Shown here: positions 1 to 64,000 of the stretch, piece after piece
Position numbering within the stretch: position 1 is the first letter of the stretch
Layout of the letters: the number at the start of each line of letters is the position of its first letter
Assembly: GCF_000759475.1 (NCBI RefSeq)
Contig: NZ_CP009454.1
Location: forward strand, 3,348,001-3,412,000
DNA length: 64,000 nucleotides
DNA from: Pantoea rwandensis
Lineage (GTDB): Bacteria > Pseudomonadota > Gammaproteobacteria > Enterobacterales > Enterobacteriaceae
Direction of reading: 5' to 3'
The notes under the pieces: model-generated
Database searches by the model: none
What the model saw: the letters and a program-made list of their open reading frames with translations, nothing else
Told to the model about the DNA's origin: nothing
Position numbers and translations under genes: made by a program

Positions 1-453
1 GAAAAAAGCGCGGCTGCTGGCCGGCACAAACAGTAGCAGCAATACCAGCGCATCCGGTACTTTCTGCATCAACGTGTGATGAATGATCTGCGCATTGGTT
101 TCACCAGGAATACTGAAAATTTCCGGGTAGATCCAGCCGACAGATGCCATGAGCATGTAACCGAGCACAATAATTTGCGCCACCACATAACCCCAGCGTC
201 CGCGATTGCTGCCACGCAGCAGGGTAAAAGCACAGCGCAGTTCAAACAGAAAGATCAGCTGACTGGCGATAAAAATCAGTGTGGAATCCCACGCCTGTGC
301 ACTGCGGTGGACAAAGTTGGCTATTTCGTCGTAACCCAGCTCATTGGCCAGCATCAGCACGCTGAGACAGCGTGTGGCAATGATGGCGATCCCCGCGACC
401 ATCACTGGTGCAGGCGTTGAATTGGCCATCGCGTTTTTGAGGGTTTCCGACAT
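1..453 (-). CDS. ybjO: YbjO family inner membrane protein (C-terminus cut by window edge)
   Basis: The frame runs open from an ATG at 453 to base 1, giving 151 residues; E. coli YbjO has about 162, so only a short tail is missing. It begins MSETLKNAMANSTPAP and has four hydrophobic stretches. The signatures YPEIFSIPGE and the tail LFVPASSRAFF match E. coli YbjO closely. It lies downstream of potI in the same orientation, as in E. coli. The function of the family (DUF2593) is unknown; it is probably an integral inner membrane protein. Identity is confident from sequence and position; no role is inferred. Confidence 0.88.
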   Translation of the reverse strand, partial: MSETLKNAMANSTPAPVMVAGIAIIATRCLSVLMLANELGYDEIANFVHRSAQAWDSTLIFIASQLIFLFELRCAFTLLRGSNRGRWGYVVAQIIVLGYMLMASVGWIYPEIFSIPGETNAQIIHHTLMQKVPDALVLLLLFVPASSRAFF

Positions 454-491
454 GGTTTGACTCCGTAACCATAAAAAAACGGGCAAGTCTT

Positions 492-616
492 ACCCCAAAA
501 TAATTCACGTTTTAGCAAGGCGGCAAGTGTGCGAATCCTCAGGAGCTTACCTGAGTAAGTGACTGGGGTGAACACACGTAGCCAACGCCCCTACAACGTG
601 AAGTATGAAGGATAAA
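492..616. repeat. Intergenic palindromic repeat, full copy
   Basis: About 125 bp between ybjO and potI. The outer arms TTCACGTT (504-511) and AACGTGAA (595-602) are inverted. An inner hairpin is formed by CTCAGG (538-543) and CCTGAG (550-555). The segment AATAATTC...GCAAGGCGGCAAG recurs in degenerate form at 7712-7800 and 53611-53640. I recognise the general pattern as an interspersed repeat common in Pantoea/Erwinia/Serratia intergenic DNA, but assign no formal family name. It has no coding potential. Confidence 0.7.
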
Positions 617-651
617 CCGGCCCGTTATTATATTGGCAAATGTTACGGGTT

Positions 652-1497
652 TCAGCCACGTCTGGCTTTCTGAATATCGCGTAAACGTTGCTTTTCTTCG
701 TGCGCCATAAAGCGCCAGGCGATGAAACCGACCAGGCCGACGACAAACAAAATCAATGAGGCTAACGCATTGATCTCTGGATTGACGCCGCGTCGCACAG
801 TAGCAAAGATCGCCATCGGCAGCGTCGTGGCGCCCGGCCCGGTGACGAAGCTGGCAATCACCAGATCATCCAGTGACAGCGTAAAGGCCAGCAGCCAACC
901 GGTGACAATTGCCGGAGCAATCATTGGCACGGTTATCACGAAGAACACTTTCAGCGGCGTCGCCCCGAGATCCATTGCCGCTTCTTCGATGGAGCGATCC
1001 AGCTCGCGCAGGCGGGAGTTGATCACCACCGCCACGTAAGCAGTACAGAAGGTGACGTGCGCCAGCCAGATGGTGAGCATGCCACGATCGCTCGGCCAGC
1101 CGAAGGTATTGCCCATCGCCACAAACAGCAGCAGCAGTGACAACCCGGTGATCACATCTGGCATCACCAGCGGCGCGGTGAGCATAAACGCAAAACCGCT
1201 ATGCCCACGGAAACGGCCGAAACGCACGATGATCACCGCCGCCATGGTGCCCAACACCACCGCCATGGTAGCGGAGAGCGCCGCAATGGTCAGGCTGAGG
1301 CCAACGGCATCCAGCATCGCATCGTCCTGGAACAGCACTTTGTACCAGTGGAATGAGAAGCTCTCCCACACGGTGACCAGCTGCGAGCTGTTGAAGGAGT
1401 AAACCACCAGCAGCAGCATCGGCGCGTACAGGAACAGGAAGCATGCGGCCAAAATCGCCGTACGCCATGGAGAGCGAATGGTCGGTAACTGATTCAT
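652..1497 (-). CDS. potI: Putrescine ABC transporter permease PotI
   Basis: A protein of 281 residues, the same length as E. coli PotI. It is one of two inner-membrane permeases of the putrescine importer PotFGHI. It shows six hydrophobic segments and the binding-protein-dependent permease loop EEAAMDLGATPLKVFFVITVP (EAA motif), which docks onto the ATPase. Its start overlaps the potH stop by four bases (ATGA), so translation of the two permeases is probably coupled. The C-terminus ...RDIQKARRG is nearly identical to E. coli. Confidence 0.96.
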   Translation of the reverse strand: MNQLPTIRSPWRTAILAACFLFLYAPMLLLVVYSFNSSQLVTVWESFSFHWYKVLFQDDAMLDAVGLSLTIAALSATMAVVLGTMAAVIIVRFGRFRGHSGFAFMLTAPLVMPDVITGLSLLLLFVAMGNTFGWPSDRGMLTIWLAHVTFCTAYVAVVINSRLRELDRSIEEAAMDLGATPLKVFFVITVPMIAPAIVTGWLLAFTLSLDDLVIASFVTGPGATTLPMAIFATVRRGVNPEINALASLILFVVGLVGFIAWRFMAHEEKQRLRDIQKARRG

Positions 1498-2450
1498 TCC
1501 TTCTCTCCTAACTCACGATTTTGATGCTTGTGGAACCAGATGATCGGCAGAATCAAAATTAACAGGATGATCACCGCCAGCGCCGAAGCCACCGGCCAGT
1601 CGCGGTTGTTAAAGAACTCCTGCCACAGGATACGGCCAATCATGATGCTGTCCGGCCCTCCCAGCAGTTCCGGGATCACGTACTCACCCACTGCCGGGAT
1701 AAACACCAGCATCGAACCGGCAATAATGCCGCCTTTGGTGAGTGGCACAATCACGCTGAAGAAGGTTTTCAGCGGACGCGCCCCCAGATCCAGCGAGGCC
1801 TCGACCAGCGAGTAGTCGATACGGGTTAACGCGGTATAGATGGGCAGCACCATAAACGGCAGATAGCAGTAAACGATACCGATATACACCGCGGTATTGG
1901 TGTAAAGAATCACCAGTGGATGATCGATAACCCCCAACCACATCAGGAAGCGGTTAAGAATACCGTTGTTGTTCAGTAAGCCCATCCACGCGTACACGCG
2001 CACCAGGAACGAAGTCCAGGAAGGCAAGATGACCAGCAACAGCAGAATAGTGCGCATTGAAGGCTTACTGTGCGCCACCGCCCAGGCCAGCGGGTATCCG
2101 ATCAGCAGACAGATCACGGTAGAAATCGCCGCCACCTTGAGTGAAGTCAGATAGGCTTCGGCATACAGCGGATCGTCCGTCAGTGTGATGTAGTTACCGA
2201 GATTCAGCACCAGATTGAGTTGGTCATCGGCCCAGGTCACCAGATCGGTGTAAGGCGGAATGGCACGCGCAATATCGGCGAAACTGATCTTCAGCACGAT
2301 CAGGAACGGCAGCAAAAACAGCAGGATCAGCCAAAGATAAGGCAAGGCGATCACCAGCTTGCGGCCATGCAGCATTTTAATACGCGTGCCCCAGCGCTGC
2401 AGCGGTGTACCCACCACTTCCGGCTCGCTGCGTTGAGAAATCTGGCTCAT
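1494..2450 (-). CDS. potH: Putrescine ABC transporter permease PotH
   Basis: A protein of 318 residues, close to E. coli PotH (317). It has a cytoplasmic N-terminal tail of about 30 residues, then six membrane segments. The EAA loop VEASLDLGARPLKTFFSVIVP lies near residues 210-230. It pairs with PotI to form the translocation path. It starts 9 bp after the potG stop and overlaps potI by four bases, so it belongs to the potFGHI operon. Confidence 0.96.
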   Translation of the reverse strand: MSQISQRSEPEVVGTPLQRWGTRIKMLHGRKLVIALPYLWLILLFLLPFLIVLKISFADIARAIPPYTDLVTWADDQLNLVLNLGNYITLTDDPLYAEAYLTSLKVAAISTVICLLIGYPLAWAVAHSKPSMRTILLLLVILPSWTSFLVRVYAWMGLLNNNGILNRFLMWLGVIDHPLVILYTNTAVYIGIVYCYLPFMVLPIYTALTRIDYSLVEASLDLGARPLKTFFSVIVPLTKGGIIAGSMLVFIPAVGEYVIPELLGGPDSIMIGRILWQEFFNNRDWPVASALAVIILLILILPIIWFHKHQNRELGEKE

Positions 2451-2459
2451 TACGCCTCC

Positions 2460-3599
2460 TTAAACCGTCAGAACCACACAGCTGTCGGCGTCCCAGCACA
2501 GGCGAACTTCATCACCCCATGTTGGCGCACCTTTGCGGTAGCGATGTGCATTCTGCAGCTGCGCGCTGATCATCTGACCGCTACGCAGGCGAACGTGATA
2601 AATCGACAGGTCTCCGAGATAAGCGATATGCACCACTTCACCCACGGCAAAGTTGCAGCCATCCGCCGGCACCTCTTCGCACAGCATCACTTTTTCCGGA
2701 CGTAAAGCGACATGCACGGGCACGTTATCGATGATGGAGACATCGGTCTGCACTTTAAGCGGATGCACCAGGCCCGGCGCATCGATCACCACGCCCTCTT
2801 CCGTGCGCTCACGCAGCAGGCCATCAAACACGTTAACTGAACCGATAAATTCGGCGCTGTAACGGCTGGTAGGATGCTCATAGATCTCTTCCGGCTCACC
2901 AATCTGCACAAATTTGCCACGGTTCATGATCGCGATACGACCGGCCATAGTCATCGCTTCTTCCTGGTCGTGCGTGACCATTACGCAGGTCGCGCCAACG
3001 CGTTCAAGAATATCCACCACTTCGTGCTGCATGCGGTCGCGCAGTTTCTTATCCAGCGCGCCCATCGGTTCATCCAGCAGCAGCAGTTTGGGGCGTTTAG
3101 CCAGGCTACGCGCCAGCGCCACACGCTGGCGCTGGCCGCCAGAGAGCTGGTGCGGCTTACGTTTCGCAAACTCTTGCATGTGCACCAGCGTCAGCATTTC
3201 TGCTACGCGGCTGCTGATTTCGCCTTTCGGCAATTTATCCTGCTTCAGTCCAAAGGCGATGTTCTGTTCCACCGTCATGTGCGGGAACAGTGCGTAAGAC
3301 TGGAACATCATGTTGATCGGTCGCTGGTAAGGTGGAACGTGCGACAGGTCTTGCCCATCCAGCACAATCTGCCCGCTGGTCGGTGGCTCAAAGCCTGCCA
3401 GCATGCGCAGTAAGGTCGATTTACCGCAGCCGGAAGCACCCAGCAGGGCAAAAATTTCACCTTTATAAATGGTCAGGCTGACATCATCCACGGCGTGCTG
3501 GCCGTCAAAAGATTTGGTCAGGTTGCGAATTTCCAGCAGCGGCGTTAACGCCTTAGCCGTTTTATTTGGGGGGCGGGGAATCGCGTCGTTCACTAACAT
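2460..3599 (-). CDS. potG: Putrescine ABC transporter ATP-binding protein PotG
   Basis: The ATPase that powers putrescine uptake. Walker A is GASGCGKST, the signature is LSGGQRQR, and Walker B is LLLLDEP followed by a D-loop and the switch histidine in VTHD. A C-terminal TOBE-type regulatory domain follows. An upstream ATG at 3653 would add residues that E. coli lacks. I place the start at the ATG at 3599 (379 aa), but the GTG two codons later (3593) sits 8 nt from GGAG and reproduces the 377-aa E. coli protein, so GTG may be the true start. Confidence 0.95.
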   Translation of the reverse strand: MLVNDAIPRPPNKTAKALTPLLEIRNLTKSFDGQHAVDDVSLTIYKGEIFALLGASGCGKSTLLRMLAGFEPPTSGQIVLDGQDLSHVPPYQRPINMMFQSYALFPHMTVEQNIAFGLKQDKLPKGEISSRVAEMLTLVHMQEFAKRKPHQLSGGQRQRVALARSLAKRPKLLLLDEPMGALDKKLRDRMQHEVVDILERVGATCVMVTHDQEEAMTMAGRIAIMNRGKFVQIGEPEEIYEHPTSRYSAEFIGSVNVFDGLLRERTEEGVVIDAPGLVHPLKVQTDVSIIDNVPVHVALRPEKVMLCEEVPADGCNFAVGEVVHIAYLGDLSIYHVRLRSGQMISAQLQNAHRYRKGAPTWGDEVRLCWDADSCVVLTV

Positions 3600-3650
3600 T
3601 TCTCCGGCGCTAAGCGGTGTAGCGCGGCACAGCCAGCCGCTAAAATGGCA

Positions 3651-3679
3651 CAACAGAGGCCATCACCGCGCCTCTGTTG
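3651..3679 (-). promoter_or_regulatory. Stem-loop between potF and potG
   Basis: A perfect 10-bp inverted repeat, CAACAGAGGC (3651-3660) and GCCTCTGTTG (3670-3679), with a 9-nt loop. It lies between the gene for the abundant binding protein and the genes for the transporter. No T-run follows in the transcribed direction, so it looks more like an attenuator or mRNA-stabilising structure than a full terminator. Such stem-loops commonly let binding proteins be made in excess; that role is inferred here. Confidence 0.6.
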
Positions 3680-3712
3680 TCGTCTACAGGTCATGAATCC
3701 GTTTAGAACGAA

Positions 3713-4822
3713 TTACTTACCACTTTTTACTTTAGTCCATGCACGGGTGCGCGCACGATCCAGTTTCGGATCCTGGACTTTGAGCACAAACAGCTTGGCC
3801 ATCGCATCCGGCGTTGGGAAGATGCCCGGATTGTTGCGCACATCCGCATTGATCAATGGCAGTGACGCCTTGTTGCCGTTGGCGTAGTTCATCTTGTTAG
3901 AGACATCCGCGATCACTTTTGGATCCATGATATAGTTCAGCCACTGATAGGCTGCATCGAGGTTTTTCGCGTCTTTCGGAATCGCCATCATGTCGAAGAA
4001 GGCCAGAGCGCCCTCTTTCGGCACGCTGTAACCCAGGTGCACGCCGTTGTTGGCTTTGACTGCACGATCTTTCGCCTGCAGGATATCGCCCGACCAGCCG
4101 ATCGCCACGCAGATGTTGCCATTGGCCAGGTCGTTAATGTACTGAGACGAATGGAAGTAACGGATATTAGGACGCAGCTTCAGCAACAGATCCGTGGCGG
4201 CGCCGGTGTAATCTTTCGCGTCAGAGCTGTTCGGATCTTTGCCGAGATAATTCAGTACGGTCGCGAAAATCTCTTCCGGTGCATCGAGGAAGGAAACACC
4301 ACAGCTTTTCAGTTTTTCCAGGTTTTCTGGCTTCAGCACCAAATCCCAGCTGTTGACGGGCGCATCAGTGCCCAATGCGGCTTTCACTTTATCGACGTTG
4401 TAACCGATGCCAGTGGTTCCCCACAGATACGGAATCGCATATTTGTTACCCGGATCGTGCTGCGCGACTTTCGCCATCAAATCAGGATCGAGGTTTTTGT
4501 AGTTTGGCAGTTTGCTCTTATCCAACTCCTGGAACACACCCGATTGCAGCTGACGTGCGAGGAAGCTGGAAGAAGGCACGACGACGTCATAACCGGTTGA
4601 ACCGGCCATCAGTTTACCTTCCAGCACTTCGTTGGAATCGAAGACGTCGTAGACCACTTTGATGCCGGTCTGCTTTTCAAAATTCGGCACGGTGTCGGCC
4701 GAAATATAATCGGACCAGTTATAGACGTGCAGCGTTTTATCCTCTGCCTGAGCACTAACGGCCGTCGCCATCAGCACACCTGCAACCACACCTGGCAACC
4801 ATTTTTTACGTTGGTTGATCAT
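3713..4822 (-). CDS. potF: Periplasmic putrescine-binding protein PotF
   Basis: A protein of 369 residues (E. coli PotF 370). A signal peptide of about 26 residues ends in VSAQAED. The mature protein starts with the family hallmark [11 protein letters not shown] and keeps [22 protein letters not shown] and [12 protein letters not shown], segments that line the polyamine site. The C-terminus ...[11 protein letters not shown] matches E. coli. It binds putrescine in the periplasm and delivers it to PotHI. It is first in the operon, behind a sigma-54-like promoter. Confidence 0.96.
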
Positions 4823-5000
4823 GTTTTACTTCCTCCTGAGGGGGTCATCACAACGCTGCATACACGCGATCCTGACGTTGCGTTTTTTCTGTTTAATCAC
4901 AGACACACAATGAATCAATATTCAGCGGGAGTTTAATAGCAAAAACCTATAGTTGTGCTGAGGTTGCATGTCTCAAGCAGCCCCGCAAGAATAGCCCCCC

Positions 5001-5017
5001 TGCTTCACGCGTGCCAG
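5001..5017 (-). promoter_or_regulatory. Candidate sigma-54 promoter of potFGHI
   Basis: On the minus strand this reads CTGGCACGCGTGAAGCA. The -24 block YTGGCACG matches the sigma-54 consensus fully, and the -12 GC is correctly spaced, although the bases before it are AA instead of TT. It lies about 180 bp upstream of the potF ATG inside a 373-bp gene-free stretch (4823-5195). E. coli potFGHI is known to be nitrogen-regulated, which supports the call. I could not recognise a convincing NtrC box beside it. Confidence 0.5.
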
Positions 5018-5156
5018 ATCTCAGCGTAAAAAACGCCTTTTTGCGATATTTTATGCATGTTTCTGCTATGGGGTTTGGCACTAGCGGCATAAAGCACGAC
5101 TAATATCTGGCAATAAAGGGCAAAATGCAGAATAAAAAGTGGTAGGGCTAAAATGA

Positions 5157-5181
5157 AAACTGCCGCAAAAAGCGGCAGTTA
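5157..5181 (-). terminator. Rho-independent terminator after ybjN
   Basis: AACTGCCGC and GCGGCAGTT form a 9-bp stem with an AAAAA loop, 14 bp past the ybjN stop. A T-rich stretch follows on the minus strand. Confidence 0.75.
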
Positions 5182-5195
5182 GCGAGGCGGGGAAC

Positions 5196-5675
5196 TCAGT
5201 GCAGCATCGCGTGGCTGCTGGAGCTGGGTTGTCGCTCCTCTTCTTCGCCCATCATCAGCAAATTATTGGCAAAGGCTTCCATAATCACCATGGAAACGCC
5301 CTCTTCACTTTGCTTCATAAAGTGCGAGAACTGACCAAAGGTTAATCCGGCAGTGGTACTGATCGACTGGCAGACAATCAGCTTAGGCAGATTGTCATCC
5401 TGAATATCGATAAAGGCCTTCACCGTAAGCGAACTGGCATTGATCTGCGACAAATCGCCGACCAAAGGAATAAGTGCTGTGGGTTTCACTTCCGCGAGGG
5501 CCGAGAAAAGGATGACGTTGTCCACCAGGTCGATTTTTGCATCAAACACCCCGTCAAAATTCTGCATGTGCGGCAGGTGCAGTGCCTGGCAGGCATCGCA
5601 TTCGAACCAGGTGATATTTTGTTGATCCAGCCAGCGACGCAGGATGTCGATGTCAGGAACGACCAGTGAATCCAT
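5196..5675 (-). CDS. ybjN: YbjN domain-containing protein
   Basis: A protein of 159 residues (E. coli YbjN 158). The central block FECDACQALHLPHMQNFDGVFDAKIDLVDN is nearly identical to E. coli, as is ASSLTVKAFIDIQDDNLPKL. YbjN has a type-III-secretion-chaperone-like fold, and in E. coli it affects motility, biofilm and stress responses; the mechanism is not settled. It is followed by its own terminator and lies between potF and rimK as in E. coli. Confidence 0.92.
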   Translation of the reverse strand: MDSLVVPDIDILRRWLDQQNITWFECDACQALHLPHMQNFDGVFDAKIDLVDNVILFSALAEVKPTALIPLVGDLSQINASSLTVKAFIDIQDDNLPKLIVCQSISTTAGLTFGQFSHFMKQSEEGVSMVIMEAFANNLLMMGEEEERQPSSSSHAMLH

Positions 5676-5761
5676 CGTTATGTCCTGTGGGGTGAAGAAA
5701 TAAGCGCCTTAGCTTACGGAAAAAGTCCCTCTGATGCCACGAAAACCACGTAAAAGCGCGC

Positions 5762-6664
5762 CTAGCCCCCGGTTTTAAGACGATAGCCGGGGCAGGCATG
5801 CGCTTCTACCCAGTGAATCATCATTGAAGCGATGTCGAGGCCGGTGGTGCCTTCAATGCCCTCAAGCCCTGGCGAGGCATTCACCTCCATAACCAGCGGG
5901 CCGCGATTGGCGCGTAAAATATCCACCCCTGCGATTTCCAACCCGAGCGTGGATGCGGCTTTCACCGCGATTTCGCGCTCTTTTTCGGTGATGGTCACCG
6001 CGTGCGCTTTACCGCCACGATGAAGATTCGAGCGGAAATCCCCCTCTTTCGCTTCACGCTCAATCGACGCCACCACTTCATTGCCAATCACCAGGCAGCG
6101 AATATCTCGCCCCTGTGCCTCTTTGATAAACTCTTGCACCAGAATGTGGGCGTTAAGGCCACGAAATGCATCAATCACGCTCTCCGCCGCCTGCCGCGTT
6201 TCAGCCAGCACCACGCCAATCCCCTGCGTGCCCTCCACTAATTTCACCACCAGCGGCGCACCACCCACCATGGCGATCACATCCTGGGTATCGTCAGGCG
6301 AAGAGGCGAACCCGGTGATCGGCATATCAATGCCTTCACGCGCCAGCAGCTGCAGCGATCGCAATTTGTCACGCGCCCGGGTGATGGCCACCGATTCATT
6401 CAGCGGATAGCTACCTAACATCTCGAACTGGCGCAGCACTGCCGTGCCGTAAAAGGTGGTCGCCGTGCCAATGCGTGGGATAACGGCATCAAAGTGGCCC
6501 AGCGGTTCGCCACGATAATGCACTGCGGGAGAATCGGAATTGATGTTCATGTAGCAAGAGAGTGGATCGATCATCTGCACCTGATGACCACGCTCTTCCG
6601 CGGCGTCGCGCAGGCGCTTACACGAATACAGCGTTCCATCACGCGTGAGAATGGCCATCTTCAT
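5762..6664 (-). CDS. rimK: Ribosomal protein S6 glutamate ligase RimK
   Basis: A protein of 300 residues, the same as E. coli RimK. It is an ATP-grasp ligase that adds glutamates to the C-terminus of ribosomal protein S6. Visible motifs are the ATP-binding stretch [19 protein letters not shown] (about 140-158), a central [18 protein letters not shown], and the metal-binding end [14 protein letters not shown]. It is preceded by nfsA with a 17-bp gap, so nfsA-rimK are probably cotranscribed from the ybjC promoter, as in E. coli. Confidence 0.96.
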
Positions 6665-6681
6665 TGCAGAGTTCCTTGTGC

Positions 6682-7404
6682 TTAGCGCGTTGCCCAGCCC
6701 TGTTGATGCAGATAATCCAGCATAAACGGACGCGTTTCTTTAATGATCAGGCGTTGAATCAGTTCGCTCCAGGTTTCCGAACGCTGGTTGCTGTCACGCT
6801 GCTGGTAATAAGCCGTGATTTGGTTATCGTACTGGGCCAGCACGCTTTTATCGACAGGTTGATAGCGATTTTCATGCACCAGCATCGCCGCTGGCATGCG
6901 GGGTTTCACGTCTGGGGCAGAAGCGGGATGACCGATGCAGAAACCAAACAGTGGCAGCACGAATTTCGGCAGTTCCAGCAAATCTGTGACTTGCGCGATG
7001 CTATTACGGATGCCACCAATAAACACCCCACCCAATCCCAGCGATTCCGCTGCGACCATGGCGTTTTGTGCCATCAATGCCGTATCCACACAGCCCAATA
7101 GCAACTGTTCGGCACGCCCAAGATGGGCATCCGGGCAGATCTGCTGATGACGATTAAAGTCGGCACAAAACACCCAAAATTCAGCGGCGGCACTCACCCA
7201 CGGTTGCCCGCCGGTGAGTTGCACCAGCTGTTGACGCTTTTCCTGGTCGGTAATGCGAATAATTGAGGAGCACTGCAAAAAGCTGGAGGTCGAGGCCGCT
7301 TGTGCTGCAGCAATGATCGCGCTGCGCTGGGCATCATCAATGCCCTGCTCGGTAAAGGCGCGAATGGAACGGTGGCTGCACAGTAAATCGATGGTCGGCG
7401 TCAT
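6682..7404 (-). CDS. nfsA: Oxygen-insensitive NADPH nitroreductase NfsA
   Basis: A protein of 240 residues, the same as E. coli NfsA. It is an FMN flavoprotein that reduces nitro compounds and quinones by two-electron steps with NADPH. The N-terminal [10 protein letters not shown] and [12 protein letters not shown] stretches contact FMN. The C-terminus [14 protein letters not shown] is nearly identical to E. coli. It is downstream of ybjC by 12 bp; in E. coli this operon is SoxS-activated, a regulation not verified here. Confidence 0.96.
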
Positions 7405-7416
7405 AATCCTCTCCGG

Positions 7417-7668
7417 TTACTTCTTCTTGTGGTTGTGATTGAACAACTGCGGTGCCATCGCTTGCGCGGTACGCCACATCATCAGCCAGGCGGCTGGCAA
7501 CATCAGCGCAATGCCAAGGAAAAACAGCAGCGTGGCCAGCGACTTTTTCGCCATAAAATCCGGCGCGCTAATCCAGTCGTTGACCAGCAACAGCGCCCCC
7601 GTCACCGCAAGTACGCCAAGCACTTCCAGTAACAAAACCGGTTTAGGCAACGTGGCCAGATTACGCAT
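7417..7668 (-). CDS. ybjC: YbjC family small membrane protein (DUF1418)
   Basis: A protein of 83 residues beginning MRNLATLPKPVLLLEVLGVLAV, with two hydrophobic helices (about 12-30 and 45-68). The second carries FFLGIALMLPAAW, matching E. coli YbjC FLGVLLMLPAA. It is a probable inner membrane protein of unknown function and the first gene of the ybjC-nfsA-rimK run, divergent from grxA. The match is moderate in sequence but firm by position. Confidence 0.85.
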   Translation of the reverse strand: MRNLATLPKPVLLLEVLGVLAVTGALLLVNDWISAPDFMAKKSLATLLFFLGIALMLPAAWLMMWRTAQAMAPQLFNHNHKKK

Positions 7669-7711
7669 GGGTGATTTCCTCAGTTGCTCAATAGGTCAGT
7701 CGCATTTTAGA

Positions 7712-7800
7712 CCCGAATAATTCGCTCTGCAGCAAGGCGTGGCTATCACCAGCCGCTTAACTTGAGCCAAACACATCTGCAGAGTGAAGTATGATGGACA
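7712..7800. repeat. Intergenic palindromic repeat, degenerate copy
   Basis: A second, shorter member of the family at 492-616. It has AATAATTC followed by arm CTCTGCAG (7725-7732), the shared AGCAAGGCG, and the inverted arm CTGCAGAG (7777-7784) followed by TGAAGTATGA, as in the first copy. It sits inside the 261-bp ybjC/grxA divergent region (7669-7929). The promoters of both genes must fit around it. An OxyR site would be expected for grxA by analogy with E. coli, but I cannot place it with confidence. Confidence 0.6.
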
Positions 7801-7929
7801 TAGATTGCGGTCATTAGAGTAACAGGCATTTTCTTCTTTGCTTAAGCAGGATGGGCGGGCATGATGTTAGCCATTATTCACGCTGTAATGTGAAACTGGT
7901 CACAAAACAGCAGCGGAAGGAGAGAAGCA

Positions 7930-8193
7930 ATGATTGCAGTGATTTTTGGCCGTTCAAGCTGCCCATACTGCGTACGTGCGAAAGAGTTAGCCACCAAGCT
8001 GACCAGCGAGCGCGATGATTTCAACTATCAGTACGTCGATATTCAGGCGACCGGCATCACCAAGGCCGACCTGGAAGCACGTGCCGGCAAACCGGTGACC
8101 ACCGTGCCGCAGATTTTCCTTGATGACCAGCACATCGGTGGTTACACCGAATTTGCGGCCTGGACCAAAGAAAATCTGGGTGTTGAAGCCTAA
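7930..8193 (+). CDS. grxA: Glutaredoxin 1
   Basis: A protein of 87 residues (E. coli GrxA 85). It is a glutathione-dependent dithiol reductase that reduces ribonucleotide reductase and OxyR. The active site CPYC is at residues 11-14, the cis-proline motif is TVPQIF, and the glutathione-binding GG is in HIGGYTEF. The RBS AAGGAGAG precedes the ATG. It is a single-gene unit ending in a strong terminator, divergent from ybjC. Confidence 0.97.
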   Translation: MIAVIFGRSSCPYCVRAKELATKLTSERDDFNYQYVDIQATGITKADLEARAGKPVTTVPQIFLDDQHIGGYTEFAAWTKENLGVEA

Positions 8194-8198
8194 TCAAG

Positions 8199-8219
8199 CG
8201 GGCCTGCGGGCCCGTTTTT
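8199..8219 (+). terminator. Rho-independent terminator of grxA
   Basis: A 6-bp GC stem, CGGGCC (8199-8204) and GGCCCG (8209-8214), with loop TGCG and followed by TTTTT, five bases past the grxA stop. Confidence 0.85.
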
Positions 8220-8226
8220 GATTGTG

Positions 8227-8598
8227 CTATTCGGCACGCATCGCCAGCATAATTCGCATCAGGCGGATCAGTAACGCCCCGCATCCAGCCCAAAACAGCG
8301 CACTTAAACTCCATACAACAATCATCAGCCAACTGTGCATCTGCGTGACGGTGAGCCACATCCAGGCCATACCCAATAGCGTGCCCACCACGGCGACCCA
8401 CAGTGTACTGACCAGGGGGCTATCTGGCTGCAACACCGCCATTAACATGCCCGGCAATAAAAACAGCAATAATTCAGGCTGTCCGCGCATAGTTTGTTCC
8501 GCGGCAAGGGCCCAAAAATGGTGTGCAAAAATAAACACCAGCGTATAAAGCATCATACCCAGAACTGATGCTGGCCAGCGATTATTGCGCTGCAACAT
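8227..8598 (-). CDS. ybjM: YbjM family inner membrane protein
   Basis: A protein of 123 residues from the chosen ATG at 8598, which has GAGG 6 nt upstream; an open frame to 8655 exists but would give 142 residues against about 125 in E. coli YbjM. Four hydrophobic segments are present. The blocks LLFLLPGMLMAV and VVWSLSALFWAGCGALL correspond to E. coli YbjM ILPGAV and AWLLSAVFWCALGAL. The function is unknown. It is divergent from ybjL, as in E. coli. Confidence 0.8.
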   Translation of the reverse strand: MLQRNNRWPASVLGMMLYTLVFIFAHHFWALAAEQTMRGQPELLLFLLPGMLMAVLQPDSPLVSTLWVAVVGTLLGMAWMWLTVTQMHSWLMIVVWSLSALFWAGCGALLIRLMRIMLAMRAE

Positions 8599-8853
8599 AA
8601 CCATCCTCAACTTTGTTGTTAACAATATTGAAACGTTTACTGCCCTGATGCGCACAAGTGGAAATAAAAAGAAACAGCCGCTGGCAGAAGGATTAAAAAC
8701 TGCTGATAGCTGAGGAAGTTATTTATGATTAGAATGACGCCGTTTTAAATAATGGTCTGCACCTTGCTGGCGGCAAGGACGCTAACGGCTGCCACAAGAT
8801 AGCGAAAAAAGGCCTTCTCATCAACTTGTTACAGGTAAAGAAGAAGTTAAACC

Positions 8854-10542
8854 GTGAACATTAACGTCGCAGAATTGTTAAGCGGAAATGACGTTCTGTT
8901 ATTATTTGTCGTCTTAGCCCTGGGGCTGTGCTTAGGTAAATTACGCCTGGGCTCGGTACAGCTAGGAAATTCCATTGGTGTCCTCGTTGTTTCATTGATT
9001 TTAGGCCAGCAGCACTTTGCGATAAATACCGACGCACTCAGCCTCGGCTTTATGTTGTTTATTTTTTGTGTCGGTGTTGAAGCCGGACCTAACTTTTTTT
9101 CGATCTTTTTCCGCGACGGTAAAAATTACTTCTTCCTCGCCATTGTGATGGTGGTCAGTGCGCTGCTCATTGCGCTTGGGCTGGGTAAAGTGTTCGGCTG
9201 GGATATCGGCCTGACGGCGGGCATGCTGGCCGGTTCCATGACTTCCACGCCGGTGCTGGTGGGCGCGGGTGACACACTGCGGCAAAGCATCAGTGACAGC
9301 CATCAGCTCAACATGATGCAGGATAACCTCAGCCTCGGTTACGCCCTCACCTATTTAATCGGTCTGGTCAGCCTGATCTTTGGTGCACGCTATCTGCCCC
9401 GTCTGCAACATCAGGACTTACCGACCTGCGCGCAGCAGATTGCGCGAGAGCGCGGACTGGATGCCGACAGCCAGCGTAAAGTGTTCTTACCGGTCATCCG
9501 CGCCTATCGCGTTGGCCCGGAACTGGTGGAATGGAGCGGCGGCAAAAACCTGCGCGAGTTAGGTATTCATCGTCAGACCGGCTGCTACATTGAACGTCTG
9601 CGCCGTAACGGTATTCTCGCCAGCCCGGATGGGGATGCGATGCTGCAACTCGGTGATGAAATTTCGCTGGTGGGCTACCCCGATGCACACGCACGCCTTG
9701 ATGCCAGCTTCCGTAACGGCAAAGAGGTGTTCGACCGCGATTTACTCGACATGCGTATCGTCACCGAAGAGATTGTGGTGAAAAACCACAATGCGGTGAA
9801 CAAACGGTTGAGTCATCTGAAACTCACCGATCATGGATGCTTCCTCAATCGGGTGATTCGCAGCCAGATTGAGATGCCAATTGATGACAGCATCATGCTC
9901 AACAAGGGCGATGTGTTGCAGGTCAGCGGTGAAGCGCGCCGAGTGAAAAGCCTGGCGGATCGCATCGGCTTTATTGCCATTCACAGTCAAATGACCGATC
10001 TGCTGGCCTTCTGCGCCTTCTTTATCATTGGGTTGATGATCGGCATGATCACCTTCCAGTTCAGCAACTTTAGCTTCGGCATCGGCAACGCCGCCGGTTT
10101 GCTGTTCGCGGGTATCATGCTCGGTTTCCTGCGCGCGAACCATCCGACCTTCGGCTACATTCCGCAGGGTGCGCTGACCATGGTAAAGGAGTTCGGTTTG
10201 ATGGTGTTTATGGCAGGTGTCGGTTTGAGCGCCGGTAGCGGCCTGCAACATGGTCTGGGCAGCGCAGGCGCTTTGATGTTGCTCAGCGGCCTGCTGGTGA
10301 GTTTGATCCCAGTGGTGATTTGCTATCTGTTTGGTGCCTACGTGTTACGCATGAACCGCGCGCTGCTGTTTGGCGCCATCATGGGCGCGCGCACCTGCGC
10401 CCCGGCGATGGAGATCATCAGCGATACCGCGCGCAGTAGCATTCCGGCACTGGGCTATGCAGGAACTTATGCGATTGCTAACGTTTTGCTGACGCTGGCC
10501 GGCACGCTTATTGTGATAATTTGGCCGCTTTTGCCTTTTTAA
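8854..10542 (+). CDS. ybjL: AAE family putative transporter YbjL
   Basis: A protein of 562 residues (E. coli YbjL 561) of the aspartate:alanine exchanger family. It is built as two membrane halves (about 1-180 and 385-560) flanking a cytoplasmic region with two TrkA-C-type domains (about 205-370). The conserved blocks [16 protein letters not shown] and [16 protein letters not shown] are in equivalent places in each half. E. coli sequence identity is very high across the length. The substrate is not established. The 255-bp divergent region before it (8599-8853) holds the promoters of ybjM and ybjL; no operator was recognised. Confidence 0.93.
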
Positions 10543-10631
10543 AAATATTTTTACCGCGTTCAGAACTTTCTATTTGGGCCGCAGTCTGAATAAGTGCCAC
10601 TGCTTTTCTTTGAAATCCCCAAATTGTGGAG

Positions 10632-10661
10632 CCCGCCGGTCACTGACTTGCGGGTTTTTTT
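10632..10661 (+). terminator. Probable terminator of ybjL
   Basis: CCCGC (10632-10636) pairs with GCGGG (10650-10654) and is followed by seven T residues. It lies 90 bp past the ybjL stop. Confidence 0.65.
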
Positions 10662-10744
10662 ATGCCTGCAATTCCTGCCGCTTAAGGTTCTCCTAAGCGT
10701 AAATTGCGACCCTGCCACTCTGGTTTCGCTATTTTAAAATATTC

Positions 10745-11506
10745 ATGCAACTTTCATCAAAGTTAAACACTCCAACAACCCACGATAAGATTAAGAGCCC
10801 GACTATTTATTGTTTGTCTGGTCGCTTTTACGCTATCAACTTTATTTTACTGGCAATTTCGGCACTGGTGTTTATGTGGTGGTCGCGCCACGAAAGCCTG
10901 GATATCGCCATCAGCCAGCTGTGGTTTGACCCACAGACGCAGACGTTTCCGTGGCAACACAACCGCTGGCTGGACCTGATCAATCATCGCTTGTTCAAGG
11001 ATGTGATCATCGCCGGTGCGGTATTGATGTTGTTACGAGGTGTGCAGAAGCGTGATGGTCGCCGCGTGCTGGTGGCCCTGCTGTTTGGCATGGGGCCGCT
11101 AGTGGTGGGCATCCTGAAGGCGCACAGCGCGCACTCCTGTCCATGGGATTTGGCGATGTTTGGCGGTAAAGCGGCCAGTTTTGTGCTGCTGGACCCTACT
11201 CCGGCCAACAGCGGTCCCGGGCAATGCTTCCCAGGCGGTCACGCTTCCAGCGGCTTTGCTCTGATGGCGCTGTTCTTCCTGTGGTGGCCAGAGCGTCCGC
11301 GCCGCGCCGTGCTGGCGCTGCTGTTTGGTATCACCGTGGGCTTACTGATGGGATACGGACAGGTGATGCGCGGTGCCCACTTCTTCTCTCACAATCTGTG
11401 GTCGGGATGGTGGGTGTGGCTGAGCCAGGTGCTGATTTTTGCTGGTGTTTCTTTTTGGGTAGACAAGATGAGGAAAAGCAAACGTGATGGAAGCGCTCAA
11501 CCATAG
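10745..11506 (+). CDS. PAP2 family membrane phosphatase
   Basis: A protein of 253 residues with about six membrane helices. It carries the three phosphatase motifs of the PAP2 superfamily in variant form: K at KAHSAHSCPWD, CFPGGHASSGFA in place of the usual PSGH, and RGAHFFSHNLWSGWW containing the catalytic histidine. This FPGGH type is found in membrane lipid phosphatases acting on lipid A or isoprenoid phosphates; the true substrate cannot be read from sequence. Its 3' end overlaps ybjG by 23 bp, so the two are translationally coupled. It is not part of the E. coli neighbourhood. Confidence 0.8.
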   Translation: MQLSSKLNTPTTHDKIKSPTIYCLSGRFYAINFILLAISALVFMWWSRHESLDIAISQLWFDPQTQTFPWQHNRWLDLINHRLFKDVIIAGAVLMLLRGVQKRDGRRVLVALLFGMGPLVVGILKAHSAHSCPWDLAMFGGKAASFVLLDPTPANSGPGQCFPGGHASSGFALMALFFLWWPERPRRAVLALLFGITVGLLMGYGQVMRGAHFFSHNLWSGWWVWLSQVLIFAGVSFWVDKMRKSKRDGSAQP

Positions 11507-12092
11507 CCTGTTTCTATGGATCAACGCCACGACGGATTCACCGCCATGGTTGATTAACCTGGCGACCTTTATCGCCAAAGATGTGATTGCCATTGTCCCG
11601 CTGCTGATTGTGGCCTTATGGTTTTGGGGGCCGCGCGATCAAGTGCAATCTCAACGCGCGCTGGTACTGAAAACCGGTATGGCGCTGATTTATGCATTGA
11701 GCATTTCATGGTGCGTGGGCCAACTGTTGCCGCATCCGCGTCCATTTGCCATTGGCTTAGGGCACCAATTCCTCGCTCACGCCGCCGATGACTCTTACCC
11801 CAGCGATCATGGCACCACCATCTTCACTTTTGCACTGGCGTTCATCTTCTGGCATCGCCTGTGGTCTGGCGTCATTCTGCTGGCCGTGGGCAGTGCGATT
11901 GCCTGGTCACGCGTTTATCTTGGCGTACATTGGCCTATGGATATGCTGGGCGGATTTTTGGTGGGCTTACTGGCGTGTCTGGCCTCGCATATGGCGTGGC
12001 AGTTGTACGGCGAACGCATGCTGACATTCACCCACCAGCTGTATCGCGCTCTGTTCGCTATGCCGATCAAAAAAGGGTGGGTACGCGGATAA
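11484..12092 (+). CDS. ybjG: Undecaprenyl-diphosphatase YbjG
   Basis: A protein of 202 residues (E. coli YbjG 198). It removes a phosphate from undecaprenyl pyrophosphate, recycling the lipid carrier for cell wall synthesis. PAP2 motifs are present: HPRPF, SYPSDHGTTIFTFA and SRVYLGVHWPMDMLGG. A GTG at 11484 aligns exactly with the E. coli start; the ATG at 11487 is the alternative. Either lies inside the upstream PAP2 gene, behind GAGGAA. The C-terminus PIKKGWVRG matches E. coli. Confidence 0.93.
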   Translation: MMEALNHSLFLWINATTDSPPWLINLATFIAKDVIAIVPLLIVALWFWGPRDQVQSQRALVLKTGMALIYALSISWCVGQLLPHPRPFAIGLGHQFLAHAADDSYPSDHGTTIFTFALAFIFWHRLWSGVILLAVGSAIAWSRVYLGVHWPMDMLGGFLVGLLACLASHMAWQLYGERMLTFTHQLYRALFAMPIKKGWVRG

Positions 12093-12098
12093 GGTAAA

Positions 12099-12120
12099 GG
12101 GCGGCTCACTCGGGCCGCCC
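12099..12120. terminator. Hairpin between ybjG and dacC
   Basis: A 7-bp GC-rich stem, GGGCGGC (12099-12105) and GCCGCCC (12114-12120), lies between two convergent genes. T-runs are weak on both sides, so it may act as a bidirectional or imperfect terminator. Confidence 0.5.
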
Positions 12121-12129
12121 GATAGGGGA

Positions 12130-13335
12130 CTAGCTAAACCACTTCCCAAACAAGCCGTTAAATTTCATCATGATGAAATCCCAGATACGACCCATAAACC
12201 CGCCCTCCGGCACCGCTTCCATCACCACCAGCGGGCGCTGATCCACGGTTTTGCCATCCAGTTGGAAATCAATGGTCCCCACCACCTGGTTCTTCTCCAG
12301 CGGCGCCTCCAGCTGCGGTGAATTCAAAGTGAAACTCGCCTTAAGGTTTTTCATTTGACCTTTCGGGACGGTGATCGCCGCATCTTTCGCCACGCCGAGA
12401 TTGACCTGGCTCTGTTCACCAAACCACACACGCTGCTGGGCAAAAGGCTTGTCGCTTTTTATCGGCGTCACGGTTTCGTAGAAACGGAAACCCCAGGTGA
12501 GCAACTTCTCACTTTCACGGAAGCGAATCGCATCACTTTGGGTACCCAGCACCACCGAAATTAAACGCATATCCCCGTCGACCGCAGACGCGACCAGGTT
12601 ATTCCCCGCGCCCGAGGTATGTCCGGTTTTAATCCCATCCACTTTCAGGTTACTGCTCCACAACAGGCGGTTACGGTTCATCTGCTTGATGTGATTAAAA
12701 GTGAACTCTTTCTCGCTGTTTAACGCGTACTCTTCTGGCACATCGCTAATCAGACGCTGCCCGATGATCGCCATATCGCGCGCGGTGCTGTATTGCCCAT
12801 CGGCATCCAGCCCGTGCACCGTCATAAAGTGGGTATTTTGTAGTCCAAACGCTTTAACGTAGTTGTTCATCAGGCCGATAAACGAGTCCTGGCTACCGGC
12901 GACATAATCTGCCAGCGCGATACAGGCATCATTGCCTGACTGAATCACCACGCCTTTATTGAGCTCAGAAACCGGAATGCGGTCACCGGGTTTGAGGAAC
13001 ATTAGCGAGGAGCCGCGCAGTTTTGGATTGCCGGTTGCCCATGCATCCTGACCGATAGTCACCAGGTCATCGTTATGGATCTTACCGGCTTTCAGCGCCT
13101 GGCCGACCACATAGCTGGTCATCATTTTGGTCAGGCTGGCGGGATCTAACCGCTGGTCGGCATTGGACTCAGCCAGTACCTTGCCGCTGTTGTAGTCCAT
13201 CAGAATCCAGGCTTTAGCCTCAATTTGAGGGGCTGCAGGCGCCTGTTCAGCCTGAGTGGTGACGGGAAGGAAAAGCACTAATAATGAAGTGGCAGCCAGC
13301 GGCCGCAAAGCAGAAATGACGGAGTTTTTTCTCAT
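12130..13335 (-). CDS. dacC: D-alanyl-D-alanine carboxypeptidase DacC (PBP6)
   Basis: A protein of 401 residues (E. coli 400). It is a periplasmic low-molecular-weight penicillin-binding protein that trims the terminal D-alanine of peptidoglycan pentapeptides. A signal peptide ends near TQAEQ. The serine-protease-like motifs are S67-LT-K70, S133-G-N and K236-T-G. The C-terminal amphipathic helix [17 protein letters not shown] anchors it to the inner membrane, as in PBP6. In E. coli it is followed by deoR; here the next gene is a convergently oriented HAD phosphatase on the other side. Confidence 0.95.
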
Positions 13336-13611
13336 GAGCGTGACCAGATTGTCCTTGTTAAATCATGGTTTTCTAGCAGGTAAGACATGTCTTAATAAAA
13401 GCTACACGCTTACCACCTGCGAACAAAACCGTCCAACCGTAAAGTTTTATAGAGTTTATTAGAGTAACCCTGGCATCAACCCTGCTGCGCTGCCACTTTT
13501 ACGGTTCGGCCGTAGTGGAAAAAGTGAGAGAAATTCCGATTTTTCGCAGAACGGTTAAGCCAGTCACAAAATTCCGCTAACCTGATGCCAATCAGCCCGA
13601 GGAGAACCACG

Positions 13612-14268
13612 ATGGACTTAGCCGTTTTCGATCTGGACGAAACCCTGATTTGTGAAGACAGTACCAGCCTGTGGCTGCGCTGGCTGGTCTCACAGGGATT
13701 TGCCCCCGAAGCACTCATCTCTCAGGAACAAGCCTTGATGGAGAAATACCATGCCGGCACCCTGTCAATTGAAGAGTATATGAACACGACGCTTTCCCCG
13801 CTCGCCGGTATGGCGACCCTGACGGTTGAGGGTTGGGTGCGGCGTTTCATCCATCGCGATATCCTGCCACGCGTGTTCCCCGCTGCGCGGGAACGCATTA
13901 ACTGGCATCAGCAGCGCGGCGATACCGTGATGATCATCACCGCCAGTGGCGATCATCTGGCGGTACCGATTGCACAACGTCTGGGCGTGCACGGTGCGCT
14001 GGCGATTGGCGTGGAAGTGGTGGACGAGCGCTACAGCGGCCAGATTTACGGCACCGCCACCTATCGTGAAGGGAAAGTGACCCGTCTGAGTGACTGGAAG
14101 GCTTTGCAGCAGGATCAGCGCTTTGAAAAAACCTGGGCTTACAGCGACTCCATGAACGATTTACCCCTGCTCAATCACGCCGATCACGCCTGGGTGGTCA
14201 ACCCTAATGCGCTGCTGCTGGAGCAAGCACAGCAGCGCGGTTGGGAAGTCTGTAACTGGGTGCGTTAA
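13612..14268 (+). CDS. HAD-IB family (SerB-like) phosphatase
   Basis: A protein of 218 residues from the ATG at 13612, behind GAGGAGAAC; the frame is open 27 bp further up without a good RBS. HAD motif I is DLDETL near the N-terminus, motif II is ITASGD, and motif III/IV is K...YSDSMNDLPLL. This layout is that of phosphoserine-phosphatase-like HAD-IB hydrolases. The substrate is unknown. It stands where E. coli has deoR/gst genes and converges on yliI with a single base between stop codons. The 276 bp before it (13336-13611) holds the dacC promoter region; no site was recognised. Confidence 0.85.
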   Translation: MDLAVFDLDETLICEDSTSLWLRWLVSQGFAPEALISQEQALMEKYHAGTLSIEEYMNTTLSPLAGMATLTVEGWVRRFIHRDILPRVFPAARERINWHQQRGDTVMIITASGDHLAVPIAQRLGVHGALAIGVEVVDERYSGQIYGTATYREGKVTRLSDWKALQQDQRFEKTWAYSDSMNDLPLLNHADHAWVVNPNALLLEQAQQRGWEVCNWVR

Positions 14269-14269
14269 G

Positions 14270-15403
14270 TTATCCGCGCGCGGCGCTGGCGGGTTCCGCC
14301 AGCCCGACTTTTAGCAGCTTGCCGTTGGCTTCATCGGTGAGCACATAGAGATAACCATCCGGTCCCTGGCGCACATCGCGAATACGTTCGCCGCGATCCC
14401 CCAGCAATCGCTGCTCTTCCACCACTTTCTCACCGTTCACCCGCAGGCGAATCAGACTTTTTTCCTTCAGTGCGCCGATGAACAGCGAATTTTTCCACTG
14501 CGGGAAACGTGCGCTGTTGTAAAACGCCATCCCGCTGATGGCCGGTGATACTTTCCACCAGAACTGCGGTTGTTCTGTTCCCGCGACATGCGTGCCCTGC
14601 GCTTCCGGTACTTTCTGCCCGCTATAATCAATACCGTAGGTGGCCAATGGCCAGCCGTAATTTTTGCCTTTCTGCGGGATATTCACTTCATCGCCGCCGC
14701 GTGGGCCGTGTTCACTTTCCCACATTTGCTGCGTCCACGGATTGAAAGCTAATCCCTGCGGATTACGCATGCCGTAGGACCAGATTTCTGCACGCGCGTC
14801 TTTACGTTGCACAAAGGGATTATCCGCGGGGACATCACCGTTCTGCGTCAGGCGCACGATTTTTCCTGAAAGCTTGTCGAGCTGTTGCGCGCTCAGGCTG
14901 GAAAAGTTGTCGCCAAACGCGATAAAGAGAAAGCCCTGCGCATCAAACGCCAGCCGGGTTCCTATATTCGCGCCGCTGGAGAGTTTCGGTGTCTGTTCCA
15001 GCACCACCTTAAAGTCACTCAACTGACGATTATCGTCACTGAGATGACCATAGCCGACGACACCGCCCGCTCGCCCCTGCGCATCAGCCGTGGTGTAACT
15101 GAGCCACACGCGGCGGCTCTGGGCAAAGTCAGGTGCCAAAACCACATCCAGCAGGCCGCCCTGGCGGTTTGCCCACACGTTTGGCACACCGCTGATGGGC
15201 TGCGACAATCCTTTTCCCGGCTGCCAACTGCGCAGATGCCCGGCGCGTTCGGTGATCAGCAGCGTTTGATTGTCGGGCAGGAAAGCCACCGACCAAGGAT
15301 GGTCGAGTTTGTCCTGCAACACCTGAACCTGGACATCGGCAGCCAGGGTCGAATGAGCATAGCTTAAAGCGCCAAGCAGCAGCGCGACAGGCAGTAAACG
15401 CAT
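14270..15403 (-). CDS. yliI: PQQ-dependent aldose sugar dehydrogenase YliI
   Basis: A protein of 377 residues from the ATG at 15403 (AAGGAGAATCCC before it); an ATG six codons earlier lacks an RBS. The signal peptide ends ...STLAADV. It is a six-bladed propeller of the soluble glucose dehydrogenase family: LDHPWSVAFLPD, GGLLDVVLAPDF, EIWSYGMRNPQGLAFNPW, EHGPRGGDEVN and the end RIRDVRQGPDGYLYVLTDE. The E. coli homologue (371 aa) oxidises aldoses in the periplasm when PQQ is supplied. Many Erwiniaceae make PQQ; no pqq genes are in this window. Confidence 0.92.
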   Translation of the reverse strand: MRLLPVALLLGALSYAHSTLAADVQVQVLQDKLDHPWSVAFLPDNQTLLITERAGHLRSWQPGKGLSQPISGVPNVWANRQGGLLDVVLAPDFAQSRRVWLSYTTADAQGRAGGVVGYGHLSDDNRQLSDFKVVLEQTPKLSSGANIGTRLAFDAQGFLFIAFGDNFSSLSAQQLDKLSGKIVRLTQNGDVPADNPFVQRKDARAEIWSYGMRNPQGLAFNPWTQQMWESEHGPRGGDEVNIPQKGKNYGWPLATYGIDYSGQKVPEAQGTHVAGTEQPQFWWKVSPAISGMAFYNSARFPQWKNSLFIGALKEKSLIRLRVNGEKVVEEQRLLGDRGERIRDVRQGPDGYLYVLTDEANGKLLKVGLAEPASAARG

Positions 15404-15508
15404 GGGATTCTCCTTTATCACGGTCTGCCGTTAAGGGTAGTCAGCCAGTAAGAAAGGATGTGCAGGATTTACAAAACATTAAGCCCGACATAGCGCCGGG
15501 CGACGGGA

Positions 15509-16165
15509 TTAAGGCGCGGAGAAGGCCACAACATCACGAATCATTTCGTCGATGCCCGGACGAAGATCGTTGAGCGTAATTGGCGTACTGTTGTTCGGCA
15601 GGGATTTACCAAAGGCTTTGCGCACGACTTTGATCATTGGCTTGCCGGTCTGCGCATCGACCGCTTCCACTTCGAGGAACAGCGCACTGTTCTGAGTACG
15701 ATGGCCGGTGGCCGCCATGGTGCTTGCTACAACTGCCGCAATCGGCACCACTTCGTAGAACTGCACTCCTTCGTTTTCTGCCGTTACGGCGGTGATGGCG
15801 CTTTTCACCCTAAGCGTATGTGCACCAGGCTTGCCCACCACCGGTTTACGTTCTGCGACCGCGCGTTTTAACTGGCTATCGGTGTACTGACGGATTTCAT
15901 CCAATGTTTGCTGGCTGATGCGTTCAGTCGGTCGCGCGGCGGGATAGTAAACCACGGGTTCGAACACCACGTTGGTGTAATCCGCGCTGTGATAATCCGG
16001 CGAGATCCAGCGCAATGTCGGTTTACCGCTCGGTGACTGTTCAGATTTTAACTGGCTGTAATCGCCGAGAAAGCCGGAAAACTGCTGTTTATCCGCAAAA
16101 TGAGAGGTACAACCTACGGCCAGAAATGCCAGTGTCAAAGCAGGAATATAAAGACGAAATCGCAT
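15509..16165 (-). CDS. DUF3313 family lipoprotein
   Basis: A protein of 218 residues from the ATG at 16165. It has a lipoprotein signal with lipobox LAVGC (cysteine near residue 19) after MRFRLYIPALTLAF, so it is probably outer-membrane anchored. The rest fits the DUF3313 family: repeated VVYYPAARP, HTLRVKSAITAV and LFLEVEAVDAQTGKPM. The function is unknown. An open frame extends to 16213, but the lipoprotein start is preferred. It is a single gene between yliI and the carbonic anhydrase, same strand, 105 bp from yliI. Confidence 0.78.
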   Translation of the reverse strand: MRFRLYIPALTLAFLAVGCTSHFADKQQFSGFLGDYSQLKSEQSPSGKPTLRWISPDYHSADYTNVVFEPVVYYPAARPTERISQQTLDEIRQYTDSQLKRAVAERKPVVGKPGAHTLRVKSAITAVTAENEGVQFYEVVPIAAVVASTMAATGHRTQNSALFLEVEAVDAQTGKPMIKVVRKAFGKSLPNNSTPITLNDLRPGIDEMIRDVVAFSAP

Positions 16166-16253
16166 GAGAAGGCCCTTATAAGAGGTATATCGCTTCTCAA
16201 GTGTAGAGCGCACGCTGCGCTTTAGCGGGAAATTTTCACAGATTGAGAGAAGA

Positions 16254-16276
16254 AACCACCTGCATTGCAGGTGGTT
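16254..16276 (-). terminator. Terminator of the carbonic anhydrase gene
   Basis: A 10-bp stem with ACCTGC/GCAGGT core (16254-16263 with 16267-16276) lies 8 bp beyond the stop codon of the upstream minus-strand gene and is followed by a TTT-rich stretch. Confidence 0.65.
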
Positions 16277-16283
16277 AGAGGAA

Positions 16284-16919
16284 TTACTCGAAGCAGGTTT
16301 CTGGATTCTCAGACAACGAAATGAAACTTTCGCCGCCTTTGGTCAGGGCAATAATGCCGCCGCTCTCAATATCATAAACCCACCCATGCAGACGCACTTT
16401 GCCTTTACGCAGCGCCACCGCTACCGAAGGGTGTGTTTTGATATTGTTCAGCTGAGCAATCACGTTCTCTTTGACCATTTCATTGAGACGGGTTTCCACC
16501 GCTTCATAGTTACGCTCTTCCACCACAGCTTTCGCTGCATTGGCGTAGTGCAACCAGTGATCAACTGCGGGCATGCTTTCCAAATCCGCATTGGATGCGA
16601 TGGCGTTCATGGCGCCACAGTTGGAGTGACCGCAAATAATGATTTCAGTCACGCCCAGCGCAACTACCGCGTACTCAATCGTGGCGGACACACCACCCGG
16701 TTCGGGACCAAACGGCGGCACAATATTACCGGCGTTACGGATCACGAACAGCTGGCCTGGCTCGGATTGGGTGACTAATTCAGGCACCAGACGGCTGTCT
16801 GAGCAGGAGATAAACAGGGCTTTGGGATTCTGGTTTGACGCCAGACTTTTGAAAAGATCCTTCCTTTCAGGGAACACATTCTGTTGGAAATTCAGAAAAC
16901 CTTTAACGATCTCTTGCAT
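16284..16919 (-). CDS. Beta-class carbonic anhydrase (CynT-like)
   Basis: A protein of 211 residues that interconverts CO2 and bicarbonate with a zinc ion. The zinc ligands are in CSDSR (C39, with D41/R43) and HSNCGAM (H and C). [22 protein letters not shown] and [12 protein letters not shown] are family hallmarks. It is closer in motif wording to E. coli CynT (about 219 aa) than to Can, but no cyn operon partner is here, so I leave the symbol blank. The start [12 protein letters not shown] aligns with the CynT start MKEIIDGFLKFQ. Confidence 0.92.
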
Positions 16920-17249
16920 TTGTCTGCTCTCACTTTATCCGCATCTGCGCTGGCGATACGATCGGCACCGTCAGCACGCGTTCAAATTCTTCAGTGCGGT
17001 GAATAACTTACAATCACCAACCGAACATTTAAGCAAAACAGGCGGGTTTACACAACTCGGATCACCGTTAACGGTTCGCAGCCACCAGACTTATCGGCGA
17101 TGATTTGAACGGATAACGGCTCCATTAAGCATAGCGGGAAACGCCCATTACGCTGTTAAGGAGATTCTTACATCACCTATACATTTTCCCTCGCAACCTC
17201 TGTACAATCCCCCGCCTATCCACACTAATTATGATGAATTATTATCCTT
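16920..17249. other. Gene-free divergent region before rimO
   Basis: 330 bp between the carbonic anhydrase gene and rimO, which diverge. No small gene or repeat was seen. TACAAT at 17203-17208 could be the -10 of rimO, but its -35 is poor. Confidence 0.4.
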
Positions 17250-18575
17250 ATGAGCCATGTCAAAAATCCGCCGCGCGTAGGCTTCGTCTCACTCGGCTGC
17301 CCAAAAAACCTCGTCGACTCAGAACGCATCCTGACGGAACTGCGTACTGAAGGCTACGATGTGGTGCCACGCTACGATGATGCGGAGATCGTCATCGTTA
17401 ACACCTGTGGATTTATTGATAGCGCCGTACAGGAATCACTGGAAGCCATCGGTGAAGCGCTGAACGAGAATGGCAAAGTGATCGTCACCGGTTGCCTGGG
17501 TGCCAAAGTGGATCAGATCCGCGAAGTGCATCCTAAGGTACTGGAAATCACCGGCCCGCACAGCTACGAGCAAGTGCTGTCGCACGTTCACACTTACGTG
17601 CCAAAGCCGGAACACAACCCGTTCCTGAGCTTAGTGCCAGAGCAAGGCGTGAAGCTGACGCCGCGCCACTACGCTTACCTGAAAATTTCCGAAGGCTGTA
17701 ACCACCGTTGCACTTTCTGCATCATTCCTTCTATGCGTGGCGATCTCGACAGCCGCCCGATTGGTTCGGTGCTCGACGAAGCCAAGCGTCTGGTGGAAGC
17801 CGGCGTCAAAGAGCTGCTGGTGATCTCACAGGATACCTCGGCTTACGGCGTGGATGTGAAACACCGCACCGGTTTCTGGAACGGATCCCCGGTGAAAACC
17901 AGCATGGTCAGCTTGTGCGAACAACTGGCGAAACTCGGCGTGTGGGTGCGTCTTCACTATGTCTACCCTTACCCGCATGTGGATGACGTGATTCCGTTAA
18001 TGGCCGAAGGGAAAATTCTTCCGTACCTTGATATTCCGCTGCAGCACGCCAGCCCACGCATCCTGAAGTTGATGAAGCGTCCAGGCGCGGTTGAACGCAC
18101 GCTGGAGCGCATCAAACGCTGGCGCGAAATTTGCCCGGAACTGACGCTGCGTTCGACCTTTATCGTCGGCTTCCCCGGCGAAACCGAAGAAGATTTCCAG
18201 ATGCTGCTCGACTTCCTGAAAGAAGCGCGTCTGGATCGCGTTGGCTGCTTCCAGTACAGCCCGGTTGAAGGCGCGACGGCCAACCAGCTACCCGATCAGG
18301 TGCCAGACGACGTGAAGCAGGAACGTTTCGATCGCTTCATGCAACTGCAGCAGAAAATCTCCAGCGAACGTTTGCAGGAGAAAATCGGCCGTGAAGTGTT
18401 GGTGATCATCGATGAAGTGGATGAAGAAGGCGCGGTGGGTCGCAGCATGGCCGATGCACCTGAGATCGACGGTGCAGTGTATCTGAATGGCGATCGTCAG
18501 GTGAAAGTCGGTGATGTGGTGCGTGTCAAAGTTGAACACGCCGATGAGTACGATTTATGGGGTACGCGCGTTTAA
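17250..18575 (+). CDS. rimO: Ribosomal protein S12 methylthiotransferase RimO
   Basis: A protein of 441 residues, the same as E. coli RimO. It is a radical-SAM enzyme that methylthiolates an aspartate of ribosomal protein S12. The auxiliary cluster cysteines are C17, C53 and C82. The radical-SAM cluster CxxxCxxC is C150, C154 and C157. A C-terminal TRAM domain (about 375-441) binds the substrate. Its stop overlaps the convergent DUF4385 gene's stop (shared TTAA). Confidence 0.97.
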
Positions 18576-19021
18576 CCGTGCTTCTGCTGGTGCGCACGTT
18601 TGCGCGCCAGATAATCGGTGTCCGCTCTCAGCCGATCCCAGCATGATTTGAAGATGGCCGCTGCTGCGGCCTTTTCTTTTTCTGTAGTACGCGGCAACTC
18701 ATTGCCATCCGCATCATATTTGCGTCCGCCTTTGTGATTACTGTAGCGACGCGCGCGGGTATAGCCCATCTGAATAAATTTTCGCGCCATATCCATGCCG
18801 ACAAAGTCGTCCTGTGCACGATACTTCTCAAACAATTGCATAATCTGAACGGAAGATTCCTGAGCCAGTTCCACGGTACGGAAGCGCCAGAACGGCAGAA
18901 TTTCGCTCTTGTAAGGCTCCACCATTAACACCCCCTGCTCACCGCGCCCAACCTGATAAAGGTCTGGCCGCTGTCGGAAATCGATATTCTTGAAGTCTTG
19001 TTCGTAATCAAAGGGTTTCAC
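18572..19021 (-). CDS. DUF4385 family protein
   Basis: A protein of 149 residues if started at the GTG at 19021, which has AGGAGA six bases upstream and yields [25 protein letters not shown]. An ATG frame runs up to 19057 without an RBS. The protein is soluble, basic at the C-terminus, and contains [24 protein letters not shown] and a [18 protein letters not shown] block. It fits DUF4385. The function is unknown. It is convergent with rimO and divergent from the chemoreceptor gene. Confidence 0.8.
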
Positions 19022-19135
19022 TGCATTTCTCCTGCACGACATTATCACATACTGCAATTATTTTTCTTCGGCACTTAAGCAATGCGCTTTTACACCGATA
19101 ACTTCACTACTAGCCTACTTTGCTCTGAGAAAATC

Positions 19136-20803
19136 ATGTTGACGAAAATGAAAATTGTGACTGCCATCATATTGATGCTGTTGGTATTCACCGCTATGCA
19201 GGCCATCTCCGGCTCGCTGTTTTTATCTTCCCTGATCGCTGGCCAGCATAACTTCACTGCCAGTAACCAACTATCGCATCAACAGCGTGAGTTCTCCGAC
19301 AGTTGGCAAACGCTGGTGAAAACGCGCGTCATTATCAACCGCGTCGCGATTCGCATCCTGAAAAATCAGACTGATGATGCTTCGCGCGCTGCCATTGGCA
19401 AGCTGCTGGTTTCCGCGGGCGCATCGCTTGATGAAGCTAAGCAGCACTTTGACCGCTACAAAAGTGTCCCACGGATTGCGGGGCAAAGTGCAGAGTCCGC
19501 CCAGCTCATTGAGAGCAAGTTCACGGCTTATTATCAGCTTTTAAACCAATCCGCCGCATTCCTAAAAGCCAACAACTACGCCGCCTATGGTGAGTTGGAT
19601 GCACAGCAGGCGCAGGATGATTTGGAAGCGGCCTACAAACAATGGCGTGGCGACAACGTGCAGTTGATCAATGCGCGCACTGCGGATAACGATAGCACTT
19701 ATCAGCATATGCTGGTGATGTTCGCCGTGATGGCAGTGATTGTGGTGCTGTTGTTGCTGGTGGTTTGGCTGCTGGTTCGCCGCATCCTGTTAGCGCCGAT
19801 GAAGCAAGTGCAGCAGCAGATGGAGCGCTTCGCCGAGGGCGATCTTTCTGCCAGTTTGACGATTGAAGGACACAGTGAAATGGCCGCCATTGCCGCGAGC
19901 CTCAACCATATGCAGCAAGCACTGCTAGGCACTATCAACAATGTTCGCGACAGTGCCGATGCCATTTTTGGCAGTGCCAGCGCGATCGCTAATGGGAACA
20001 ACGATCTCTCCTCCCGCACTGAGCAACAGGCCGCCTCGCTGGAAGAGACCGCCGCCAGCATGGAAGAGCTGACCGCCACCGTTAAACAGAATGCCGATAA
20101 CGCACGTCAGGCGACGCAGCTAGCGAAAACCGCGTCGGAAACGGCTGACCGAGGCGGCAACGTGGTCGATGGCGTCGTAAAAACCATGCGCGACATCGCC
20201 GACAGCTCGAAAAAAATCGCCGACATTACCAGCGTGATCGACGGCATTGCTTTCCAGACCAATATTCTGGCGCTGAATGCTGCCGTTGAGGCAGCGCGCG
20301 CAGGTGAACAGGGACGTGGCTTTGCGGTGGTCGCGGGTGAAGTACGTAATCTGGCACAGCGCAGTGCGCAGGCAGCGAAAGAGATTAAGCTGCTGATTGA
20401 GGGCTCCGTGCAGCGCGTCAATTTAGGCTCACAGCAGGTAAGCAGCGCCGGCGATACAATGCAGGAGATCGTCAGTGCGGTCACGCGCGTGACTGACATC
20501 ATGGGCGAAATTGCATCAGCTTCAGACGAGCAGAGTCGCGGTATCGACCAGATTGGTGTGGCAGTGAACGAGATGGATCGCGTGACGCAACAGAATGCCA
20601 CGCTGGTGCAGGAATCGGCTAACGCCTCGGCTTCGCTGGAGCAGCAAGCCAGCAGCTTGTCCTCGGCGGTGGCGCGCTTTAAAACCGGGACACGGGCTGT
20701 GATTGCACCGATAGCAAAAACCGTGAAAGCCCCTGTCGCAGCCACACCACGCGCTTTGCCCGCTGCCGCTGCGCACAGCAACGACAACTGGGAAACCTTC
20801 TGA
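19136..20803 (+). CDS. Methyl-accepting chemotaxis protein, Tsr-like
   Basis: A protein of 555 residues from the ATG at 19136, which aligns with the Tsr start (MLTKMKIVT). TM1 is about 7-32, the periplasmic four-helix domain is 33-190, TM2 is about 191-215, then HAMP and the long signalling coiled coil. The hairpin tip [34 protein letters not shown] is canonical. The C-terminal NWETF pentapeptide is present; it tethers CheR/CheB in high-abundance receptors. R64 and N68, which hold the ligand's alpha-carboxyl in Tsr, are conserved, but the position of Tsr T156 appears to be alanine. An amino-acid ligand is plausible; serine is not assured. Confidence 0.93.
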
Positions 20804-20903
20804 GGTAACTGAAAACGAGGGGCGCCAAAAGTGGCGACCTGCTCGTCTGTTTAGCAATGGATGATTACGCAGTGCTCATTATTAAAAAGGGCACGATAGT
20901 GGA

Positions 20904-21107
20904 GGCGAGAGCGCCTCTGCTGCTGCAAGGGCTATCCGCAGCGCTGAGGCTTTTACGTTGGGCCAGGAGCCAGTCGCAGGGATGCGACTGGCAGTTCGGG
21001 TTGGCCAGGACGGCCTTACCCGAACGATCCGTCGGCACAATGTGGAAGCCGAAGGCACCGCGTCAGCGGCGCGAGGACCGCCTGGCACCAGCAGAGGTGC
21101 GCTGGCC
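20904..21107. repeat. Structured interspersed element, copy A
   Basis: A 204-bp element in the 417-bp gap (20804-21220) between the chemoreceptor and gsiD. The ends are complementary (20904-20922 with 21089-21107, mostly paired). A hairpin at 20969-20992 has stem GCCAGTCGC/GCGACTGGC and loop AGGGAT. A second at 20995-21024 has stem TTCGGGT/ACCCGAA, an inner GGCC/GGCC and loop AGGAC. The copy at 54602-54808 has the same architecture with different but still complementary stem bases. A 48-bp core (around 20921-20968) is identical in all three copies. I know of no named family for it. Confidence 0.75.
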
Positions 21108-21133
21108 CGCACTCCGGCATGCTCACCCAAACG

Positions 21134-21164
21134 AAAAAAAGCTGCCACTTTTAACCGTGGCAGC
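21134..21164 (-). terminator. Rho-independent terminator of gsiABCD
   Basis: GCTGCCAC (21141-21148) and GTGGCAGC (21157-21164) form an 8-bp stem. On the minus strand it is followed by seven T residues. It lies 57 bp beyond the gsiD stop. Confidence 0.85.
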
Positions 21165-21220
21165 CTTTGCGAAAATGACCTCAGCTGACGAACTCGGCCC
21201 CCTAAGGCGTGCAAACGGGA

Positions 21221-22126
21221 TCAGGTCTTTAACTTCGGATCCAACGCATCTCGCAGTCCATCCCCCAACAGATTAAACGCCAACACCGTCAGGAAAATCG
21301 CCAGACTGGGGAAGATCGCCACATGCGGCGCAATCACCATATCGGCCCGCGCTTCATTCAGCATCGCGCCCCACTCCGGCGTGGGCGGCTGTGCGCCCAG
21401 TCCGAGGAACGACAAACTCGCCGCCGTGATGATCGACGTGCCGATACGCATGGTGAAATAGACCACAATTGACGACACGGTACCGGGCAGAATGTGACGC
21501 ATAATAATCGTCCAGTCTGATGCGCCGATGCTGCGGGCTGATTCAATAAAAGTTTGGTGTTTCAGCACCAACGTATTGCCACGCACCAGACGAGCAAAGG
21601 CTGGAATACTGAAAATCGCCACCGCCACAATCACATTGCTCATGCCGCTGCCCATGATCGCCACCACCGCAATCGCCAGCAGAATGCCAGGGAAAGCAAA
21701 CAGCACGTCACAGATACGCATGGTAATGCGATCCCACCAGCCCTCGTAATAACCGGCCAGCAAGCCCAGTAACGTACCTATCAGCGCACCGATCGCCACC
21801 GAGAAAAAACCGGCAATCAGTGAAATACGCGTACCGACCAGTACGCGGCTAAATATGTCACGCCCCAGCGAATCCACACCAAACCAGTGCATCATCGATG
21901 GCCCATCATTCAGCCGGTCGTAGTCAAAATAGTTTTCTGCATCAAACGGGGCAATAAACGGGGCGATAAACGCCACCACAATCAACAGCAGCACAAATAA
22001 GCCCGCCACCATCGCCACATGTTGATGACGAAAGCGGCGCCAGAATTCACGCCACGGCGTACGTACCCGGGTTTCCGTCATCATCGGCATGGTTTTCAAT
22101 GCCGCTGCGCGTCGCCAGTTTTTCAA
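21221..22126 (-). CDS. gsiD: Glutathione ABC transporter permease GsiD
   Basis: A protein of 301 residues (E. coli GsiD 303). It is an inner-membrane permease of the glutathione importer. The family EAA region [22 protein letters not shown] and the end [18 protein letters not shown] match E. coli. I choose the TTG at 22126 because AAGGAG lies six bases upstream and the next residues KNWRRAA align with the E. coli start MRLFNWRRQ; longer ATG frames reach back into gsiC. It starts 10 bp after gsiC. Confidence 0.93.
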
Positions 22127-22136
22127 GTGCGACTCC

Positions 22137-23057
22137 TTACCTGTAACGGATGGCCGGGTTGATCGCCGCATACAGCATATCGACAATCAAATTGATCAAA
22201 ATGAACTCCAGCGAGAACAGCAGCACCTCGGCTTGAATGACCGGGTAATCGCGCATCTCAACAGAATCCACCAACAGGCGGCCTAAACCTGGCCAGTTAA
22301 ACACCACCTCCACCACAATCGAGCCACCCAGCAGGAAACCAAACTGCAGGCCCATCATGGTCACCACCGGGATCATCGCATTGCGCAGACCGTGTTTGAC
22401 CACCACCAGCGACTCACGTACCCCTTTGGCGCGCGCGGTACGCATGTAATCTTCCTGCATCACCTCGACAAACGAGGCGCGGGTAAAGCGTGCCATCACC
22501 GCCGCCACGGCTGCACCCAGGGTTATCGAAGGCAGAATGTAGTGTTTCCAGCTGTCGGCACCGACGGTTGGCAGCCAACCCAGCTCAACAGAGAACACCT
22601 GCATCAGCAGCATGCCTAAGGCGAAAGCGGGAAAAGAGATACCAGACACAGCCAGCGTCATACCGATGCGATCGGGCCAGCGGTTGCGCCAGACGGCCGA
22701 TGTAATGCCGATGGTCATACCGAAAATCACCGCCCATACCATGCTGGTCAGCGTCAGCCATAGCGTTGGGAAGAAGCGTGCAGCAATCTCTTCCGAGACC
22801 GGACGTTTCGATACCATCGACTGGCCGAAATCCCCCTGCAAGGCATTGAGAATAAAGTGCCAGAACTGCTGGATCAGCGGTTGGTCGAGGCCCAGCTCCT
22901 GGCGCACCAGTGCCACCACTGAGGCATCCGCTTCCGGACCCGCGATCAGGCGCGCCGGATCGCCCGGCAGCAGGTGGACAAATAAGAACACCAGCACCGC
23001 AACAATCAGCAGCGTGGGGATTAACCCCAGTAGTCGTTTGAGAAAATAGTTGAGCAT
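22137..23057 (-). CDS. gsiC: Glutathione ABC transporter permease GsiC
   Basis: A protein of 306 residues, the same as E. coli. It has six membrane helices and the oligopeptide-permease signature: the N-terminal [14 protein letters not shown], then [31 protein letters not shown] as the EAA loop. It forms the channel with GsiD. It lies 49 bp after gsiB. Confidence 0.95.
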
Positions 23058-23106
23058 GCAAAATCCTGCGCAGCAACGGCCAGCCTCGCAAGGCTGGCCT
23101 TGCCAG

Positions 23107-24642
23107 TTACTTCAGATCCGCCTCATCAAAATTGAATGAGGTATCGGGCATGACATAAAAACCGGTGAGGTTTTTATTGTTCGCGGAGAGCAACTGCTCA
23201 ACCACCAGCGGAATCCACGGATGATCGTTCCAGATACGATCCTGAGCGTCTTTGTACAGTTTGGCTTTCTGCTCACGATCGGTGGTTTTCAATGCATCAC
23301 TCAGATCTTTATCCACCTGCGGATTGCTGTAGAACGCCGTGTTAAAGATAGCTGGCGGCCAGGAGGTGGTGGCAAACAGCGGCATCAGTGCCCAATCTGC
23401 TTCACCGGTCGAAGCCGACCAGCCCGTGTAGAACATGCGGACACCGCTCTCTTTCTGCCCTTTACTCTCGACTTCTGCGGCACGTTGGCCAGCATCCATC
23501 GCGGTGACTTTAACCTTCACGCCGACCTGCGCCAGCTGCTGCTGAGTGAACTGCAACACTTTCTGCGCCGTGCTGTGGTTGTGAGAGGACCACAGTGTGG
23601 TCTCGAAACCGTTCGGGAAACCGGCTTCCTTCAACAGTTCACGCGCTTTGGCCGGATCATATTTGATTGCCGGATAGGTCTGCGCAAAATCAATCGCCGG
23701 CGGCACGATGCCGGTAGCCGGTGTGGCATAACCCGCAAACGCCACTTTGACCAGCGCCTCACGGTTAATGGCGTACTCCAGCGCTTCACGCACTTTCGGG
23801 TTATCAAACGGCTTCTGCGTCACGTTGAGGCTGATGTAACGCTGCATAATCGATGGCGTGGTGACGACGTCGAGTTTGCTGTTGCCCTGCAGCAATTTCG
23901 CCTGCTCAAACGGTACCGGGAATGCAAAGGTCGCTTCGCCGGTCTGCAACATCGCCGCACGGGTATTGTTGTCTACTACCGGGCGGAAAGTGATGCTGTC
24001 CAGCTTCGGATAGCCTTTCTTCCAGTAGCCATCCCACTTCTTCACTTTGACGAAGTCGGTCTGATTCCAGGTGACAAACTCATACGGACCGGTCCCCACC
24101 GGATGGAAGCCAATGTCCTTACCGTATTTCTTCAGGGCGGTGGGTGAAATCATCACTGCCGCCGGGTGTGCCAGATTGTTGATGAAGGCCGAGAACGGCT
24201 GCTTCAGCGTAATCTTCACCGTGGTCGGATCCACCGCCTCGGTGCTGGCGACATACTTAAACAGGTTATAACGCTTGAGATGATTATCCGGATTGCTGGC
24301 ACGGTCGATGTTGGCCTTCACCGCTTCAGCATTGAAATCGGTGCCGTCCTGAAACTTCACGCCCGAGCGCAGTTTGATGGTGTAAGTTAAGCCATCACTG
24401 CTCGCCTGATAGCTTTCCGCCAGCACGTTTTGCAGCTTCATGTCCTTATCAAAGCCGAACAGTCCCTGATAGAACGCCTTGGCCACCGACTGCGACAATG
24501 TGTCATTGGCGTCGTACGGATCCATAGTGGTAAAGGTTGACGCCACAGCAATTACCGCGTCCTTCGCTGCCCACGCTGGCATTGCCAACGCTGAACTCAA
24601 CAACCCGGCAGTGATAACCCCTTTTCGCATAATGTGGTGCAT
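23107..24642 (-). CDS. gsiB: Glutathione-binding periplasmic protein GsiB
   Basis: A protein of 511 residues (E. coli 512) from the ATG at 24642, nine bases behind AGGAG; the frame stays open 58 codons upstream into gsiA. The signal peptide ends [11 protein letters not shown]. It belongs to SBP family 5: [46 protein letters not shown] and [28 protein letters not shown] match E. coli GsiB nearly residue by residue. It captures glutathione in the periplasm. Confidence 0.95.
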
Positions 24643-24706
24643 TGTTATCGTTCTCCTGTAATCCCTGTCATGCGCGGCATCCGTGGATGACGCGGTTGCT
24701 TGCTGC

Positions 24707-26563
24707 TCAGGCGCCGCTAATGGCGTGGCGGGCAACAAAATGCCCCGGTGCCACTTCCAGTAACGGTGCCACTTCTGGCTCATCACCCAAGGGGCGAATC
24801 GGGCTGGGGATCTCATCCACCATTAATGCCCGCTCACGATGACGGTGCGCCGGATCGGCGACCGGCACCGCGGCCATCAGTTTTTTGGTATAGGGATGGC
24901 GCGGCTGCTCAAACACCGCCTGGCGCGGCCCCATTTCCACAATCTGTCCGAGATACATGACGGCCACGCGATGGCTGATGCGTTCTACCACCGCCATATC
25001 GTGAGAAATAAATAAGAAGGCGATACCAAACTCGCGCTGCAAGTCGAGCATCAGGTTAATGATTTGCGCCTGAATTGAGACGTCCAGCGCCGAGACTGAC
25101 TCATCGGCAATCACCACTTTAGGATTCAGCGCCAGCGCACGGGCGATGCAGATACGCTGACGCTGACCGCCTGAAAACTCGTGTGGATAGCGCTGCGCAT
25201 GCTCCGGCAGCAAGCCAACGCGCTCCAGCAGCCAGGCTACGCGCTTCTCCGCCTGTTGCCGATCCATGGTTTTATGCACCAGCAGCGGTTCCATAATCGA
25301 GAAACCCACCGTCAGGCGCGGATCGAGCGAGGCGTAAGGATCCTGAAAAATGAACTGAATATCGCGCCGCAGCGAAGCCAGCGCGTTGCCCTGCAGTGCA
25401 TCAATGCGCTGACCATTGAAAGTAATCGTGCCGCCCTGGCTGGCGACTAAGCGCAGCAGCGATCGACCGGTAGTGGATTTTCCGCAGCCGGACTCACCGA
25501 CCAGCGCCAGCGTCTCGCCGGCGTGCAGATCAAAGCTGACCTTCTCCACCGCATGCACACGGCGCTTAACGCGATTCAGTAAACCACCACGAACATCAAA
25601 GCGCGTCACCAGGTTGCGCACCTGCAAAATCGGCGGTTCATCGCTGCGCACCGTATCCTGTGGTGTCGCCACTTCTTCACGACCATTGGTGTGCAGCAAC
25701 GGGAATTTGGCCGGCAGCGGCTGGCCGCTCATCGCCCCCAACTTCGGTACTGCCGCCAGCAAGGCGCGGGTGTAAGGCTGTTGCGGCGCATCAAACAGCT
25801 GCTGCACCGGCGCACGCTCAACCACATCGCCGCGATACATCACCTGCACGCGGTCGGCCATCTCCGCCACCACGCCCATGTCGTGAGTGATAAAAATCAC
25901 CCCCATCTGCATCTCTTTTTGCAGCACGCGAATCAGCTGCAGAATTTGCGCCTGGATGGTCACGTCCAGCGCGGTGGTGGGTTCATCGGCAATCAGCAGC
26001 GCCGGTTTGCACGACAGCGCCATGGCAATCATCACGCGTTGACGCATGCCGCCAGAGAGTTGATGCGGAAAACGCGATAACACATTATGGGCTTCAGGTA
26101 TGCGCACCAGATCCAGCATACGCCGCGCTTCGGCCTGCGCTTGCTGGTGGCTTTTGCCCTGATGTAAACGGATGGATTCGGCGATCTGCTCACCCACGGT
26201 GAAAACCGGGTTGAGTGAGGTCATCGGCTCCTGGAAAATCATCGCCATATCGGCACCGCGCACTTTGCGCATCTGGCTGGCGGTGGCGCGCATCACATCC
26301 AGCACCTCGCCGTTACGTCGACGCAGGCGGATATCGCCACTGACATCGCAGCCCGTCTGCTGAATCAAGCGCATCAGCGCCAGCGACGTGACCGATTTGC
26401 CCGAACCGGATTCGCCAACCAGTGCCAGCGTTTCCCCACGATGCAAATCCAGCGACAGGTGACGAACCGCTTCGGTGATTCGCCCTTCATGCTCAAACCG
26501 TACGTTGAGGTCACGCACCGCCAAAACCTGCTCGGGTGCAAACTGCTGATGCTGCTGCGTCAT
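24707..26563 (-). CDS. gsiA: Glutathione ABC transporter ATPase GsiA (fused double domain)
   Basis: A protein of 618 residues (E. coli 623) with two complete ABC domains in one chain. The first has Walker A GESGSGKS (near 53), signature LSGGMRQR and Walker B LLIADEP. The second has Walker A GESGCGKS (near 362), signature FSGGQRQR and VVIADES. An oligopeptide-type C-terminal extension follows each. It starts 9 bp after iaaA, giving an operon iaaA-gsiABCD, as in E. coli. Confidence 0.96.
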
Positions 26564-26572
26564 GCCTGCTCC

Positions 26573-27538
26573 TTAGCTATCGCGGTAAATCGCTACCTCG
26601 ACTTCGCCACCGACATAGGCGAATCCCCGATACATCCCTTCGCTGTTGAAGGGCAGCGCCACATTGCCGTGGCTGTCGACGGCAATCAGCCCGCCGCTGC
26701 CTTCCAGCTCCTGCACTTTGTCATGAATCACGTTGGCGGTGGCTTGCTGCAGGCTACGGCCACCGTACTCCATCTGTGCAGAAACGTCATACGCTGCCAG
26801 AGTACGAATAAACACTTCACCGGTGCCGGTACAAGAGACCGCCACGGTTTCATTATTAGCGTAGCAGCCCGCTCCGACGAGTGGGGAATCACCCACGCGC
26901 CCGACCTGCTTGTTGGTCATGCCGCCGGTTGAGGTCGCAGCGGCCAGATTACCCTGAAGATCGAGCGCCACGGCACCCACGGTGCCGAATTTGCGATCGG
27001 GGTCGAGCGGATCGTCGCTGTGACTTTGCGCGGCGCCATCATGGTCGAGCACCATCTGCTGGCTGCTGAGCGCACGCTGTAATTGCTCCCAGCGTTCAGG
27101 CGTGGAGAAGAAATCCGGTGCAACCTGTTCCAGCCCCTGTTCAGCGGCAAAGGCTTCTGCCCCCGCACCGATAAACAGCACGTGAGGGCTGTTTTCCATT
27201 ACTTTACGCGCCGCCAGAATCGGGTTACGAATGTGATTCACGCCCGCCACCGCACCGACATCGAGGGTACGACCATCCATAATGCTGGCATCGAGTTCGT
27301 GGGTGCCCTGATGGGTAAACACCGCGCCTTTGCCTGCGTTGAACAGTGGGCACTCCTCCAGCAACCGCACCGCCTCGGTCACCGCATCCAGCGCACTGCC
27401 GCCTGCAGCCAAAATCTGCTGGCCTGCGGTAACGATTGCGTTCAGTTGCTGACGATAGTGCTGCTCTTTTTCGGCGCTCATGGCGGCACGCGTGATTGCG
27501 CCCGCACCGCCGTGAATTGCGATAACTGCTTTAGCCAT
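26573..27538 (-). CDS. iaaA: Isoaspartyl peptidase / L-asparaginase IaaA
   Basis: A protein of 321 residues, the same as E. coli. It is an N-terminal nucleophile hydrolase that cleaves beta-aspartyl dipeptides and asparagine. The proenzyme self-cleaves before T186 in FGTVGAV, giving alpha and beta subunits. The substrate-site GRVGDSPLVGAGCYAN and GTGEVF are present. It heads the glutathione-import operon. The 228-bp divergent region to moeA (27539-27766) carries no recognised operator. Confidence 0.95.
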   Translation of the reverse strand: MAKAVIAIHGGAGAITRAAMSAEKEQHYRQQLNAIVTAGQQILAAGGSALDAVTEAVRLLEECPLFNAGKGAVFTHQGTHELDASIMDGRTLDVGAVAGVNHIRNPILAARKVMENSPHVLFIGAGAEAFAAEQGLEQVAPDFFSTPERWEQLQRALSSQQMVLDHDGAAQSHSDDPLDPDRKFGTVGAVALDLQGNLAAATSTGGMTNKQVGRVGDSPLVGAGCYANNETVAVSCTGTGEVFIRTLAAYDVSAQMEYGGRSLQQATANVIHDKVQELEGSGGLIAVDSHGNVALPFNSEGMYRGFAYVGGEVEVAIYRDS

Positions 27539-27766
27539 AACCGGTACCCTGTCAGGAAATCAGAGCCAAAAACACTGATTTAGAATGGTTTTCATCTTTT
27601 TTTGGCAATTTTCGACTATAGAAAGGCACTCCCGGCTTGTAAAGCAGAAAGTGTATCTCCGGTCATAACCTTTTAATGTGGATTATGCTTTTTTAGTCGC
27701 ATGTGACTCGGCAGGCAAATGCCACCATAATAGGCAGCATCTGAAATTCATCACGCAGAGACAGAC

Positions 27767-29002
27767 ATGGAACCTTTCACCGCAGGATTAATCTCCCTCG
27801 AAGACGCGCAGCAAAAAATGCTGCAACAGCTTACCCCCATCAGCGATAGCCTCAGCGTCTCGCTGTTTGAAGCAGCAGGACGCATCACGGCAAAACCGGT
27901 CACTTCTCCGCTGGATGTGCCACCGTTCGATAATTCCGCAATGGACGGTTATGCCCTACGTCTCAGCGATATCTCGCCAGAACATGTGTTTCCCGTTGCG
28001 GGCAAAGCCTTTGCCGGTGCACCGTTCAACGGCGAATGGCCCGCTGGCAGCGTGATTCGTATTATGACCGGTGCGCCGATTCCGGCAGGCTGCGATGCGG
28101 TGGTGATGCAGGAGCAAACCGAACAGCGTGCGGGTGGCATCGCCCTCACCGCCGCCGTGACACCCGGGCAAAATATCCGCCGTATTGGTGAAGACATTCA
28201 GGCTGGCAAACAGGTGCTGGAGGCGGGGGTTCGCCTCGGTGCCGCCGAGTTGCCGCTGCTGGCTTCACTGGGGATTGCCGAAGTGAGCGTGCTGCGCAAA
28301 CTGCGCGTGGCGATTTTCTCCACCGGCGATGAATTGCAGGCGGTGGGCCAGCCTTTGGCTGACGGGCAAATCTACGACACCAACCGCTTTACCGTATCGT
28401 TGATGCTCAACAAACTGGGCTGCGAAGTGATCGATTTGGGCGTGATTGCGGACGATCCCGAGGCGCTGCGCCAGGCGTTCAGCGAGGCCGATCGTCAGGC
28501 AGATGTGGTGATCAGTACCGGCGGTGTGTCCGTCGGCGAGGCGGATTTCACCAAAGCGATGCTGGAAGAGTTAGGCGTGATTACCTTCTGGAAACTGGCG
28601 ATGAAGCCGGGCAAACCGTTCGCTTTTGGCCGTTTAGCGAACAGTTGGTTCTGCGGCCTGCCTGGCAATCCCGTATCAGCTACCGTGACCTTCTATCAGC
28701 TGGTGCAACCGCTTCTGGCGACCCTCACCGGCCAGACCACGCGCATTATGCCGCTGCGCCAACGCGCTCGCGCTATCCAGCGTTTGAAAAAATCGCCTGG
28801 CCGCCTCGATTTTCAGCGCGGCATTCTCAGTCGTGGTGAAGACGGCGTACTGGAAGTCCGCAGCACCGGCGCCCAGGGTTCACACGTGTTTAGCTCTTTC
28901 GCCCTGGCCGACTGTTTTATTGTGCTAGACCGCGATCGTGCGGATGTGGAGCCCGGCGAATGGGTTGAGGTTGAAGTTTTCAATAGCCTGCTGGAGGGCT
29001 AA
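27767..29002 (+). CDS. moeA: Molybdopterin molybdenumtransferase MoeA
   Basis: A protein of 411 residues (E. coli 411). It inserts molybdate into adenylylated molybdopterin. The motifs [43 protein letters not shown] and [12 protein letters not shown] form the MoeA/MogA active site. The C-terminal domain IV contains [19 protein letters not shown]. Its stop overlaps the moeB start (TAATG), so the two are translationally coupled. Confidence 0.97.
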
Positions 29003-29757
29003 TGAGCGTCGAACTGAGCCATGAGGAGATGCTGCGTTACAACCGTCAGATCATACTGCGGGATTTTGATTTTGACGGTCAGGAGAAGCTTAAAGCCTCG
29101 CGCGTTTTGCTCGTCGGACTCGGCGGACTCGGCTGTGCTGCTGCACCCTATCTTGCTTCGGCTGGCGTGGGCCATCTTACCTTGCTGGATTTCGACACCG
29201 TTAGCCTCAGTAACCTGCAGCGCCAGATTCTGCACAGTGATGCCACCCTCGGTCAGCCCAAGGTGGAGTCTGCGCGTCAGCAACTGTCGGCGATGAATCC
29301 TTATTGCCAGCTTGAAGCGATTGATGCACAGCTGGATGATGCCCAACTCAGCGCCCTGATCGCGCGCCATGATGCGGTACTGGACTGTACTGATAACGTC
29401 AGTGCGCGTGAACAGATCAATCGTCTGTGTTTCCAGCACAAGGTGCCGCTGATTTCCGGTGCGGCCATTCGTATGGAAGGTCAACTCAGCGTGTTTACCT
29501 GGCAGCAGGACGAGCCGTGTTATCGCTGTATTAGCCGCTTGTTTGGCGATCAGACATTAAGCTGCGTGGAAGCCGGCGTGCTGGCGCCGTTGGTCGGTGT
29601 CATTGGTGCGATGCAAGCTTTAGAGGCCATAAAAGTGCTAACGGCGCTAGGGCAACCTGCCCGTTCACGCCTGTTGATCTATGACGCGATGAGTGCAGAA
29701 TTCCGTAGCATGAAGGTGATGCAGGACAGGCATTGCGAGGTGTGCGGGAAACCATGA
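29002..29757 (+). CDS. moeB: Molybdopterin-synthase adenylyltransferase MoeB
   Basis: A protein of 251 residues (E. coli 249). It is an E1-like enzyme that adenylates the C-terminus of MoaD. It has the nucleotide loop GLGGLGCAAAPYLASAG, DFDTVSLSNLQRQ, and two zinc CxxC pairs (CYRC near 174 and CEVC near the C-terminus). It shares one base with moeA. Confidence 0.97.
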   Translation: MSVELSHEEMLRYNRQIILRDFDFDGQEKLKASRVLLVGLGGLGCAAAPYLASAGVGHLTLLDFDTVSLSNLQRQILHSDATLGQPKVESARQQLSAMNPYCQLEAIDAQLDDAQLSALIARHDAVLDCTDNVSAREQINRLCFQHKVPLISGAAIRMEGQLSVFTWQQDEPCYRCISRLFGDQTLSCVEAGVLAPLVGVIGAMQALEAIKVLTALGQPARSRLLIYDAMSAEFRSMKVMQDRHCEVCGKP

Positions 29758-29768
29758 TTTCCCGAAAA

Positions 29769-29800
29769 TAATAACGGCGCGATTCTCCGCGCCGTTATTA
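29769..29800. terminator. Bidirectional terminator between moeB and ybiT
   Basis: A 13-bp stem (29769-29781 with 29788-29800, core ACGGCGCG/CGCGCCGT) with loop ATTCTC lies between convergent genes. AT-rich flanks serve as partial U-runs, better on the minus side. Confidence 0.75.
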
Positions 29801-29821
29801 CTGTCATTCAATCATTTATAA

Positions 29822-31414
29822 TTAAACAATACCCTGACTGCGCAGATAATCTTCGTAGTTGCCGGTGAAGTCGATAATGCGATCGCCCTTCATCTCCATC
29901 ACGCGGGTTGCCAGTGAACTGACAAACTCACGGTCATGTGAAACGAAAATCAGAGTGCCTTCGTAACCTTCAAGTGCCAGGTTAAGCGATTCAATCGATT
30001 CCATATCGAGGTGGTTGGTCGGTTCATCCATGATCAAGATGTTCGGCTTTTGCATCATCAGCTTGCCAAACAACATGCGGCCTTTCTCACCACCGGACAG
30101 CACTTTAGCAGGCTTCTTGATTTCATCATGACCAAACAGCAGACGGCCCAGAATACTGCGCACCGCTTGCTCGTCATCACCTTCCTGCTTCCACTGGCTC
30201 ATCCAGTCGAACACGCTCAGGTCATCGGCGAAATCTTCGGCATGATCCTGCGCGTAATAACCAATGAGCGCATTCTCGGACCATTTCACAGTGCCGTTGT
30301 CAGGCGTTAGCTCGCCGACCAATGTTTTCAGCAACGTGGTTTTACCGATACCGTTGGCGCCCAAAATAGCCACTTTCTCGCCAACTTCAACCATCAGATT
30401 AAGCTTGCTGAACAGCGGACCGTTATCGAATCCTTTTGTCAGAGCCTCAACTTCCAGCGCATTACGGAACAGCTTCTTATCCTGTTCAAAACGGATATAA
30501 GGGTTCTGACGGCTGGACGCCTTAACTTCATCCAGTTTAATTTTATCAATCTGCTTGGCACGTGAAGTAGCCTGACGCGATTTAGAGGCGTTGGCACTAA
30601 AACGGCTAACGAACGATTGCAGGTCAGCAATTTGCGCTTTCTTCTTCGCGTTATCAGAAATTAAACGTTCACGCGCTTGCGTCGCCGCGGTCATATATTC
30701 GTCATAATTTCCTGGATACACGCGCAGCTCGCCGTAATCCAGATCCGCCATGTGCGTACACACCATATTCAGGAAGTGACGGTCATGCGAAATGATAATC
30801 ATGGTACTGTTACGTTCGTTTAGCACCTGCTCCAGCCAACGAATGGTATCAATATCCAGGTTGTTCGTCGGTTCGTCGAGCAGCAAAATATCCGGGTTTG
30901 AGAATAATGCCTGCGCCAACAGCACACGCAGTTTCCAACCTGGTGCGATTTCGCTCATCGGACCGTAATGCTGTTCCACCGGAATACCCACGCCCAGTAA
31001 TAATTCACCGGCACGAGATTCCGCGCTGTAACCATCCATTTCACCGTATTCGACTTCCAGGTCGGCAACTTTATAGCCTTCCTCTTCGCTCATTTCTGGC
31101 AAAGCATAAATACGGTCGCGCTCTTCCTTCACCGCCCATAATTCGGCGTGACCCATAATCACCGTATCCAGCACGCTAAACTGCTCAAAAGCAAATTGGT
31201 CCTGGCGTAACTTACCGATACGCTCGTTAGGGTCGAGTGAAACATTACCGTTGGTCGGTACCAGGTCGCCGCCCAGTATTTTCATGAAGGTCGATTTACC
31301 GCTGCCGTTCGCACCGATTAAACCGTAACGATTACCGCCGCCAAACTTAACGGAGATATTCTCAAACAGCGGCTTACTGCCGAACTGCATAGTAATATTG
31401 CTGGAAACTAACAC
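29822..31414 (-). CDS. ybiT: ABC-F family ATPase YbiT
   Basis: A protein of 530 residues, the same as E. coli YbiT. It has tandem ABC domains without membrane segments: Walker [10 protein letters not shown] and GANGIGKTT, Walker [14 protein letters not shown] and [13 protein letters not shown]. Between them lies the basic ABC-F linker with [27 protein letters not shown] proteins act on the ribosome as translation factors. It is single, on the minus strand. Confidence 0.96.
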
Positions 31415-31544
31415 GGCATTGACCTTTGTTACGCAGTGGAGGAAAAAACAGCGGGCATTATGCCAGAAAGCAGCACCGGGACGCCACCTCTGCGCCTGCG
31501 GGCAGCGAGCGAAGGCGTTGAACGCGTTGTTGCAAATAGAGAAA

Positions 31545-31576
31545 TAAAAAAGCCGAAGACAACGTGGTCTTCGGCT
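31545..31576 (-). terminator. Rho-independent terminator of the H-NS paralogue
   Basis: AGCCGAAGAC (31551-31560) and GTCTTCGGCT (31567-31576) form a perfect 10-bp stem. On the minus strand it is followed by TTTTTTA. It lies 24 bp beyond the stop. Confidence 0.9.
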
Positions 31577-31599
31577 CCCGCTTACAAGGATTGTGCAGA

Positions 31600-32001
31600 T
31601 TATTTGATCAGGAAGCTGTCCAGGCTTTTACCAGAGTCCAGCGCTTTCTTAATCGCTGCTGGGGTACGGCCCTGGCCGGTCCATGATTTCTCTTCACCGT
31701 TCTCATCGGTGTAAGAATATTTAGCCGGACGCGGTGCACGCTTCGCGCGTTTTTTACCGGTTTCCAGCGCACCCAGCAATTCGTTCGGGTCAATACCGTC
31801 AGCCAGCAGCATTTCGCGGTATTTAGACAGCTTTTCTTCTTTCTCGCGATTCTGCGCTTCTTCTGCATGAACTTCGTCGCGGCGCTCAGTCACCACCACG
31901 GTTAATTTCTCCAGAATCTCTTCCAGATCGGTCAATGGCAGTTCACGAGCCTGCGCACGTAATGTGCGAATGTTGTTCAGAACTTTAAATGCGTCACTCA
32001 T
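31600..32001 (-). CDS. H-NS family nucleoid protein (paralogue)
   Basis: A protein of 133 residues from the ATG at 32001, seven bases behind AAGGA. The N-terminal oligomerisation helices resemble H-NS ([31 protein letters not shown]), as does [17 protein letters not shown] basic linker [21 protein letters not shown] leads to the AT-hook-like [16 protein letters not shown]. Family and fold are certain. E. coli hns is elsewhere in the genome, next to tdk, so this is likely a second H-NS copy rather than the main one; StpA is another possible name. Confidence 0.9.
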
Positions 32002-32432
32002 CACAAGGTCCTTGCTTAAGGGGGTTTAAATAAACTGTAGTGGCAAGATTACCCAATTCAAATAAAAAAATAAATTAATTTATGCGGACGGATAATTCCT
32101 AACTGATTAACGTATTCACAATTTGAGCGGTCCCCCCAGCGAGAAGCTTTAATTAACGGTGAATTAACAACAACATTTTAGTACCACCGACTGGAACTGG
32201 TACCGATTTCAGAGGTTATTCCCGGCTGATAAACAAGCATTTAGCGGCTAATGCCTTGTCTGGCTGAAGTGTGTTAGCAGATTAATGAAGATTAATGTTA
32301 TGGACGAAAATCTATTTTCACAGGTGATTATTATATTTTTACAGTTGAGAGCACAATCGCATTTTTATCCCCCTTTACGATAAAAAGCCAGTGCATGCAC
32401 CGGCTTTTACCCTCATAAAACGTCACCTCAGG
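32002..32432. other. AT-rich gene-free region upstream of the H-NS paralogue, with sugar-porter terminator
   Basis: 431 bp, distinctly AT-rich in 32040-32370, as expected for an H-NS-type promoter. No small ORF with an RBS was seen. Near the right end AAAAGCC (32383-32389) and GGCTTTT (32402-32408) flank GTGCATGCAC; this is a probable terminator for the sugar porter gene on the minus strand. Confidence 0.5.
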
Positions 32433-33914
32433 TTACGAGCTTTTCTTCACAGCGTGCGTCAACTGCGGTTGCGGTTCTTCATTTGACAGCCAGTCGTGCA
32501 AATAATGCTCGATCTGTTCCAGCGAACGATTTCGTGTTTCTGGTACATAGCGAACCACAAAAATGGCTCCCCCTATTCCGACTAGCGCAAAAATAAAGAA
32601 CGCTCCCGATAAACCCACCGATGCCAACAGGATCGGGAACATCAGCGAGATAAGGAAATTAGCGATCCACATAGCAAACACGGCGCCGCCCATAAATATC
32701 CCACGCAGACGTGTAGGGAAAATTTCAGACAATAGCAACCAGGTCACGGGTGAGAGTGCTCCTTGCTGGAAACTCAAAAACATCAGCATTCCCAGCAGCA
32801 CCATATAACTGCGCAGTACATCAGGTTGACCATTTACTGTCTCCGGCATGAAATAACTGACGGCACCAATAAACACCAGACAGGCGGTACAGCCAAACTG
32901 CCCTAACATCGTCATGGTACGGCGCCCAATGCGCCCCAGCAGCCAGATACCAACGAAAGTCATTAATACCGAAATAACGCCATTGGCGATGGTGGCAATT
33001 AAGGCTGCGTTATCGCTCATGCCCACGGCTTTTAACATGGTCGGAGCGTAATACATGATGGTATTCACCCCGGTTAACTGCTGTATGACCGCAATCCCCA
33101 CGCCAATCAAAAATAATTTAAACAGCCAGGGTTGGCGAAGTTCACGCAGGCGTGGGCGCGTTTCATGTTGCTCTTCAGCTAAGGTCTCTTCTATTTCCGT
33201 GAGTTCCCACTCAACATCTTGTTTAGCTCGCGTGCGCTCCAGCACCTGACGCGCTTCCGCCAACCGCCCTTTCATCGCATACCAACGCGGTGAGTCGGGC
33301 ATAAACAGCATGCCAAACCACAGCAGCACGGCAGGCACCGTCGCGACCGCCAGCATCCAGCGCCAGGTAGCATCACCGCCCCACACCGCGTTAAATCCAG
33401 CGTTGGAGATGTAAGCCAACATCTGCCCGGAGACGATCATCAGTTCTTGCATGGTCACTAACTGGCCACGTTTGTTGGCGGGCGCCATCTCCGCGATATA
33501 CACCGGAACCGTCGCTGACGCTCCCCCCACCGCCACACCCAATACCAGGCGGAAGAAAATCATCCATTCAACGTCAGGTGCTAACGCGGTGCCGATTGCG
33601 CCAATGGCGAAAATCACCGCCAGCACCAGAATGATTTTTCTCCGCCCGGCCGCGGCGGCAAAGTGGCCTGACGCCAGGGCACCAAAAGCCGCGCCAAACA
33701 GCAGGCTGCTGGTGACCAACCCCGTGGTAAAGGGTGTCAGATGGAGATCGTTACCCATAAATAACAGTGCGCCAGAAATCACACCGGTGTCATAGCCGAA
33801 CAGCAACCCCCCTAAGGTGGCAATCATTGCTATCACCTTCACAAAGGGTTCAGTGCGCGTGCTGCTGTTCGGCCCTGATGCTTTGTTGGGGGTAAGGTAG
33901 TTTTCCCGCGGCAT
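32433..33914 (-). CDS. Sugar porter family MFS transporter
   Basis: A protein of 493 residues with 12 membrane helices. Sugar-porter motifs are GGLLFGYDTGVISGAL (TM1), GRRK after TM2, the PDSPRWYAMKGR loop, QQLTGVNTIMYYAPT (TM7), GRIGRR after TM8 and a final VPETRNRSLEQIE. This is the GalP/AraE/IolT/XylE group, proton symporters for hexoses, pentoses or inositol; the substrate cannot be fixed from sequence. It is a single gene with its own promoter region and terminator. It is not in the E. coli neighbourhood. Confidence 0.88.
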   Translation of the reverse strand: MPRENYLTPNKASGPNSSTRTEPFVKVIAMIATLGGLLFGYDTGVISGALLFMGNDLHLTPFTTGLVTSSLLFGAAFGALASGHFAAAAGRRKIILVLAVIFAIGAIGTALAPDVEWMIFFRLVLGVAVGGASATVPVYIAEMAPANKRGQLVTMQELMIVSGQMLAYISNAGFNAVWGGDATWRWMLAVATVPAVLLWFGMLFMPDSPRWYAMKGRLAEARQVLERTRAKQDVEWELTEIEETLAEEQHETRPRLRELRQPWLFKLFLIGVGIAVIQQLTGVNTIMYYAPTMLKAVGMSDNAALIATIANGVISVLMTFVGIWLLGRIGRRTMTMLGQFGCTACLVFIGAVSYFMPETVNGQPDVLRSYMVLLGMLMFLSFQQGALSPVTWLLLSEIFPTRLRGIFMGGAVFAMWIANFLISLMFPILLASVGLSGAFFIFALVGIGGAIFVVRYVPETRNRSLEQIEHYLHDWLSNEEPQPQLTHAVKKSS

Positions 33915-34012
33915 AATCCACTCCTTAACAGTGAGAGAAGATTTAAAAATAGTTTATTTCAACCAACAGGAATAATTATGAAATTTAAATTTTGCGCGAC
34001 AGATCATAAACA

Positions 34013-34028
34013 CCGCATTTGCATGCGG
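34013..34028. promoter_or_regulatory. Inverted repeat upstream of the sugar porter
   Basis: CCGCAT (34013-34018) and ATGCGG (34023-34028) flank TTGC, about 100 bp upstream of the sugar porter start in the 268-bp gap 33915-34182. It is a possible repressor operator. No adjacent regulator gene is present, so this is weak. Confidence 0.3.
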
Positions 34029-34182
34029 AGTAGATCACAAAAAGCGGCTTTACTGCGTGTAAATCGGTGAAGAGTGATCAGAGGGGAATTTGCATTTAAT
34101 CCAAAATGAAAATTTTCATTCCAAAATGGGTGGAGTGTAATGCCTGATGCTGGGGCAGCCCGCAGACTGCCCCCTTTTATGA

Positions 34183-35700
34183 TTAAGGCACCGTGGTGGC
34201 AGGGCCAAACACGGAATATTCAGGCAAATTAACGTTCTGATAAGGTTCCCAGCCGCCGCCCAGCGCTTTGTACAACGCGACTAAATCCAGTGCACTCTGC
34301 ATGCGTGCCTGTGTCGATTGTGCTTCTGCCTGCGCTAACTGGCGCTGTGCGTCCAACACATCCAGGAAGGTGGAAATCCCCTGCTTGTAGCTATCACTGG
34401 CGAGATCAAATGCTCTCTGCAATGCGCCAGTGGTTTCATCCAGAGCTGTCACCTGCTGCTGATCGGCGCGATAGCTGACCAGGGCATTCTCGACATCCTG
34501 CAAGGCGGTCAGCACCGTCTGGCGATATTCCAGCGCCGCATTGGCCTGCTGCGCGCGCGCCAGTTTCACACTGGAGACCAAACGCCCGCCCTGGAAAATC
34601 GGAATGGAGAGCGAAGGTCCAATGCTGTAGAAATGGCTGCTCCAGTCATCCAGATAGCTGGCATCGGTGTTGCGAACCCCGAGTTGACCCGTCAGTGACA
34701 GGCTGGGGAACAGATCCGCCACCGACACGCCGATGTTGGCGGTCTGCGCATGCAGATTGGCTTCCGCTTGCCGAATATCCGGACGTCGTCGCGCCAGCGT
34801 GGATGGGATCCCCACCGCCACCATTTTCGGCAGCGCGGGTAACGCTTTACTGCTCATCAACTCGTTATCCAGTGCGCCCGGCGTTTTGCCCAGCAAAACT
34901 GCTAAGCCATTCATGGCCTGCCGCTCCTGCGATTGATAACCTGGCAATTGCGCATTCAACGAGGCCAGCTGTGCACGCGCGTTTTCCACATCGGTGAGCG
35001 GTGCCATGCCGTTACGCTGCTGGCTTTGCGTCAGTTCCCAGGTTTGCTGCGCCACATCGATTTGCTGCTGCAGCGTGTTGAGCACCGCTTGCGCGCCGCG
35101 CAGTTGCAGATAGGCGCGCGCCACTTCCGCTTCGAGCGACACGAGCGCATCATTGCGCTGTTCAATGGCGGCCTGCTGCTGCGCATCTGCGGCTTCCATC
35201 TGACGCCGCACTTTGCCCCACAGATCCAGCTCCCAGCTGGCGTCAAAGCTACCCTGGTATAGCGTAACAGAGTGATCGAGGCCATTCAGTTGGCTGGCAA
35301 CGTCACTGTCCACCTGATCGTAAACCCCGTTGGACTTAAGTAAGCCTTTTAAACCCAACTGCTGACGGGTCACTTTGGCTGAACCATTGAGTGACGGAAA
35401 AAGCCCGCCGCGCGCCTGTGCCAGTTGCTCACGTGCACCGGCAATGCGCAGCACCGATTGCTGCAAGGTTAAGTTACCTGCGATGGCGCGTTCGATCAGG
35501 CTATCCAGCTGTGGGTCATTAAAGCTTTTCCACCATAGCGGGTTGGTGGCCGCCGATTGCGGCTTTGAGGCTTCCTGCGACGGTAAATCGCGATAGCTGC
35601 CCGGTGTCTGTGCATGGGGAGGCTGATAATCAGGACCCACAGCGCAACCCGCCAGAAGCAGAGAGAGCGCCAGCAAACTCAAGCGCGAAGAGGTGATCAT
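34183..35700 (-). CDS. Outer membrane efflux lipoprotein (NodT/OprM type)
   Basis: A protein of 505 residues from the ATG at 35700 (AGGAG upstream; the ATG overlaps the end of the preceding gene). The lipoprotein signal has lipobox LLLAGC and is followed by AVGPDYQPP, typical of NodT-family channels. Two repeated efflux domains carry long coiled coils (e.g. RQMEAADAQQQAAIEQRNDALVSLEAEVARAYLQL). The motif IPSTLARRRPDIRQAEANL is characteristic. It forms the outer-membrane duct for the EmrAB-type pump encoded just upstream. Confidence 0.92.
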   Translation of the reverse strand: MITSSRLSLLALSLLLAGCAVGPDYQPPHAQTPGSYRDLPSQEASKPQSAATNPLWWKSFNDPQLDSLIERAIAGNLTLQQSVLRIAGAREQLAQARGGLFPSLNGSAKVTRQQLGLKGLLKSNGVYDQVDSDVASQLNGLDHSVTLYQGSFDASWELDLWGKVRRQMEAADAQQQAAIEQRNDALVSLEAEVARAYLQLRGAQAVLNTLQQQIDVAQQTWELTQSQQRNGMAPLTDVENARAQLASLNAQLPGYQSQERQAMNGLAVLLGKTPGALDNELMSSKALPALPKMVAVGIPSTLARRRPDIRQAEANLHAQTANIGVSVADLFPSLSLTGQLGVRNTDASYLDDWSSHFYSIGPSLSIPIFQGGRLVSSVKLARAQQANAALEYRQTVLTALQDVENALVSYRADQQQVTALDETTGALQRAFDLASDSYKQGISTFLDVLDAQRQLAQAEAQSTQARMQSALDLVALYKALGGGWEPYQNVNLPEYSVFGPATTVP

Positions 35701-35701
35701 T

Positions 35702-37270
35702 TTAGTGTGCTCCTGCACTGCCTTCGCTCTTGATCGGCGAAAGCAACCAACAAAATGGAATCAACAGCAAGGCCACAATACTCAGACCCATAAAGACGTC
35801 GATATACGCAAGGATACGCGCCTGCGCAATCATCTCTTTGTACAGCTGACCGGTCGCCAGCGTCAGTGGATCACCGACGGCGCTGGTAAAGTCGCGAATC
35901 GCCTGCGCCCAATGCTGCAAAGTCAGGTTGAACGGCTCGTTAAGCGGCGTCATGTTATGCACCATATTCGCTGAGCGCGTCTGCATACGTTCGGTAATCC
36001 CTGCCGTTGCCAGTGAAATCCCGATCGATCCCGCCACATTACGGAACATGGTAAACAATGCCGATGCATCCGCATTGAGCCGTTGCGGCACCGTAATAAA
36101 AGCAATGGTAGTCAGCGGCACAAACAGAAAACCCAGCCCTATCGATTGCGCACTGCGCATTAATACCAGGGTGGTAAAATCAACGTTCGGCGTTAAGGTC
36201 GTGGAATAAAAGAAGGCGCTGGCGAGACAGGTAAAGCCGAAAGCAATGATGTAGCGTGTTTGCACAATCGGCATCAGCTTCAGCACCAGCGGAATAGTCA
36301 GAACGATCAATATCGCACCAGGCGAGAGTACCAGCCCCGACCAGGTCGCGGTATAGCCCAGATCCTGCTGCGCCAGCTGTGGAAGTACCACCGAACTGCC
36401 ATACAGAATCATCGCCATGCCTGCCATCAGCAAACCGGCCACCCAGAAGTTACGATCTTTCATGACCGTGATATCCACCACTGGTTTACGTGCATACAGC
36501 AACCAGTAGACGGCGCCGACAATGCCGATCACCGCCAGCATGCAAAACAGGCGAATAAAGTGCGAGGCAAACCAGTCTTCATCTTCGCCACGGTCGAGGA
36601 ATACCTGCAAACAGCCGAGTCCAAGGGTGATCAAGCTGATGCCGATGTAATCGATCTTCAGCTTGCCCTTCGCCCATTTACGCTCCCACGGCGGATCTTC
36701 CAGCAGCTGATAGATCGCCAGCACCGTTAAAATGCCGACCGGGATGTTAATGAAGAACACCCAGCGCCAGCTATAGTTATCGGTGATCCAGCCGCCGAGT
36801 GTGGGGCCGATCACTGGCGCAACGATAATCGCAATCGACGAGAGACCAAAAGCTTTGCCACGATCTTCCGCTTTAAAGTAATCGAGGAGCACCGATTGCT
36901 GCACCGGCTGCAAACCGCCGCCGAAAAAGCCCTGCAACACGCGGAACAGAATGATTTGCCATAGCTCGGTGGCGATACCGCACAGGAACGAGCAGATGGT
37001 GAACATGACAATACAGATCAGGAAGAACTGTTTACGCCCAAACAAGCGGCTAAAGAAGGCGGAAATGGGCAACACAATGCCGTTGGCTACCAAATAGGAA
37101 GTCAGCACCCAGGTGGATTCGTCGTAACTGGAAGAGAGTGAGCCGGCAATGTGCGGCAGCGCCACGTTAACGATGGTGGTGTCAAGGATCTCCATAAACA
37201 CCGCCAGCGTCACCGTGATGGCGACCAACCAGGGATTGCTGGCCGGACGCCAGCTTTCACTCGCACTCAT
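35702..37270 (-). CDS. EmrB-type DHA2 drug:H+ antiporter
   Basis: A protein of 522 residues with 14 predicted membrane helices. The DHA2 signatures are LDTTIVNVALPHIAGSL (motif D1), the GRKQFF loop (motif A), LQGFFGGGLQPVQQS (motif B) and GPTLGGWITDNYSWRWVFFINIPVG (motif C, antiporter-specific). It overlaps the membrane-fusion gene by four bases. With that protein and the lipoprotein channel it forms a tripartite pump for hydrophobic drugs or phenolics. It resembles E. coli EmrB, but the location differs, so no symbol is given. Confidence 0.92.
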   Translation of the reverse strand: MSASESWRPASNPWLVAITVTLAVFMEILDTTIVNVALPHIAGSLSSSYDESTWVLTSYLVANGIVLPISAFFSRLFGRKQFFLICIVMFTICSFLCGIATELWQIILFRVLQGFFGGGLQPVQQSVLLDYFKAEDRGKAFGLSSIAIIVAPVIGPTLGGWITDNYSWRWVFFINIPVGILTVLAIYQLLEDPPWERKWAKGKLKIDYIGISLITLGLGCLQVFLDRGEDEDWFASHFIRLFCMLAVIGIVGAVYWLLYARKPVVDITVMKDRNFWVAGLLMAGMAMILYGSSVVLPQLAQQDLGYTATWSGLVLSPGAILIVLTIPLVLKLMPIVQTRYIIAFGFTCLASAFFYSTTLTPNVDFTTLVLMRSAQSIGLGFLFVPLTTIAFITVPQRLNADASALFTMFRNVAGSIGISLATAGITERMQTRSANMVHNMTPLNEPFNLTLQHWAQAIRDFTSAVGDPLTLATGQLYKEMIAQARILAYIDVFMGLSIVALLLIPFCWLLSPIKSEGSAGAH

Positions 37271-38397
37271 TCGACGGTGACCTTCGGCTCAACCGACAGG
37301 CCCAGCGGCAGCGGATGATTCGGATCCAACCCTTTATCGATAACGATTTTCACCGGCACGCGCTGCACAATCTTCACATAGTTACCGGTGGCATTTTCGG
37401 CCGGGAAGGTGGAGAAGCGCGAGCCGGAGCCCATCTGCACGCTATCAACGTGCCCTTCCAGCTTCATATCAGGCCAGGCATCGATACTGATATCCACTTT
37501 GTCACCGGGATTCATCCGAGCCAGCTGTGACTCTTTGAAATTGGCATTGATCCAGATATCCGGCGACACCAGTGAAAACAGCGCCGTGCCGGCCTGTACC
37601 AGTGTGCCGACCTGCACGTTACGCTTGGTGACAAAGCCATCGTAGGGGGCGCGCACTTGGGTATAAGAGAGATTCAGTTCGGCGGTGTTGAGCTGTGCCT
37701 GCGCCTGCTCAACCTGCTGCTGGCGCGCCTCCACATTGGTTTCCTGCTGACGAATCTGCAATTGCACCTGTGAAGCCACTTCGACCTGCGCTTTAGCACT
37801 TTGCATTTGTGCTTCAGCGGAGCGCAACTGCGCGGCCGCAGTATCGATGTTACGTTGGGAAGTCGCGCGAGGATCTACGCCGCGCTGACGACGATAATCC
37901 GCCTGCGCATTCAAAAGATTGGCCTGAGCTTTTGCTTGATCGGCTAACGCCTGATCGCGCTGCGCAGGATACTGCACGCGAGACAGCGCTAATTGCGCCT
38001 GTGCCTGATGCAGTTGCGCCTTCGCCAGACCGAGTTGGGCTTTGGCCTGATCGCGTTGGGCACTGGTATCGCGCGGGTCGATCTCCACCAGCAAATCGCC
38101 CTGCTTCACCCGCTGGTTGTCTCTCACCAGCAGCTTCACCACATAACCCGCTGCTTTCGGCGCAATAGTCACCGCATCGCCTTCGGTAAAGGCATCATCC
38201 GTGGTTTCAATATTGCGCGTGGTAAACCAGAACCACAGTCCCACCAGCAGCATGATCACGACCACGATGGCAAGAATGATCAGGGGCTTTTTGCCGGGGC
38301 GTTTACGTTGCGGTTCGTTGTTTTCTTGACTGGAGTCTGAAGCGTGCTGTGCATCCTGCTGCTCGCGAGCGGGCGGCTGATTGTGGTTATCACTCAT
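37267..38397 (-). CDS. EmrA-type membrane fusion protein (HlyD family)
   Basis: A protein of 376 residues. A hydrophilic N-terminal tail of about 35 residues is followed by one membrane helix (IILAIVVVIMLLVGLWFWF). A lipoyl half-motif (TTDDAFTEGDAVTIAPKAAGYV) comes next, then a long coiled-coil hairpin rich in Q and A (about 115-240), the second lipoyl half (VRAPYDGFVTKRNVQVGT) and a beta barrel. It bridges the antiporter to the outer-membrane channel. It is the first gene of the efflux operon. No regulator gene is adjacent. Confidence 0.92.
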   Translation of the reverse strand: MSDNHNQPPAREQQDAQHASDSSQENNEPQRKRPGKKPLIILAIVVVIMLLVGLWFWFTTRNIETTDDAFTEGDAVTIAPKAAGYVVKLLVRDNQRVKQGDLLVEIDPRDTSAQRDQAKAQLGLAKAQLHQAQAQLALSRVQYPAQRDQALADQAKAQANLLNAQADYRRQRGVDPRATSQRNIDTAAAQLRSAEAQMQSAKAQVEVASQVQLQIRQQETNVEARQQQVEQAQAQLNTAELNLSYTQVRAPYDGFVTKRNVQVGTLVQAGTALFSLVSPDIWINANFKESQLARMNPGDKVDISIDAWPDMKLEGHVDSVQMGSGSRFSTFPAENATGNYVKIVQRVPVKIVIDKGLDPNHPLPLGLSVEPKVTVE

Positions 38398-38584
38398 AAG
38401 TTATCATCGCTGGCTGTGATCCCGATCCACGGGCAAAAACGGTCAACTTAACCTTAGATCGAAAATTGACAAATGCCAGTACAACTTTACACAACCCAAC
38501 AATCAACGCATTTTCTGCCACTGAGTGCGATAACGCGCTGAATAACCAGCGCGTCAGCTTCACCTGCAGGACAAATTGGCTACC

Positions 38585-39694
38585 TTAATGTAGCCAGTGC
38601 AACAGAAACCAACCGCACAGCATCGACCACGCCAGCATGGGCAGAGAAAACAGGTGAAAGCGCCACCAGACTTTGCTGTCCTGCGCCATACGCAGCGCAA
38701 TCAGGTTAGCCAGTGAACCCGGCAACAAGCCGAATCCGCCAATGTTGACGGCCCAGGCGAGCACCTCGGTGGGCGGCACTTTTTGCAGCAAAAGAATGGT
38801 TGCCGGCACATTACTGATGACCTGTGAAAGACCGATCGCCAGCAAATATAACCCCCCTTCGCTTAAATGACCTATCGCGGCAAAATACGGTTGCAGCAGG
38901 GGAAGATGCATCAGTAAAAACACATCGATGAACATCGCGACAAATACCAGTAACAAGCTCCAGTCAATACTGATCAATACGCTGCGCGCCATGATCAGGA
39001 AGCAGCCTGCCACCAATAACAGTGCCCATCCGGTCATTTTCAGCTCTAAAGCCACAATAAACACCAGATAGAGCAGCACGCTGATGATAAACAACGGTTT
39101 TTGCCATTGATGCGCTTCGCTTTGCGCATGCTTCTGAATGGTTCGTTTTGGAAAACTCCACCAGGTGAGCGCCATCAGGCTGATCATTAATACCGCAGCC
39201 AACGGTGCCATTTGCAGAATAAAACCTGGCACGCTGAGTGTGCCGTGACTCCACAACAGAATATTTTGCGGATTGCCTACTGGCGTCAGCAGCGATCCAG
39301 CATTCACCGCCAGCGCTTCAAAAATAATCAGACGAGAAATCGGCAGACGCGAGAATTTGCGCAACGTCAGCGTCAGCGGCACCAGAATAAACAGCGCCAC
39401 ATCGTTGGTGAGAAAGGTGGAAAGTAGCGCTGCGGCACAGACCATAAACAGCGCCAGCGTGCGCTCATGTTGAAAGCGCTGTACCAGACGTGCGCCGAGC
39501 ACATCGAAATAGCCGCTGTTTTCCAGTCCTTTGGTCAGCATCAATAGCCCGGTGAGTGTCATGATGGTGTGCCAGTCAACGGCGGCAGGCAATTGCGGCC
39601 AACGATACTCCGCCAGCGGCAATAAAATCACACCCAACAGCAACAACAAATGCAAAATACGATCACGCATTAAGGAACGCAGTACGATGGGCAT
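38585..39694 (-). CDS. ybiR: Putative anion transporter YbiR
   Basis: A protein of 369 residues (E. coli YbiR 372) with about ten membrane helices. The blocks WHTIMTLTGLLMLTKGLENSGYFDVLG, STFLTNDVALFILVPLTLTL, FEALAVNAGSLLTPVGNPQNILLW and NIGGFGLLPGSLANLIALRMA are nearly identical to E. coli. The N-G-S-L-L-TP-GNPQN motif is that of the divalent-anion:Na+ and arsenite-transporter families. The substrate is not known. It starts 21 bp after mntR and is probably cotranscribed, which hints at a manganese link. Confidence 0.92.
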   Translation of the reverse strand: MPIVLRSLMRDRILHLLLLLGVILLPLAEYRWPQLPAAVDWHTIMTLTGLLMLTKGLENSGYFDVLGARLVQRFQHERTLALFMVCAAALLSTFLTNDVALFILVPLTLTLRKFSRLPISRLIIFEALAVNAGSLLTPVGNPQNILLWSHGTLSVPGFILQMAPLAAVLMISLMALTWWSFPKRTIQKHAQSEAHQWQKPLFIISVLLYLVFIVALELKMTGWALLLVAGCFLIMARSVLISIDWSLLLVFVAMFIDVFLLMHLPLLQPYFAAIGHLSEGGLYLLAIGLSQVISNVPATILLLQKVPPTEVLAWAVNIGGFGLLPGSLANLIALRMAQDSKVWWRFHLFSLPMLAWSMLCGWFLLHWLH

Positions 39695-39715
39695 GATGGC
39701 GTAAGGCCTTGTAGG

Positions 39716-40174
39716 TTAGCGGCTCTCGTAAAACTTCTGGAAGACGGCGAGGGTTTCATCACTGACGTGATGTTCCAGACCTTCTGAATCCCGGCGGGCA
39801 GTTTCCGGGCTGACACCTAGCGCCAGCAAGAAGGTTTCCACAATGTGGTGACGCACACGGCTCGCTTCAGCCAGCTTTTCACCTTCAGCCGTCAGAAAAA
39901 CGCCGCGATAGGGAACCTGTTCCACCAGACCCGTGGTGCCTAAACGCTTCAACATCTTTGCCACGGTGGGTTGTGAAACGCCAAGGCGCGCGGCCATATC
40001 GACCTGGCGGGCTTCACCAAATTCACGAATTAAATCAGAGATTAACTCTACGTAGTCATCAATAAGTTCACGTCGATGCGCTTCGCGCACCTGGCGAAAT
40101 CCTTCGACATGCTCCTCTATATCTTTAAGCGGCCCCTGGGGCGTATTGGTGGCGCTCTTTGCACGACGACTCAT
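39716..40174 (-). CDS. mntR: Manganese transport regulator MntR
   Basis: A protein of 152 residues (E. coli 155). It is a DtxR-family repressor/activator that senses Mn2+. The winged helix includes [37 protein letters not shown]. The metal-binding and dimer region has [15 protein letters not shown] and EHHVSDET. It is divergent from the mntS-like gene across a region with an MntR box. In E. coli MntR represses mntH and mntS and activates mntP. Confidence 0.96.
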
Positions 40175-40285
40175 TCAGCTTCCTCTTTATTATCTGCCGC
40201 ACTTTACCTGCGGTGCGGGCCTGGCTGCGCTCATTGTAAACCAGGCACAAATAAGCACAAATTTTTCCTAAATAGTGTTGGCTAA

Positions 40286-40308
40286 AGAGTATAGCCAGTG
40301 CTATCTTT
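40286..40308. promoter_or_regulatory. MntR box
   Basis: The inverted core ATAGC (40291-40295), N4, GCTAT (40300-40304) matches the known MntR box core. A and T flanks continue outward on both sides. It lies 40 bp before the small ORF at 40345 and 110 bp before mntR, so it should control the small-protein operon. No second box was seen. Confidence 0.75.
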
Positions 40309-40344
40309 GTTCGTAATGTAAGCGAATAGCTTATTTAGGAGGCA

Positions 40345-40437
40345 ATGATGAGCGCACCCTATCTGCTGCTACTCCTTTTCCTGCTGTTTATCGCAGGTTT
40401 ATGCTTACTGTTACGTCGTTATTCATTCGGGAGGTGA
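40345..40437 (+). CDS. Small hydrophobic peptide upstream of mntS-like gene
   Basis: A 30-codon ORF, ATG at 40345 (or 40348), directly behind AGGAGG at 40337-40342. The peptide MMSAPYLLLLLFLLFIAGL... is a single transmembrane helix ending in RRYSFGR. Its stop lies two bases before the next start, and its last codons form the RBS of that gene, so the two are coupled. It could be a real small membrane protein or a leader peptide. I recognise no family. Support is the ideal RBS, hydrophobic pattern and position right after an MntR box. Confidence 0.55.
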   Translation: MMSAPYLLLLLFLLFIAGLCLLLRRYSFGR

Positions 40438-40439
40438 AC

Positions 40440-40634
40440 ATGACCACCATGAAAAACTGCCTCGACTGTGGCAAATGCTTCCAGGTTGAGCAGAGCAAAT
40501 CGGCTTTTGAGCTGAAATCGCTGCTGTGCCTGTTTAAACGCTCGCCCTTTGCCCTGCGTCTGATGCTGATTGAAAAGCTGACCGGCAAACAGCTGACCGA
40601 GCGCCCCTGCCCCAATCTCATCTGGCGCGGCTGA
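40440..40634 (+). CDS. mntS: MntS-like small manganese-response protein with Cys-rich extension
   Basis: 64 residues from the ATG at 40440, behind GGGAGG; a second ATG lies three codons later. The segment LCLFKRSPFALRLMLIEKL aligns with E. coli MntS (42 aa) MRVFSHSPFKVRLMLLSML. The extra N-terminus contains CxxCxxC (residues 7, 10 and 13: CLDCGKC). E. coli MntS is a Mn-repressed small protein that raises manganese availability by inhibiting MntP. Placement divergent from mntR with an MntR box is as in E. coli. The extension is new relative to E. coli and could bind metal; that is inference. Confidence 0.75.
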   Translation: MTTMKNCLDCGKCFQVEQSKSAFELKSLLCLFKRSPFALRLMLIEKLTGKQLTERPCPNLIWRG

Positions 40635-40655
40635 TTCATCCATAAATTCCTTCTC

Positions 40656-40682
40656 AGGATCCGTTTCTCTGACGGATCCTTT
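40656..40682 (+). terminator. Terminator after the mntS-like gene
   Basis: AGGATCCG (40656-40663) and CGGATCCT (40673-40680) form an 8-bp stem, with TT following. The 306-bp gap 40635-40940 otherwise holds only the promoter region of the next operon. Confidence 0.6.
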
Positions 40683-40940
40683 GCACGATCTCACATTTTG
40701 TTACCTTTTTCGTCCCACTCTTTCTAATGTTATTGAACAAATTCCAAATCCCTGCGCTTACTGTGGCTGAATCGCTTCAGGCACTGACATAACTTTACCT
40801 TCAACTTCGCTTAAACGATTAGGCTGCTAACTTTTAGCTTGCAACCTATTGTGACGTCTGATTAATCTCCTCATAACAAAAAATTACATACTTATAACAA
40901 AATCAACCCAGGGTGGGTTTTTTCGTAAGGAAGATTAGCA

Positions 40941-41669
40941 ATGTCACTTAAAAAGCCTGAAGAGCAACCGTCGGGCCGGAGACGATTTTTACAAAAATCG
41001 CTCTCGCTCATTCCCCTCGCCGCCGCAGCCAGTACCGGTGTGGTTTCTCTCTCCTCCCCCGCAGCCGACAAGCCACAAGGCGTGTTATCTGATTATGTTC
41101 CGGCCTACTTCAACGATAAAGAGTGGAAATTTCTGCTCGCGGCACTGGATCGCCTGATTCCCGCCGACGCCAACGGTCCTGGCGCCGTCAGTGAAGGTGT
41201 ACAGGTGTTTATCGATAAGCAGATGGAATTGCCTTACGGCTATGGTCGCCTGTGGTACATGCAAGGCCCGTTCGCCGATTCGATTCCGGAAATGGGTTAC
41301 CAATCCCATCTGGTGCCACGCGATACCTATCGATTAGGCATCGCCTTAGCTGACCAGCATTGTCAGCAGCAGTACCAAAAAGATTTTTATCAACTGGAAA
41401 CGGCGCAGCAGGAAGAGGTTCTGCATGCGCTTGAAGCCGACAAACTGCGTAATGATGCTATTCACGGCAAGCAGTTTTTCGAGCAGCTACTGGAAAACGC
41501 CAAAGAGGGTTATCTCGCCGATCCGATTCACGGCGGCAACCAAACGCTGGCCTCGTGGAAAATGATTGGTTTTCCCGGTGCACGTGCGGATTTCGTCGAT
41601 ACCGTACAGCAGCCTAATAAACCCTACCCCCTTGGCCCAGTCAGCATTTCCAGTAAAAGGAGCGTGTAA
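40941..41669 (+). CDS. Gluconate 2-dehydrogenase-type subunit 3 (Tat-exported)
   Basis: A protein of 242 residues. The N-terminus has a twin-arginine export signal, GRRRFLQKS, then a hydrophobic stretch. The body matches the small (gamma) subunit family of membrane-bound gluconate 2-dehydrogenase: EWKFLLAALDRLIPADANGPGA, VFIDKQMELPYGYGRLWYMQGPF and the end DFVDTVQQPNKPYPLGPVSI. It escorts the flavoprotein subunit to the periplasm. It shares one base with the next gene; the three genes form one operon that makes a periplasmic sugar-acid dehydrogenase. Confidence 0.88.
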   Translation: MSLKKPEEQPSGRRRFLQKSLSLIPLAAAASTGVVSLSSPAADKPQGVLSDYVPAYFNDKEWKFLLAALDRLIPADANGPGAVSEGVQVFIDKQMELPYGYGRLWYMQGPFADSIPEMGYQSHLVPRDTYRLGIALADQHCQQQYQKDFYQLETAQQEEVLHALEADKLRNDAIHGKQFFEQLLENAKEGYLADPIHGGNQTLASWKMIGFPGARADFVDTVQQPNKPYPLGPVSISSKRSV

Positions 41670-43447
41670 TGGCGGCAGTAAAAAAAGCGCCCGTCGATGT
41701 GGTCATCGTCGGGTTCGGCTGGACCGGTTCGCTCATGGCGATGGAACTGGCCAGTTCTGGTTTAAATATAGTGGCACTGGAGCGCGGCGAAAATCGCGAT
41801 ACCTACCCCGACTTCTCCTATCCGCGTATTGCCGATGAACTGACTTACGGCATTCGTTTAAAACTGTTCCAAAACGCCTCGAAAGAGACCGTGACGGTTC
41901 GCCATACCACGCAGGAAACCGCGCTGCCATATCGTCGCTTCGGTTCCTTCCTGCCCGGTGATGGCGTGGGCGGTGCCGGTACGCACTGGAACGGTCAGCT
42001 TTGGCGTCCGCTGGAAGCTGACTTGAAAATGCGCAGCACGGTCATCGAAAAATACGGGGCTGATTTCATTCCGAAAGACATGACGGTGCAGGATTACCCA
42101 TTCACTTATGACGAGATGGAACCCTACTTCGATAAGTTTGAGAAAATTTGCGGTGCGGCGGGTCAGGTTGGTAATCTCAACGGTGAAAAAGTCGAAGGGG
42201 GTAACCCGTTCGAATCCCCACGTAAAAATGGCTATCCCACTAAGCCGCTCGAGACGTTGTATGCTGGCGAACTGTTCTCCAAAGCAGCGAAACAACTCGG
42301 CTATCATCCGTTCGAATGTCCCGCCGCTAACTGTACCGAAGCCTGGACAAACCCTTACAACGTGCAGCTTGGCGTGTGTAACTACTGTGGTTACTGCGAA
42401 CGCTTCGGTTGCTTCAATTATTCCAAAGGTTCACCGCAAAGCTGTGTTATCCCTGCTCTGAAACCGTTTAGTAACTTTGAGTTACGCACTCAGGCGCACG
42501 TGATTCGCGTTAATACCGACAGCAGCGGCAAAAAAGCCACCGGCGTAACCTATATCGATGCGCAAGGTAACGAAGTCGAGCAACCGGCTGACCTGGTGAT
42601 CCTCAGCGCCTTCCAGCTGCACAATGTGCGCTTACTGCTGCTGTCAAAAATCGGTAAGCCATATGATCCACAAACCGGTGACGGCGTAGTGGGCAGGAAC
42701 TATGCCTACCAGATGACCGGCGGCATCAAGCTGTTTTATGACAACGACAACTGGTTCAATCCGTTTGCGGCAACCGGTGCAACCTCTACCGTTATCGATG
42801 ATTTCAATGCAGAAAACTTCGATCACAGCAAAGTCGGCTTTGTTGGCGGTGCCACCATTTCGGCAGCCTTCTCCGGCGGACGTCCCATCCAGCAGATGGG
42901 CATCCCTAAAGATGCGCCGCGCTGGGGTTCCGGCTGGAAACAGGCCATCAAAGATAATTATCTGCACAACATGAACGTCGGCTCGTCCGGTTCAGTGATG
43001 CCGTATAAGCAGTGCTATCTAGACCTTGATCCTACGTACCGTGATATCTACGGCCAACCATTGCTGCGTATGACGTTCGACTGGCAGCAGAACGAGCTGA
43101 AGATGACCAACTTCATCAAAGATAAAGCCGAGGAGATCGTCAAGGTGATGAATCCTAAGCACTATGAAGTGGGCTTCAAAACGCTCAACAGCCATTACGA
43201 TGTCCGCCCTTACCAATCAACGCACACCACAGGTGGTGCTGTGATGGGCGACGATCCGCGTACCAGCGTGGTGAACAAGTTCCTGCAAAGCTGGGATGTA
43301 CCGAACGTGTTCGTGACGGGCGCATGCTGCTTCCCGCAAAACCTGGCGTACAACCCCACCGGGATTGTCTGTGCCACCGCATTATTCGCGGCGGATGCGA
43401 TTCGCAACCGCTATCTTGCTAACCCTGGTCCGCTGGTTCAGGCCTGA
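41669..43447 (+). CDS. GMC-family flavoprotein subunit of gluconate-type dehydrogenase
   Basis: A protein of 592 residues with the FAD Rossmann loop VIVGFGWTGS (about 13-21), the GMC signature GDGVGGAGTHWNG, and the C-terminal THTTGGAVMGDD with catalytic His/Asn region NLAYNPTG. A cysteine cluster CNYCGYCERFGC (about 232-243) fits the iron-sulfur site described for FAD-dependent gluconate and 2-keto-gluconate dehydrogenases. It has no own signal peptide, consistent with hitch-hiking on the Tat signal of subunit 3. It oxidises gluconate or a related acid and passes electrons to the cytochrome subunit. The exact substrate is open. Confidence 0.9.
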   Translation: MAAVKKAPVDVVIVGFGWTGSLMAMELASSGLNIVALERGENRDTYPDFSYPRIADELTYGIRLKLFQNASKETVTVRHTTQETALPYRRFGSFLPGDGVGGAGTHWNGQLWRPLEADLKMRSTVIEKYGADFIPKDMTVQDYPFTYDEMEPYFDKFEKICGAAGQVGNLNGEKVEGGNPFESPRKNGYPTKPLETLYAGELFSKAAKQLGYHPFECPAANCTEAWTNPYNVQLGVCNYCGYCERFGCFNYSKGSPQSCVIPALKPFSNFELRTQAHVIRVNTDSSGKKATGVTYIDAQGNEVEQPADLVILSAFQLHNVRLLLLSKIGKPYDPQTGDGVVGRNYAYQMTGGIKLFYDNDNWFNPFAATGATSTVIDDFNAENFDHSKVGFVGGATISAAFSGGRPIQQMGIPKDAPRWGSGWKQAIKDNYLHNMNVGSSGSVMPYKQCYLDLDPTYRDIYGQPLLRMTFDWQQNELKMTNFIKDKAEEIVKVMNPKHYEVGFKTLNSHYDVRPYQSTHTTGGAVMGDDPRTSVVNKFLQSWDVPNVFVTGACCFPQNLAYNPTGIVCATALFAADAIRNRYLANPGPLVQA

Positions 43448-43461
43448 TAAGGAGCGTTATA

Positions 43462-44727
43462 GTGAAATTTTCCACACTCTTTTTCGCTCTCAGCGGCGCG
43501 CTGATCAGCCACGCCGCATCGGCCGCGACCGATGCCTCGGTTAAGCAAGGCGAGTATCTGGCCAAAGCGGGCGATTGCGCCGCATGCCATACCGCAGCAG
43601 GTGGACAACCTTTCGCTGGTGGGCTCAAAATGAGCACGCCGATCGGCGCCATTTACTCCACCAACATCACGCCAGATAAAACGCACGGTATTGGTGACTA
43701 CAGCTACGACGACTTCGTCAAAGCGGTACGCGGGGGTGTCGCCAAAGAGGGCAGTTCGCTCTATCCGGCTATGCCATACCCGTCATATGCCAAAATCAGC
43801 GACAGTGATATGCACGCGTTGTATGACTACTTTATGCAGGGTGTGAAACCGGTAAGCCAGGAGAATCACAAAAGTGATATCCCCTGGCCGCTCAGCATGC
43901 GTTGGCCGCTGGCGTTCTGGCGCTGGACCTTTGCCGACGACAGCACTTACGCTCCGGTTGCCGGTCAATCGGCACAGTGGCAACGCGGTGCTTATCTGGT
44001 GCAGGGGCTCGGTCACTGTGGCTCCTGCCACACTCCTCGTGGCATCGGCTTCCAGGAGAAAGCCATGGATCAGAACAGCAAAGGCTATCTGACCGGCGGC
44101 ACATTGGAAGGCTGGCATGCGCCAGACCTGACCGCCAGCCCGGCAGCGGGTTTAGGCAGCTGGTCCGAACAAGATATCGCCCTCTTCCTGAAAACCGGCG
44201 CGAATAAGCAAGGCGCTGCCTTTGGTTCGATGACGGATGTGATTGCACACAGTACTCAGTACCTCAGTGATGAAGATCTGAATGCGATTGCCGTCTATCT
44301 GAAGTCTTTACCGGCTGCGGATAACACCGCTGCACCACAGGCCAGCGATGCGACGTCGCAAGCGCTGTTCAAAGGGGATGTCAGCCAGCCAGGCGCGCAG
44401 GTTTACGTGGATAACTGTGCTGCCTGCCATCGTACGGACGGTAAAGGCTATGCCAGTACCTTCCCGGCGCTGGCGCATAATCCGGCCTTGCTGAGTGAAG
44501 ACCCGTCATCAGTGATCAGTGTCATTTTGAAAGGCGGTCAGCGTGCGATTACGCAACAGGCGCCGACCGGTTTCACCATGCCAGATTTCGCCTGGCGCCT
44601 GGATGATCAGCAGGTCGCTGATGTCGCTAACTTCATCCGCAATGGATGGGGTAATAAAGCGGCACCGGTAACGGCCGATCAGGTGAAAAAGATCCGCGCG
44701 ACCCTTCCTCCTGCCCCGCAAAAATAG
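43462..44727 (+). CDS. Triheme cytochrome c subunit of gluconate-type dehydrogenase
   Basis: A protein of 421 residues with a GTG start at 43462, 8-10 bases behind AAGGAG. A Sec signal ends SHAASAA. Three CxxCH heme sites are present: CAACH (39-43), CGSCH and CAACH, with distal methionines such as YPAMPYPSY and GFTMPDF. It accepts electrons from the flavin subunit and delivers them to ubiquinone. Such three-subunit enzymes make 2-ketogluconate or 2,5-diketogluconate in Pantoea and Gluconobacter. Confidence 0.93.
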   Translation: MKFSTLFFALSGALISHAASAATDASVKQGEYLAKAGDCAACHTAAGGQPFAGGLKMSTPIGAIYSTNITPDKTHGIGDYSYDDFVKAVRGGVAKEGSSLYPAMPYPSYAKISDSDMHALYDYFMQGVKPVSQENHKSDIPWPLSMRWPLAFWRWTFADDSTYAPVAGQSAQWQRGAYLVQGLGHCGSCHTPRGIGFQEKAMDQNSKGYLTGGTLEGWHAPDLTASPAAGLGSWSEQDIALFLKTGANKQGAAFGSMTDVIAHSTQYLSDEDLNAIAVYLKSLPAADNTAAPQASDATSQALFKGDVSQPGAQVYVDNCAACHRTDGKGYASTFPALAHNPALLSEDPSSVISVILKGGQRAITQQAPTGFTMPDFAWRLDDQQVADVANFIRNGWGNKAAPVTADQVKKIRATLPPAPQK

Positions 44728-44735
44728 GCATAAAA

Positions 44736-44758
44736 AAACGGCCCATAATGGGCCGTTT
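44736..44758. terminator. Bidirectional terminator between cytochrome gene and ompX
   Basis: AAACGGCCCA (44736-44745) and TGGGCCGTTT (44749-44758) form a 10-bp stem with loop TAA. An A-run before and T's after make it work both ways for two convergent genes. Confidence 0.88.
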
Positions 44759-44786
44759 CTTGTGCAACTCTGGTCTAAGCAAAAAC

Positions 44787-45299
44787 TTAGAAGCTGTAGC
44801 CTACGCCAGCAATCCAGGTGCCTACGTCTACGCTACGGATACGGCTCTGCTCGTAACCCACGTCAACAGCAACGTTCTGGATTGGGTTGAACTGCATGCC
44901 TGCGCCGTAGGAGAAACCGTAATCGCTGGTGTCAGATTTAGACTGTGCAGCTGCGTCATTCGCCTGGTACTTACCGTAACCGATACCGACCACGCCGTAG
45001 ATGCTTGCCCAGTCGTTCAGACGGTAAGCAGGACCACCGGTGATGCCGTAGTACTGGCCTTTGTTGTAAACGCCAGCGTCAGTGCGGTCTTTTTCGGTGT
45101 AGGTGAAAGAACCGATCCAACCCAGTGGGTTAGTACCATCTTCGTAACGGTATTTCAGGTTGAAGCCGTTTGCTTTGTTAGCAACGCCCTGATAATCGCT
45201 CTGCGCGTAACCAGCAGAAACGGTGCTCTGCGCCATGGCTGAACCTGCTGAAACTGCCAGTACACAAGCCAGTGCTGAAAGACATGCAATTTTTTTCAT
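44787..45299 (-). CDS. ompX: Outer membrane protein OmpX
   Basis: A protein of 170 residues from the ATG at 45299 behind GAGGTGG (E. coli OmpX 171). The signal peptide MKKIACLSALACVLAVSAGSAMA is followed by STVSAGYAQSDYQGVANKANGFNLKYRYE, an eight-stranded barrel. It ends VGTWIAGVGYSF with the C-terminal phenylalanine required for barrel assembly. Role in E. coli: small outer-membrane protein linked to adhesion and envelope stress. It is divergent from rhtA. Confidence 0.96.
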   Translation of the reverse strand: MKKIACLSALACVLAVSAGSAMAQSTVSAGYAQSDYQGVANKANGFNLKYRYEDGTNPLGWIGSFTYTEKDRTDAGVYNKGQYYGITGGPAYRLNDWASIYGVVGIGYGKYQANDAAAQSKSDTSDYGFSYGAGMQFNPIQNVAVDVGYEQSRIRSVDVGTWIAGVGYSF

Positions 45300-45678
45300 A
45301 AACCACCTCAAATGTGAATATACTTCTCTCCTGACAACGCTGAAAATATAACAAAAATTAGCAAGAAACTCTGCCCGCTATTTGTTGTCTAACAGATTGT
45401 TTGGTGTAACAGAAAGTTAATGAAGCTTCCTATGTCATTCATTTTACTTATAAAAAGCGTCATCTTCCTGCAATAATATTTCGTGCTATAAAAAATGCCT
45501 TTAAGGATATTCCTAAACTAACCTGACATTTCTTTACTTAAATGGCCCGAAAAACGGTTATTTCCCAGGCTGTCGCAGCATTTATTTTCCCTCTTACACA
45601 CCTCCTTATTTCCTTAAGATTCCTTTACACTGGCGTTTTGTTGCTGTGTTGTTAATCACTACGGGATTGAATTACAGG
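45300..45678. other. Gene-free ompX/rhtA divergent region
   Basis: 379 bp, AT-rich. TTTACA at 45624-45629 could be a -35 for rhtA. No small gene, repeat or clear operator was seen; a small RNA here cannot be excluded. Confidence 0.4.
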
Positions 45679-46587
45679 ATGTCTACGCCTCAGACGAACG
45701 CCAAAATGGCCCCGGTTTTGTTTCCGATTGCCGTGCTACTGATTGCCATGCTCTCGCTTCAGGGCGGTGCTTCCCTGGCAAAATCACTGTTTCCTACCGT
45801 AGGGGCTCCGGGCATCACCGCATTGCGTCTCGGACTGGGCACCCTGATTTTGTGCGTCATCTTTAAGCCGTGGCGTTTACGTTTTACCCGCGCACAGCGT
45901 AAACCGCTCTTGATGTACGGTCTGGCGCTCGGTTGTATGAACTATCTCTTCTATCTATCGATCCGCACCGTGCCGCTGGGCGTGGCGGTTGGGCTGGAAT
46001 TTCTGGGTCCTTTAACCCTGGCGCTGGCCGGTGCGCGACGTCCCCTCGATTTCCTGTGGGTACTGCTGGCGGTTACCGGTTTGTGGTTTCTACTGCCGAT
46101 TGGTGATGGCATCAGCCATATCGATCCGCTGGGTGCGCTATTAGCCGTGGGAGCAGGTGCCTGTTGGGCGGTCTATATTCTGGCGGGGCAACGCGCCGGT
46201 GCGGAACATGGTCCAGCGACGGTTGCCATGGGATCGTTGATCGCCTCAGTGATCTTCGTCCCCCTCGGGTTAACTTTTGCTGCGCCCGGCATCTGGCACT
46301 GGGAAATACTGCCACTGGCGCTGATTATCGCCCTGCTCTCCAGTGCCATTCCTTATTCACTGGAGATGATGGCCTTAACCCGCTTGCCGGCTCGCATCTT
46401 TGGCACGCTGATGAGTCTGGAACCCGCGATGGCCGCACTTTCAGGGATGTTGTTCCTCGGTGAGCTGCTAACGCTGAAGCAGTGGATCGCGCTGCTGGCG
46501 ATTATCGCCGCGTCGGCGGGTTCGACACTCACCATGAAACAGAAGAGTGCCAAAATAAGCGAAGTGGATATTAATAACCCGCAATAA
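45679..46587 (+). CDS. rhtA: Threonine/homoserine exporter RhtA
   Basis: 302 residues from the ATG at 45679; frames from 45646 or 45706 are alternatives (E. coli RhtA 295). It has ten membrane helices of the drug/metabolite transporter (EamA) type. The blocks LQGGASLAKSLFPTVGAPG, MNYLFYLSIRTVPLGVAVGLEFLGPL and ACWAVYILAGQRAGAEHGPATVAMGSLIA match E. coli. It exports threonine, homoserine and related amino acids. The RBS is poor (ACAGG right before ATG). Confidence 0.93.
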   Translation: MSTPQTNAKMAPVLFPIAVLLIAMLSLQGGASLAKSLFPTVGAPGITALRLGLGTLILCVIFKPWRLRFTRAQRKPLLMYGLALGCMNYLFYLSIRTVPLGVAVGLEFLGPLTLALAGARRPLDFLWVLLAVTGLWFLLPIGDGISHIDPLGALLAVGAGACWAVYILAGQRAGAEHGPATVAMGSLIASVIFVPLGLTFAAPGIWHWEILPLALIIALLSSAIPYSLEMMALTRLPARIFGTLMSLEPAMAALSGMLFLGELLTLKQWIALLAIIAASAGSTLTMKQKSAKISEVDINNPQ

Positions 46588-46597
46588 ATAATGCCAA

Positions 46598-46625
46598 ATT
46601 CAGCCTGTTAAGCTGCAGGCTGAAT
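46598..46625 (+). terminator. Probable terminator of rhtA
   Basis: ATTCAGCCTG (46598-46607) and CAGGCTGAAT (46616-46625) form a 10-bp stem 11 bp after the stop. The U-run is weak. Confidence 0.55.
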
Positions 46626-46828
46626 ATATAAGCATTCTCATTCTCTTTTTTCTCATCACCATCTTCGGTTTTATTATTATTTTGCAACATCATTGAAAAG
46701 CAATTAACACGCAGTGTAAATCATTGTTATGAATGCAAAATATTTAAAACGCTCAAATCCCGCACAACATGAAGGTTTATCTATTCCTGTCATCGGTTTA
46801 AACAATCCGGCACAGCCGAAAACTGCTG

Positions 46829-46836
46829 CTATACTT
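46829..46836 (+). promoter_or_regulatory. Possible sigma-S type -10 of dps
   Basis: CTATACTT lies 47 bp before the dps ATG and fits the extended -10 (CTATACT) favoured by stationary-phase sigma-S. In E. coli dps is driven by sigma-S and OxyR. No -35 or OxyR motif could be assigned with confidence. Confidence 0.45.
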
Positions 46837-46882
46837 ATTCCCGTGCTTGATTAGGACAACCATCAATTAGAGGATATTAATG

Positions 46883-47386
46883 ATGAGTACCGCAAAACTG
46901 GTTAAAACTAAATCGTCTGATCTCATTTACACCCGTAATGATGTTGCTGATAGCGATAAGAAAGCGACCATCGAGGTGCTCAACCGTCTGGTAGTGGAGT
47001 TTATTGATCTGTCACTGATCACCAAGCAGGCGCATTGGAACATGCGTGGTGCCAACTTTATCGGTGTGCACGAAATGCTGGATGGCTTCCGTACTGCCAT
47101 CACCGATCATCAGGACACCATTGCAGAGCGTGTTGTACAGCTCGGCGGCGTGGCGCTGGGTACCACTCAGATCGTCAACGACAAGACGCCATTGAAAAGC
47201 TATCCGCTCAACATCCACACCGTTCAGGATCATCTGAAAGCGCTGGCCGATCGTTACGCGATTGTTGCGAACGATACGCGTAAGGCCATTAGTGAAGTAA
47301 GCGATGAAGACACTGCAGACATTTTCACGGCGGCATCGCGTGATTTGGATAAATTCCTGTGGTTCATCGAATCCAACATCGAATAA
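46883..47386 (+). CDS. dps: DNA-protecting ferritin-like protein Dps
   Basis: A protein of 167 residues, the same as E. coli; ATG at 46883 (the preceding in-frame ATG adds one residue). The lysine-rich N-terminus ([12 protein letters not shown]) binds DNA. Ferroxidase ligands lie in [21 protein letters not shown] and [15 protein letters not shown]. It forms a dodecameric shell that oxidises iron with peroxide and compacts DNA in stationary phase. Single gene. Confidence 0.97.
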
Positions 47387-47400
47387 TGTCAGTTACAGCG

Positions 47401-47425
47401 AAGGCGGGTTATCCCGCCTTTTTTT
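47401..47425 (+). terminator. Rho-independent terminator of dps
   Basis: AAGGCGGG (47401-47408), loop TTAT, CCCGCCTT (47413-47420), then a run of T's. 15 bp after the stop. Confidence 0.92.
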
Positions 47426-47534
47426 ATGTCTGTAACATTTTGGTGCTTTTTTTGACGTCGTTAACAAATTCTTAATCCTACCTTTCCCTTGCTAAGCCCT
47501 TGGTGCACACTGTGCCTGCACCACAACAGCACGA

Positions 47535-47550
47535 TGCACTATTTTGGTGA
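47535..47550 (+). promoter_or_regulatory. Probable NtrC site upstream of glnH
   Basis: TGCACTATTTTGGTGA matches the NtrC consensus TGCAC-N5-GGTGCA apart from the last bases. A second, weaker arrangement (GGTGCACACTGTGCC near 47502-47516) lies 30 bp upstream. Both are about 85-135 bp before a sigma-54-like promoter, the usual geometry for NtrC enhancers. Confidence 0.6.
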
Positions 47551-47634
47551 CCCATATTAGTGCAGACTTTTCAACTACAGCAAAATCGCTTCAGCCAGGC
47601 CCTGCATCCTGCTGATTTCGACCGAAATGAAAAG

Positions 47635-47651
47635 TTGGCATAATTTTTTCA
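47635..47651 (+). promoter_or_regulatory. Sigma-54 promoter of glnHPQ
   Basis: TTGGCATAATTTTTTCA. The -24 GG and the -12 position (here TC rather than GC) are correctly spaced. It strongly resembles the E. coli glnHp2 promoter as I remember it. It lies 56 bp before the glnH ATG. Confidence 0.65.
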
Positions 47652-47706
47652 TATGAATAGCCGTACATCAGGCCATCAGGTCTGAAGGGTAATAAGGAAA
47701 ATAATG

Positions 47707-48453
47707 ATGAAGTCTTTGATTAAAGTCTCCGTGGCCGCGCTGGCGTTGGCCTTCTCGCTTTCTTCCACTGCAGCAGATAAGAAACTGGTTGTTGCGACCG
47801 ACACCGCATTCGTTCCTTTTGAATTCAAACAGGGTAACGAATATGTTGGTTTCGATATCGACCTGTGGGCCGCTATCGCCAAAGAACTGAAGCTGGATTA
47901 CACCCTGAAGCCAATGGATTTCAGCGGTATCATCCCAGCACTGCAAACCAAAAACGTTGACGTGGCTCTGGCCGGTATCACCATTACCGACGAGCGCAAA
48001 AAAGCCATCGACTTCTCTGACGGCTATTACAAAAGTGGTCTGTTGGTGATGGTGCGTGAGAACGAAAACAACATCAAAGGCATCGACGATCTGAACGGCA
48101 AAGTGGTTGCGGTGAAGAGCGGTACCGGTTCTGTTGATTACGCAAAAGCGCACATCAAGTCTAAAGATCTTCGTCAGTTCCCGAACATCGACAACGCTTA
48201 TATGGAGTTGGGCACCAACCGTGCTGACGCCGTGCTGCACGACACGCCAAACATCCTGTACTTCATCCACACCGCCGGTAAAGGTCGCTTCAAAGCGGTT
48301 GGTGAGTCTATCGAAGCTCAGCAGTATGGCATCGCCTTGCCAAAAGGCAGTGATGAGCTGCGTAATCAGATTAATGGCGCGCTGAAAACCCTGCGCGACA
48401 ACGGCACGTACAATACAATTTATAAAAAATGGTTCGGCAGCGAGCCAAAATAA
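47707..48453 (+). CDS. glnH: Periplasmic glutamine-binding protein GlnH
   Basis: A protein of 248 residues, the same as E. coli. The signal peptide ends [10 protein letters not shown]. The mature sequence [34 protein letters not shown] and the ligand-site region [25 protein letters not shown] are nearly identical to E. coli. It binds L-glutamine in the periplasm for GlnPQ. It is first in the operon, behind NtrC/sigma-54 signals. Confidence 0.97.
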
Positions 48454-48456
48454 TTC

Positions 48457-48505
48457 CGGCCTAAGCCGATTTTTTCCAGCAGGGAGCTTCGTCTCCCTGC
48501 TTTTT
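48457..48505 (+). terminator. Two hairpins between glnH and glnP (attenuator)
   Basis: The first hairpin is CGGC-CTAA-GCCG (48457-48468) followed by ATTTTTT. The second is GCAGGGAG (48479-48486) with CTCCCTGC (48493-48500) followed by TTTTT. Both have U-runs. They should end most transcripts after glnH, giving more binding protein than transporter. Confidence 0.75.
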
Positions 48506-48539
48506 ACATTTCCATTGCAACAGATTTTGGAGTTACACC

Positions 48540-49199
48540 ATGGAGTTTGACTGGAGCGTCATTTGGCCAGCCCTGCCGATTTTGATCGAAGGCGCCAAAA
48601 TGACCCTGATAATTTCCGTACTCGGCTTAATTGGCGGGTTAATCATTGGTTTAGTCGCCGGCTTCGCACGCGCGTACGGTGGATGGATAGCCAATAACAT
48701 CGCACTGGTGTTCATCGAGCTGATTCGCGGTACGCCAATCGTGGTGCAGGTAATGTTTATTTACTTCGCCTTGCCGATGGCCTTCCCGGACCTACGTATC
48801 GATCCGTTTACCGCTGCCGTGGTCACCATCATGATTAACTCCGGTGCCTATATCGCGGAAATCACGCGTGGTGCCGTGCTGTCGATCAACAAAGGCTTCC
48901 GTGAAGCAGGCCTGGCGCTGGGTCTTTCCCGTCGTGAAACCCTGCGTTACGTCATCATGCCGTTGGCACTGCGTCGTATGCTGCCACCGCTCGGTAACCA
49001 GTGGATCGTGAGTATCAAAGATACCTCGCTGTTTATCGTGATCGGCGTGGCGGAACTGACCCGTCAGGGTCAGGAAATCATCGCCGGAAACTTCCGCGCG
49101 CTGGAGATCTGGAGTGCCGTTGCGATTATCTATCTGGTTATTACGTTGGTGTTGAGCTTTGTACTGCGCCGTATTGAGAAGAAGGTGAAAATCCTGTGA
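48540..49199 (+). CDS. glnP: Glutamine ABC transporter permease GlnP
   Basis: A protein of 219 residues, the same as E. coli. It has five membrane helices and the polar amino-acid permease motif [35 protein letters not shown] (EAA loop). It forms a homodimeric channel with GlnQ. Its stop overlaps the glnQ GTG start by four bases. Confidence 0.97.
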
Positions 49200-49918
49200 T
49201 TGAATTTAAAAACGTCTCTAAAAACTTCGGCCAGACCAAAGTCCTGCACGACATTAACCTGAAGATCAATCAGGGTGAAGTGGTGGTGATTATCGGGCCA
49301 TCTGGCTCAGGTAAATCGACCCTGCTGCGCTGCATCAACAAGCTTGAAGAGATCACTACCGGTGACCTGATTGTTGATGGCATGAAAGTTAACGATCCTA
49401 AAGTCGATGAGCGTCTGATTCGCCAGGAAGCCGGTATGGTGTTCCAGCAGTTCCATCTGTTCCCACAGATGAGTGCGCTGGACAACGTGGCTTTCGGCCC
49501 AATTCGCGTGCGCGGTGCTAAAAAGGACGACGCACAGAAATTGGCGCGTGAACTGTTAGGTAAAGTCGGCCTCGCCGAGCGTGCGCACCACTTCCCAGCC
49601 GAACTGTCTGGTGGTCAGCAGCAGCGTGTCGCCATCGCCCGTGCACTGGCGGTGAAGCCGAAAATGATGCTGTTTGATGAGCCAACCTCTGCACTCGATC
49701 CAGAACTGCGCCATGAAGTGCTCAAGGTGATGCAGGATCTGGCTGAAGAAGGCATGACGATGGTGATTGTGACGCACGAAGTGGGCTTCGCTCAGAAAGT
49801 GGCTTCGCGTCTGATCTTCATTGATAAAGGCACCATCGCTGAAGATGGCAATCCGGATGAGTTGATCACCAACCCACCGAGCGATCGTCTGCGTGAGTTC
49901 CTGCAGCACGTATCATAA
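49196..49918 (+). CDS. glnQ: Glutamine ABC transporter ATPase GlnQ
   Basis: A protein of 240 residues, the same as E. coli, with a GTG start at 49196 inside the glnP end. Walker A is GPSGSGKST, signature LSGGQQQR, Walker [14 protein letters not shown], switch VTHE. It energises glutamine import. A strong terminator follows at once. Confidence 0.97.
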
Positions 49919-49923
49919 ATGAC

Positions 49924-49950
49924 GAGGCGGCTGTAAAGCCGCCTCTTCTT
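49924..49950 (+). terminator. Rho-independent terminator of glnHPQ
   Basis: GAGGCGGCT (49924-49932), loop GTAA, AGCCGCCTC (49937-49945), then TTCTT. Confidence 0.85.
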
Positions 49951-50041
49951 CCGTAAAGAATTTTCCTTTCAGAATCTTCACCTTCCATCACTGACTATAC
50001 TTTTTCTCTTGTGCCGTTGCGCGTTGCTCAAGGAGAAGGTC

Positions 50042-52315
50042 ATGTCGTTTGCCCGCCCATCATGGTGCCTCACCATATGGATGCTGCTCTGTCTGTTCCT
50101 CGTTCCCACCGCAAACGCGGTCAATCTGCCGCAGGCCGCCGTCGCCGCTCAACAAACGTCAACGCCCGCTGCCAACACCACCGCTGAAGCAGAGCCAACG
50201 CTGGAAGATAAAAAAGCCGCTTATGCCGCGCTGGCGAATATTCTGGAGAATAACGATTCGCGTCAGGAATTGATCGATCAGCTGCGTCAGGCCGCCACCA
50301 GTAAAGCCAACAATGAACAACCCGTCCTGGCACCACCGCAGGCTGAGCAGGAAGATCCCACGGTACTGGAGAGCGTCACCAACGTCACACGCGAATACGG
50401 GGGCGCCGTTGCCTCGCAGTTTGTCCGTTTGCACGACAACATCGTTAACGCGCCGCACAAATCCTTTAATCAGCAAACCTTCTTCAATGCACTGAGGTAT
50501 TTCGCCGGGCTCGCCGCTGCCGTTTTTGCTTTTTACTGGTTCACGCGGCTGTTGATGTATCCCGTGTGGCAGCGCATGGGCCGCTGGGGGCGCAATCATA
50601 ATCTGGAACGCACCAAGTGGCTGCATCTTCCTGTCACCATCGTCGTCGCTTTTCTGCTCGACTTACTGCTTCTGGCGCTGACGCTGTTTGTGGGTCAGAT
50701 CATCAGTGATAACTACCACAACAACAACCGCACCATTGCCTATCAGCAGGGGCTGTTCCTCAATGCCTTCGCGTTGATTGAGTTTTTCAAAGCGGTGTTG
50801 CGATTGATATTCTGCCCACGCTTCCCCACACTGCGCTTCTTTCATCTTTCCGATGCACGCGCCGCATACTGGAACACGCGTCTCAGCTGGCTCAGCGGCA
50901 CCATTGGTTATGGCTTGCTGGTGGTGGTGCCGATCGTCGGCAATCAGGTCAATATGCAAATCGCTGCATTGGTGAATATGCTGATCATGTGCATTATGAC
51001 CGGCTGGGCGCTGTGGTTGATTTTCCGCAATCGACGCAACATCCACGATGAATTATCGCGTTTGGCCGATCGCAGTATGAGCTTCTTTGCCTTGTTTATC
51101 CGCGCCTTCGGCATGGTGTGGCATTGGCTGGCGAGCGCCTACTTTATCGCGCTGTTCCTGTTCTCGATCTTCAATCCGGGTGACAGCCTGAAGTTTATGA
51201 TGTCGGCCACGGTACGCAGCATGGCGATTATTGTTATCGCTGCACTGGTTTCTGGCATGCTGACGCGCTGGATTGGCAAAACGCTCACGCTGTCGCCGGA
51301 TCTGCGTCGCAACTATCCTGAGCTGCAGAAACGCGTCAATGACTGGGTGAAAGCACTGCTGAAACTGGCGCGGGTGATCACCGTGTTCGCCACGCTACTG
51401 CTGCTGCTCAATGCCTGGAATCTGTTTGATCTCTGGCACTGGCTCACGCTGGGAGCCGGGCAGAAAATGGTGGATGTGCTGATTCGTATCGTGATGATTT
51501 TACTGCTTTCCGCCATCGGCTGGACACTGCTGGCTAGCCTGATCGAAAGCCGTCTGGCTTCGGATTCACACGGAAGGCCGATGCCCAGCGCACGTACGCG
51601 CACCTTACTGACGCTATTCCGTAACGCGCTGGCGGTGGTGATCAGCACCATCACCATTATGATTCTGCTGTCAGAAGTGGGCGTTAACATCGCGCCGCTG
51701 CTGGCGGGTGCCGGTGCGCTGGGGCTGGCAGTGTCATTCGGTTCGCAAACGCTGGTGAAGGATATTATCACCGGTATCTTTATTCAGTTTGAGAATGGCA
51801 TGAATACCGGCGATCTGGTGACCATTGGCCCGATTACCGGCACGGTGGAGCGCATGTCGATTCGTTCCGTCGGCGTGCGACAGGATACCGGTGCCTATCA
51901 CATCATTCCCTGGTCTTCGATTACCACTTTCGCCAACTTTGTGCGCGGTATTGGCTCGTTTGTCGCCAACTATGATGTAGACCGCAGTGAAGACACCGAG
52001 CGCGTGAATGCGACCTTGCAGGCGGCGGTGAAAGCGTTGCTGGAGAATCCGGATATTCGCGGCATGGTGATTGGCGAACCGAGTTTTTCCGGACTGGTAG
52101 GCTTGACCAATCAATCCTTTACCGTGCGCGTCTCATTCACCACCCAACCGCTGAAGCAGTGGACAGTGCGTTTTGCGCTGGATGATAAGGTGAAGAAGCA
52201 TTTTGATGCCGCAGGGATTAGAACGCCGCATCAGACGGTGGAAGTGATGCAGACGGGTAACGATGTGGCTTCGGCGGCTACGCTGGCAGCACTGCCGCCG
52301 CCCAATCCATCGTAG
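50042..52315 (+). CDS. ybiO: Moderate-conductance mechanosensitive channel YbiO
   Basis: 757 residues from the ATG at 50042 (AAGGAGAAGG upstream), against 741 in E. coli. The signal peptide ends TANAVN. A periplasmic helical domain (about 30-150) is followed by around eleven membrane helices. The MscS pore and beta domain are near the C-terminal third: PLLAGAGALGLAVSFGSQTLVKDIITGIFIQFENGMNTGDLVTIG. It opens under membrane tension to release solutes after osmotic downshock. It lies next to glnQ, as in E. coli. Confidence 0.95.
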   Translation: MSFARPSWCLTIWMLLCLFLVPTANAVNLPQAAVAAQQTSTPAANTTAEAEPTLEDKKAAYAALANILENNDSRQELIDQLRQAATSKANNEQPVLAPPQAEQEDPTVLESVTNVTREYGGAVASQFVRLHDNIVNAPHKSFNQQTFFNALRYFAGLAAAVFAFYWFTRLLMYPVWQRMGRWGRNHNLERTKWLHLPVTIVVAFLLDLLLLALTLFVGQIISDNYHNNNRTIAYQQGLFLNAFALIEFFKAVLRLIFCPRFPTLRFFHLSDARAAYWNTRLSWLSGTIGYGLLVVVPIVGNQVNMQIAALVNMLIMCIMTGWALWLIFRNRRNIHDELSRLADRSMSFFALFIRAFGMVWHWLASAYFIALFLFSIFNPGDSLKFMMSATVRSMAIIVIAALVSGMLTRWIGKTLTLSPDLRRNYPELQKRVNDWVKALLKLARVITVFATLLLLLNAWNLFDLWHWLTLGAGQKMVDVLIRIVMILLLSAIGWTLLASLIESRLASDSHGRPMPSARTRTLLTLFRNALAVVISTITIMILLSEVGVNIAPLLAGAGALGLAVSFGSQTLVKDIITGIFIQFENGMNTGDLVTIGPITGTVERMSIRSVGVRQDTGAYHIIPWSSITTFANFVRGIGSFVANYDVDRSEDTERVNATLQAAVKALLENPDIRGMVIGEPSFSGLVGLTNQSFTVRVSFTTQPLKQWTVRFALDDKVKKHFDAAGIRTPHQTVEVMQTGNDVASAATLAALPPPNPS

Positions 52316-52572
52316 CATCACACAGGGACGGCACCGGGTTGTCAGATTCCGCGCCTGCATGACGGGGCCGGAACTCGCACCTGCCGTCTAACCGGTGCCG
52401 ATTGCGATCGCTAAATTCAGCGCGAGAACTGAAGTGGGACATTGCCAGGGCTCATTTCAATGCGGACTGCAAACACAAGGCGGTACGACTTAGCGCAAGT
52501 GATCAAATGGGCGGGCCAGAACCCGCCTCCATATTTTACACCCAGAGAAATAAGGCCTCCACGCCCGTTGAA
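52316..52572. other. Gene-free ybiO/rlmF gap with inverted repeats
   Basis: 257 bp between convergent genes. GGCACCGG (52331-52338) pairs with CCGGTGCC (52392-52399) across a 53-nt interior that is itself GC-rich and can fold. A separate hairpin GGCGGG (52510-52515)/CCCGCC (52522-52527) may be a terminator. No coding frame with an RBS was found. Confidence 0.45.
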
Positions 52573-53499
52573 TCAGCGCACGAGGCGTTTAGTGCGCGCA
52601 GCGGGCGGCAGGAAAGTCCAGGCGATAAAGCGGCTCTGTTTCTGCCCCTGTGCCATCTCAATGATTCGCACTTCCTCAACATCGAGATCGCGCAACTGAT
52701 CACGCAGCGCAGGCAGGTTCTCTTTGCGCGAAACCAGTGAGGTAAACCAGACAATACGATCCGCGTAAGCCACACTCTCGTCGATCATCTTACCCACGAA
52801 CTGACGTTCTCCGCCCTCGCACCACAGTTCCTTATGCTGACCACCAAAGTTGAGTGGTGCATTTTTACCTAAGCCTAGATTACGCGTTTTACGCTGACCC
52901 ACCATCGCCGCTTCCTGTGCCGACGCATGGAACGGTGGGTTACACAGCACCGCATGGTAGCGCTCATTTTTGTGCACCACACCGGCGAAAATGGCGGAAT
53001 CGTCTTTCTGACGACGCAGGCGCACACCGCGTTGTAAGCCGGGATTGCTGGCGACAATCTGGTTAGCAGCGGTAATCGCTTCAGCCGTGATATCCGTACC
53101 GGTGAAACGCCAACCGTATTCCGCGTGTCCGATTAGCGGATAGATGAGGTTGGCACCGCAACCGATATCCATAATATCGACATCGCGTGGCACTTTGCCG
53201 CCGTTGTCGCTGGCCAGCAAATCAGCCAGCGCATGCACATAGTCAGCACGACCTGGTACGGGTGGTGTTAGGTAGCCTTCCGGTAGCTGCCAGTTCAGGT
53301 TATAAAACAGTTTGATCAGCGCCTGATTGAGCAGCATCACTGCTTCAGGATCGGCAAAATCTACCGACAGCTCGCCGTAGCCATTTGGACGCACTTTCAC
53401 CGCCAGCGGCGGATGGGCGGCGGTCAGAGCAGCAAAATCATAACGGCCCTGATGGCGATTACGGGGATGGAATGGCGAGGTGGCGGTTGGCTTGTTCAT
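52573..53499 (-). CDS. rlmF: 23S rRNA m6A1618 methyltransferase RlmF
   Basis: 308 residues from the ATG at 53499 (CCGGAGAAT before it), the same as E. coli RlmF/YbiN. It uses SAM to methylate A1618 of 23S rRNA. SAM-binding motif I is DIMDIGCGANLIYPLIG and the amino-methyltransferase motif IV is NPPFH. The end FIAWTFLPPAARTKRLVR agrees with the family. An open frame extends to 53553 without an RBS. Confidence 0.95.
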   Translation of the reverse strand: MNKPTATSPFHPRNRHQGRYDFAALTAAHPPLAVKVRPNGYGELSVDFADPEAVMLLNQALIKLFYNLNWQLPEGYLTPPVPGRADYVHALADLLASDNGGKVPRDVDIMDIGCGANLIYPLIGHAEYGWRFTGTDITAEAITAANQIVASNPGLQRGVRLRRQKDDSAIFAGVVHKNERYHAVLCNPPFHASAQEAAMVGQRKTRNLGLGKNAPLNFGGQHKELWCEGGERQFVGKMIDESVAYADRIVWFTSLVSRKENLPALRDQLRDLDVEEVRIIEMAQGQKQSRFIAWTFLPPAARTKRLVR

Positions 53500-53610
53500 A
53501 GATTCTCCGGAAAGTAGCGCGGGCGTAAGATACGCTGGATGGCGGCATCGCACAATCCGCTTACACGATTATCTGTATTGCATTTAAATCTAATATCCCC
53601 AAATTGAGTC

Positions 53611-53640
53611 CCAAATAATTCGTGCTACAGCCAGGCGGAC
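53611..53640. repeat. Half copy of the intergenic palindromic repeat
   Basis: CCAAATAATTC followed by TGCTACAGCCAGGCGG is the left arm of the family found at 492-616 and 7712-7800. The right arm is missing. It lies between rlmF and the flavin reductase gene. Confidence 0.45.
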
Positions 53641-53728
53641 ATTAAGGTCATCCCTTTCCTGATAACCGTGATTGGGATGCCATGACACCGTTGTGGTGTG
53701 AAGTTTATCAGACAAGCCAGGAGCGCTA

Positions 53729-54358
53729 ATGCGACAACGTTATACTTATCAGCCACGAAGCGGGCATGGTTTACCACACGATCCGCTGAACGCTATTGTT
53801 GGTCCCCGCCCTATCGGCTGGGTGAGTTCGCTGAGCGCCAGTGGCCAGCGCAACCTGGCACCCTACAGTTTCTTCAACTGTTTTAACTATCATCCCCCCA
53901 TCATCGGTTTCGCCAGCAGCGGCTGGAAAGACAGCGTACGCAATATCAGTGAGAGCAAAGAGTTTGTCTGGAATCTGGCCACTCGTCCGCTCGCCGAAGC
54001 GATGAATGAAAGTTCTGCGTCAGTGCCGCCCGAGCAGGATGAGTTTGCGCTGGCGGGATTGACCCCAATTGCCGCCTCGCACGTCAACGTCAGCATGGTG
54101 GCAGAGAGCCCGGTGAATTTTGAGTGCCGTCTGACTCAGCTGATTCGTCTGCAAGATGTGCAAGGCACTGAACTGGAGAGTTGGCTGGTGTTGGGTGAAG
54201 TGGTGGCGATCCATATTGATGAGACGCTGCTGGAAGATGGCATCTACCAGACCGCAAAGGCGCAACCTATTCTGCGAGCCGGTGGCCCATCGGCGTATTA
54301 CGGCATCAGCGAGGATTTGCGGTTTGATTTGGTGCGCCCGGATGCGCGCCGGGGTTAA
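53729..54358 (+). CDS. Flavin reductase family protein (FMN-binding split barrel)
   Basis: A protein of 209 residues. The N-terminal DPLNAIVGPRPIGWVSSLSASGQRNLAPYSFFNCFNYHPPIIGFASSG is the FMN-binding signature of the flavin-reductase-like (DIM6/NTAB) group. The end YYGISEDLRFDLVRPDARRG is also typical. It is probably an NAD(P)H:FMN reductase or a related FMN enzyme. The partner monooxygenase is not next to it, so the physiological role is open. Start ATG behind CAGGAGCG. Confidence 0.85.
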   Translation: MRQRYTYQPRSGHGLPHDPLNAIVGPRPIGWVSSLSASGQRNLAPYSFFNCFNYHPPIIGFASSGWKDSVRNISESKEFVWNLATRPLAEAMNESSASVPPEQDEFALAGLTPIAASHVNVSMVAESPVNFECRLTQLIRLQDVQGTELESWLVLGEVVAIHIDETLLEDGIYQTAKAQPILRAGGPSAYYGISEDLRFDLVRPDARRG

Positions 54359-54457
54359 TTTTTTGCAGGCTGGCGGTTCCGGTTCAAATTCAGTTTGAAA
54401 CATAGGTTAGGATTGCAGGCTGAAATGCGGGTTGCCAAAAACAGCTCAAGTGTTAGT

Positions 54458-54532
54458 GGCCTAGCACCTCTGATGCTGCAAGGGCTATCCGCAGCGCTGA
54501 GGCTTTTACGTTGGGCCAGGAGATCCACGCAG
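54458..54532. repeat. Structured interspersed element, truncated copy B1
   Basis: 75 bp identical or nearly so to the left part of the full copy at 54602. It carries the left arm TAGCACCTCTG, the 48-bp core and the left arm of the first hairpin (GATCCACGC), then breaks off. It lies 69 bp before the full copy, in direct orientation. The 648-bp gap 54359-55006 contains B1, B2 and the 8-bp tandem repeat and no gene. Confidence 0.7.
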
Positions 54533-54601
54533 AGGGGATTCAAGTCTTCCAGTCTGCTGATGAGCGCAAGTGAATGCTGTTGAAAGGGGCACAATTTTTG
54601 A

Positions 54602-54808
54602 GGCCGTAGCACCTCTGATGCTGCAAGGGCTATCCGCAGCGCTGAGGCTTTTACGTTGGGCCAGGAGATCCACGCAGGGATGCGTGGATCAGTTCGGGGC
54701 CGACCAGGGATGGTCGATCCCCGAACGATCCGTAGGCACGACGTGGAAGCCGAGGGCACCGCGTCAGCGGCGCGAGGACTGCCCGGCGGCAGCAGAGGTG
54801 CTACGGCC
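54602..54808. repeat. Structured interspersed element, full copy B2
   Basis: 207 bp. The ends are perfectly complementary over 16 bp: GGCCGTAGCACCTCTG (54602-54617) with CAGAGGTGCTACGGCC (54793-54808). Hairpin one is GATCCACGC-AGGGAT-GCGTGGATC (54667-54690). Hairpin two is TTCGGGG...CGACC-AGGGAT-GGTCG...CCCCGAA (54693-54725). Compared with copy A at 20904-21107, the stem bases differ but stay paired and the first loop is unchanged. Minus-strand ORFs that read PRAADAVPSAST in both copies are not believed to be genes. Confidence 0.78.
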
Positions 54809-54835
54809 CGCACCTACACGCACCTTACACGCACC

Positions 54836-54992
54836 AAGCAGTTAAGCAGTTAAGCAGTTAAGCAGTTAAGCAGTTAAGCAGTTAAGCAGTTAAGCAGTTA
54901 AGCAGTTAAGCAGTTAAGCAGTTAAGCAGTTAAGCAGTTCAGCAGTTCAGCAGTTCAGCAGTTCAGCAGTTCAGCAGTTCAGCAGTTCAGCA
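54836..54992. repeat. 8-bp tandem repeat (VNTR)
   Basis: Twelve copies of GTTAAGCA from 54841 to 54936, then seven copies of GTTCAGCA from 54937 to 54992, preceded by a partial unit. The unit changes at one base in a single block switch. It ends 14 bp from the hutH-like stop codon. Length 8 is not a multiple of three, and no reading frame uses it. Confidence 0.93.
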
Positions 54993-55006
54993 TCGCTTAA
55001 GAGCAC

Positions 55007-56491
55007 TCAGCTAGCACCGTTTTTCATCACCTGAACCGCCCGGGCAATTTCCGGTGCCAGCCAGCGGTCTTCCTGCCAGTTCGCCACCACTGCCCGCAAA
55101 CGGCGCAACGCCTGTTTCGTACCTTCCGCCAACTCCGCCTCGCCATGAAAATCCAGCGCCTGCGCAGCCAGCAAATACTCAATCGCCAGAATCTGCCATA
55201 CGTTCCCTACCAGTTTCAGCAACTTAAGCGCGGCCCCGGTACCCAGGCTAAGATGATCTTCCTGCAAACCCGAGGTCACGTAATTATCCAGCACCGCCGG
55301 TTGTGCCAGCTGACGGTTCTCTGCGCACAACGATGCCGCCACATACTGGGCAATCATCATGCCGGAATTCACGCCCGGCTGCGCCACCAGAAACGCAGGT
55401 AAACCACTGACCAGTGGATTCACTAAACGATCCAGGCGCCGCTCAGCAATACTGCCAATTTCCGCCATGGCAATGGCCAAAACATCAGCCGCCATCGCTA
55501 CCGATTCACCATGCGGATTGGCCTGCGACACCACACGCCAGTTATCCACGGTGCCCAATACCAAAGGATTATCGGTACAGGCATTCAACTCGGTATTCAC
55601 CTGTCGCGCGGCGTGATCAAACTGATCGCGGCTGGCACCGTGCACCTGCGGCATCGAGCGTAAACTCAACGCATCCTGCGTGCGCACGCCCACGCTTTTT
55701 GCCAGCAGCGGGCTATCGCTCAGCAACTGACGCAAACGCAGGCCACTCTCCTGCATGCCAGGACTGGCTTTCAGTGCAATCACTTCTGCATCAAATGCCA
55801 CTAACTGGCCACGCAGCGCCTCAAAACTCATCGCGCCGGTCACGTCAGCCCAATCCAACAGCCGCGCCGCATCATCCAGTGCCAGGCAAGACAACCCGGT
55901 CATGCACGGCGTACCGTTCACCAGGCTCAAGCCCTCTTTGGCACCGGGTCGATAAGGTGTTAACCCGGCCTGCGTCAGCGCTTGCCCGGCAGGCACGATC
56001 TGTTGCTGATACTCAACATCGCCCACGCCAATCAGCGCGAGCCCAATATGCGCCATATGGCTGAGGTAACCCACAGAACCTTGCGACGGCACCTGCGGCG
56101 TAATCTGATGATTCAGCAGCGCCAGCAAATGCTGCACCAGCGCCACCGACACGCCCGATTTACCGTGGCTGTAGTTCGCAATCGCCGCACACAGGATGGC
56201 GCGCACCTGTTCACGCGTCAGCAGCGGCCCGACACCACAAGCGTGACTCAACAGCGTATTGCGCGACAGCTGACTCAGCTGTTCTTCCGGCAAGGTAATA
56301 TTGCACAGCGCCCCCAATCCGGTATTGATGCCATAAGCGATATGACCGCTGGCCACAATCAGCTCGACGATCTCACGCCCCAGAGCAATACGCTGCCAGG
56401 CACTGGCGCTTAACGTCAGTTCGGCATTGTGCCGCGCCACCTGCACCACATCCTGCCAGGAAAGCGTTTCATCGCCCCACACTAACGTCAT
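55007..56491 (-). CDS. HutH-family aromatic amino acid lyase homologue lacking the MIO triad
   Basis: A protein of 494 residues of the histidine/phenylalanine ammonia-lyase family. Y53 (YGINTG) and H83 (LSHACGVG) sit at the positions of the catalytic Tyr53 and His83 of Pseudomonas HutH. NGTP, the MAAD...[10 protein letters not shown] block and [12 protein letters not shown] are also present. The normal GSVGASGDLAPLAHMA is replaced by [10 protein letters not shown] (138-147), a six-residue shortening that removes the Ala-Ser-Gly from which the MIO electrophile forms. It starts inside the end of the ATPase gene (four-base overlap). It may be catalytically inactive on histidine, or a variant enzyme; a normal hutH and hutU probably lie beyond the right edge. 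Confidence 0.85.
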
Positions 56492-57288
56492 GCTGGTTGC
56501 TCCGTGTGATGGCTCTGATGGCTGGAGATAAACTGCTTAAAGCGCTGCGAGCCCTGTGCGCCAAACATCTCTTCCGGCGTCCCCTGACAATCAATGGTCC
56601 CCTGATGCATAAACACCACGCGGTTGGAAACATTACGCGCAAAGCCCATTTCGTGGGTCACCACCAGCATGGTGCGCCCCTCTTCCGCCAGGCTGCGCAT
56701 CACTTTTAATACTTCGCCCACCAACTCCGGATCGAGCGCCGAAGTTGGCTCATCAAACAGCATCACCTCCGGATCCATCGCCAGTGCACGGGCAATCGCC
56801 ACTCGCTGCTGCTGGCCGCCGGAGAGCTGTGCCGGGTAGAAATCTTTGCGGTTCAACAGGCCAACGCGATCCAGCAACTGCTCCGCCTGGGCAATGCAGC
56901 TTTTCTTATCGCGCTTCAGAACATAGTGCGGTCCTTCAATCACGTTTTGCAGCACCGTCATATGCGACCACAGGTTAAAACTCTGGAACACCATGCCCAG
57001 ACGCGAGCGCAAACGCTCAATCTGTTTTGGGTTGGCCGCCAGCTGATGGCCACGCGCATGGCGCTTCATCTCAATCGTTTCACCACCGACGCTCACCACG
57101 CCAGCATCCGGCGTTTCCAGCAGATTGATGCAGCGCAATAAGGTACTTTTACCCGAGCCGCTGGCACCGAGAATCGAGATGACATCGCCTTGGTGCGCCT
57201 GCAGCGAAATGCCTTTCAGTACTTCCATCGCGCCAAAGGATTTATGAATATCGGTGGCGCTTAAGGTTACGGGGGACGTGGATTGCAT
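56488..57288 (-). CDS. Polar amino acid ABC transporter ATPase (HisP-like)
   Basis: 266 residues from the ATG at 57288 behind GGAGAG; a longer frame starts inside the permease gene. Walker [10 protein letters not shown], an insertion with a basic [38 protein letters not shown] typical of HisP, signature LSGGQQQR, Walker [14 protein letters not shown]. It is coupled to the HutH-like gene downstream and, one base apart, to the permease upstream. The operon context suggests histidine or urocanate import; this is inference. Confidence 0.9.
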
Positions 57289-57289
57289 A

Positions 57290-58018
57290 TCACTCTCCGG
57301 CAAGCGGTTTAACGACGGGTAACGGCTTTTTTTCAACGCGATGCACCGGGGTTAAACGGCGTTCTAACAACGCGTAAAGCTGGACGATAATGAAGTTCAG
57401 GATCAGATAAATGGCGGCGGCGCAGATAAACACTTCCATGGTGCGATAGGTACGCTGAATGATCTGCTGCGCCACACCAGTGACATCCCATACGGTGACC
57501 AGGCTGGCCAGCGCCGTGGACTTCACCAGCAAAATCGCTTCGGTGGAATAAGCCGGCAGAGCATAACGCAGCATGATGGGCGCGATGATGCGACGCAGTA
57601 GCAGCCAGCGCGACATGCCGCAGGCCAGCCCGGCTTCCACCTGGCCGGGCGGCACCGCCAGCAAAGCACCACGTAAGATCTCCGCAGTATAAGCCGCCGT
57701 ACACAGCGACAGTGCCAGCACGGCGCAGGTAAACGGCTCGCGCAGGAATGGCCAGACAAAGCTATGGCGGATCACCCCAAACTGGCCCAATCCGTAATAG
57801 ATCAAGAACAGTTGAATCAGCAGCGGTGAGCCGCGAAACACCAGAATATAGCCGCGCGCAAAGCCGCTCAGCACCCGCCAGCGACTCATGCGCAGTGACA
57901 GAATCCCGATGGCGAGAATGCCACCACAGAGAAATGCACTGATAAATAGCCCCAGCGTTACCGGCAACGCTGCGCTTAGCTTGAGGAAAGTGTCAGTCAG
58001 AAAGGCGAAATCAATCAT
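57290..58018 (-). CDS. Polar amino acid ABC transporter permease (HisM-like)
   Basis: 242 residues from the ATG at 58018 behind AAGGAGC; the frame extends to 58060. Five membrane helices. The motif [19 protein letters not shown] and the EAA loop [32 protein letters not shown] are those of HisM/ArtM permeases. It partners with the HisQ-like permease. Confidence 0.9.
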
Positions 58019-58029
58019 ACTGCTGCTCC

Positions 58030-58749
58030 TTAGTGCTGTGCCGCAGTGCGACTTTGCCATGCGCGTCCGAGGCGGGATTCTGCCCGACGGAATGCATGAT
58101 TAGACAGCAGCGTCAGCACCAGATAGCAGCCACCGCCAATCAGATAGAAGGTGAAGTAATCGCGCGTGGAACCCGCCGCCACCTGGCTGGCGCGCATCAG
58201 CTCAACGATGCCAGTCACCGACACCAGCGCCGAATCTTTCAGGCTCATCTGCCAGACATTCGACATGCCCGGCAGCGCATAGCGCACAATCTGCGGCAGC
58301 AAAATGCGCTGTGCGATGCGCCAGCGCGGCATGCCAATCGCCACTGCGGCTTCCACTTCGCCTTTGGCCAGCGCCAGACGTGCCGCACGATACACTTCAC
58401 CTTGATAGGATCCCGAGATGAGCCCGATTGCCAGTGCACCAATCAGGAACGGTGGCGCTTCGATAAAGCCATCCGCACCGAACATCTGCCCAACGAGGGT
58501 AATCAGGCCCGATCCGCCAAAATAGAACAGGTAGATCACCAGCAGTTCCGGGATGCCGCGAAACACCGTGGAATAGGCTTCACCCAACCAGCGAACCCAG
58601 CGCTGTGGCGACAGTTTCGCTGCCGCCACGCCAGAACCGACCACTGCGCCAATCATCAGCGCCGCCAGCGACAGCAGCAGCGTGGTGAAGGCAGCCCCCA
58701 AAATCAGGCGGCCCCAGCCATCAGCACCAAAACTCAGCAGGCTCATCAT
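58030..58749 (-). CDS. Polar amino acid ABC transporter permease (HisQ-like)
   Basis: A protein of 239 residues, starting ATGATG behind GAGG. Five membrane helices, with YSTVFRGIPELLVIYLFYFGGSGL and the EAA loop VEAAVAIGMPRWRIAQRILLPQIVRYALPGMSNVWQ. It lies 12 bp after the binding-protein gene and 12 bp before the second permease. Confidence 0.9.
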   Translation of the reverse strand: MMSLLSFGADGWGRLILGAAFTTLLLSLAALMIGAVVGSGVAAAKLSPQRWVRWLGEAYSTVFRGIPELLVIYLFYFGGSGLITLVGQMFGADGFIEAPPFLIGALAIGLISGSYQGEVYRAARLALAKGEVEAAVAIGMPRWRIAQRILLPQIVRYALPGMSNVWQMSLKDSALVSVTGIVELMRASQVAAGSTRDYFTFYLIGGGCYLVLTLLSNHAFRRAESRLGRAWQSRTAAQH

Positions 58750-58761
58750 CTTTCACCTCAC

Positions 58762-59613
58762 TTACGGGGTTACGTCAGTTTTAAACCACTTCTCACTCAG
58801 CTTTTTCACGGTGCCATCGGCCAGTGCGCCTTTAATGGCCTCGTCGAGTTTGGCCTTCAGATCGTTGTCAGCCATGCGCACGCCCATCGCCTCGCCCTCA
58901 CCCCAGATCGGGCCACCCAACTGCGGGCCACTGAAGGTCAGGTTGCTGTTCTCTTTGCGCGCCAGCATCGATTGGGCGAAGGTTACATCGTCGAATACCG
59001 CATCAATACGCCCCGCCTGAAGATCGAGAATCGCATCTGCTGAGGAAGTGTATTCACGCACGTCGGCGACATCTTTGAAGTACTTATCAATAAATGGCGT
59101 GTAAACCGTGCCGGACGCGATGCCAATGGTTTTGCCTTTTAACGCCGCTTTCAGAGGGGCAATCGCCGTGTTGATCTCCTTCTCATCATCATGCAGCTTG
59201 ATGATGTTGTGATCGGCAGGCATCAGCGGACTGTCTTTGGTGGTGATAAAGGTGGCCGGTGTGGACGCGTAAGGCACGGTGAAATTCACCACTTTTTTGC
59301 GGTCCGGCGTAATGACAATCGCATCCATGATCACGTCATATTTGCCAGCATTCAGTCCGGCGATCATGCCGTCCCAGTTTTGCACCACCAGCTTGCACTG
59401 GATGCCCATGCGCTTACACAGGTCTTCCATCAGTTCAGGTTCAAAGCCACCTAACTTGCCGCCCGGCAGCGTCAGGTTCCAGGGTTCATAACTGCCTTCG
59501 GTAGCGATGGTGATCGATTTCCACTCTTTCGCCTGCACAGCCATCCCGCTGATCATCAGGCTGGCAAACAGGGTCGTGAGGCAAAAACGGCGAATCGGGG
59601 CGCGGTGCGTCAT
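58762..59613 (-). CDS. Periplasmic amino acid binding protein (SBP family 3)
   Basis: 283 residues from the ATG at 59613 behind AGGAGA; upstream ATGs lack an RBS. The signal peptide ends ISGMAVQAKEW. It then has ITIATEGSYEPWNLTLPGGKLGGFEPELMEDLCKRM, the SBP-3 start, and the hinge motif AIVITPDRKKVVNFTVPY. It belongs to the histidine/lysine-arginine-ornithine binder group. It heads a five-gene operon (SBP, two permeases, ATPase, HutH-like) behind two HutC-like palindromes. Histidine or urocanate is the likely ligand by context only. Confidence 0.88.
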   Translation of the reverse strand: MTHRAPIRRFCLTTLFASLMISGMAVQAKEWKSITIATEGSYEPWNLTLPGGKLGGFEPELMEDLCKRMGIQCKLVVQNWDGMIAGLNAGKYDVIMDAIVITPDRKKVVNFTVPYASTPATFITTKDSPLMPADHNIIKLHDDEKEINTAIAPLKAALKGKTIGIASGTVYTPFIDKYFKDVADVREYTSSADAILDLQAGRIDAVFDDVTFAQSMLARKENSNLTFSGPQLGGPIWGEGEAMGVRMADNDLKAKLDEAIKGALADGTVKKLSEKWFKTDVTP

Positions 59614-59681
59614 GCGGCTTCTCCTGGTCATTAATCGAATTGGCTGTCTCTGTTGGCTGATACAGCGCAGATGACATTTCA

Positions 59682-59691
59682 TGTATATACA
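59682..59691. promoter_or_regulatory. Probable HutC operator 1
   Basis: The perfect palindrome TGTATATACA, within CATGTATATACAAG, 69 bp upstream of the binding-protein start. It resembles the known HutC (GntR-family) site CTTGTATATACAAG. Confidence 0.6.
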
Positions 59692-59777
59692 AGTTAGCTT
59701 GCGGCAGATCATTGTCGGCATAAGCTTTTTGTGAGCCAGCCAGAATAAAAAGTGATAATTACCACGTGGTCTTTACT

Positions 59778-59787
59778 TGTACATACA
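59778..59787. promoter_or_regulatory. Probable HutC operator 2
   Basis: TGTACATACA within CTTGTACATACAAC, 96 bp upstream of operator 1. It has a near-perfect HutC-type half-site arrangement. Confidence 0.55.
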
Positions 59788-59963
59788 ACCTAGCAAGCGG
59801 TGTGCCAGGTCGGCAGAAGCGGTAGAATCAGGGAATGGTTACGATGTGGACGTATGGGTGCACATTTTTGGGGCGCGATTGCACTGTTATGGGGATGTCA
59901 GGGTTTAGATGGAAGCGAGATGGGTATGGCGCGTGACATGAGTTTGCACTGTAACACCGATCA

Positions 59964-59990
59964 AAAACTGCCACCCTTCGAAGGTGGCAG
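59964..59990 (-). terminator. Rho-independent terminator of the hutI-hutG operon
   Basis: CTGCCACC (59968-59975) and GGTGGCAG (59983-59990), loop CTTCGAA, then TTTTT on the minus strand. 55 bp past the hutG stop. Confidence 0.85.
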
Positions 59991-60044
59991 CCTGATGCAA
60001 ATTAGCCCTGGCAAGCATGACGTCTTGCCCTACGACTCAGGCGA

Positions 60045-60836
60045 TTAGCGCGGCTTCCCGGCCTGTAAAAACGCCTGCATCATTGGTTTTAGCACTTTCT
60101 GCAGCTGCGCGGCGCGATCCTGCTGCCAGGCAAACGGCGGCGTTTCATCCATATAATTCAGTTGCGCCAGTTCGAGCTGAACGGCCTGTACACCCTGCTG
60201 CGGCTGACCGTAGGCACGCGTGATATAGCCGCCTTTGAAACGTCCGTTGACGACCCAGCTGTAATCGCTTTGCGCGGCACAGACATCCTTGATCGCTTCG
60301 ATTACCGCGCCAGAGCAACTCTCACCGCTGTTGGTGCCAATGTTGATATCCGGCAACTGACCATCAAACAAGCGCGGAATCACTGAGGCAATGGAGTGGG
60401 CGTCAAACAGCAGCGCATAACCGTGTTCAGCTTTCAGTCGCGCCAGCTCTTGCTGGATCTGCTGGTGATACGGCTGCCAGATATTATCGAGATAACCCTG
60501 ACGCGCGGCGGCACTGGGCGTTTTCCCCTCGGCGAAGGTCGGCGTACCATCAAATAACGTCTCTGGGTACAGCCCTGTCGTCGCGGTGGTATACAGCGGC
60601 TGATTATCCGCCGGACGATTCAGGTCGATGACAAAACGGGAGTAGTGGCCAATCAGCACGCTGGCCCCCAGATCACGCACAAAATCGTACAACAGCGGAA
60701 TGTGCCAGTCGGTATCCGGCAGGCCGCGTGCCGCGTCGCTCAATCCGGCATCCACTTCAGGCGTTAACTGGGTACCCGCATGCGGGATGCTGACCAGCAG
60801 CGGAAGCTTACCGGCGGTGAAATGAAAAGGTGTCAT
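60045..60836 (-). CDS. hutG: N-formylglutamate deformylase HutG
   Basis: 263 residues from the ATG at 60836, which overlaps the hutI stop by four bases. It hydrolyses N-formylglutamate to glutamate and formate, the last step of the five-step histidine pathway. The family motifs are [75 protein letters not shown] and [13 protein letters not shown]. It is the deformylase type, not the ureohydrolase HutG of Klebsiella/Bacillus. Confidence 0.94.
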
Positions 60837-62050
60837 TGCGCTTCTCCACGATAGATAACCTGGCACGGCAGTTCGCCGCCCAACCAGTAAACCAGTTCTG
60901 CCGGGCGCGCCAGCGGCCAGTGCACAAAGTTTGCCACTTTGCCGGCCTCGAGCGAACCGTGCGAGTGCTGTAATCCCAACGCTTTAGCGCCCCATAAGGT
61001 CACGCCTGCCAGCGCCTCTTCCGGCGTCATGCCAAACAGCGTGCAGCCCATATTCAACATCAGACGCAGCGACAGCGCCGGTGAAGTTCCCGGATTCGCA
61101 TCGCTGGCCAGCGCCATTGGCACGCCGTGTTTGCGGAACAGATCCACGGGCGGGCGTTGCGTTTCTCGCAGCAGATAGAATGCGCCCGGCAGCAACACCG
61201 CGACAGTACCGTGTTGCGCCATCGCTTGCGCATCAGCTTCAGTGGCGTATTCAAGATGATCGGCTGACAAGGCGCCGTATTCAGCCGCCAGCGTGGCGCC
61301 GCCCAACGCAGAAAGCTGCTCGGCGTGCAATTTAATCGGCATCCCCAGCGCTTTGGCTTTATCAAACACCGCGCTGACCTGCTCAGGGGAGAAGGCCAGA
61401 TGTTCGCAGAAGGCATCGACCGCATCCGCCAGACCTTCCGCCTTCACCTGCGGTAGCAAGCGATTACAGATGATATCGATCCAGCCCTGTGGATTTTCCT
61501 TAAATTCCGGCGGGAAACCGTGCGCGGCCAGACAGGTCGCCAGCACATCGGCGGGGACTGTTTCTGCCAGCTCGCGGATGGCGCGCAGCATGGTCAGCTC
61601 GCTGGTTTCATCGAGGCCATAACCCGATTTAATCTCCACTGTAGTGACGCCTTCTGCCAGCAATCGATCCAGACGCCAGCGCGCGCTTGCCACCAACTCC
61701 TGCTGCGATGCCGCGCGCGTAGCACGCACCGTGGAGAGAATACCGCCGCCCTGCGCTGCAATCTCAGCATAGCTGACGCCGTTCAGACGTTGCTCAAACT
61801 CCTGGCTACGGTCGCCGCCAAACACCAGATGCGTATGGCAATCGACCAGACCCGGCGTGATGATGCCACCGTCAAATTGCTGCTGCGAACGCGGAGCAAA
61901 ATTTGGCAGTTCGCTGCGCGGCCCTACCCAAATCAGCTCACCGTTATCCACCGCCAGCGCACCGTCGGCAATCAGGTTATAGTGCCCGTCTCGCATGGTG
62001 ACGATATCGGCCCCCAGCCACAGGCTGTCGATCTGCTTCGCTTCTGCCAT
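60833..62050 (-). CDS. hutI: Imidazolonepropionase HutI
   Basis: 405 residues from the ATG at 62050, behind GGGGAG. It is an amidohydrolase that opens 4-imidazolone-5-propionate to N-formiminoglutamate. Metal and substrate motifs are [63 protein letters not shown] and [33 protein letters not shown]. It is divergent from hutF across a region with a HutC-like operator. Confidence 0.96.
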
Positions 62051-62101
62051 CCCACTCCCCTTCACGTCTGACGATTTACAGTGCGTCTCAAAGTATGTAT
62101 A

Positions 62102-62111
62102 TGTATATACA
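62102..62111. promoter_or_regulatory. Probable HutC operator 3 (hutI/hutF)
   Basis: The palindrome TGTATATACA, inside a longer ATGTATATGTATATACAAC stretch, is midway in the 85-bp gap between the hutI and hutF starts. It could repress both directions. Confidence 0.65.
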
Positions 62112-62135
62112 ACTTTCCGCCCTTAAGGATCAACC

Positions 62136-63491
62136 ATGGCCGTTTTTTTTGCCCCACGCGCGCTGCTGGCCGACGGCTGGCATGAAGACGTATTGATTAC
62201 CACTGACGCATCCGGACAGATCGCTTCACTCACCCCCAGCAGCACGCCAGGCAGCGCCATCCGCCTTGCTGGCCCAGTGATCCCCGCCATCGCCAACCTG
62301 CACTCACACGCCTTCCAGCGTGCCATGGCCGGGCTGGCAGAAGTGGCGGGCGATCCGCAGGACAGTTTCTGGACATGGCGCGATCTGATGTATCGCATGG
62401 TGCAGCGCCTGTCGCCGGAGCAGGTCGGCGATATCGCCACCCATCTCTACATCGACATGCTAAAAGGCGGCTACAGCCAGGTGGCGGAATTCCACTACTT
62501 ACATCACGATGCGCAGGGCAAACCCTATGCCGATGACGCGATGCTGCTCAACCTGATGGCCGCCGCCGAGACCGCTGGTATTGGTCAGACGTTGCTGCCG
62601 GTGCTTTACAGCTACAGCGGATTTGGATCGCAACCCGCCAGCGATGGCCAGCGCCGTTTCATCCAGCAGACCGATGCTTATCTGCAACAACAGCAACGCG
62701 CAGCGCAATGGAGCGCCAATAAACCGCTGCTTAATCATGGCATCTGTTTCCACTCGCTGCGCGCGGTGAATGAAACCCAGATGCGTGAAGTACTGGCCGC
62801 CAGCGCTGCTGATGTGCCGGTGCATATCCATGTGGCGGAGCAGGAAAAAGAGGTGAATGACAGTCTGGCGTGGAGCGGTGAACGTCCGGTGGCCTGGCTC
62901 TACAATCGCTTCGAGGTGGATCAGCGCTGGTGCCTGATTCATGCCACCCATCTGGACGACAGCGAAATCCAGCGCATGGCCGCCAGCGGTGCGATTGCCG
63001 GTCTCTGTCCGACCACCGAAGCCAATCTTGGCGACGGCATCTTCCCGGCGGTGGAATACATCGCACGCGGTGGGCGCTGGGGCATTGGATCGGACAGCCA
63101 TGTGTCGCTCAGTGCGCTGGAAGAACTGCGCTGGCTGGAGTACGGTCAGCGCCTGCGCGATCGCCGTCGCAATCGTATCACCCTGCCCCACCAGCCTTCT
63201 GTGGGCGATCTGCTGTGGCAGCAGGCGGCACAAGGCGGTGCGCAAGCGTGCGCGATCAACACAGGTGAACTGGCCGTGGGTAAACGCGCCGACTGGCTGG
63301 TGCTGGAAAACGATGCCTTCCTGGGCAGCGTGAGTTCAGCATCACTTCTTAACCGCTGGCTGTTTGGCGGTAGCCAAAGCCAGATCCGCGATGTGTTTGT
63401 CGCCGGTAATCAGGTCATCAGCGAGGGCCATCATCGGGCAGAAGAAGCTGCTGCAGCACGCATTGCCGAGGCGATGAGGGCGCTGCAATGA
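62136..63491 (+). CDS. hutF: Formimidoylglutamate deiminase HutF
   Basis: A protein of 451 residues. It deiminates N-formimino-L-glutamate to N-formylglutamate and ammonia. It is an amidohydrolase with metal ligands in NLHSHAFQRAMAGLAE, HICFHSLRAVN-type HGICFHS, VHIHVAEQEKEV, LIHATHLDD and GIGSDSHVSLS. RBS AAGGAT precedes the ATG. Its presence with deformylase HutG shows the Pseudomonas-type route. It shares four bases with hutD. Confidence 0.95.
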   Translation: MAVFFAPRALLADGWHEDVLITTDASGQIASLTPSSTPGSAIRLAGPVIPAIANLHSHAFQRAMAGLAEVAGDPQDSFWTWRDLMYRMVQRLSPEQVGDIATHLYIDMLKGGYSQVAEFHYLHHDAQGKPYADDAMLLNLMAAAETAGIGQTLLPVLYSYSGFGSQPASDGQRRFIQQTDAYLQQQQRAAQWSANKPLLNHGICFHSLRAVNETQMREVLAASAADVPVHIHVAEQEKEVNDSLAWSGERPVAWLYNRFEVDQRWCLIHATHLDDSEIQRMAASGAIAGLCPTTEANLGDGIFPAVEYIARGGRWGIGSDSHVSLSALEELRWLEYGQRLRDRRRNRITLPHQPSVGDLLWQQAAQGGAQACAINTGELAVGKRADWLVLENDAFLGSVSSASLLNRWLFGGSQSQIRDVFVAGNQVISEGHHRAEEAAAARIAEAMRALQ

Positions 63492-64000
63492 GAACACGCT
63501 TTGACTACAGCCAGCTGCCCGTGAGCCGCTGGCGCAACGGCGGCGGCGAAACGCGTGAAATCGTCAGCTTTCCGCCCGGTGAGGCAGAGTTTGGCTGGCG
63601 CGCCAGTATTGCCACCATCGATGCCGACGGACCTTTCTCGCCGTTCCCCAGTATCGATCGTGTGATTACGCTGCTGAATGGCGACAGCGTGGTACTTCGC
63701 AGTGATAGCGTCGAGCACGCGTTGTTGCCGCATCAGCCGTGGGCATTTCCCGGTGAATGGTCGATCGATGCGCAGATCAGTGGCAGCTGTCAGGATTTCA
63801 ATATCATGACCCGCCGTGACAGTTGGCAGGCTCAGGTGGAGGTTGTGCAACACGCTGTTGCCAGCGAACACGGTGTCGCGTGGGTGCTATCGGGTGAATG
63901 GCAGAGTGCGGACGGCGAAAGCATCGCGGTTAATCAGGGGATGTGGTGGCTGGATGAAGAGACGCAGCTGGCACCGCGAACCTCGGATGCCAGCCTGCTG
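63488..64000 (+). CDS. hutD: HutD family protein (cut by window edge)
   Basis: 171 codons from the ATG at 63488 to the last base without a stop; HutD proteins are about 185-200 aa, so only the tail is missing. The start MRTRFDYSQLPVSRWRNGGGETREIVSFPPG and FGWRASIATIDADGPFSPFPSIDR are typical of HutD cupins. HutD is thought to limit or tune hut pathway activity in Pseudomonas. Cotranscribed with hutF. Confidence 0.9.
   Translation, partial: MRTRFDYSQLPVSRWRNGGGETREIVSFPPGEAEFGWRASIATIDADGPFSPFPSIDRVITLLNGDSVVLRSDSVEHALLPHQPWAFPGEWSIDAQISGSCQDFNIMTRRDSWQAQVEVVQHAVASEHGVAWVLSGEWQSADGESIAVNQGMWWLDEETQLAPRTSDASLL

Follow-up and report, generated by a model that had tools for sequence, protein, structure and literature searches.

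Two structured repeats in the window, by which we mean the whole 64,000-nucleotide stretch analysed here, are decayed members of a family of elements that is real, structurally constrained and mobile. The account that we favor, at a probability of roughly three in four, is that this family is an IS4-mobilised MITE carrying modules of a known RNA family, TwoAYGGAY. Among open-access papers we found none that connects MITEs with TwoAYGGAY or with CsrA sites, or terminators with IS4, and we did not find this combination of RNA family, carrier and target niche described. According to the mechanism we propose, a non-autonomous element (a MITE of ~560 bp) would be moved in trans by an IS4-family DDE transposase and would insert into the hairpin of a Rho-independent terminator, duplicating 10–14 bp and splitting the host terminator. 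Its cargo would consist of two divergent TwoAYGGAY modules (B and A) and a terminator of its own. Read-through from the upstream (left-hand) gene would include module A in that gene's transcript as a 3'-UTR, the C-ANGGAN-G hairpins of the module would bind CsrA as a decoy and/or as a mark on the transcript, and the element's own terminator would restore termination.

The copies are present at 20904–21107 and 54602–54808, the coordinates given in the original prediction, which also correctly described two hairpins whose stems differ between the copies under unchanged GGA loops, and five or six GGA motifs per copy (5 in copy 1, 6 in copy 2). The identical core that it put at 48 bp is real and measures 49 bp (20921–20969 = 54619–54667). 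Its remark that no named family was known to it proved wrong, as both copies are Rfam TwoAYGGAY (RF01731), a member of the CsrA-binding clan. With permissive filters they score 44.3 and 44.1 bits (gathering cut-off 43); a default Rfam scan of the whole window reported neither. The only default match in the window is the RybB sRNA gene at 10599–10663. In the window's own genome, five of the eight RF01731 matches at E ≤ 0.01 reach the cut-off, copy 1 not being among them. The A and B modules of six loci score 41–48 bits. The loops of the window copies (AGGGAT/AGGAC and AGGGAT/AGGGAT) contain GGA and are not strict AYGGAY. In the portions of the literature available to us, TwoAYGGAY is a table row graded as "probably an RNA, probably not cis-regulatory" and reported from human gut, gamma-Proteobacteria and Clostridiales (PMC2864571), CsrA binding was proposed for it in 2014 with validation said to be in progress (PMC4333381), and two covarying pairs have been added (PMC11701678); these portions contain no tested role for the family.

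Selection acts on the fold of the family. Copies 1 and 2 fold at -129 and -141.9 kcal/mol (z -8.5 and -10.9), and for neither was any of 200 shuffles as good. We assessed covariation in 29 copies picked from the collected loci (8 from the window's own genome and 21 from relatives), using a 35-pair structure taken from the helices of the original prediction. Paired cells made up 94.0% of the total as against 78.2% in shuffles, both sides had changed in 24 of the 35 pairs (12.8 in shuffles), and the covariation score was 0.389 (0.113 in shuffles); none of these three values was reached in 500 shuffles. Sliding the partner columns by 1–3 lowered pairing to 34–47%, and the enclosing helix (columns 65–67/130–132) was 100% paired. 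The argument that paired changes between the two copies mean a kept structure is thus borne out in the larger alignment. With regard to the loops, GGA was found in hairpin 1 of all 29 A copies and in hairpin 2 of 27, and the hairpin-1 loop had the form C-ANGGAN-G, the CsrA/RsmE site consensus, in 23. In B modules an automatic and error-prone hairpin finder placed GGA in hairpin 1 of 41/45 and in hairpin 2 of 34/45; four of the 45 had ACGAT, without GGA, in hairpin 2.

The mobile unit is longer than the 205 bp originally predicted. The printed flanks of the copies show that many copies of module A are the right half of a larger unit, which in full, as found elsewhere in the genus, is ~560 bp long. 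Between its two inverted repeats (TAATGCYNGTCAGTTAAG) stand, in order, module B (minus strand), a short middle, module A (plus strand) and a terminator hairpin. Beyond the original prediction, searching the genome of the window (4.33 Mb, one contig) with a copy as query returned 28 matches, 8 of them near full length. Matches occurred in 19 of 60 genomes searched (own included), all of a single genus represented by 36 genomes, and none was found in the 24 genomes of other genera. All 44 plasmid records that matched the Pantoea element were from Pantoea, and we did not find the element in phages.

The family transposes, as its inverted repeats, 10–14 bp duplications and empty alleles demonstrate. 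Plasmids of P. agglomerans hold filled, empty and partly deleted alleles at two sites. At the first, between an ABC-transporter gene and a glutathione S-transferase gene, the empty site is the terminator CCCCGGAAGATTTTCCGGGGTTTTT and the element of the filled allele is flanked by two copies of GGAAGATTTTCC; at the second, the duplicated sequence is CGCCAGCGGC, which also lies in a terminator hairpin. Eleven plasmid alleles chosen for their differing lengths comprised three empty, seven partly deleted and one with another insert; given the partial loss of the element in seven of the eleven, individual copies seem not to be essential. A P. agglomerans plasmid (L143, at the L133 site) carries a different insert in the same terminator, and this insert contains the hairpin GGGCC-AGGGAT-GGCCC.

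To describe the target we used 18 distinct core-bearing sites, drawn from the collected loci, with both inverted repeats (≤3 mismatches each). Duplications of 10–14 bp were found at 12 of these, all from relatives or plasmids, and none at the other six. When terminator-like was defined as a hairpin of -8 kcal/mol or better plus a run of T or A, 10 of the 12 restored sites were terminator-like as compared with 2.35% of 2000 random positions; for a hairpin alone the figures were 11 of 12 and 25.4%.

Features of the window copies and their surroundings. Positions are those of the window; "by eye" marks assignments made by visual comparison.
Feature	Positions	Strand	Basis or remark
Degenerate left terminal inverted repeat, copy 1	20839..20855	+	CTGCTCGTCTGTTTAGC versus consensus TAATGCTCGTCAGTTAAGC; by eye against complete elements
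Segment upstream of module A, TTGTTNAAAAAGGGCAC-like	20879..20903	+	By eye, in most of 25 printed copies; not in L039, L055
Module A of copy 1, TwoAYGGAY RNA, closed by a long terminal stem	20904..21107	+	RF01731, 44.3 bits (L001:1521-1671); covariation
Hairpin 1, copy 1, loop C-AGGGAT-G	20969..20992	+	
Hairpin 2, copy 1, loop CAGGACG	20995..21024	+	
Terminator-like hairpin of the element, facing a convergent ABC-transporter permease gene (stop at 21221)	21136..21168	-	
Degenerate right terminal inverted repeat, copy 1	21184..21197	-	By eye against L190 and complete elements
Truncated extra copy, 5' part of module A	54463..54522	+	Matches query 7-66 at 97% identity; upstream of copy 2 by 145 bp; beyond the original prediction
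Upstream segment of copy 2, counterpart of 20879-20903	54577..54601	+	
Module A of copy 2, TwoAYGGAY RNA	54602..54808	+	RF01731, 44.1 bits (L006:1555-1626)
Hairpin 1, copy 2, loop C-AGGGAT-G	54667..54690	+	
Hairpin 2, copy 2, loop C-AGGGAT-G	54693..54725	+	
Array of 19 tandem GCAGTT(A/C)A units, immediately 3' of copy 2	54838..54989	.	

Within the window both copies are reduced (see table). Copy 1, whose neighbors by sequence are a methyl-accepting chemotaxis gene and the convergent permease gene, has degenerate repeats and no clean target duplication, and lacks module B, the normal place of which is downstream of the left inverted repeat. Copy 2 likewise lacks module B and has no recognisable inverted repeats. 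The terminator-like hairpin of copy 1 is the one such site on the minus strand, where shuffles give 1.0, and a similar hairpin stands downstream of module A in many other copies (by eye). The 5' end of module A has partial copies in tandem elsewhere as well, two at the L007 site (145-bp period) and two at the L002 site (76-bp period). The GCAGTT(A/C)A unit of the array beside copy 2 resembles CAGTTAAG of the IS4-type inverted repeat, a resemblance only; the orthologous site holds a GCAGTTCA array in one relative (G017) and about three GCACTTCA-like units in another (G021). Four Pantoea intergenic loci (L191, L193, L195 and L205) contain GGTCGCCATNNATGGCGACC-like hairpins that are similar to the copy 1 target and may belong to a further repeat family.

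The sites of both copies are variably occupied. Among 12 relatives, the copy 1 site holds the element in one (G017), where both partners of one hairpin-1 pair have changed (A-T to C-G), and lacks it in seven with the same chemotaxis neighbor; of the remaining four, one shows only 265 bp, with the element absent, and three have a different neighbor. Nine relatives were compared at the copy 2 site after two weak matches were dropped: three have module A (in one case at a contig edge), one has a B-type element and the other five have neither. Persistence at orthologous sites in related species with maintained stems is what one would expect if the copies were a domesticated CsrB/RsmZ-like family, that is, dispersed host sRNA genes that titrate CsrA and were spread by old duplication and not by transposition. 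Membership of the CsrA-binding clan and the proposal, in the part of PMC4333381 available to us, that TwoAYGGAY is a CsrA-binding sRNA also favor this explanation; however, the inverted repeats, 10–14 bp duplications and empty alleles demonstrate transposition, scans of one complete element and of the copy 1 surroundings showed no sigma-70 promoter, and we consider dispersed sRNA genes improbable. Gene conversion could be the source of the stems kept at orthologous sites.

Evidence on the mover of the MITE came from the window's own genome. The inverted repeat ATGCYNGTCAGTTAAG has 10 exact matches there, and eight of these are the right ends of 1.42-kb insertion sequences; a backward control pattern had no match in 12 genomes. 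These eight insertion sequences have a full transposase open frame (L178, L181, L184–L189), their right-end repeat being TAATGCTTGTCAGTTAAG. The transposase is of the IS4 family (NF033592, 1.6e-85; Nterm_IS4 and DDE_Tnp_1), and among the best five matches the resident insertion sequence is ~65% identical to E. coli DNA annotated as IS4-like. By eye, all eight copies lie within terminator-like hairpins with 10–13 bp duplications, and a script scored eight of eight sites as terminator-like (seven from the own genome and one from G021). Because eight IS4-family elements share the right-end repeat and all sit in terminator-like hairpins, we read the repeat as an IS4-mobilised MITE. That it is a mobile MITE of IS4 type is very likely, and we infer from the shared ends that an IS4-family transposase mobilises it in trans. 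Fresh elements and intact transposases were, however, found in different genomes. The window's genome, which has intact transposases, contains not one of the 12 clean duplications, and this slightly lowers the odds of the MITE reading and of the account as a whole. An Nterm_IS4 match was absent from 9 of 12 Pantoea genomes, including the element-rich G018, G009, G026, G004, G022 and G035; the mover in such genomes is extinct, different or missed.

The original prediction named two possibilities, a functional RNA and mobile DNA that depends on hairpins. Covariation shows the structure to be conserved and the family is mobile, but the family is not hairpin-dependent in the IS200/REP sense, as it has IS4-type inverted repeats and 10–14 bp duplications and the genome has no Y1 transposase match. 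A multi-copy, palindromic, intergenic repeat would suit a hairpin element of the REP/REPIN or IS200/IS605 type with a Y1 (RAYT) transposase as its mover, and beside one related non-Pantoea element (L116) lies a putative Y1-like ORF, judged by its motifs. Against such an origin, which we hold to be scarcely credible, the target duplications and the inverted repeats both belong to the DDE/IS4 type, and a Y1_Tnp match was absent from 6 of 12 genomes, including the window's own and G172, which has 30 TwoAYGGAY copies. For Pantoea we reject the origin, no match to Y1_Tnp (PF01797) having been found in the window's genome.

It is distinctly unlikely, too, that the fold acts as DNA, as a cruciform or single-strand hairpin in transposition or replication, with the GGA loops incidental. 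Such a role would fit the long paired ends, a plasmid allele (L145) that lost module B between its paired ends, and the strong folding of both strands of copy 1 (-129.0 versus -113.6 kcal/mol). IS4-type ends, though, should suffice for a DDE transposase, none of the genome's RF01731 matches is at the eight places of the insertion sequences, and stem sequence turns over as the GGA loop is kept. G-U pairs also outnumber A-C mismatches on the predicted strand (35 versus 8 cells; 13 versus 5 pairs, p 0.08, hence not significant by pair), an excess that is only suggestive of RNA rather than DNA and of this as the sense strand. Altogether we think it likely that the repeat specifies a functional RNA on this strand.

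How a structured RNA of the IS4-type MITE would be expressed and what would bind it can be addressed with less assurance. Scans of two stretches, one complete element and the surroundings of copy 1 (including 20879–20903), found no sigma-70 promoter. A sigma-54-like promoter (GGCAC-N5-TTGA) seen by eye upstream of module A was rejected, as its -12 part is not constant. Since an insertion leaves the host terminator split and the scans revealed no internal sigma-70 promoter, we propose that module A is read through as a 3'-UTR. A co-oriented ORF lies upstream in 21 of 28 A copies, so that an obligate 3'-UTR position is not universal. With a simple ORF caller, and with three contig-edge copies excluded, 18 of the 28 lie between convergent ORFs, seven have both ORFs on the minus strand (among them L002 and L007, whose upstream ORFs are short) and three have both on the plus strand. 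The link to CsrA drawn in the original prediction is strengthened by the C-ANGGAN-G form of the hairpin-1 loops and by the clan of RF01731; binding itself we infer. The gene csrA is present in eight of eight genomes tested. A CsrA role is plausible from these motifs, and we put CsrA as the partner of module A at slightly better than even odds; a 3'-UTR or decoy mechanism would be possible though not probable.

TwoAYGGAY extends well beyond Pantoea. Of 295 genomes of the order, 95 have an RF01731 match (66 of them over the cut-off); these belong to 28 of 99 genera, and none of 14 control genomes has one. A deep search of nine genomes yielded 109 copies, from 2 to 30 per genome, which formed 39 neighboring pairs no more than 5 kb apart (14 divergent, 24 tandem and 1 convergent). 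For cargo we took 12 loci with a divergent pair and outer modules more than 1 kb apart (the innermost pair of L106 is 0.8 kb apart) and scanned 27 proteins, missing two of nine ORFs at L362, one of two at L358, one of four at L360 and a few small or overlapping ORFs. PADLOC matches at 1e-10 or better were found at eight of the 12 loci (L101, L102, L104, L105, L116, L359, L360 and L361): PDC-S49; an NsnA-like GmrSD, whose neighbor is SIR2-like below the Pfam cut-off; PDC-S31 twice; PDC-M11 with a SLATT gene; Ppl; PtuA with PDC-M01B; and PDC-S20. There was no such match at L106, L107, L358 or L362, the last of which carries an integrase and an IS91-type transposase, nor at L103, where the modules are 0.6 kb apart and which is outside the 12-locus count. 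In a rough control that was not matched for accessory regions (the longest ORF of each round-number region in G144, G172 and G247, three of the seven source genomes), 2 of 20 regions matched, one of them TniQ; the comparison gives a Fisher p of 0.0015 by locus and 0.025 by protein (11/27 versus 2/20). Of two intervals between tandem modules, one (L363) has no Pfam match in two of three ORFs and the other (L365) encodes a DcaP porin.

The borders of these cassettes were also inspected. Around non-Pantoea pairs, no clear target duplication was found in 12 loci. Terminator targeting outside Pantoea was considered and rejected at the rplI site of the genus of G144, where the cassette stands past an intact terminator, and for this reason we claim such targeting for Pantoea only. 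By eye, 2 of the 21 loci that have 430 bp or more of sequence downstream hold the rplI-site cassette, a count that excludes one 46-bp locus and L354; in G251 a module lies ~1.1 kb downstream at this site. The non-Pantoea module (L101–L113) is often followed by palindromic, terminator-like GGTTACTTTTCTTT...AAAGAAAAGTAAC and CGCC...GGCG (by eye). A search of genome contigs with a KAP cargo protein gave 46 stretches that fit the pattern, none of them a relative; a loose DNA pattern gave at least 80 contig loci, and of eight checked one contained TwoAYGGAY (Psychromonas sp. SA13A). Searches of plasmids and of phages did not turn up the non-Pantoea module. The divergent pairs around defense-like genes suggest a cassette border in other genera, and no description of the carrier or of such borders was found in open-access papers. 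A broader proposal, drawn from these arrangements of sequence, would make TwoAYGGAY a widespread mobile CsrA-binding border that plugs selfish modules and their cargo into the host Csr circuit, as terminator-targeting IS4 MITEs in Pantoea and, in other genera of the order, as divergent pairs bounding small, often anti-phage cassettes whose mRNAs would gain CsrA-binding 3' ends; we regard it as doubtful.

For the Pantoea MITE, the findings make TwoAYGGAY testable by supplying a named transposase family, exact ends, a terminator-hairpin target and empty sites. Should the hairpins bind CsrA, a transcript would gain CsrA sites with each insertion and the cellular CsrA balance would shift, and transposition would be a route to rewiring a global regulator.

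Several known systems share parts of this organization. Bacterial MITEs and small repeats such as ERIC, BOX, RUP and Correia are short, multi-copy and intergenic, with inverted ends, and are moved in trans by resident insertion sequences. The Pantoea element has these traits in common with them and differs in its payload, a covarying RNA pair with CsrA-type loops, and in its targets, which are terminator hairpins. With IS4 of Escherichia coli and its family the resident insertion sequence shares the NF033592 transposase and 10–13 bp target duplications, whereas the Pantoea repeat carries RNA modules and lacks a transposase; our evidence of a preference for terminators concerns only the Pantoea insertion sequence and its MITE. 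The CsrB, CsrC, RsmX, RsmY and RsmZ sRNAs have several GGA hairpins suited to the CsrA dimer, and module A has GGA hairpins in common with them. A scan of six loci with these five families gave nothing above cut-off (only weak sub-cut-off RsmZ and CsrC matches), and in contrast to the CsrB/RsmZ class the Pantoea modules are dispersed and mobile, have two strong hairpins each and come without a promoter that we could find. TwoAYGGAY itself, finally, shares two adjacent GGA-loop hairpins inside a short helix. The available portions of its published descriptions (PMC2864571, PMC4333381) are silent on mobility and terminators; unlike the RNA as published, the Pantoea form has ANGGAN loops in place of strict AYGGAY and sits as a divergent A/B pair inside a transposable element.
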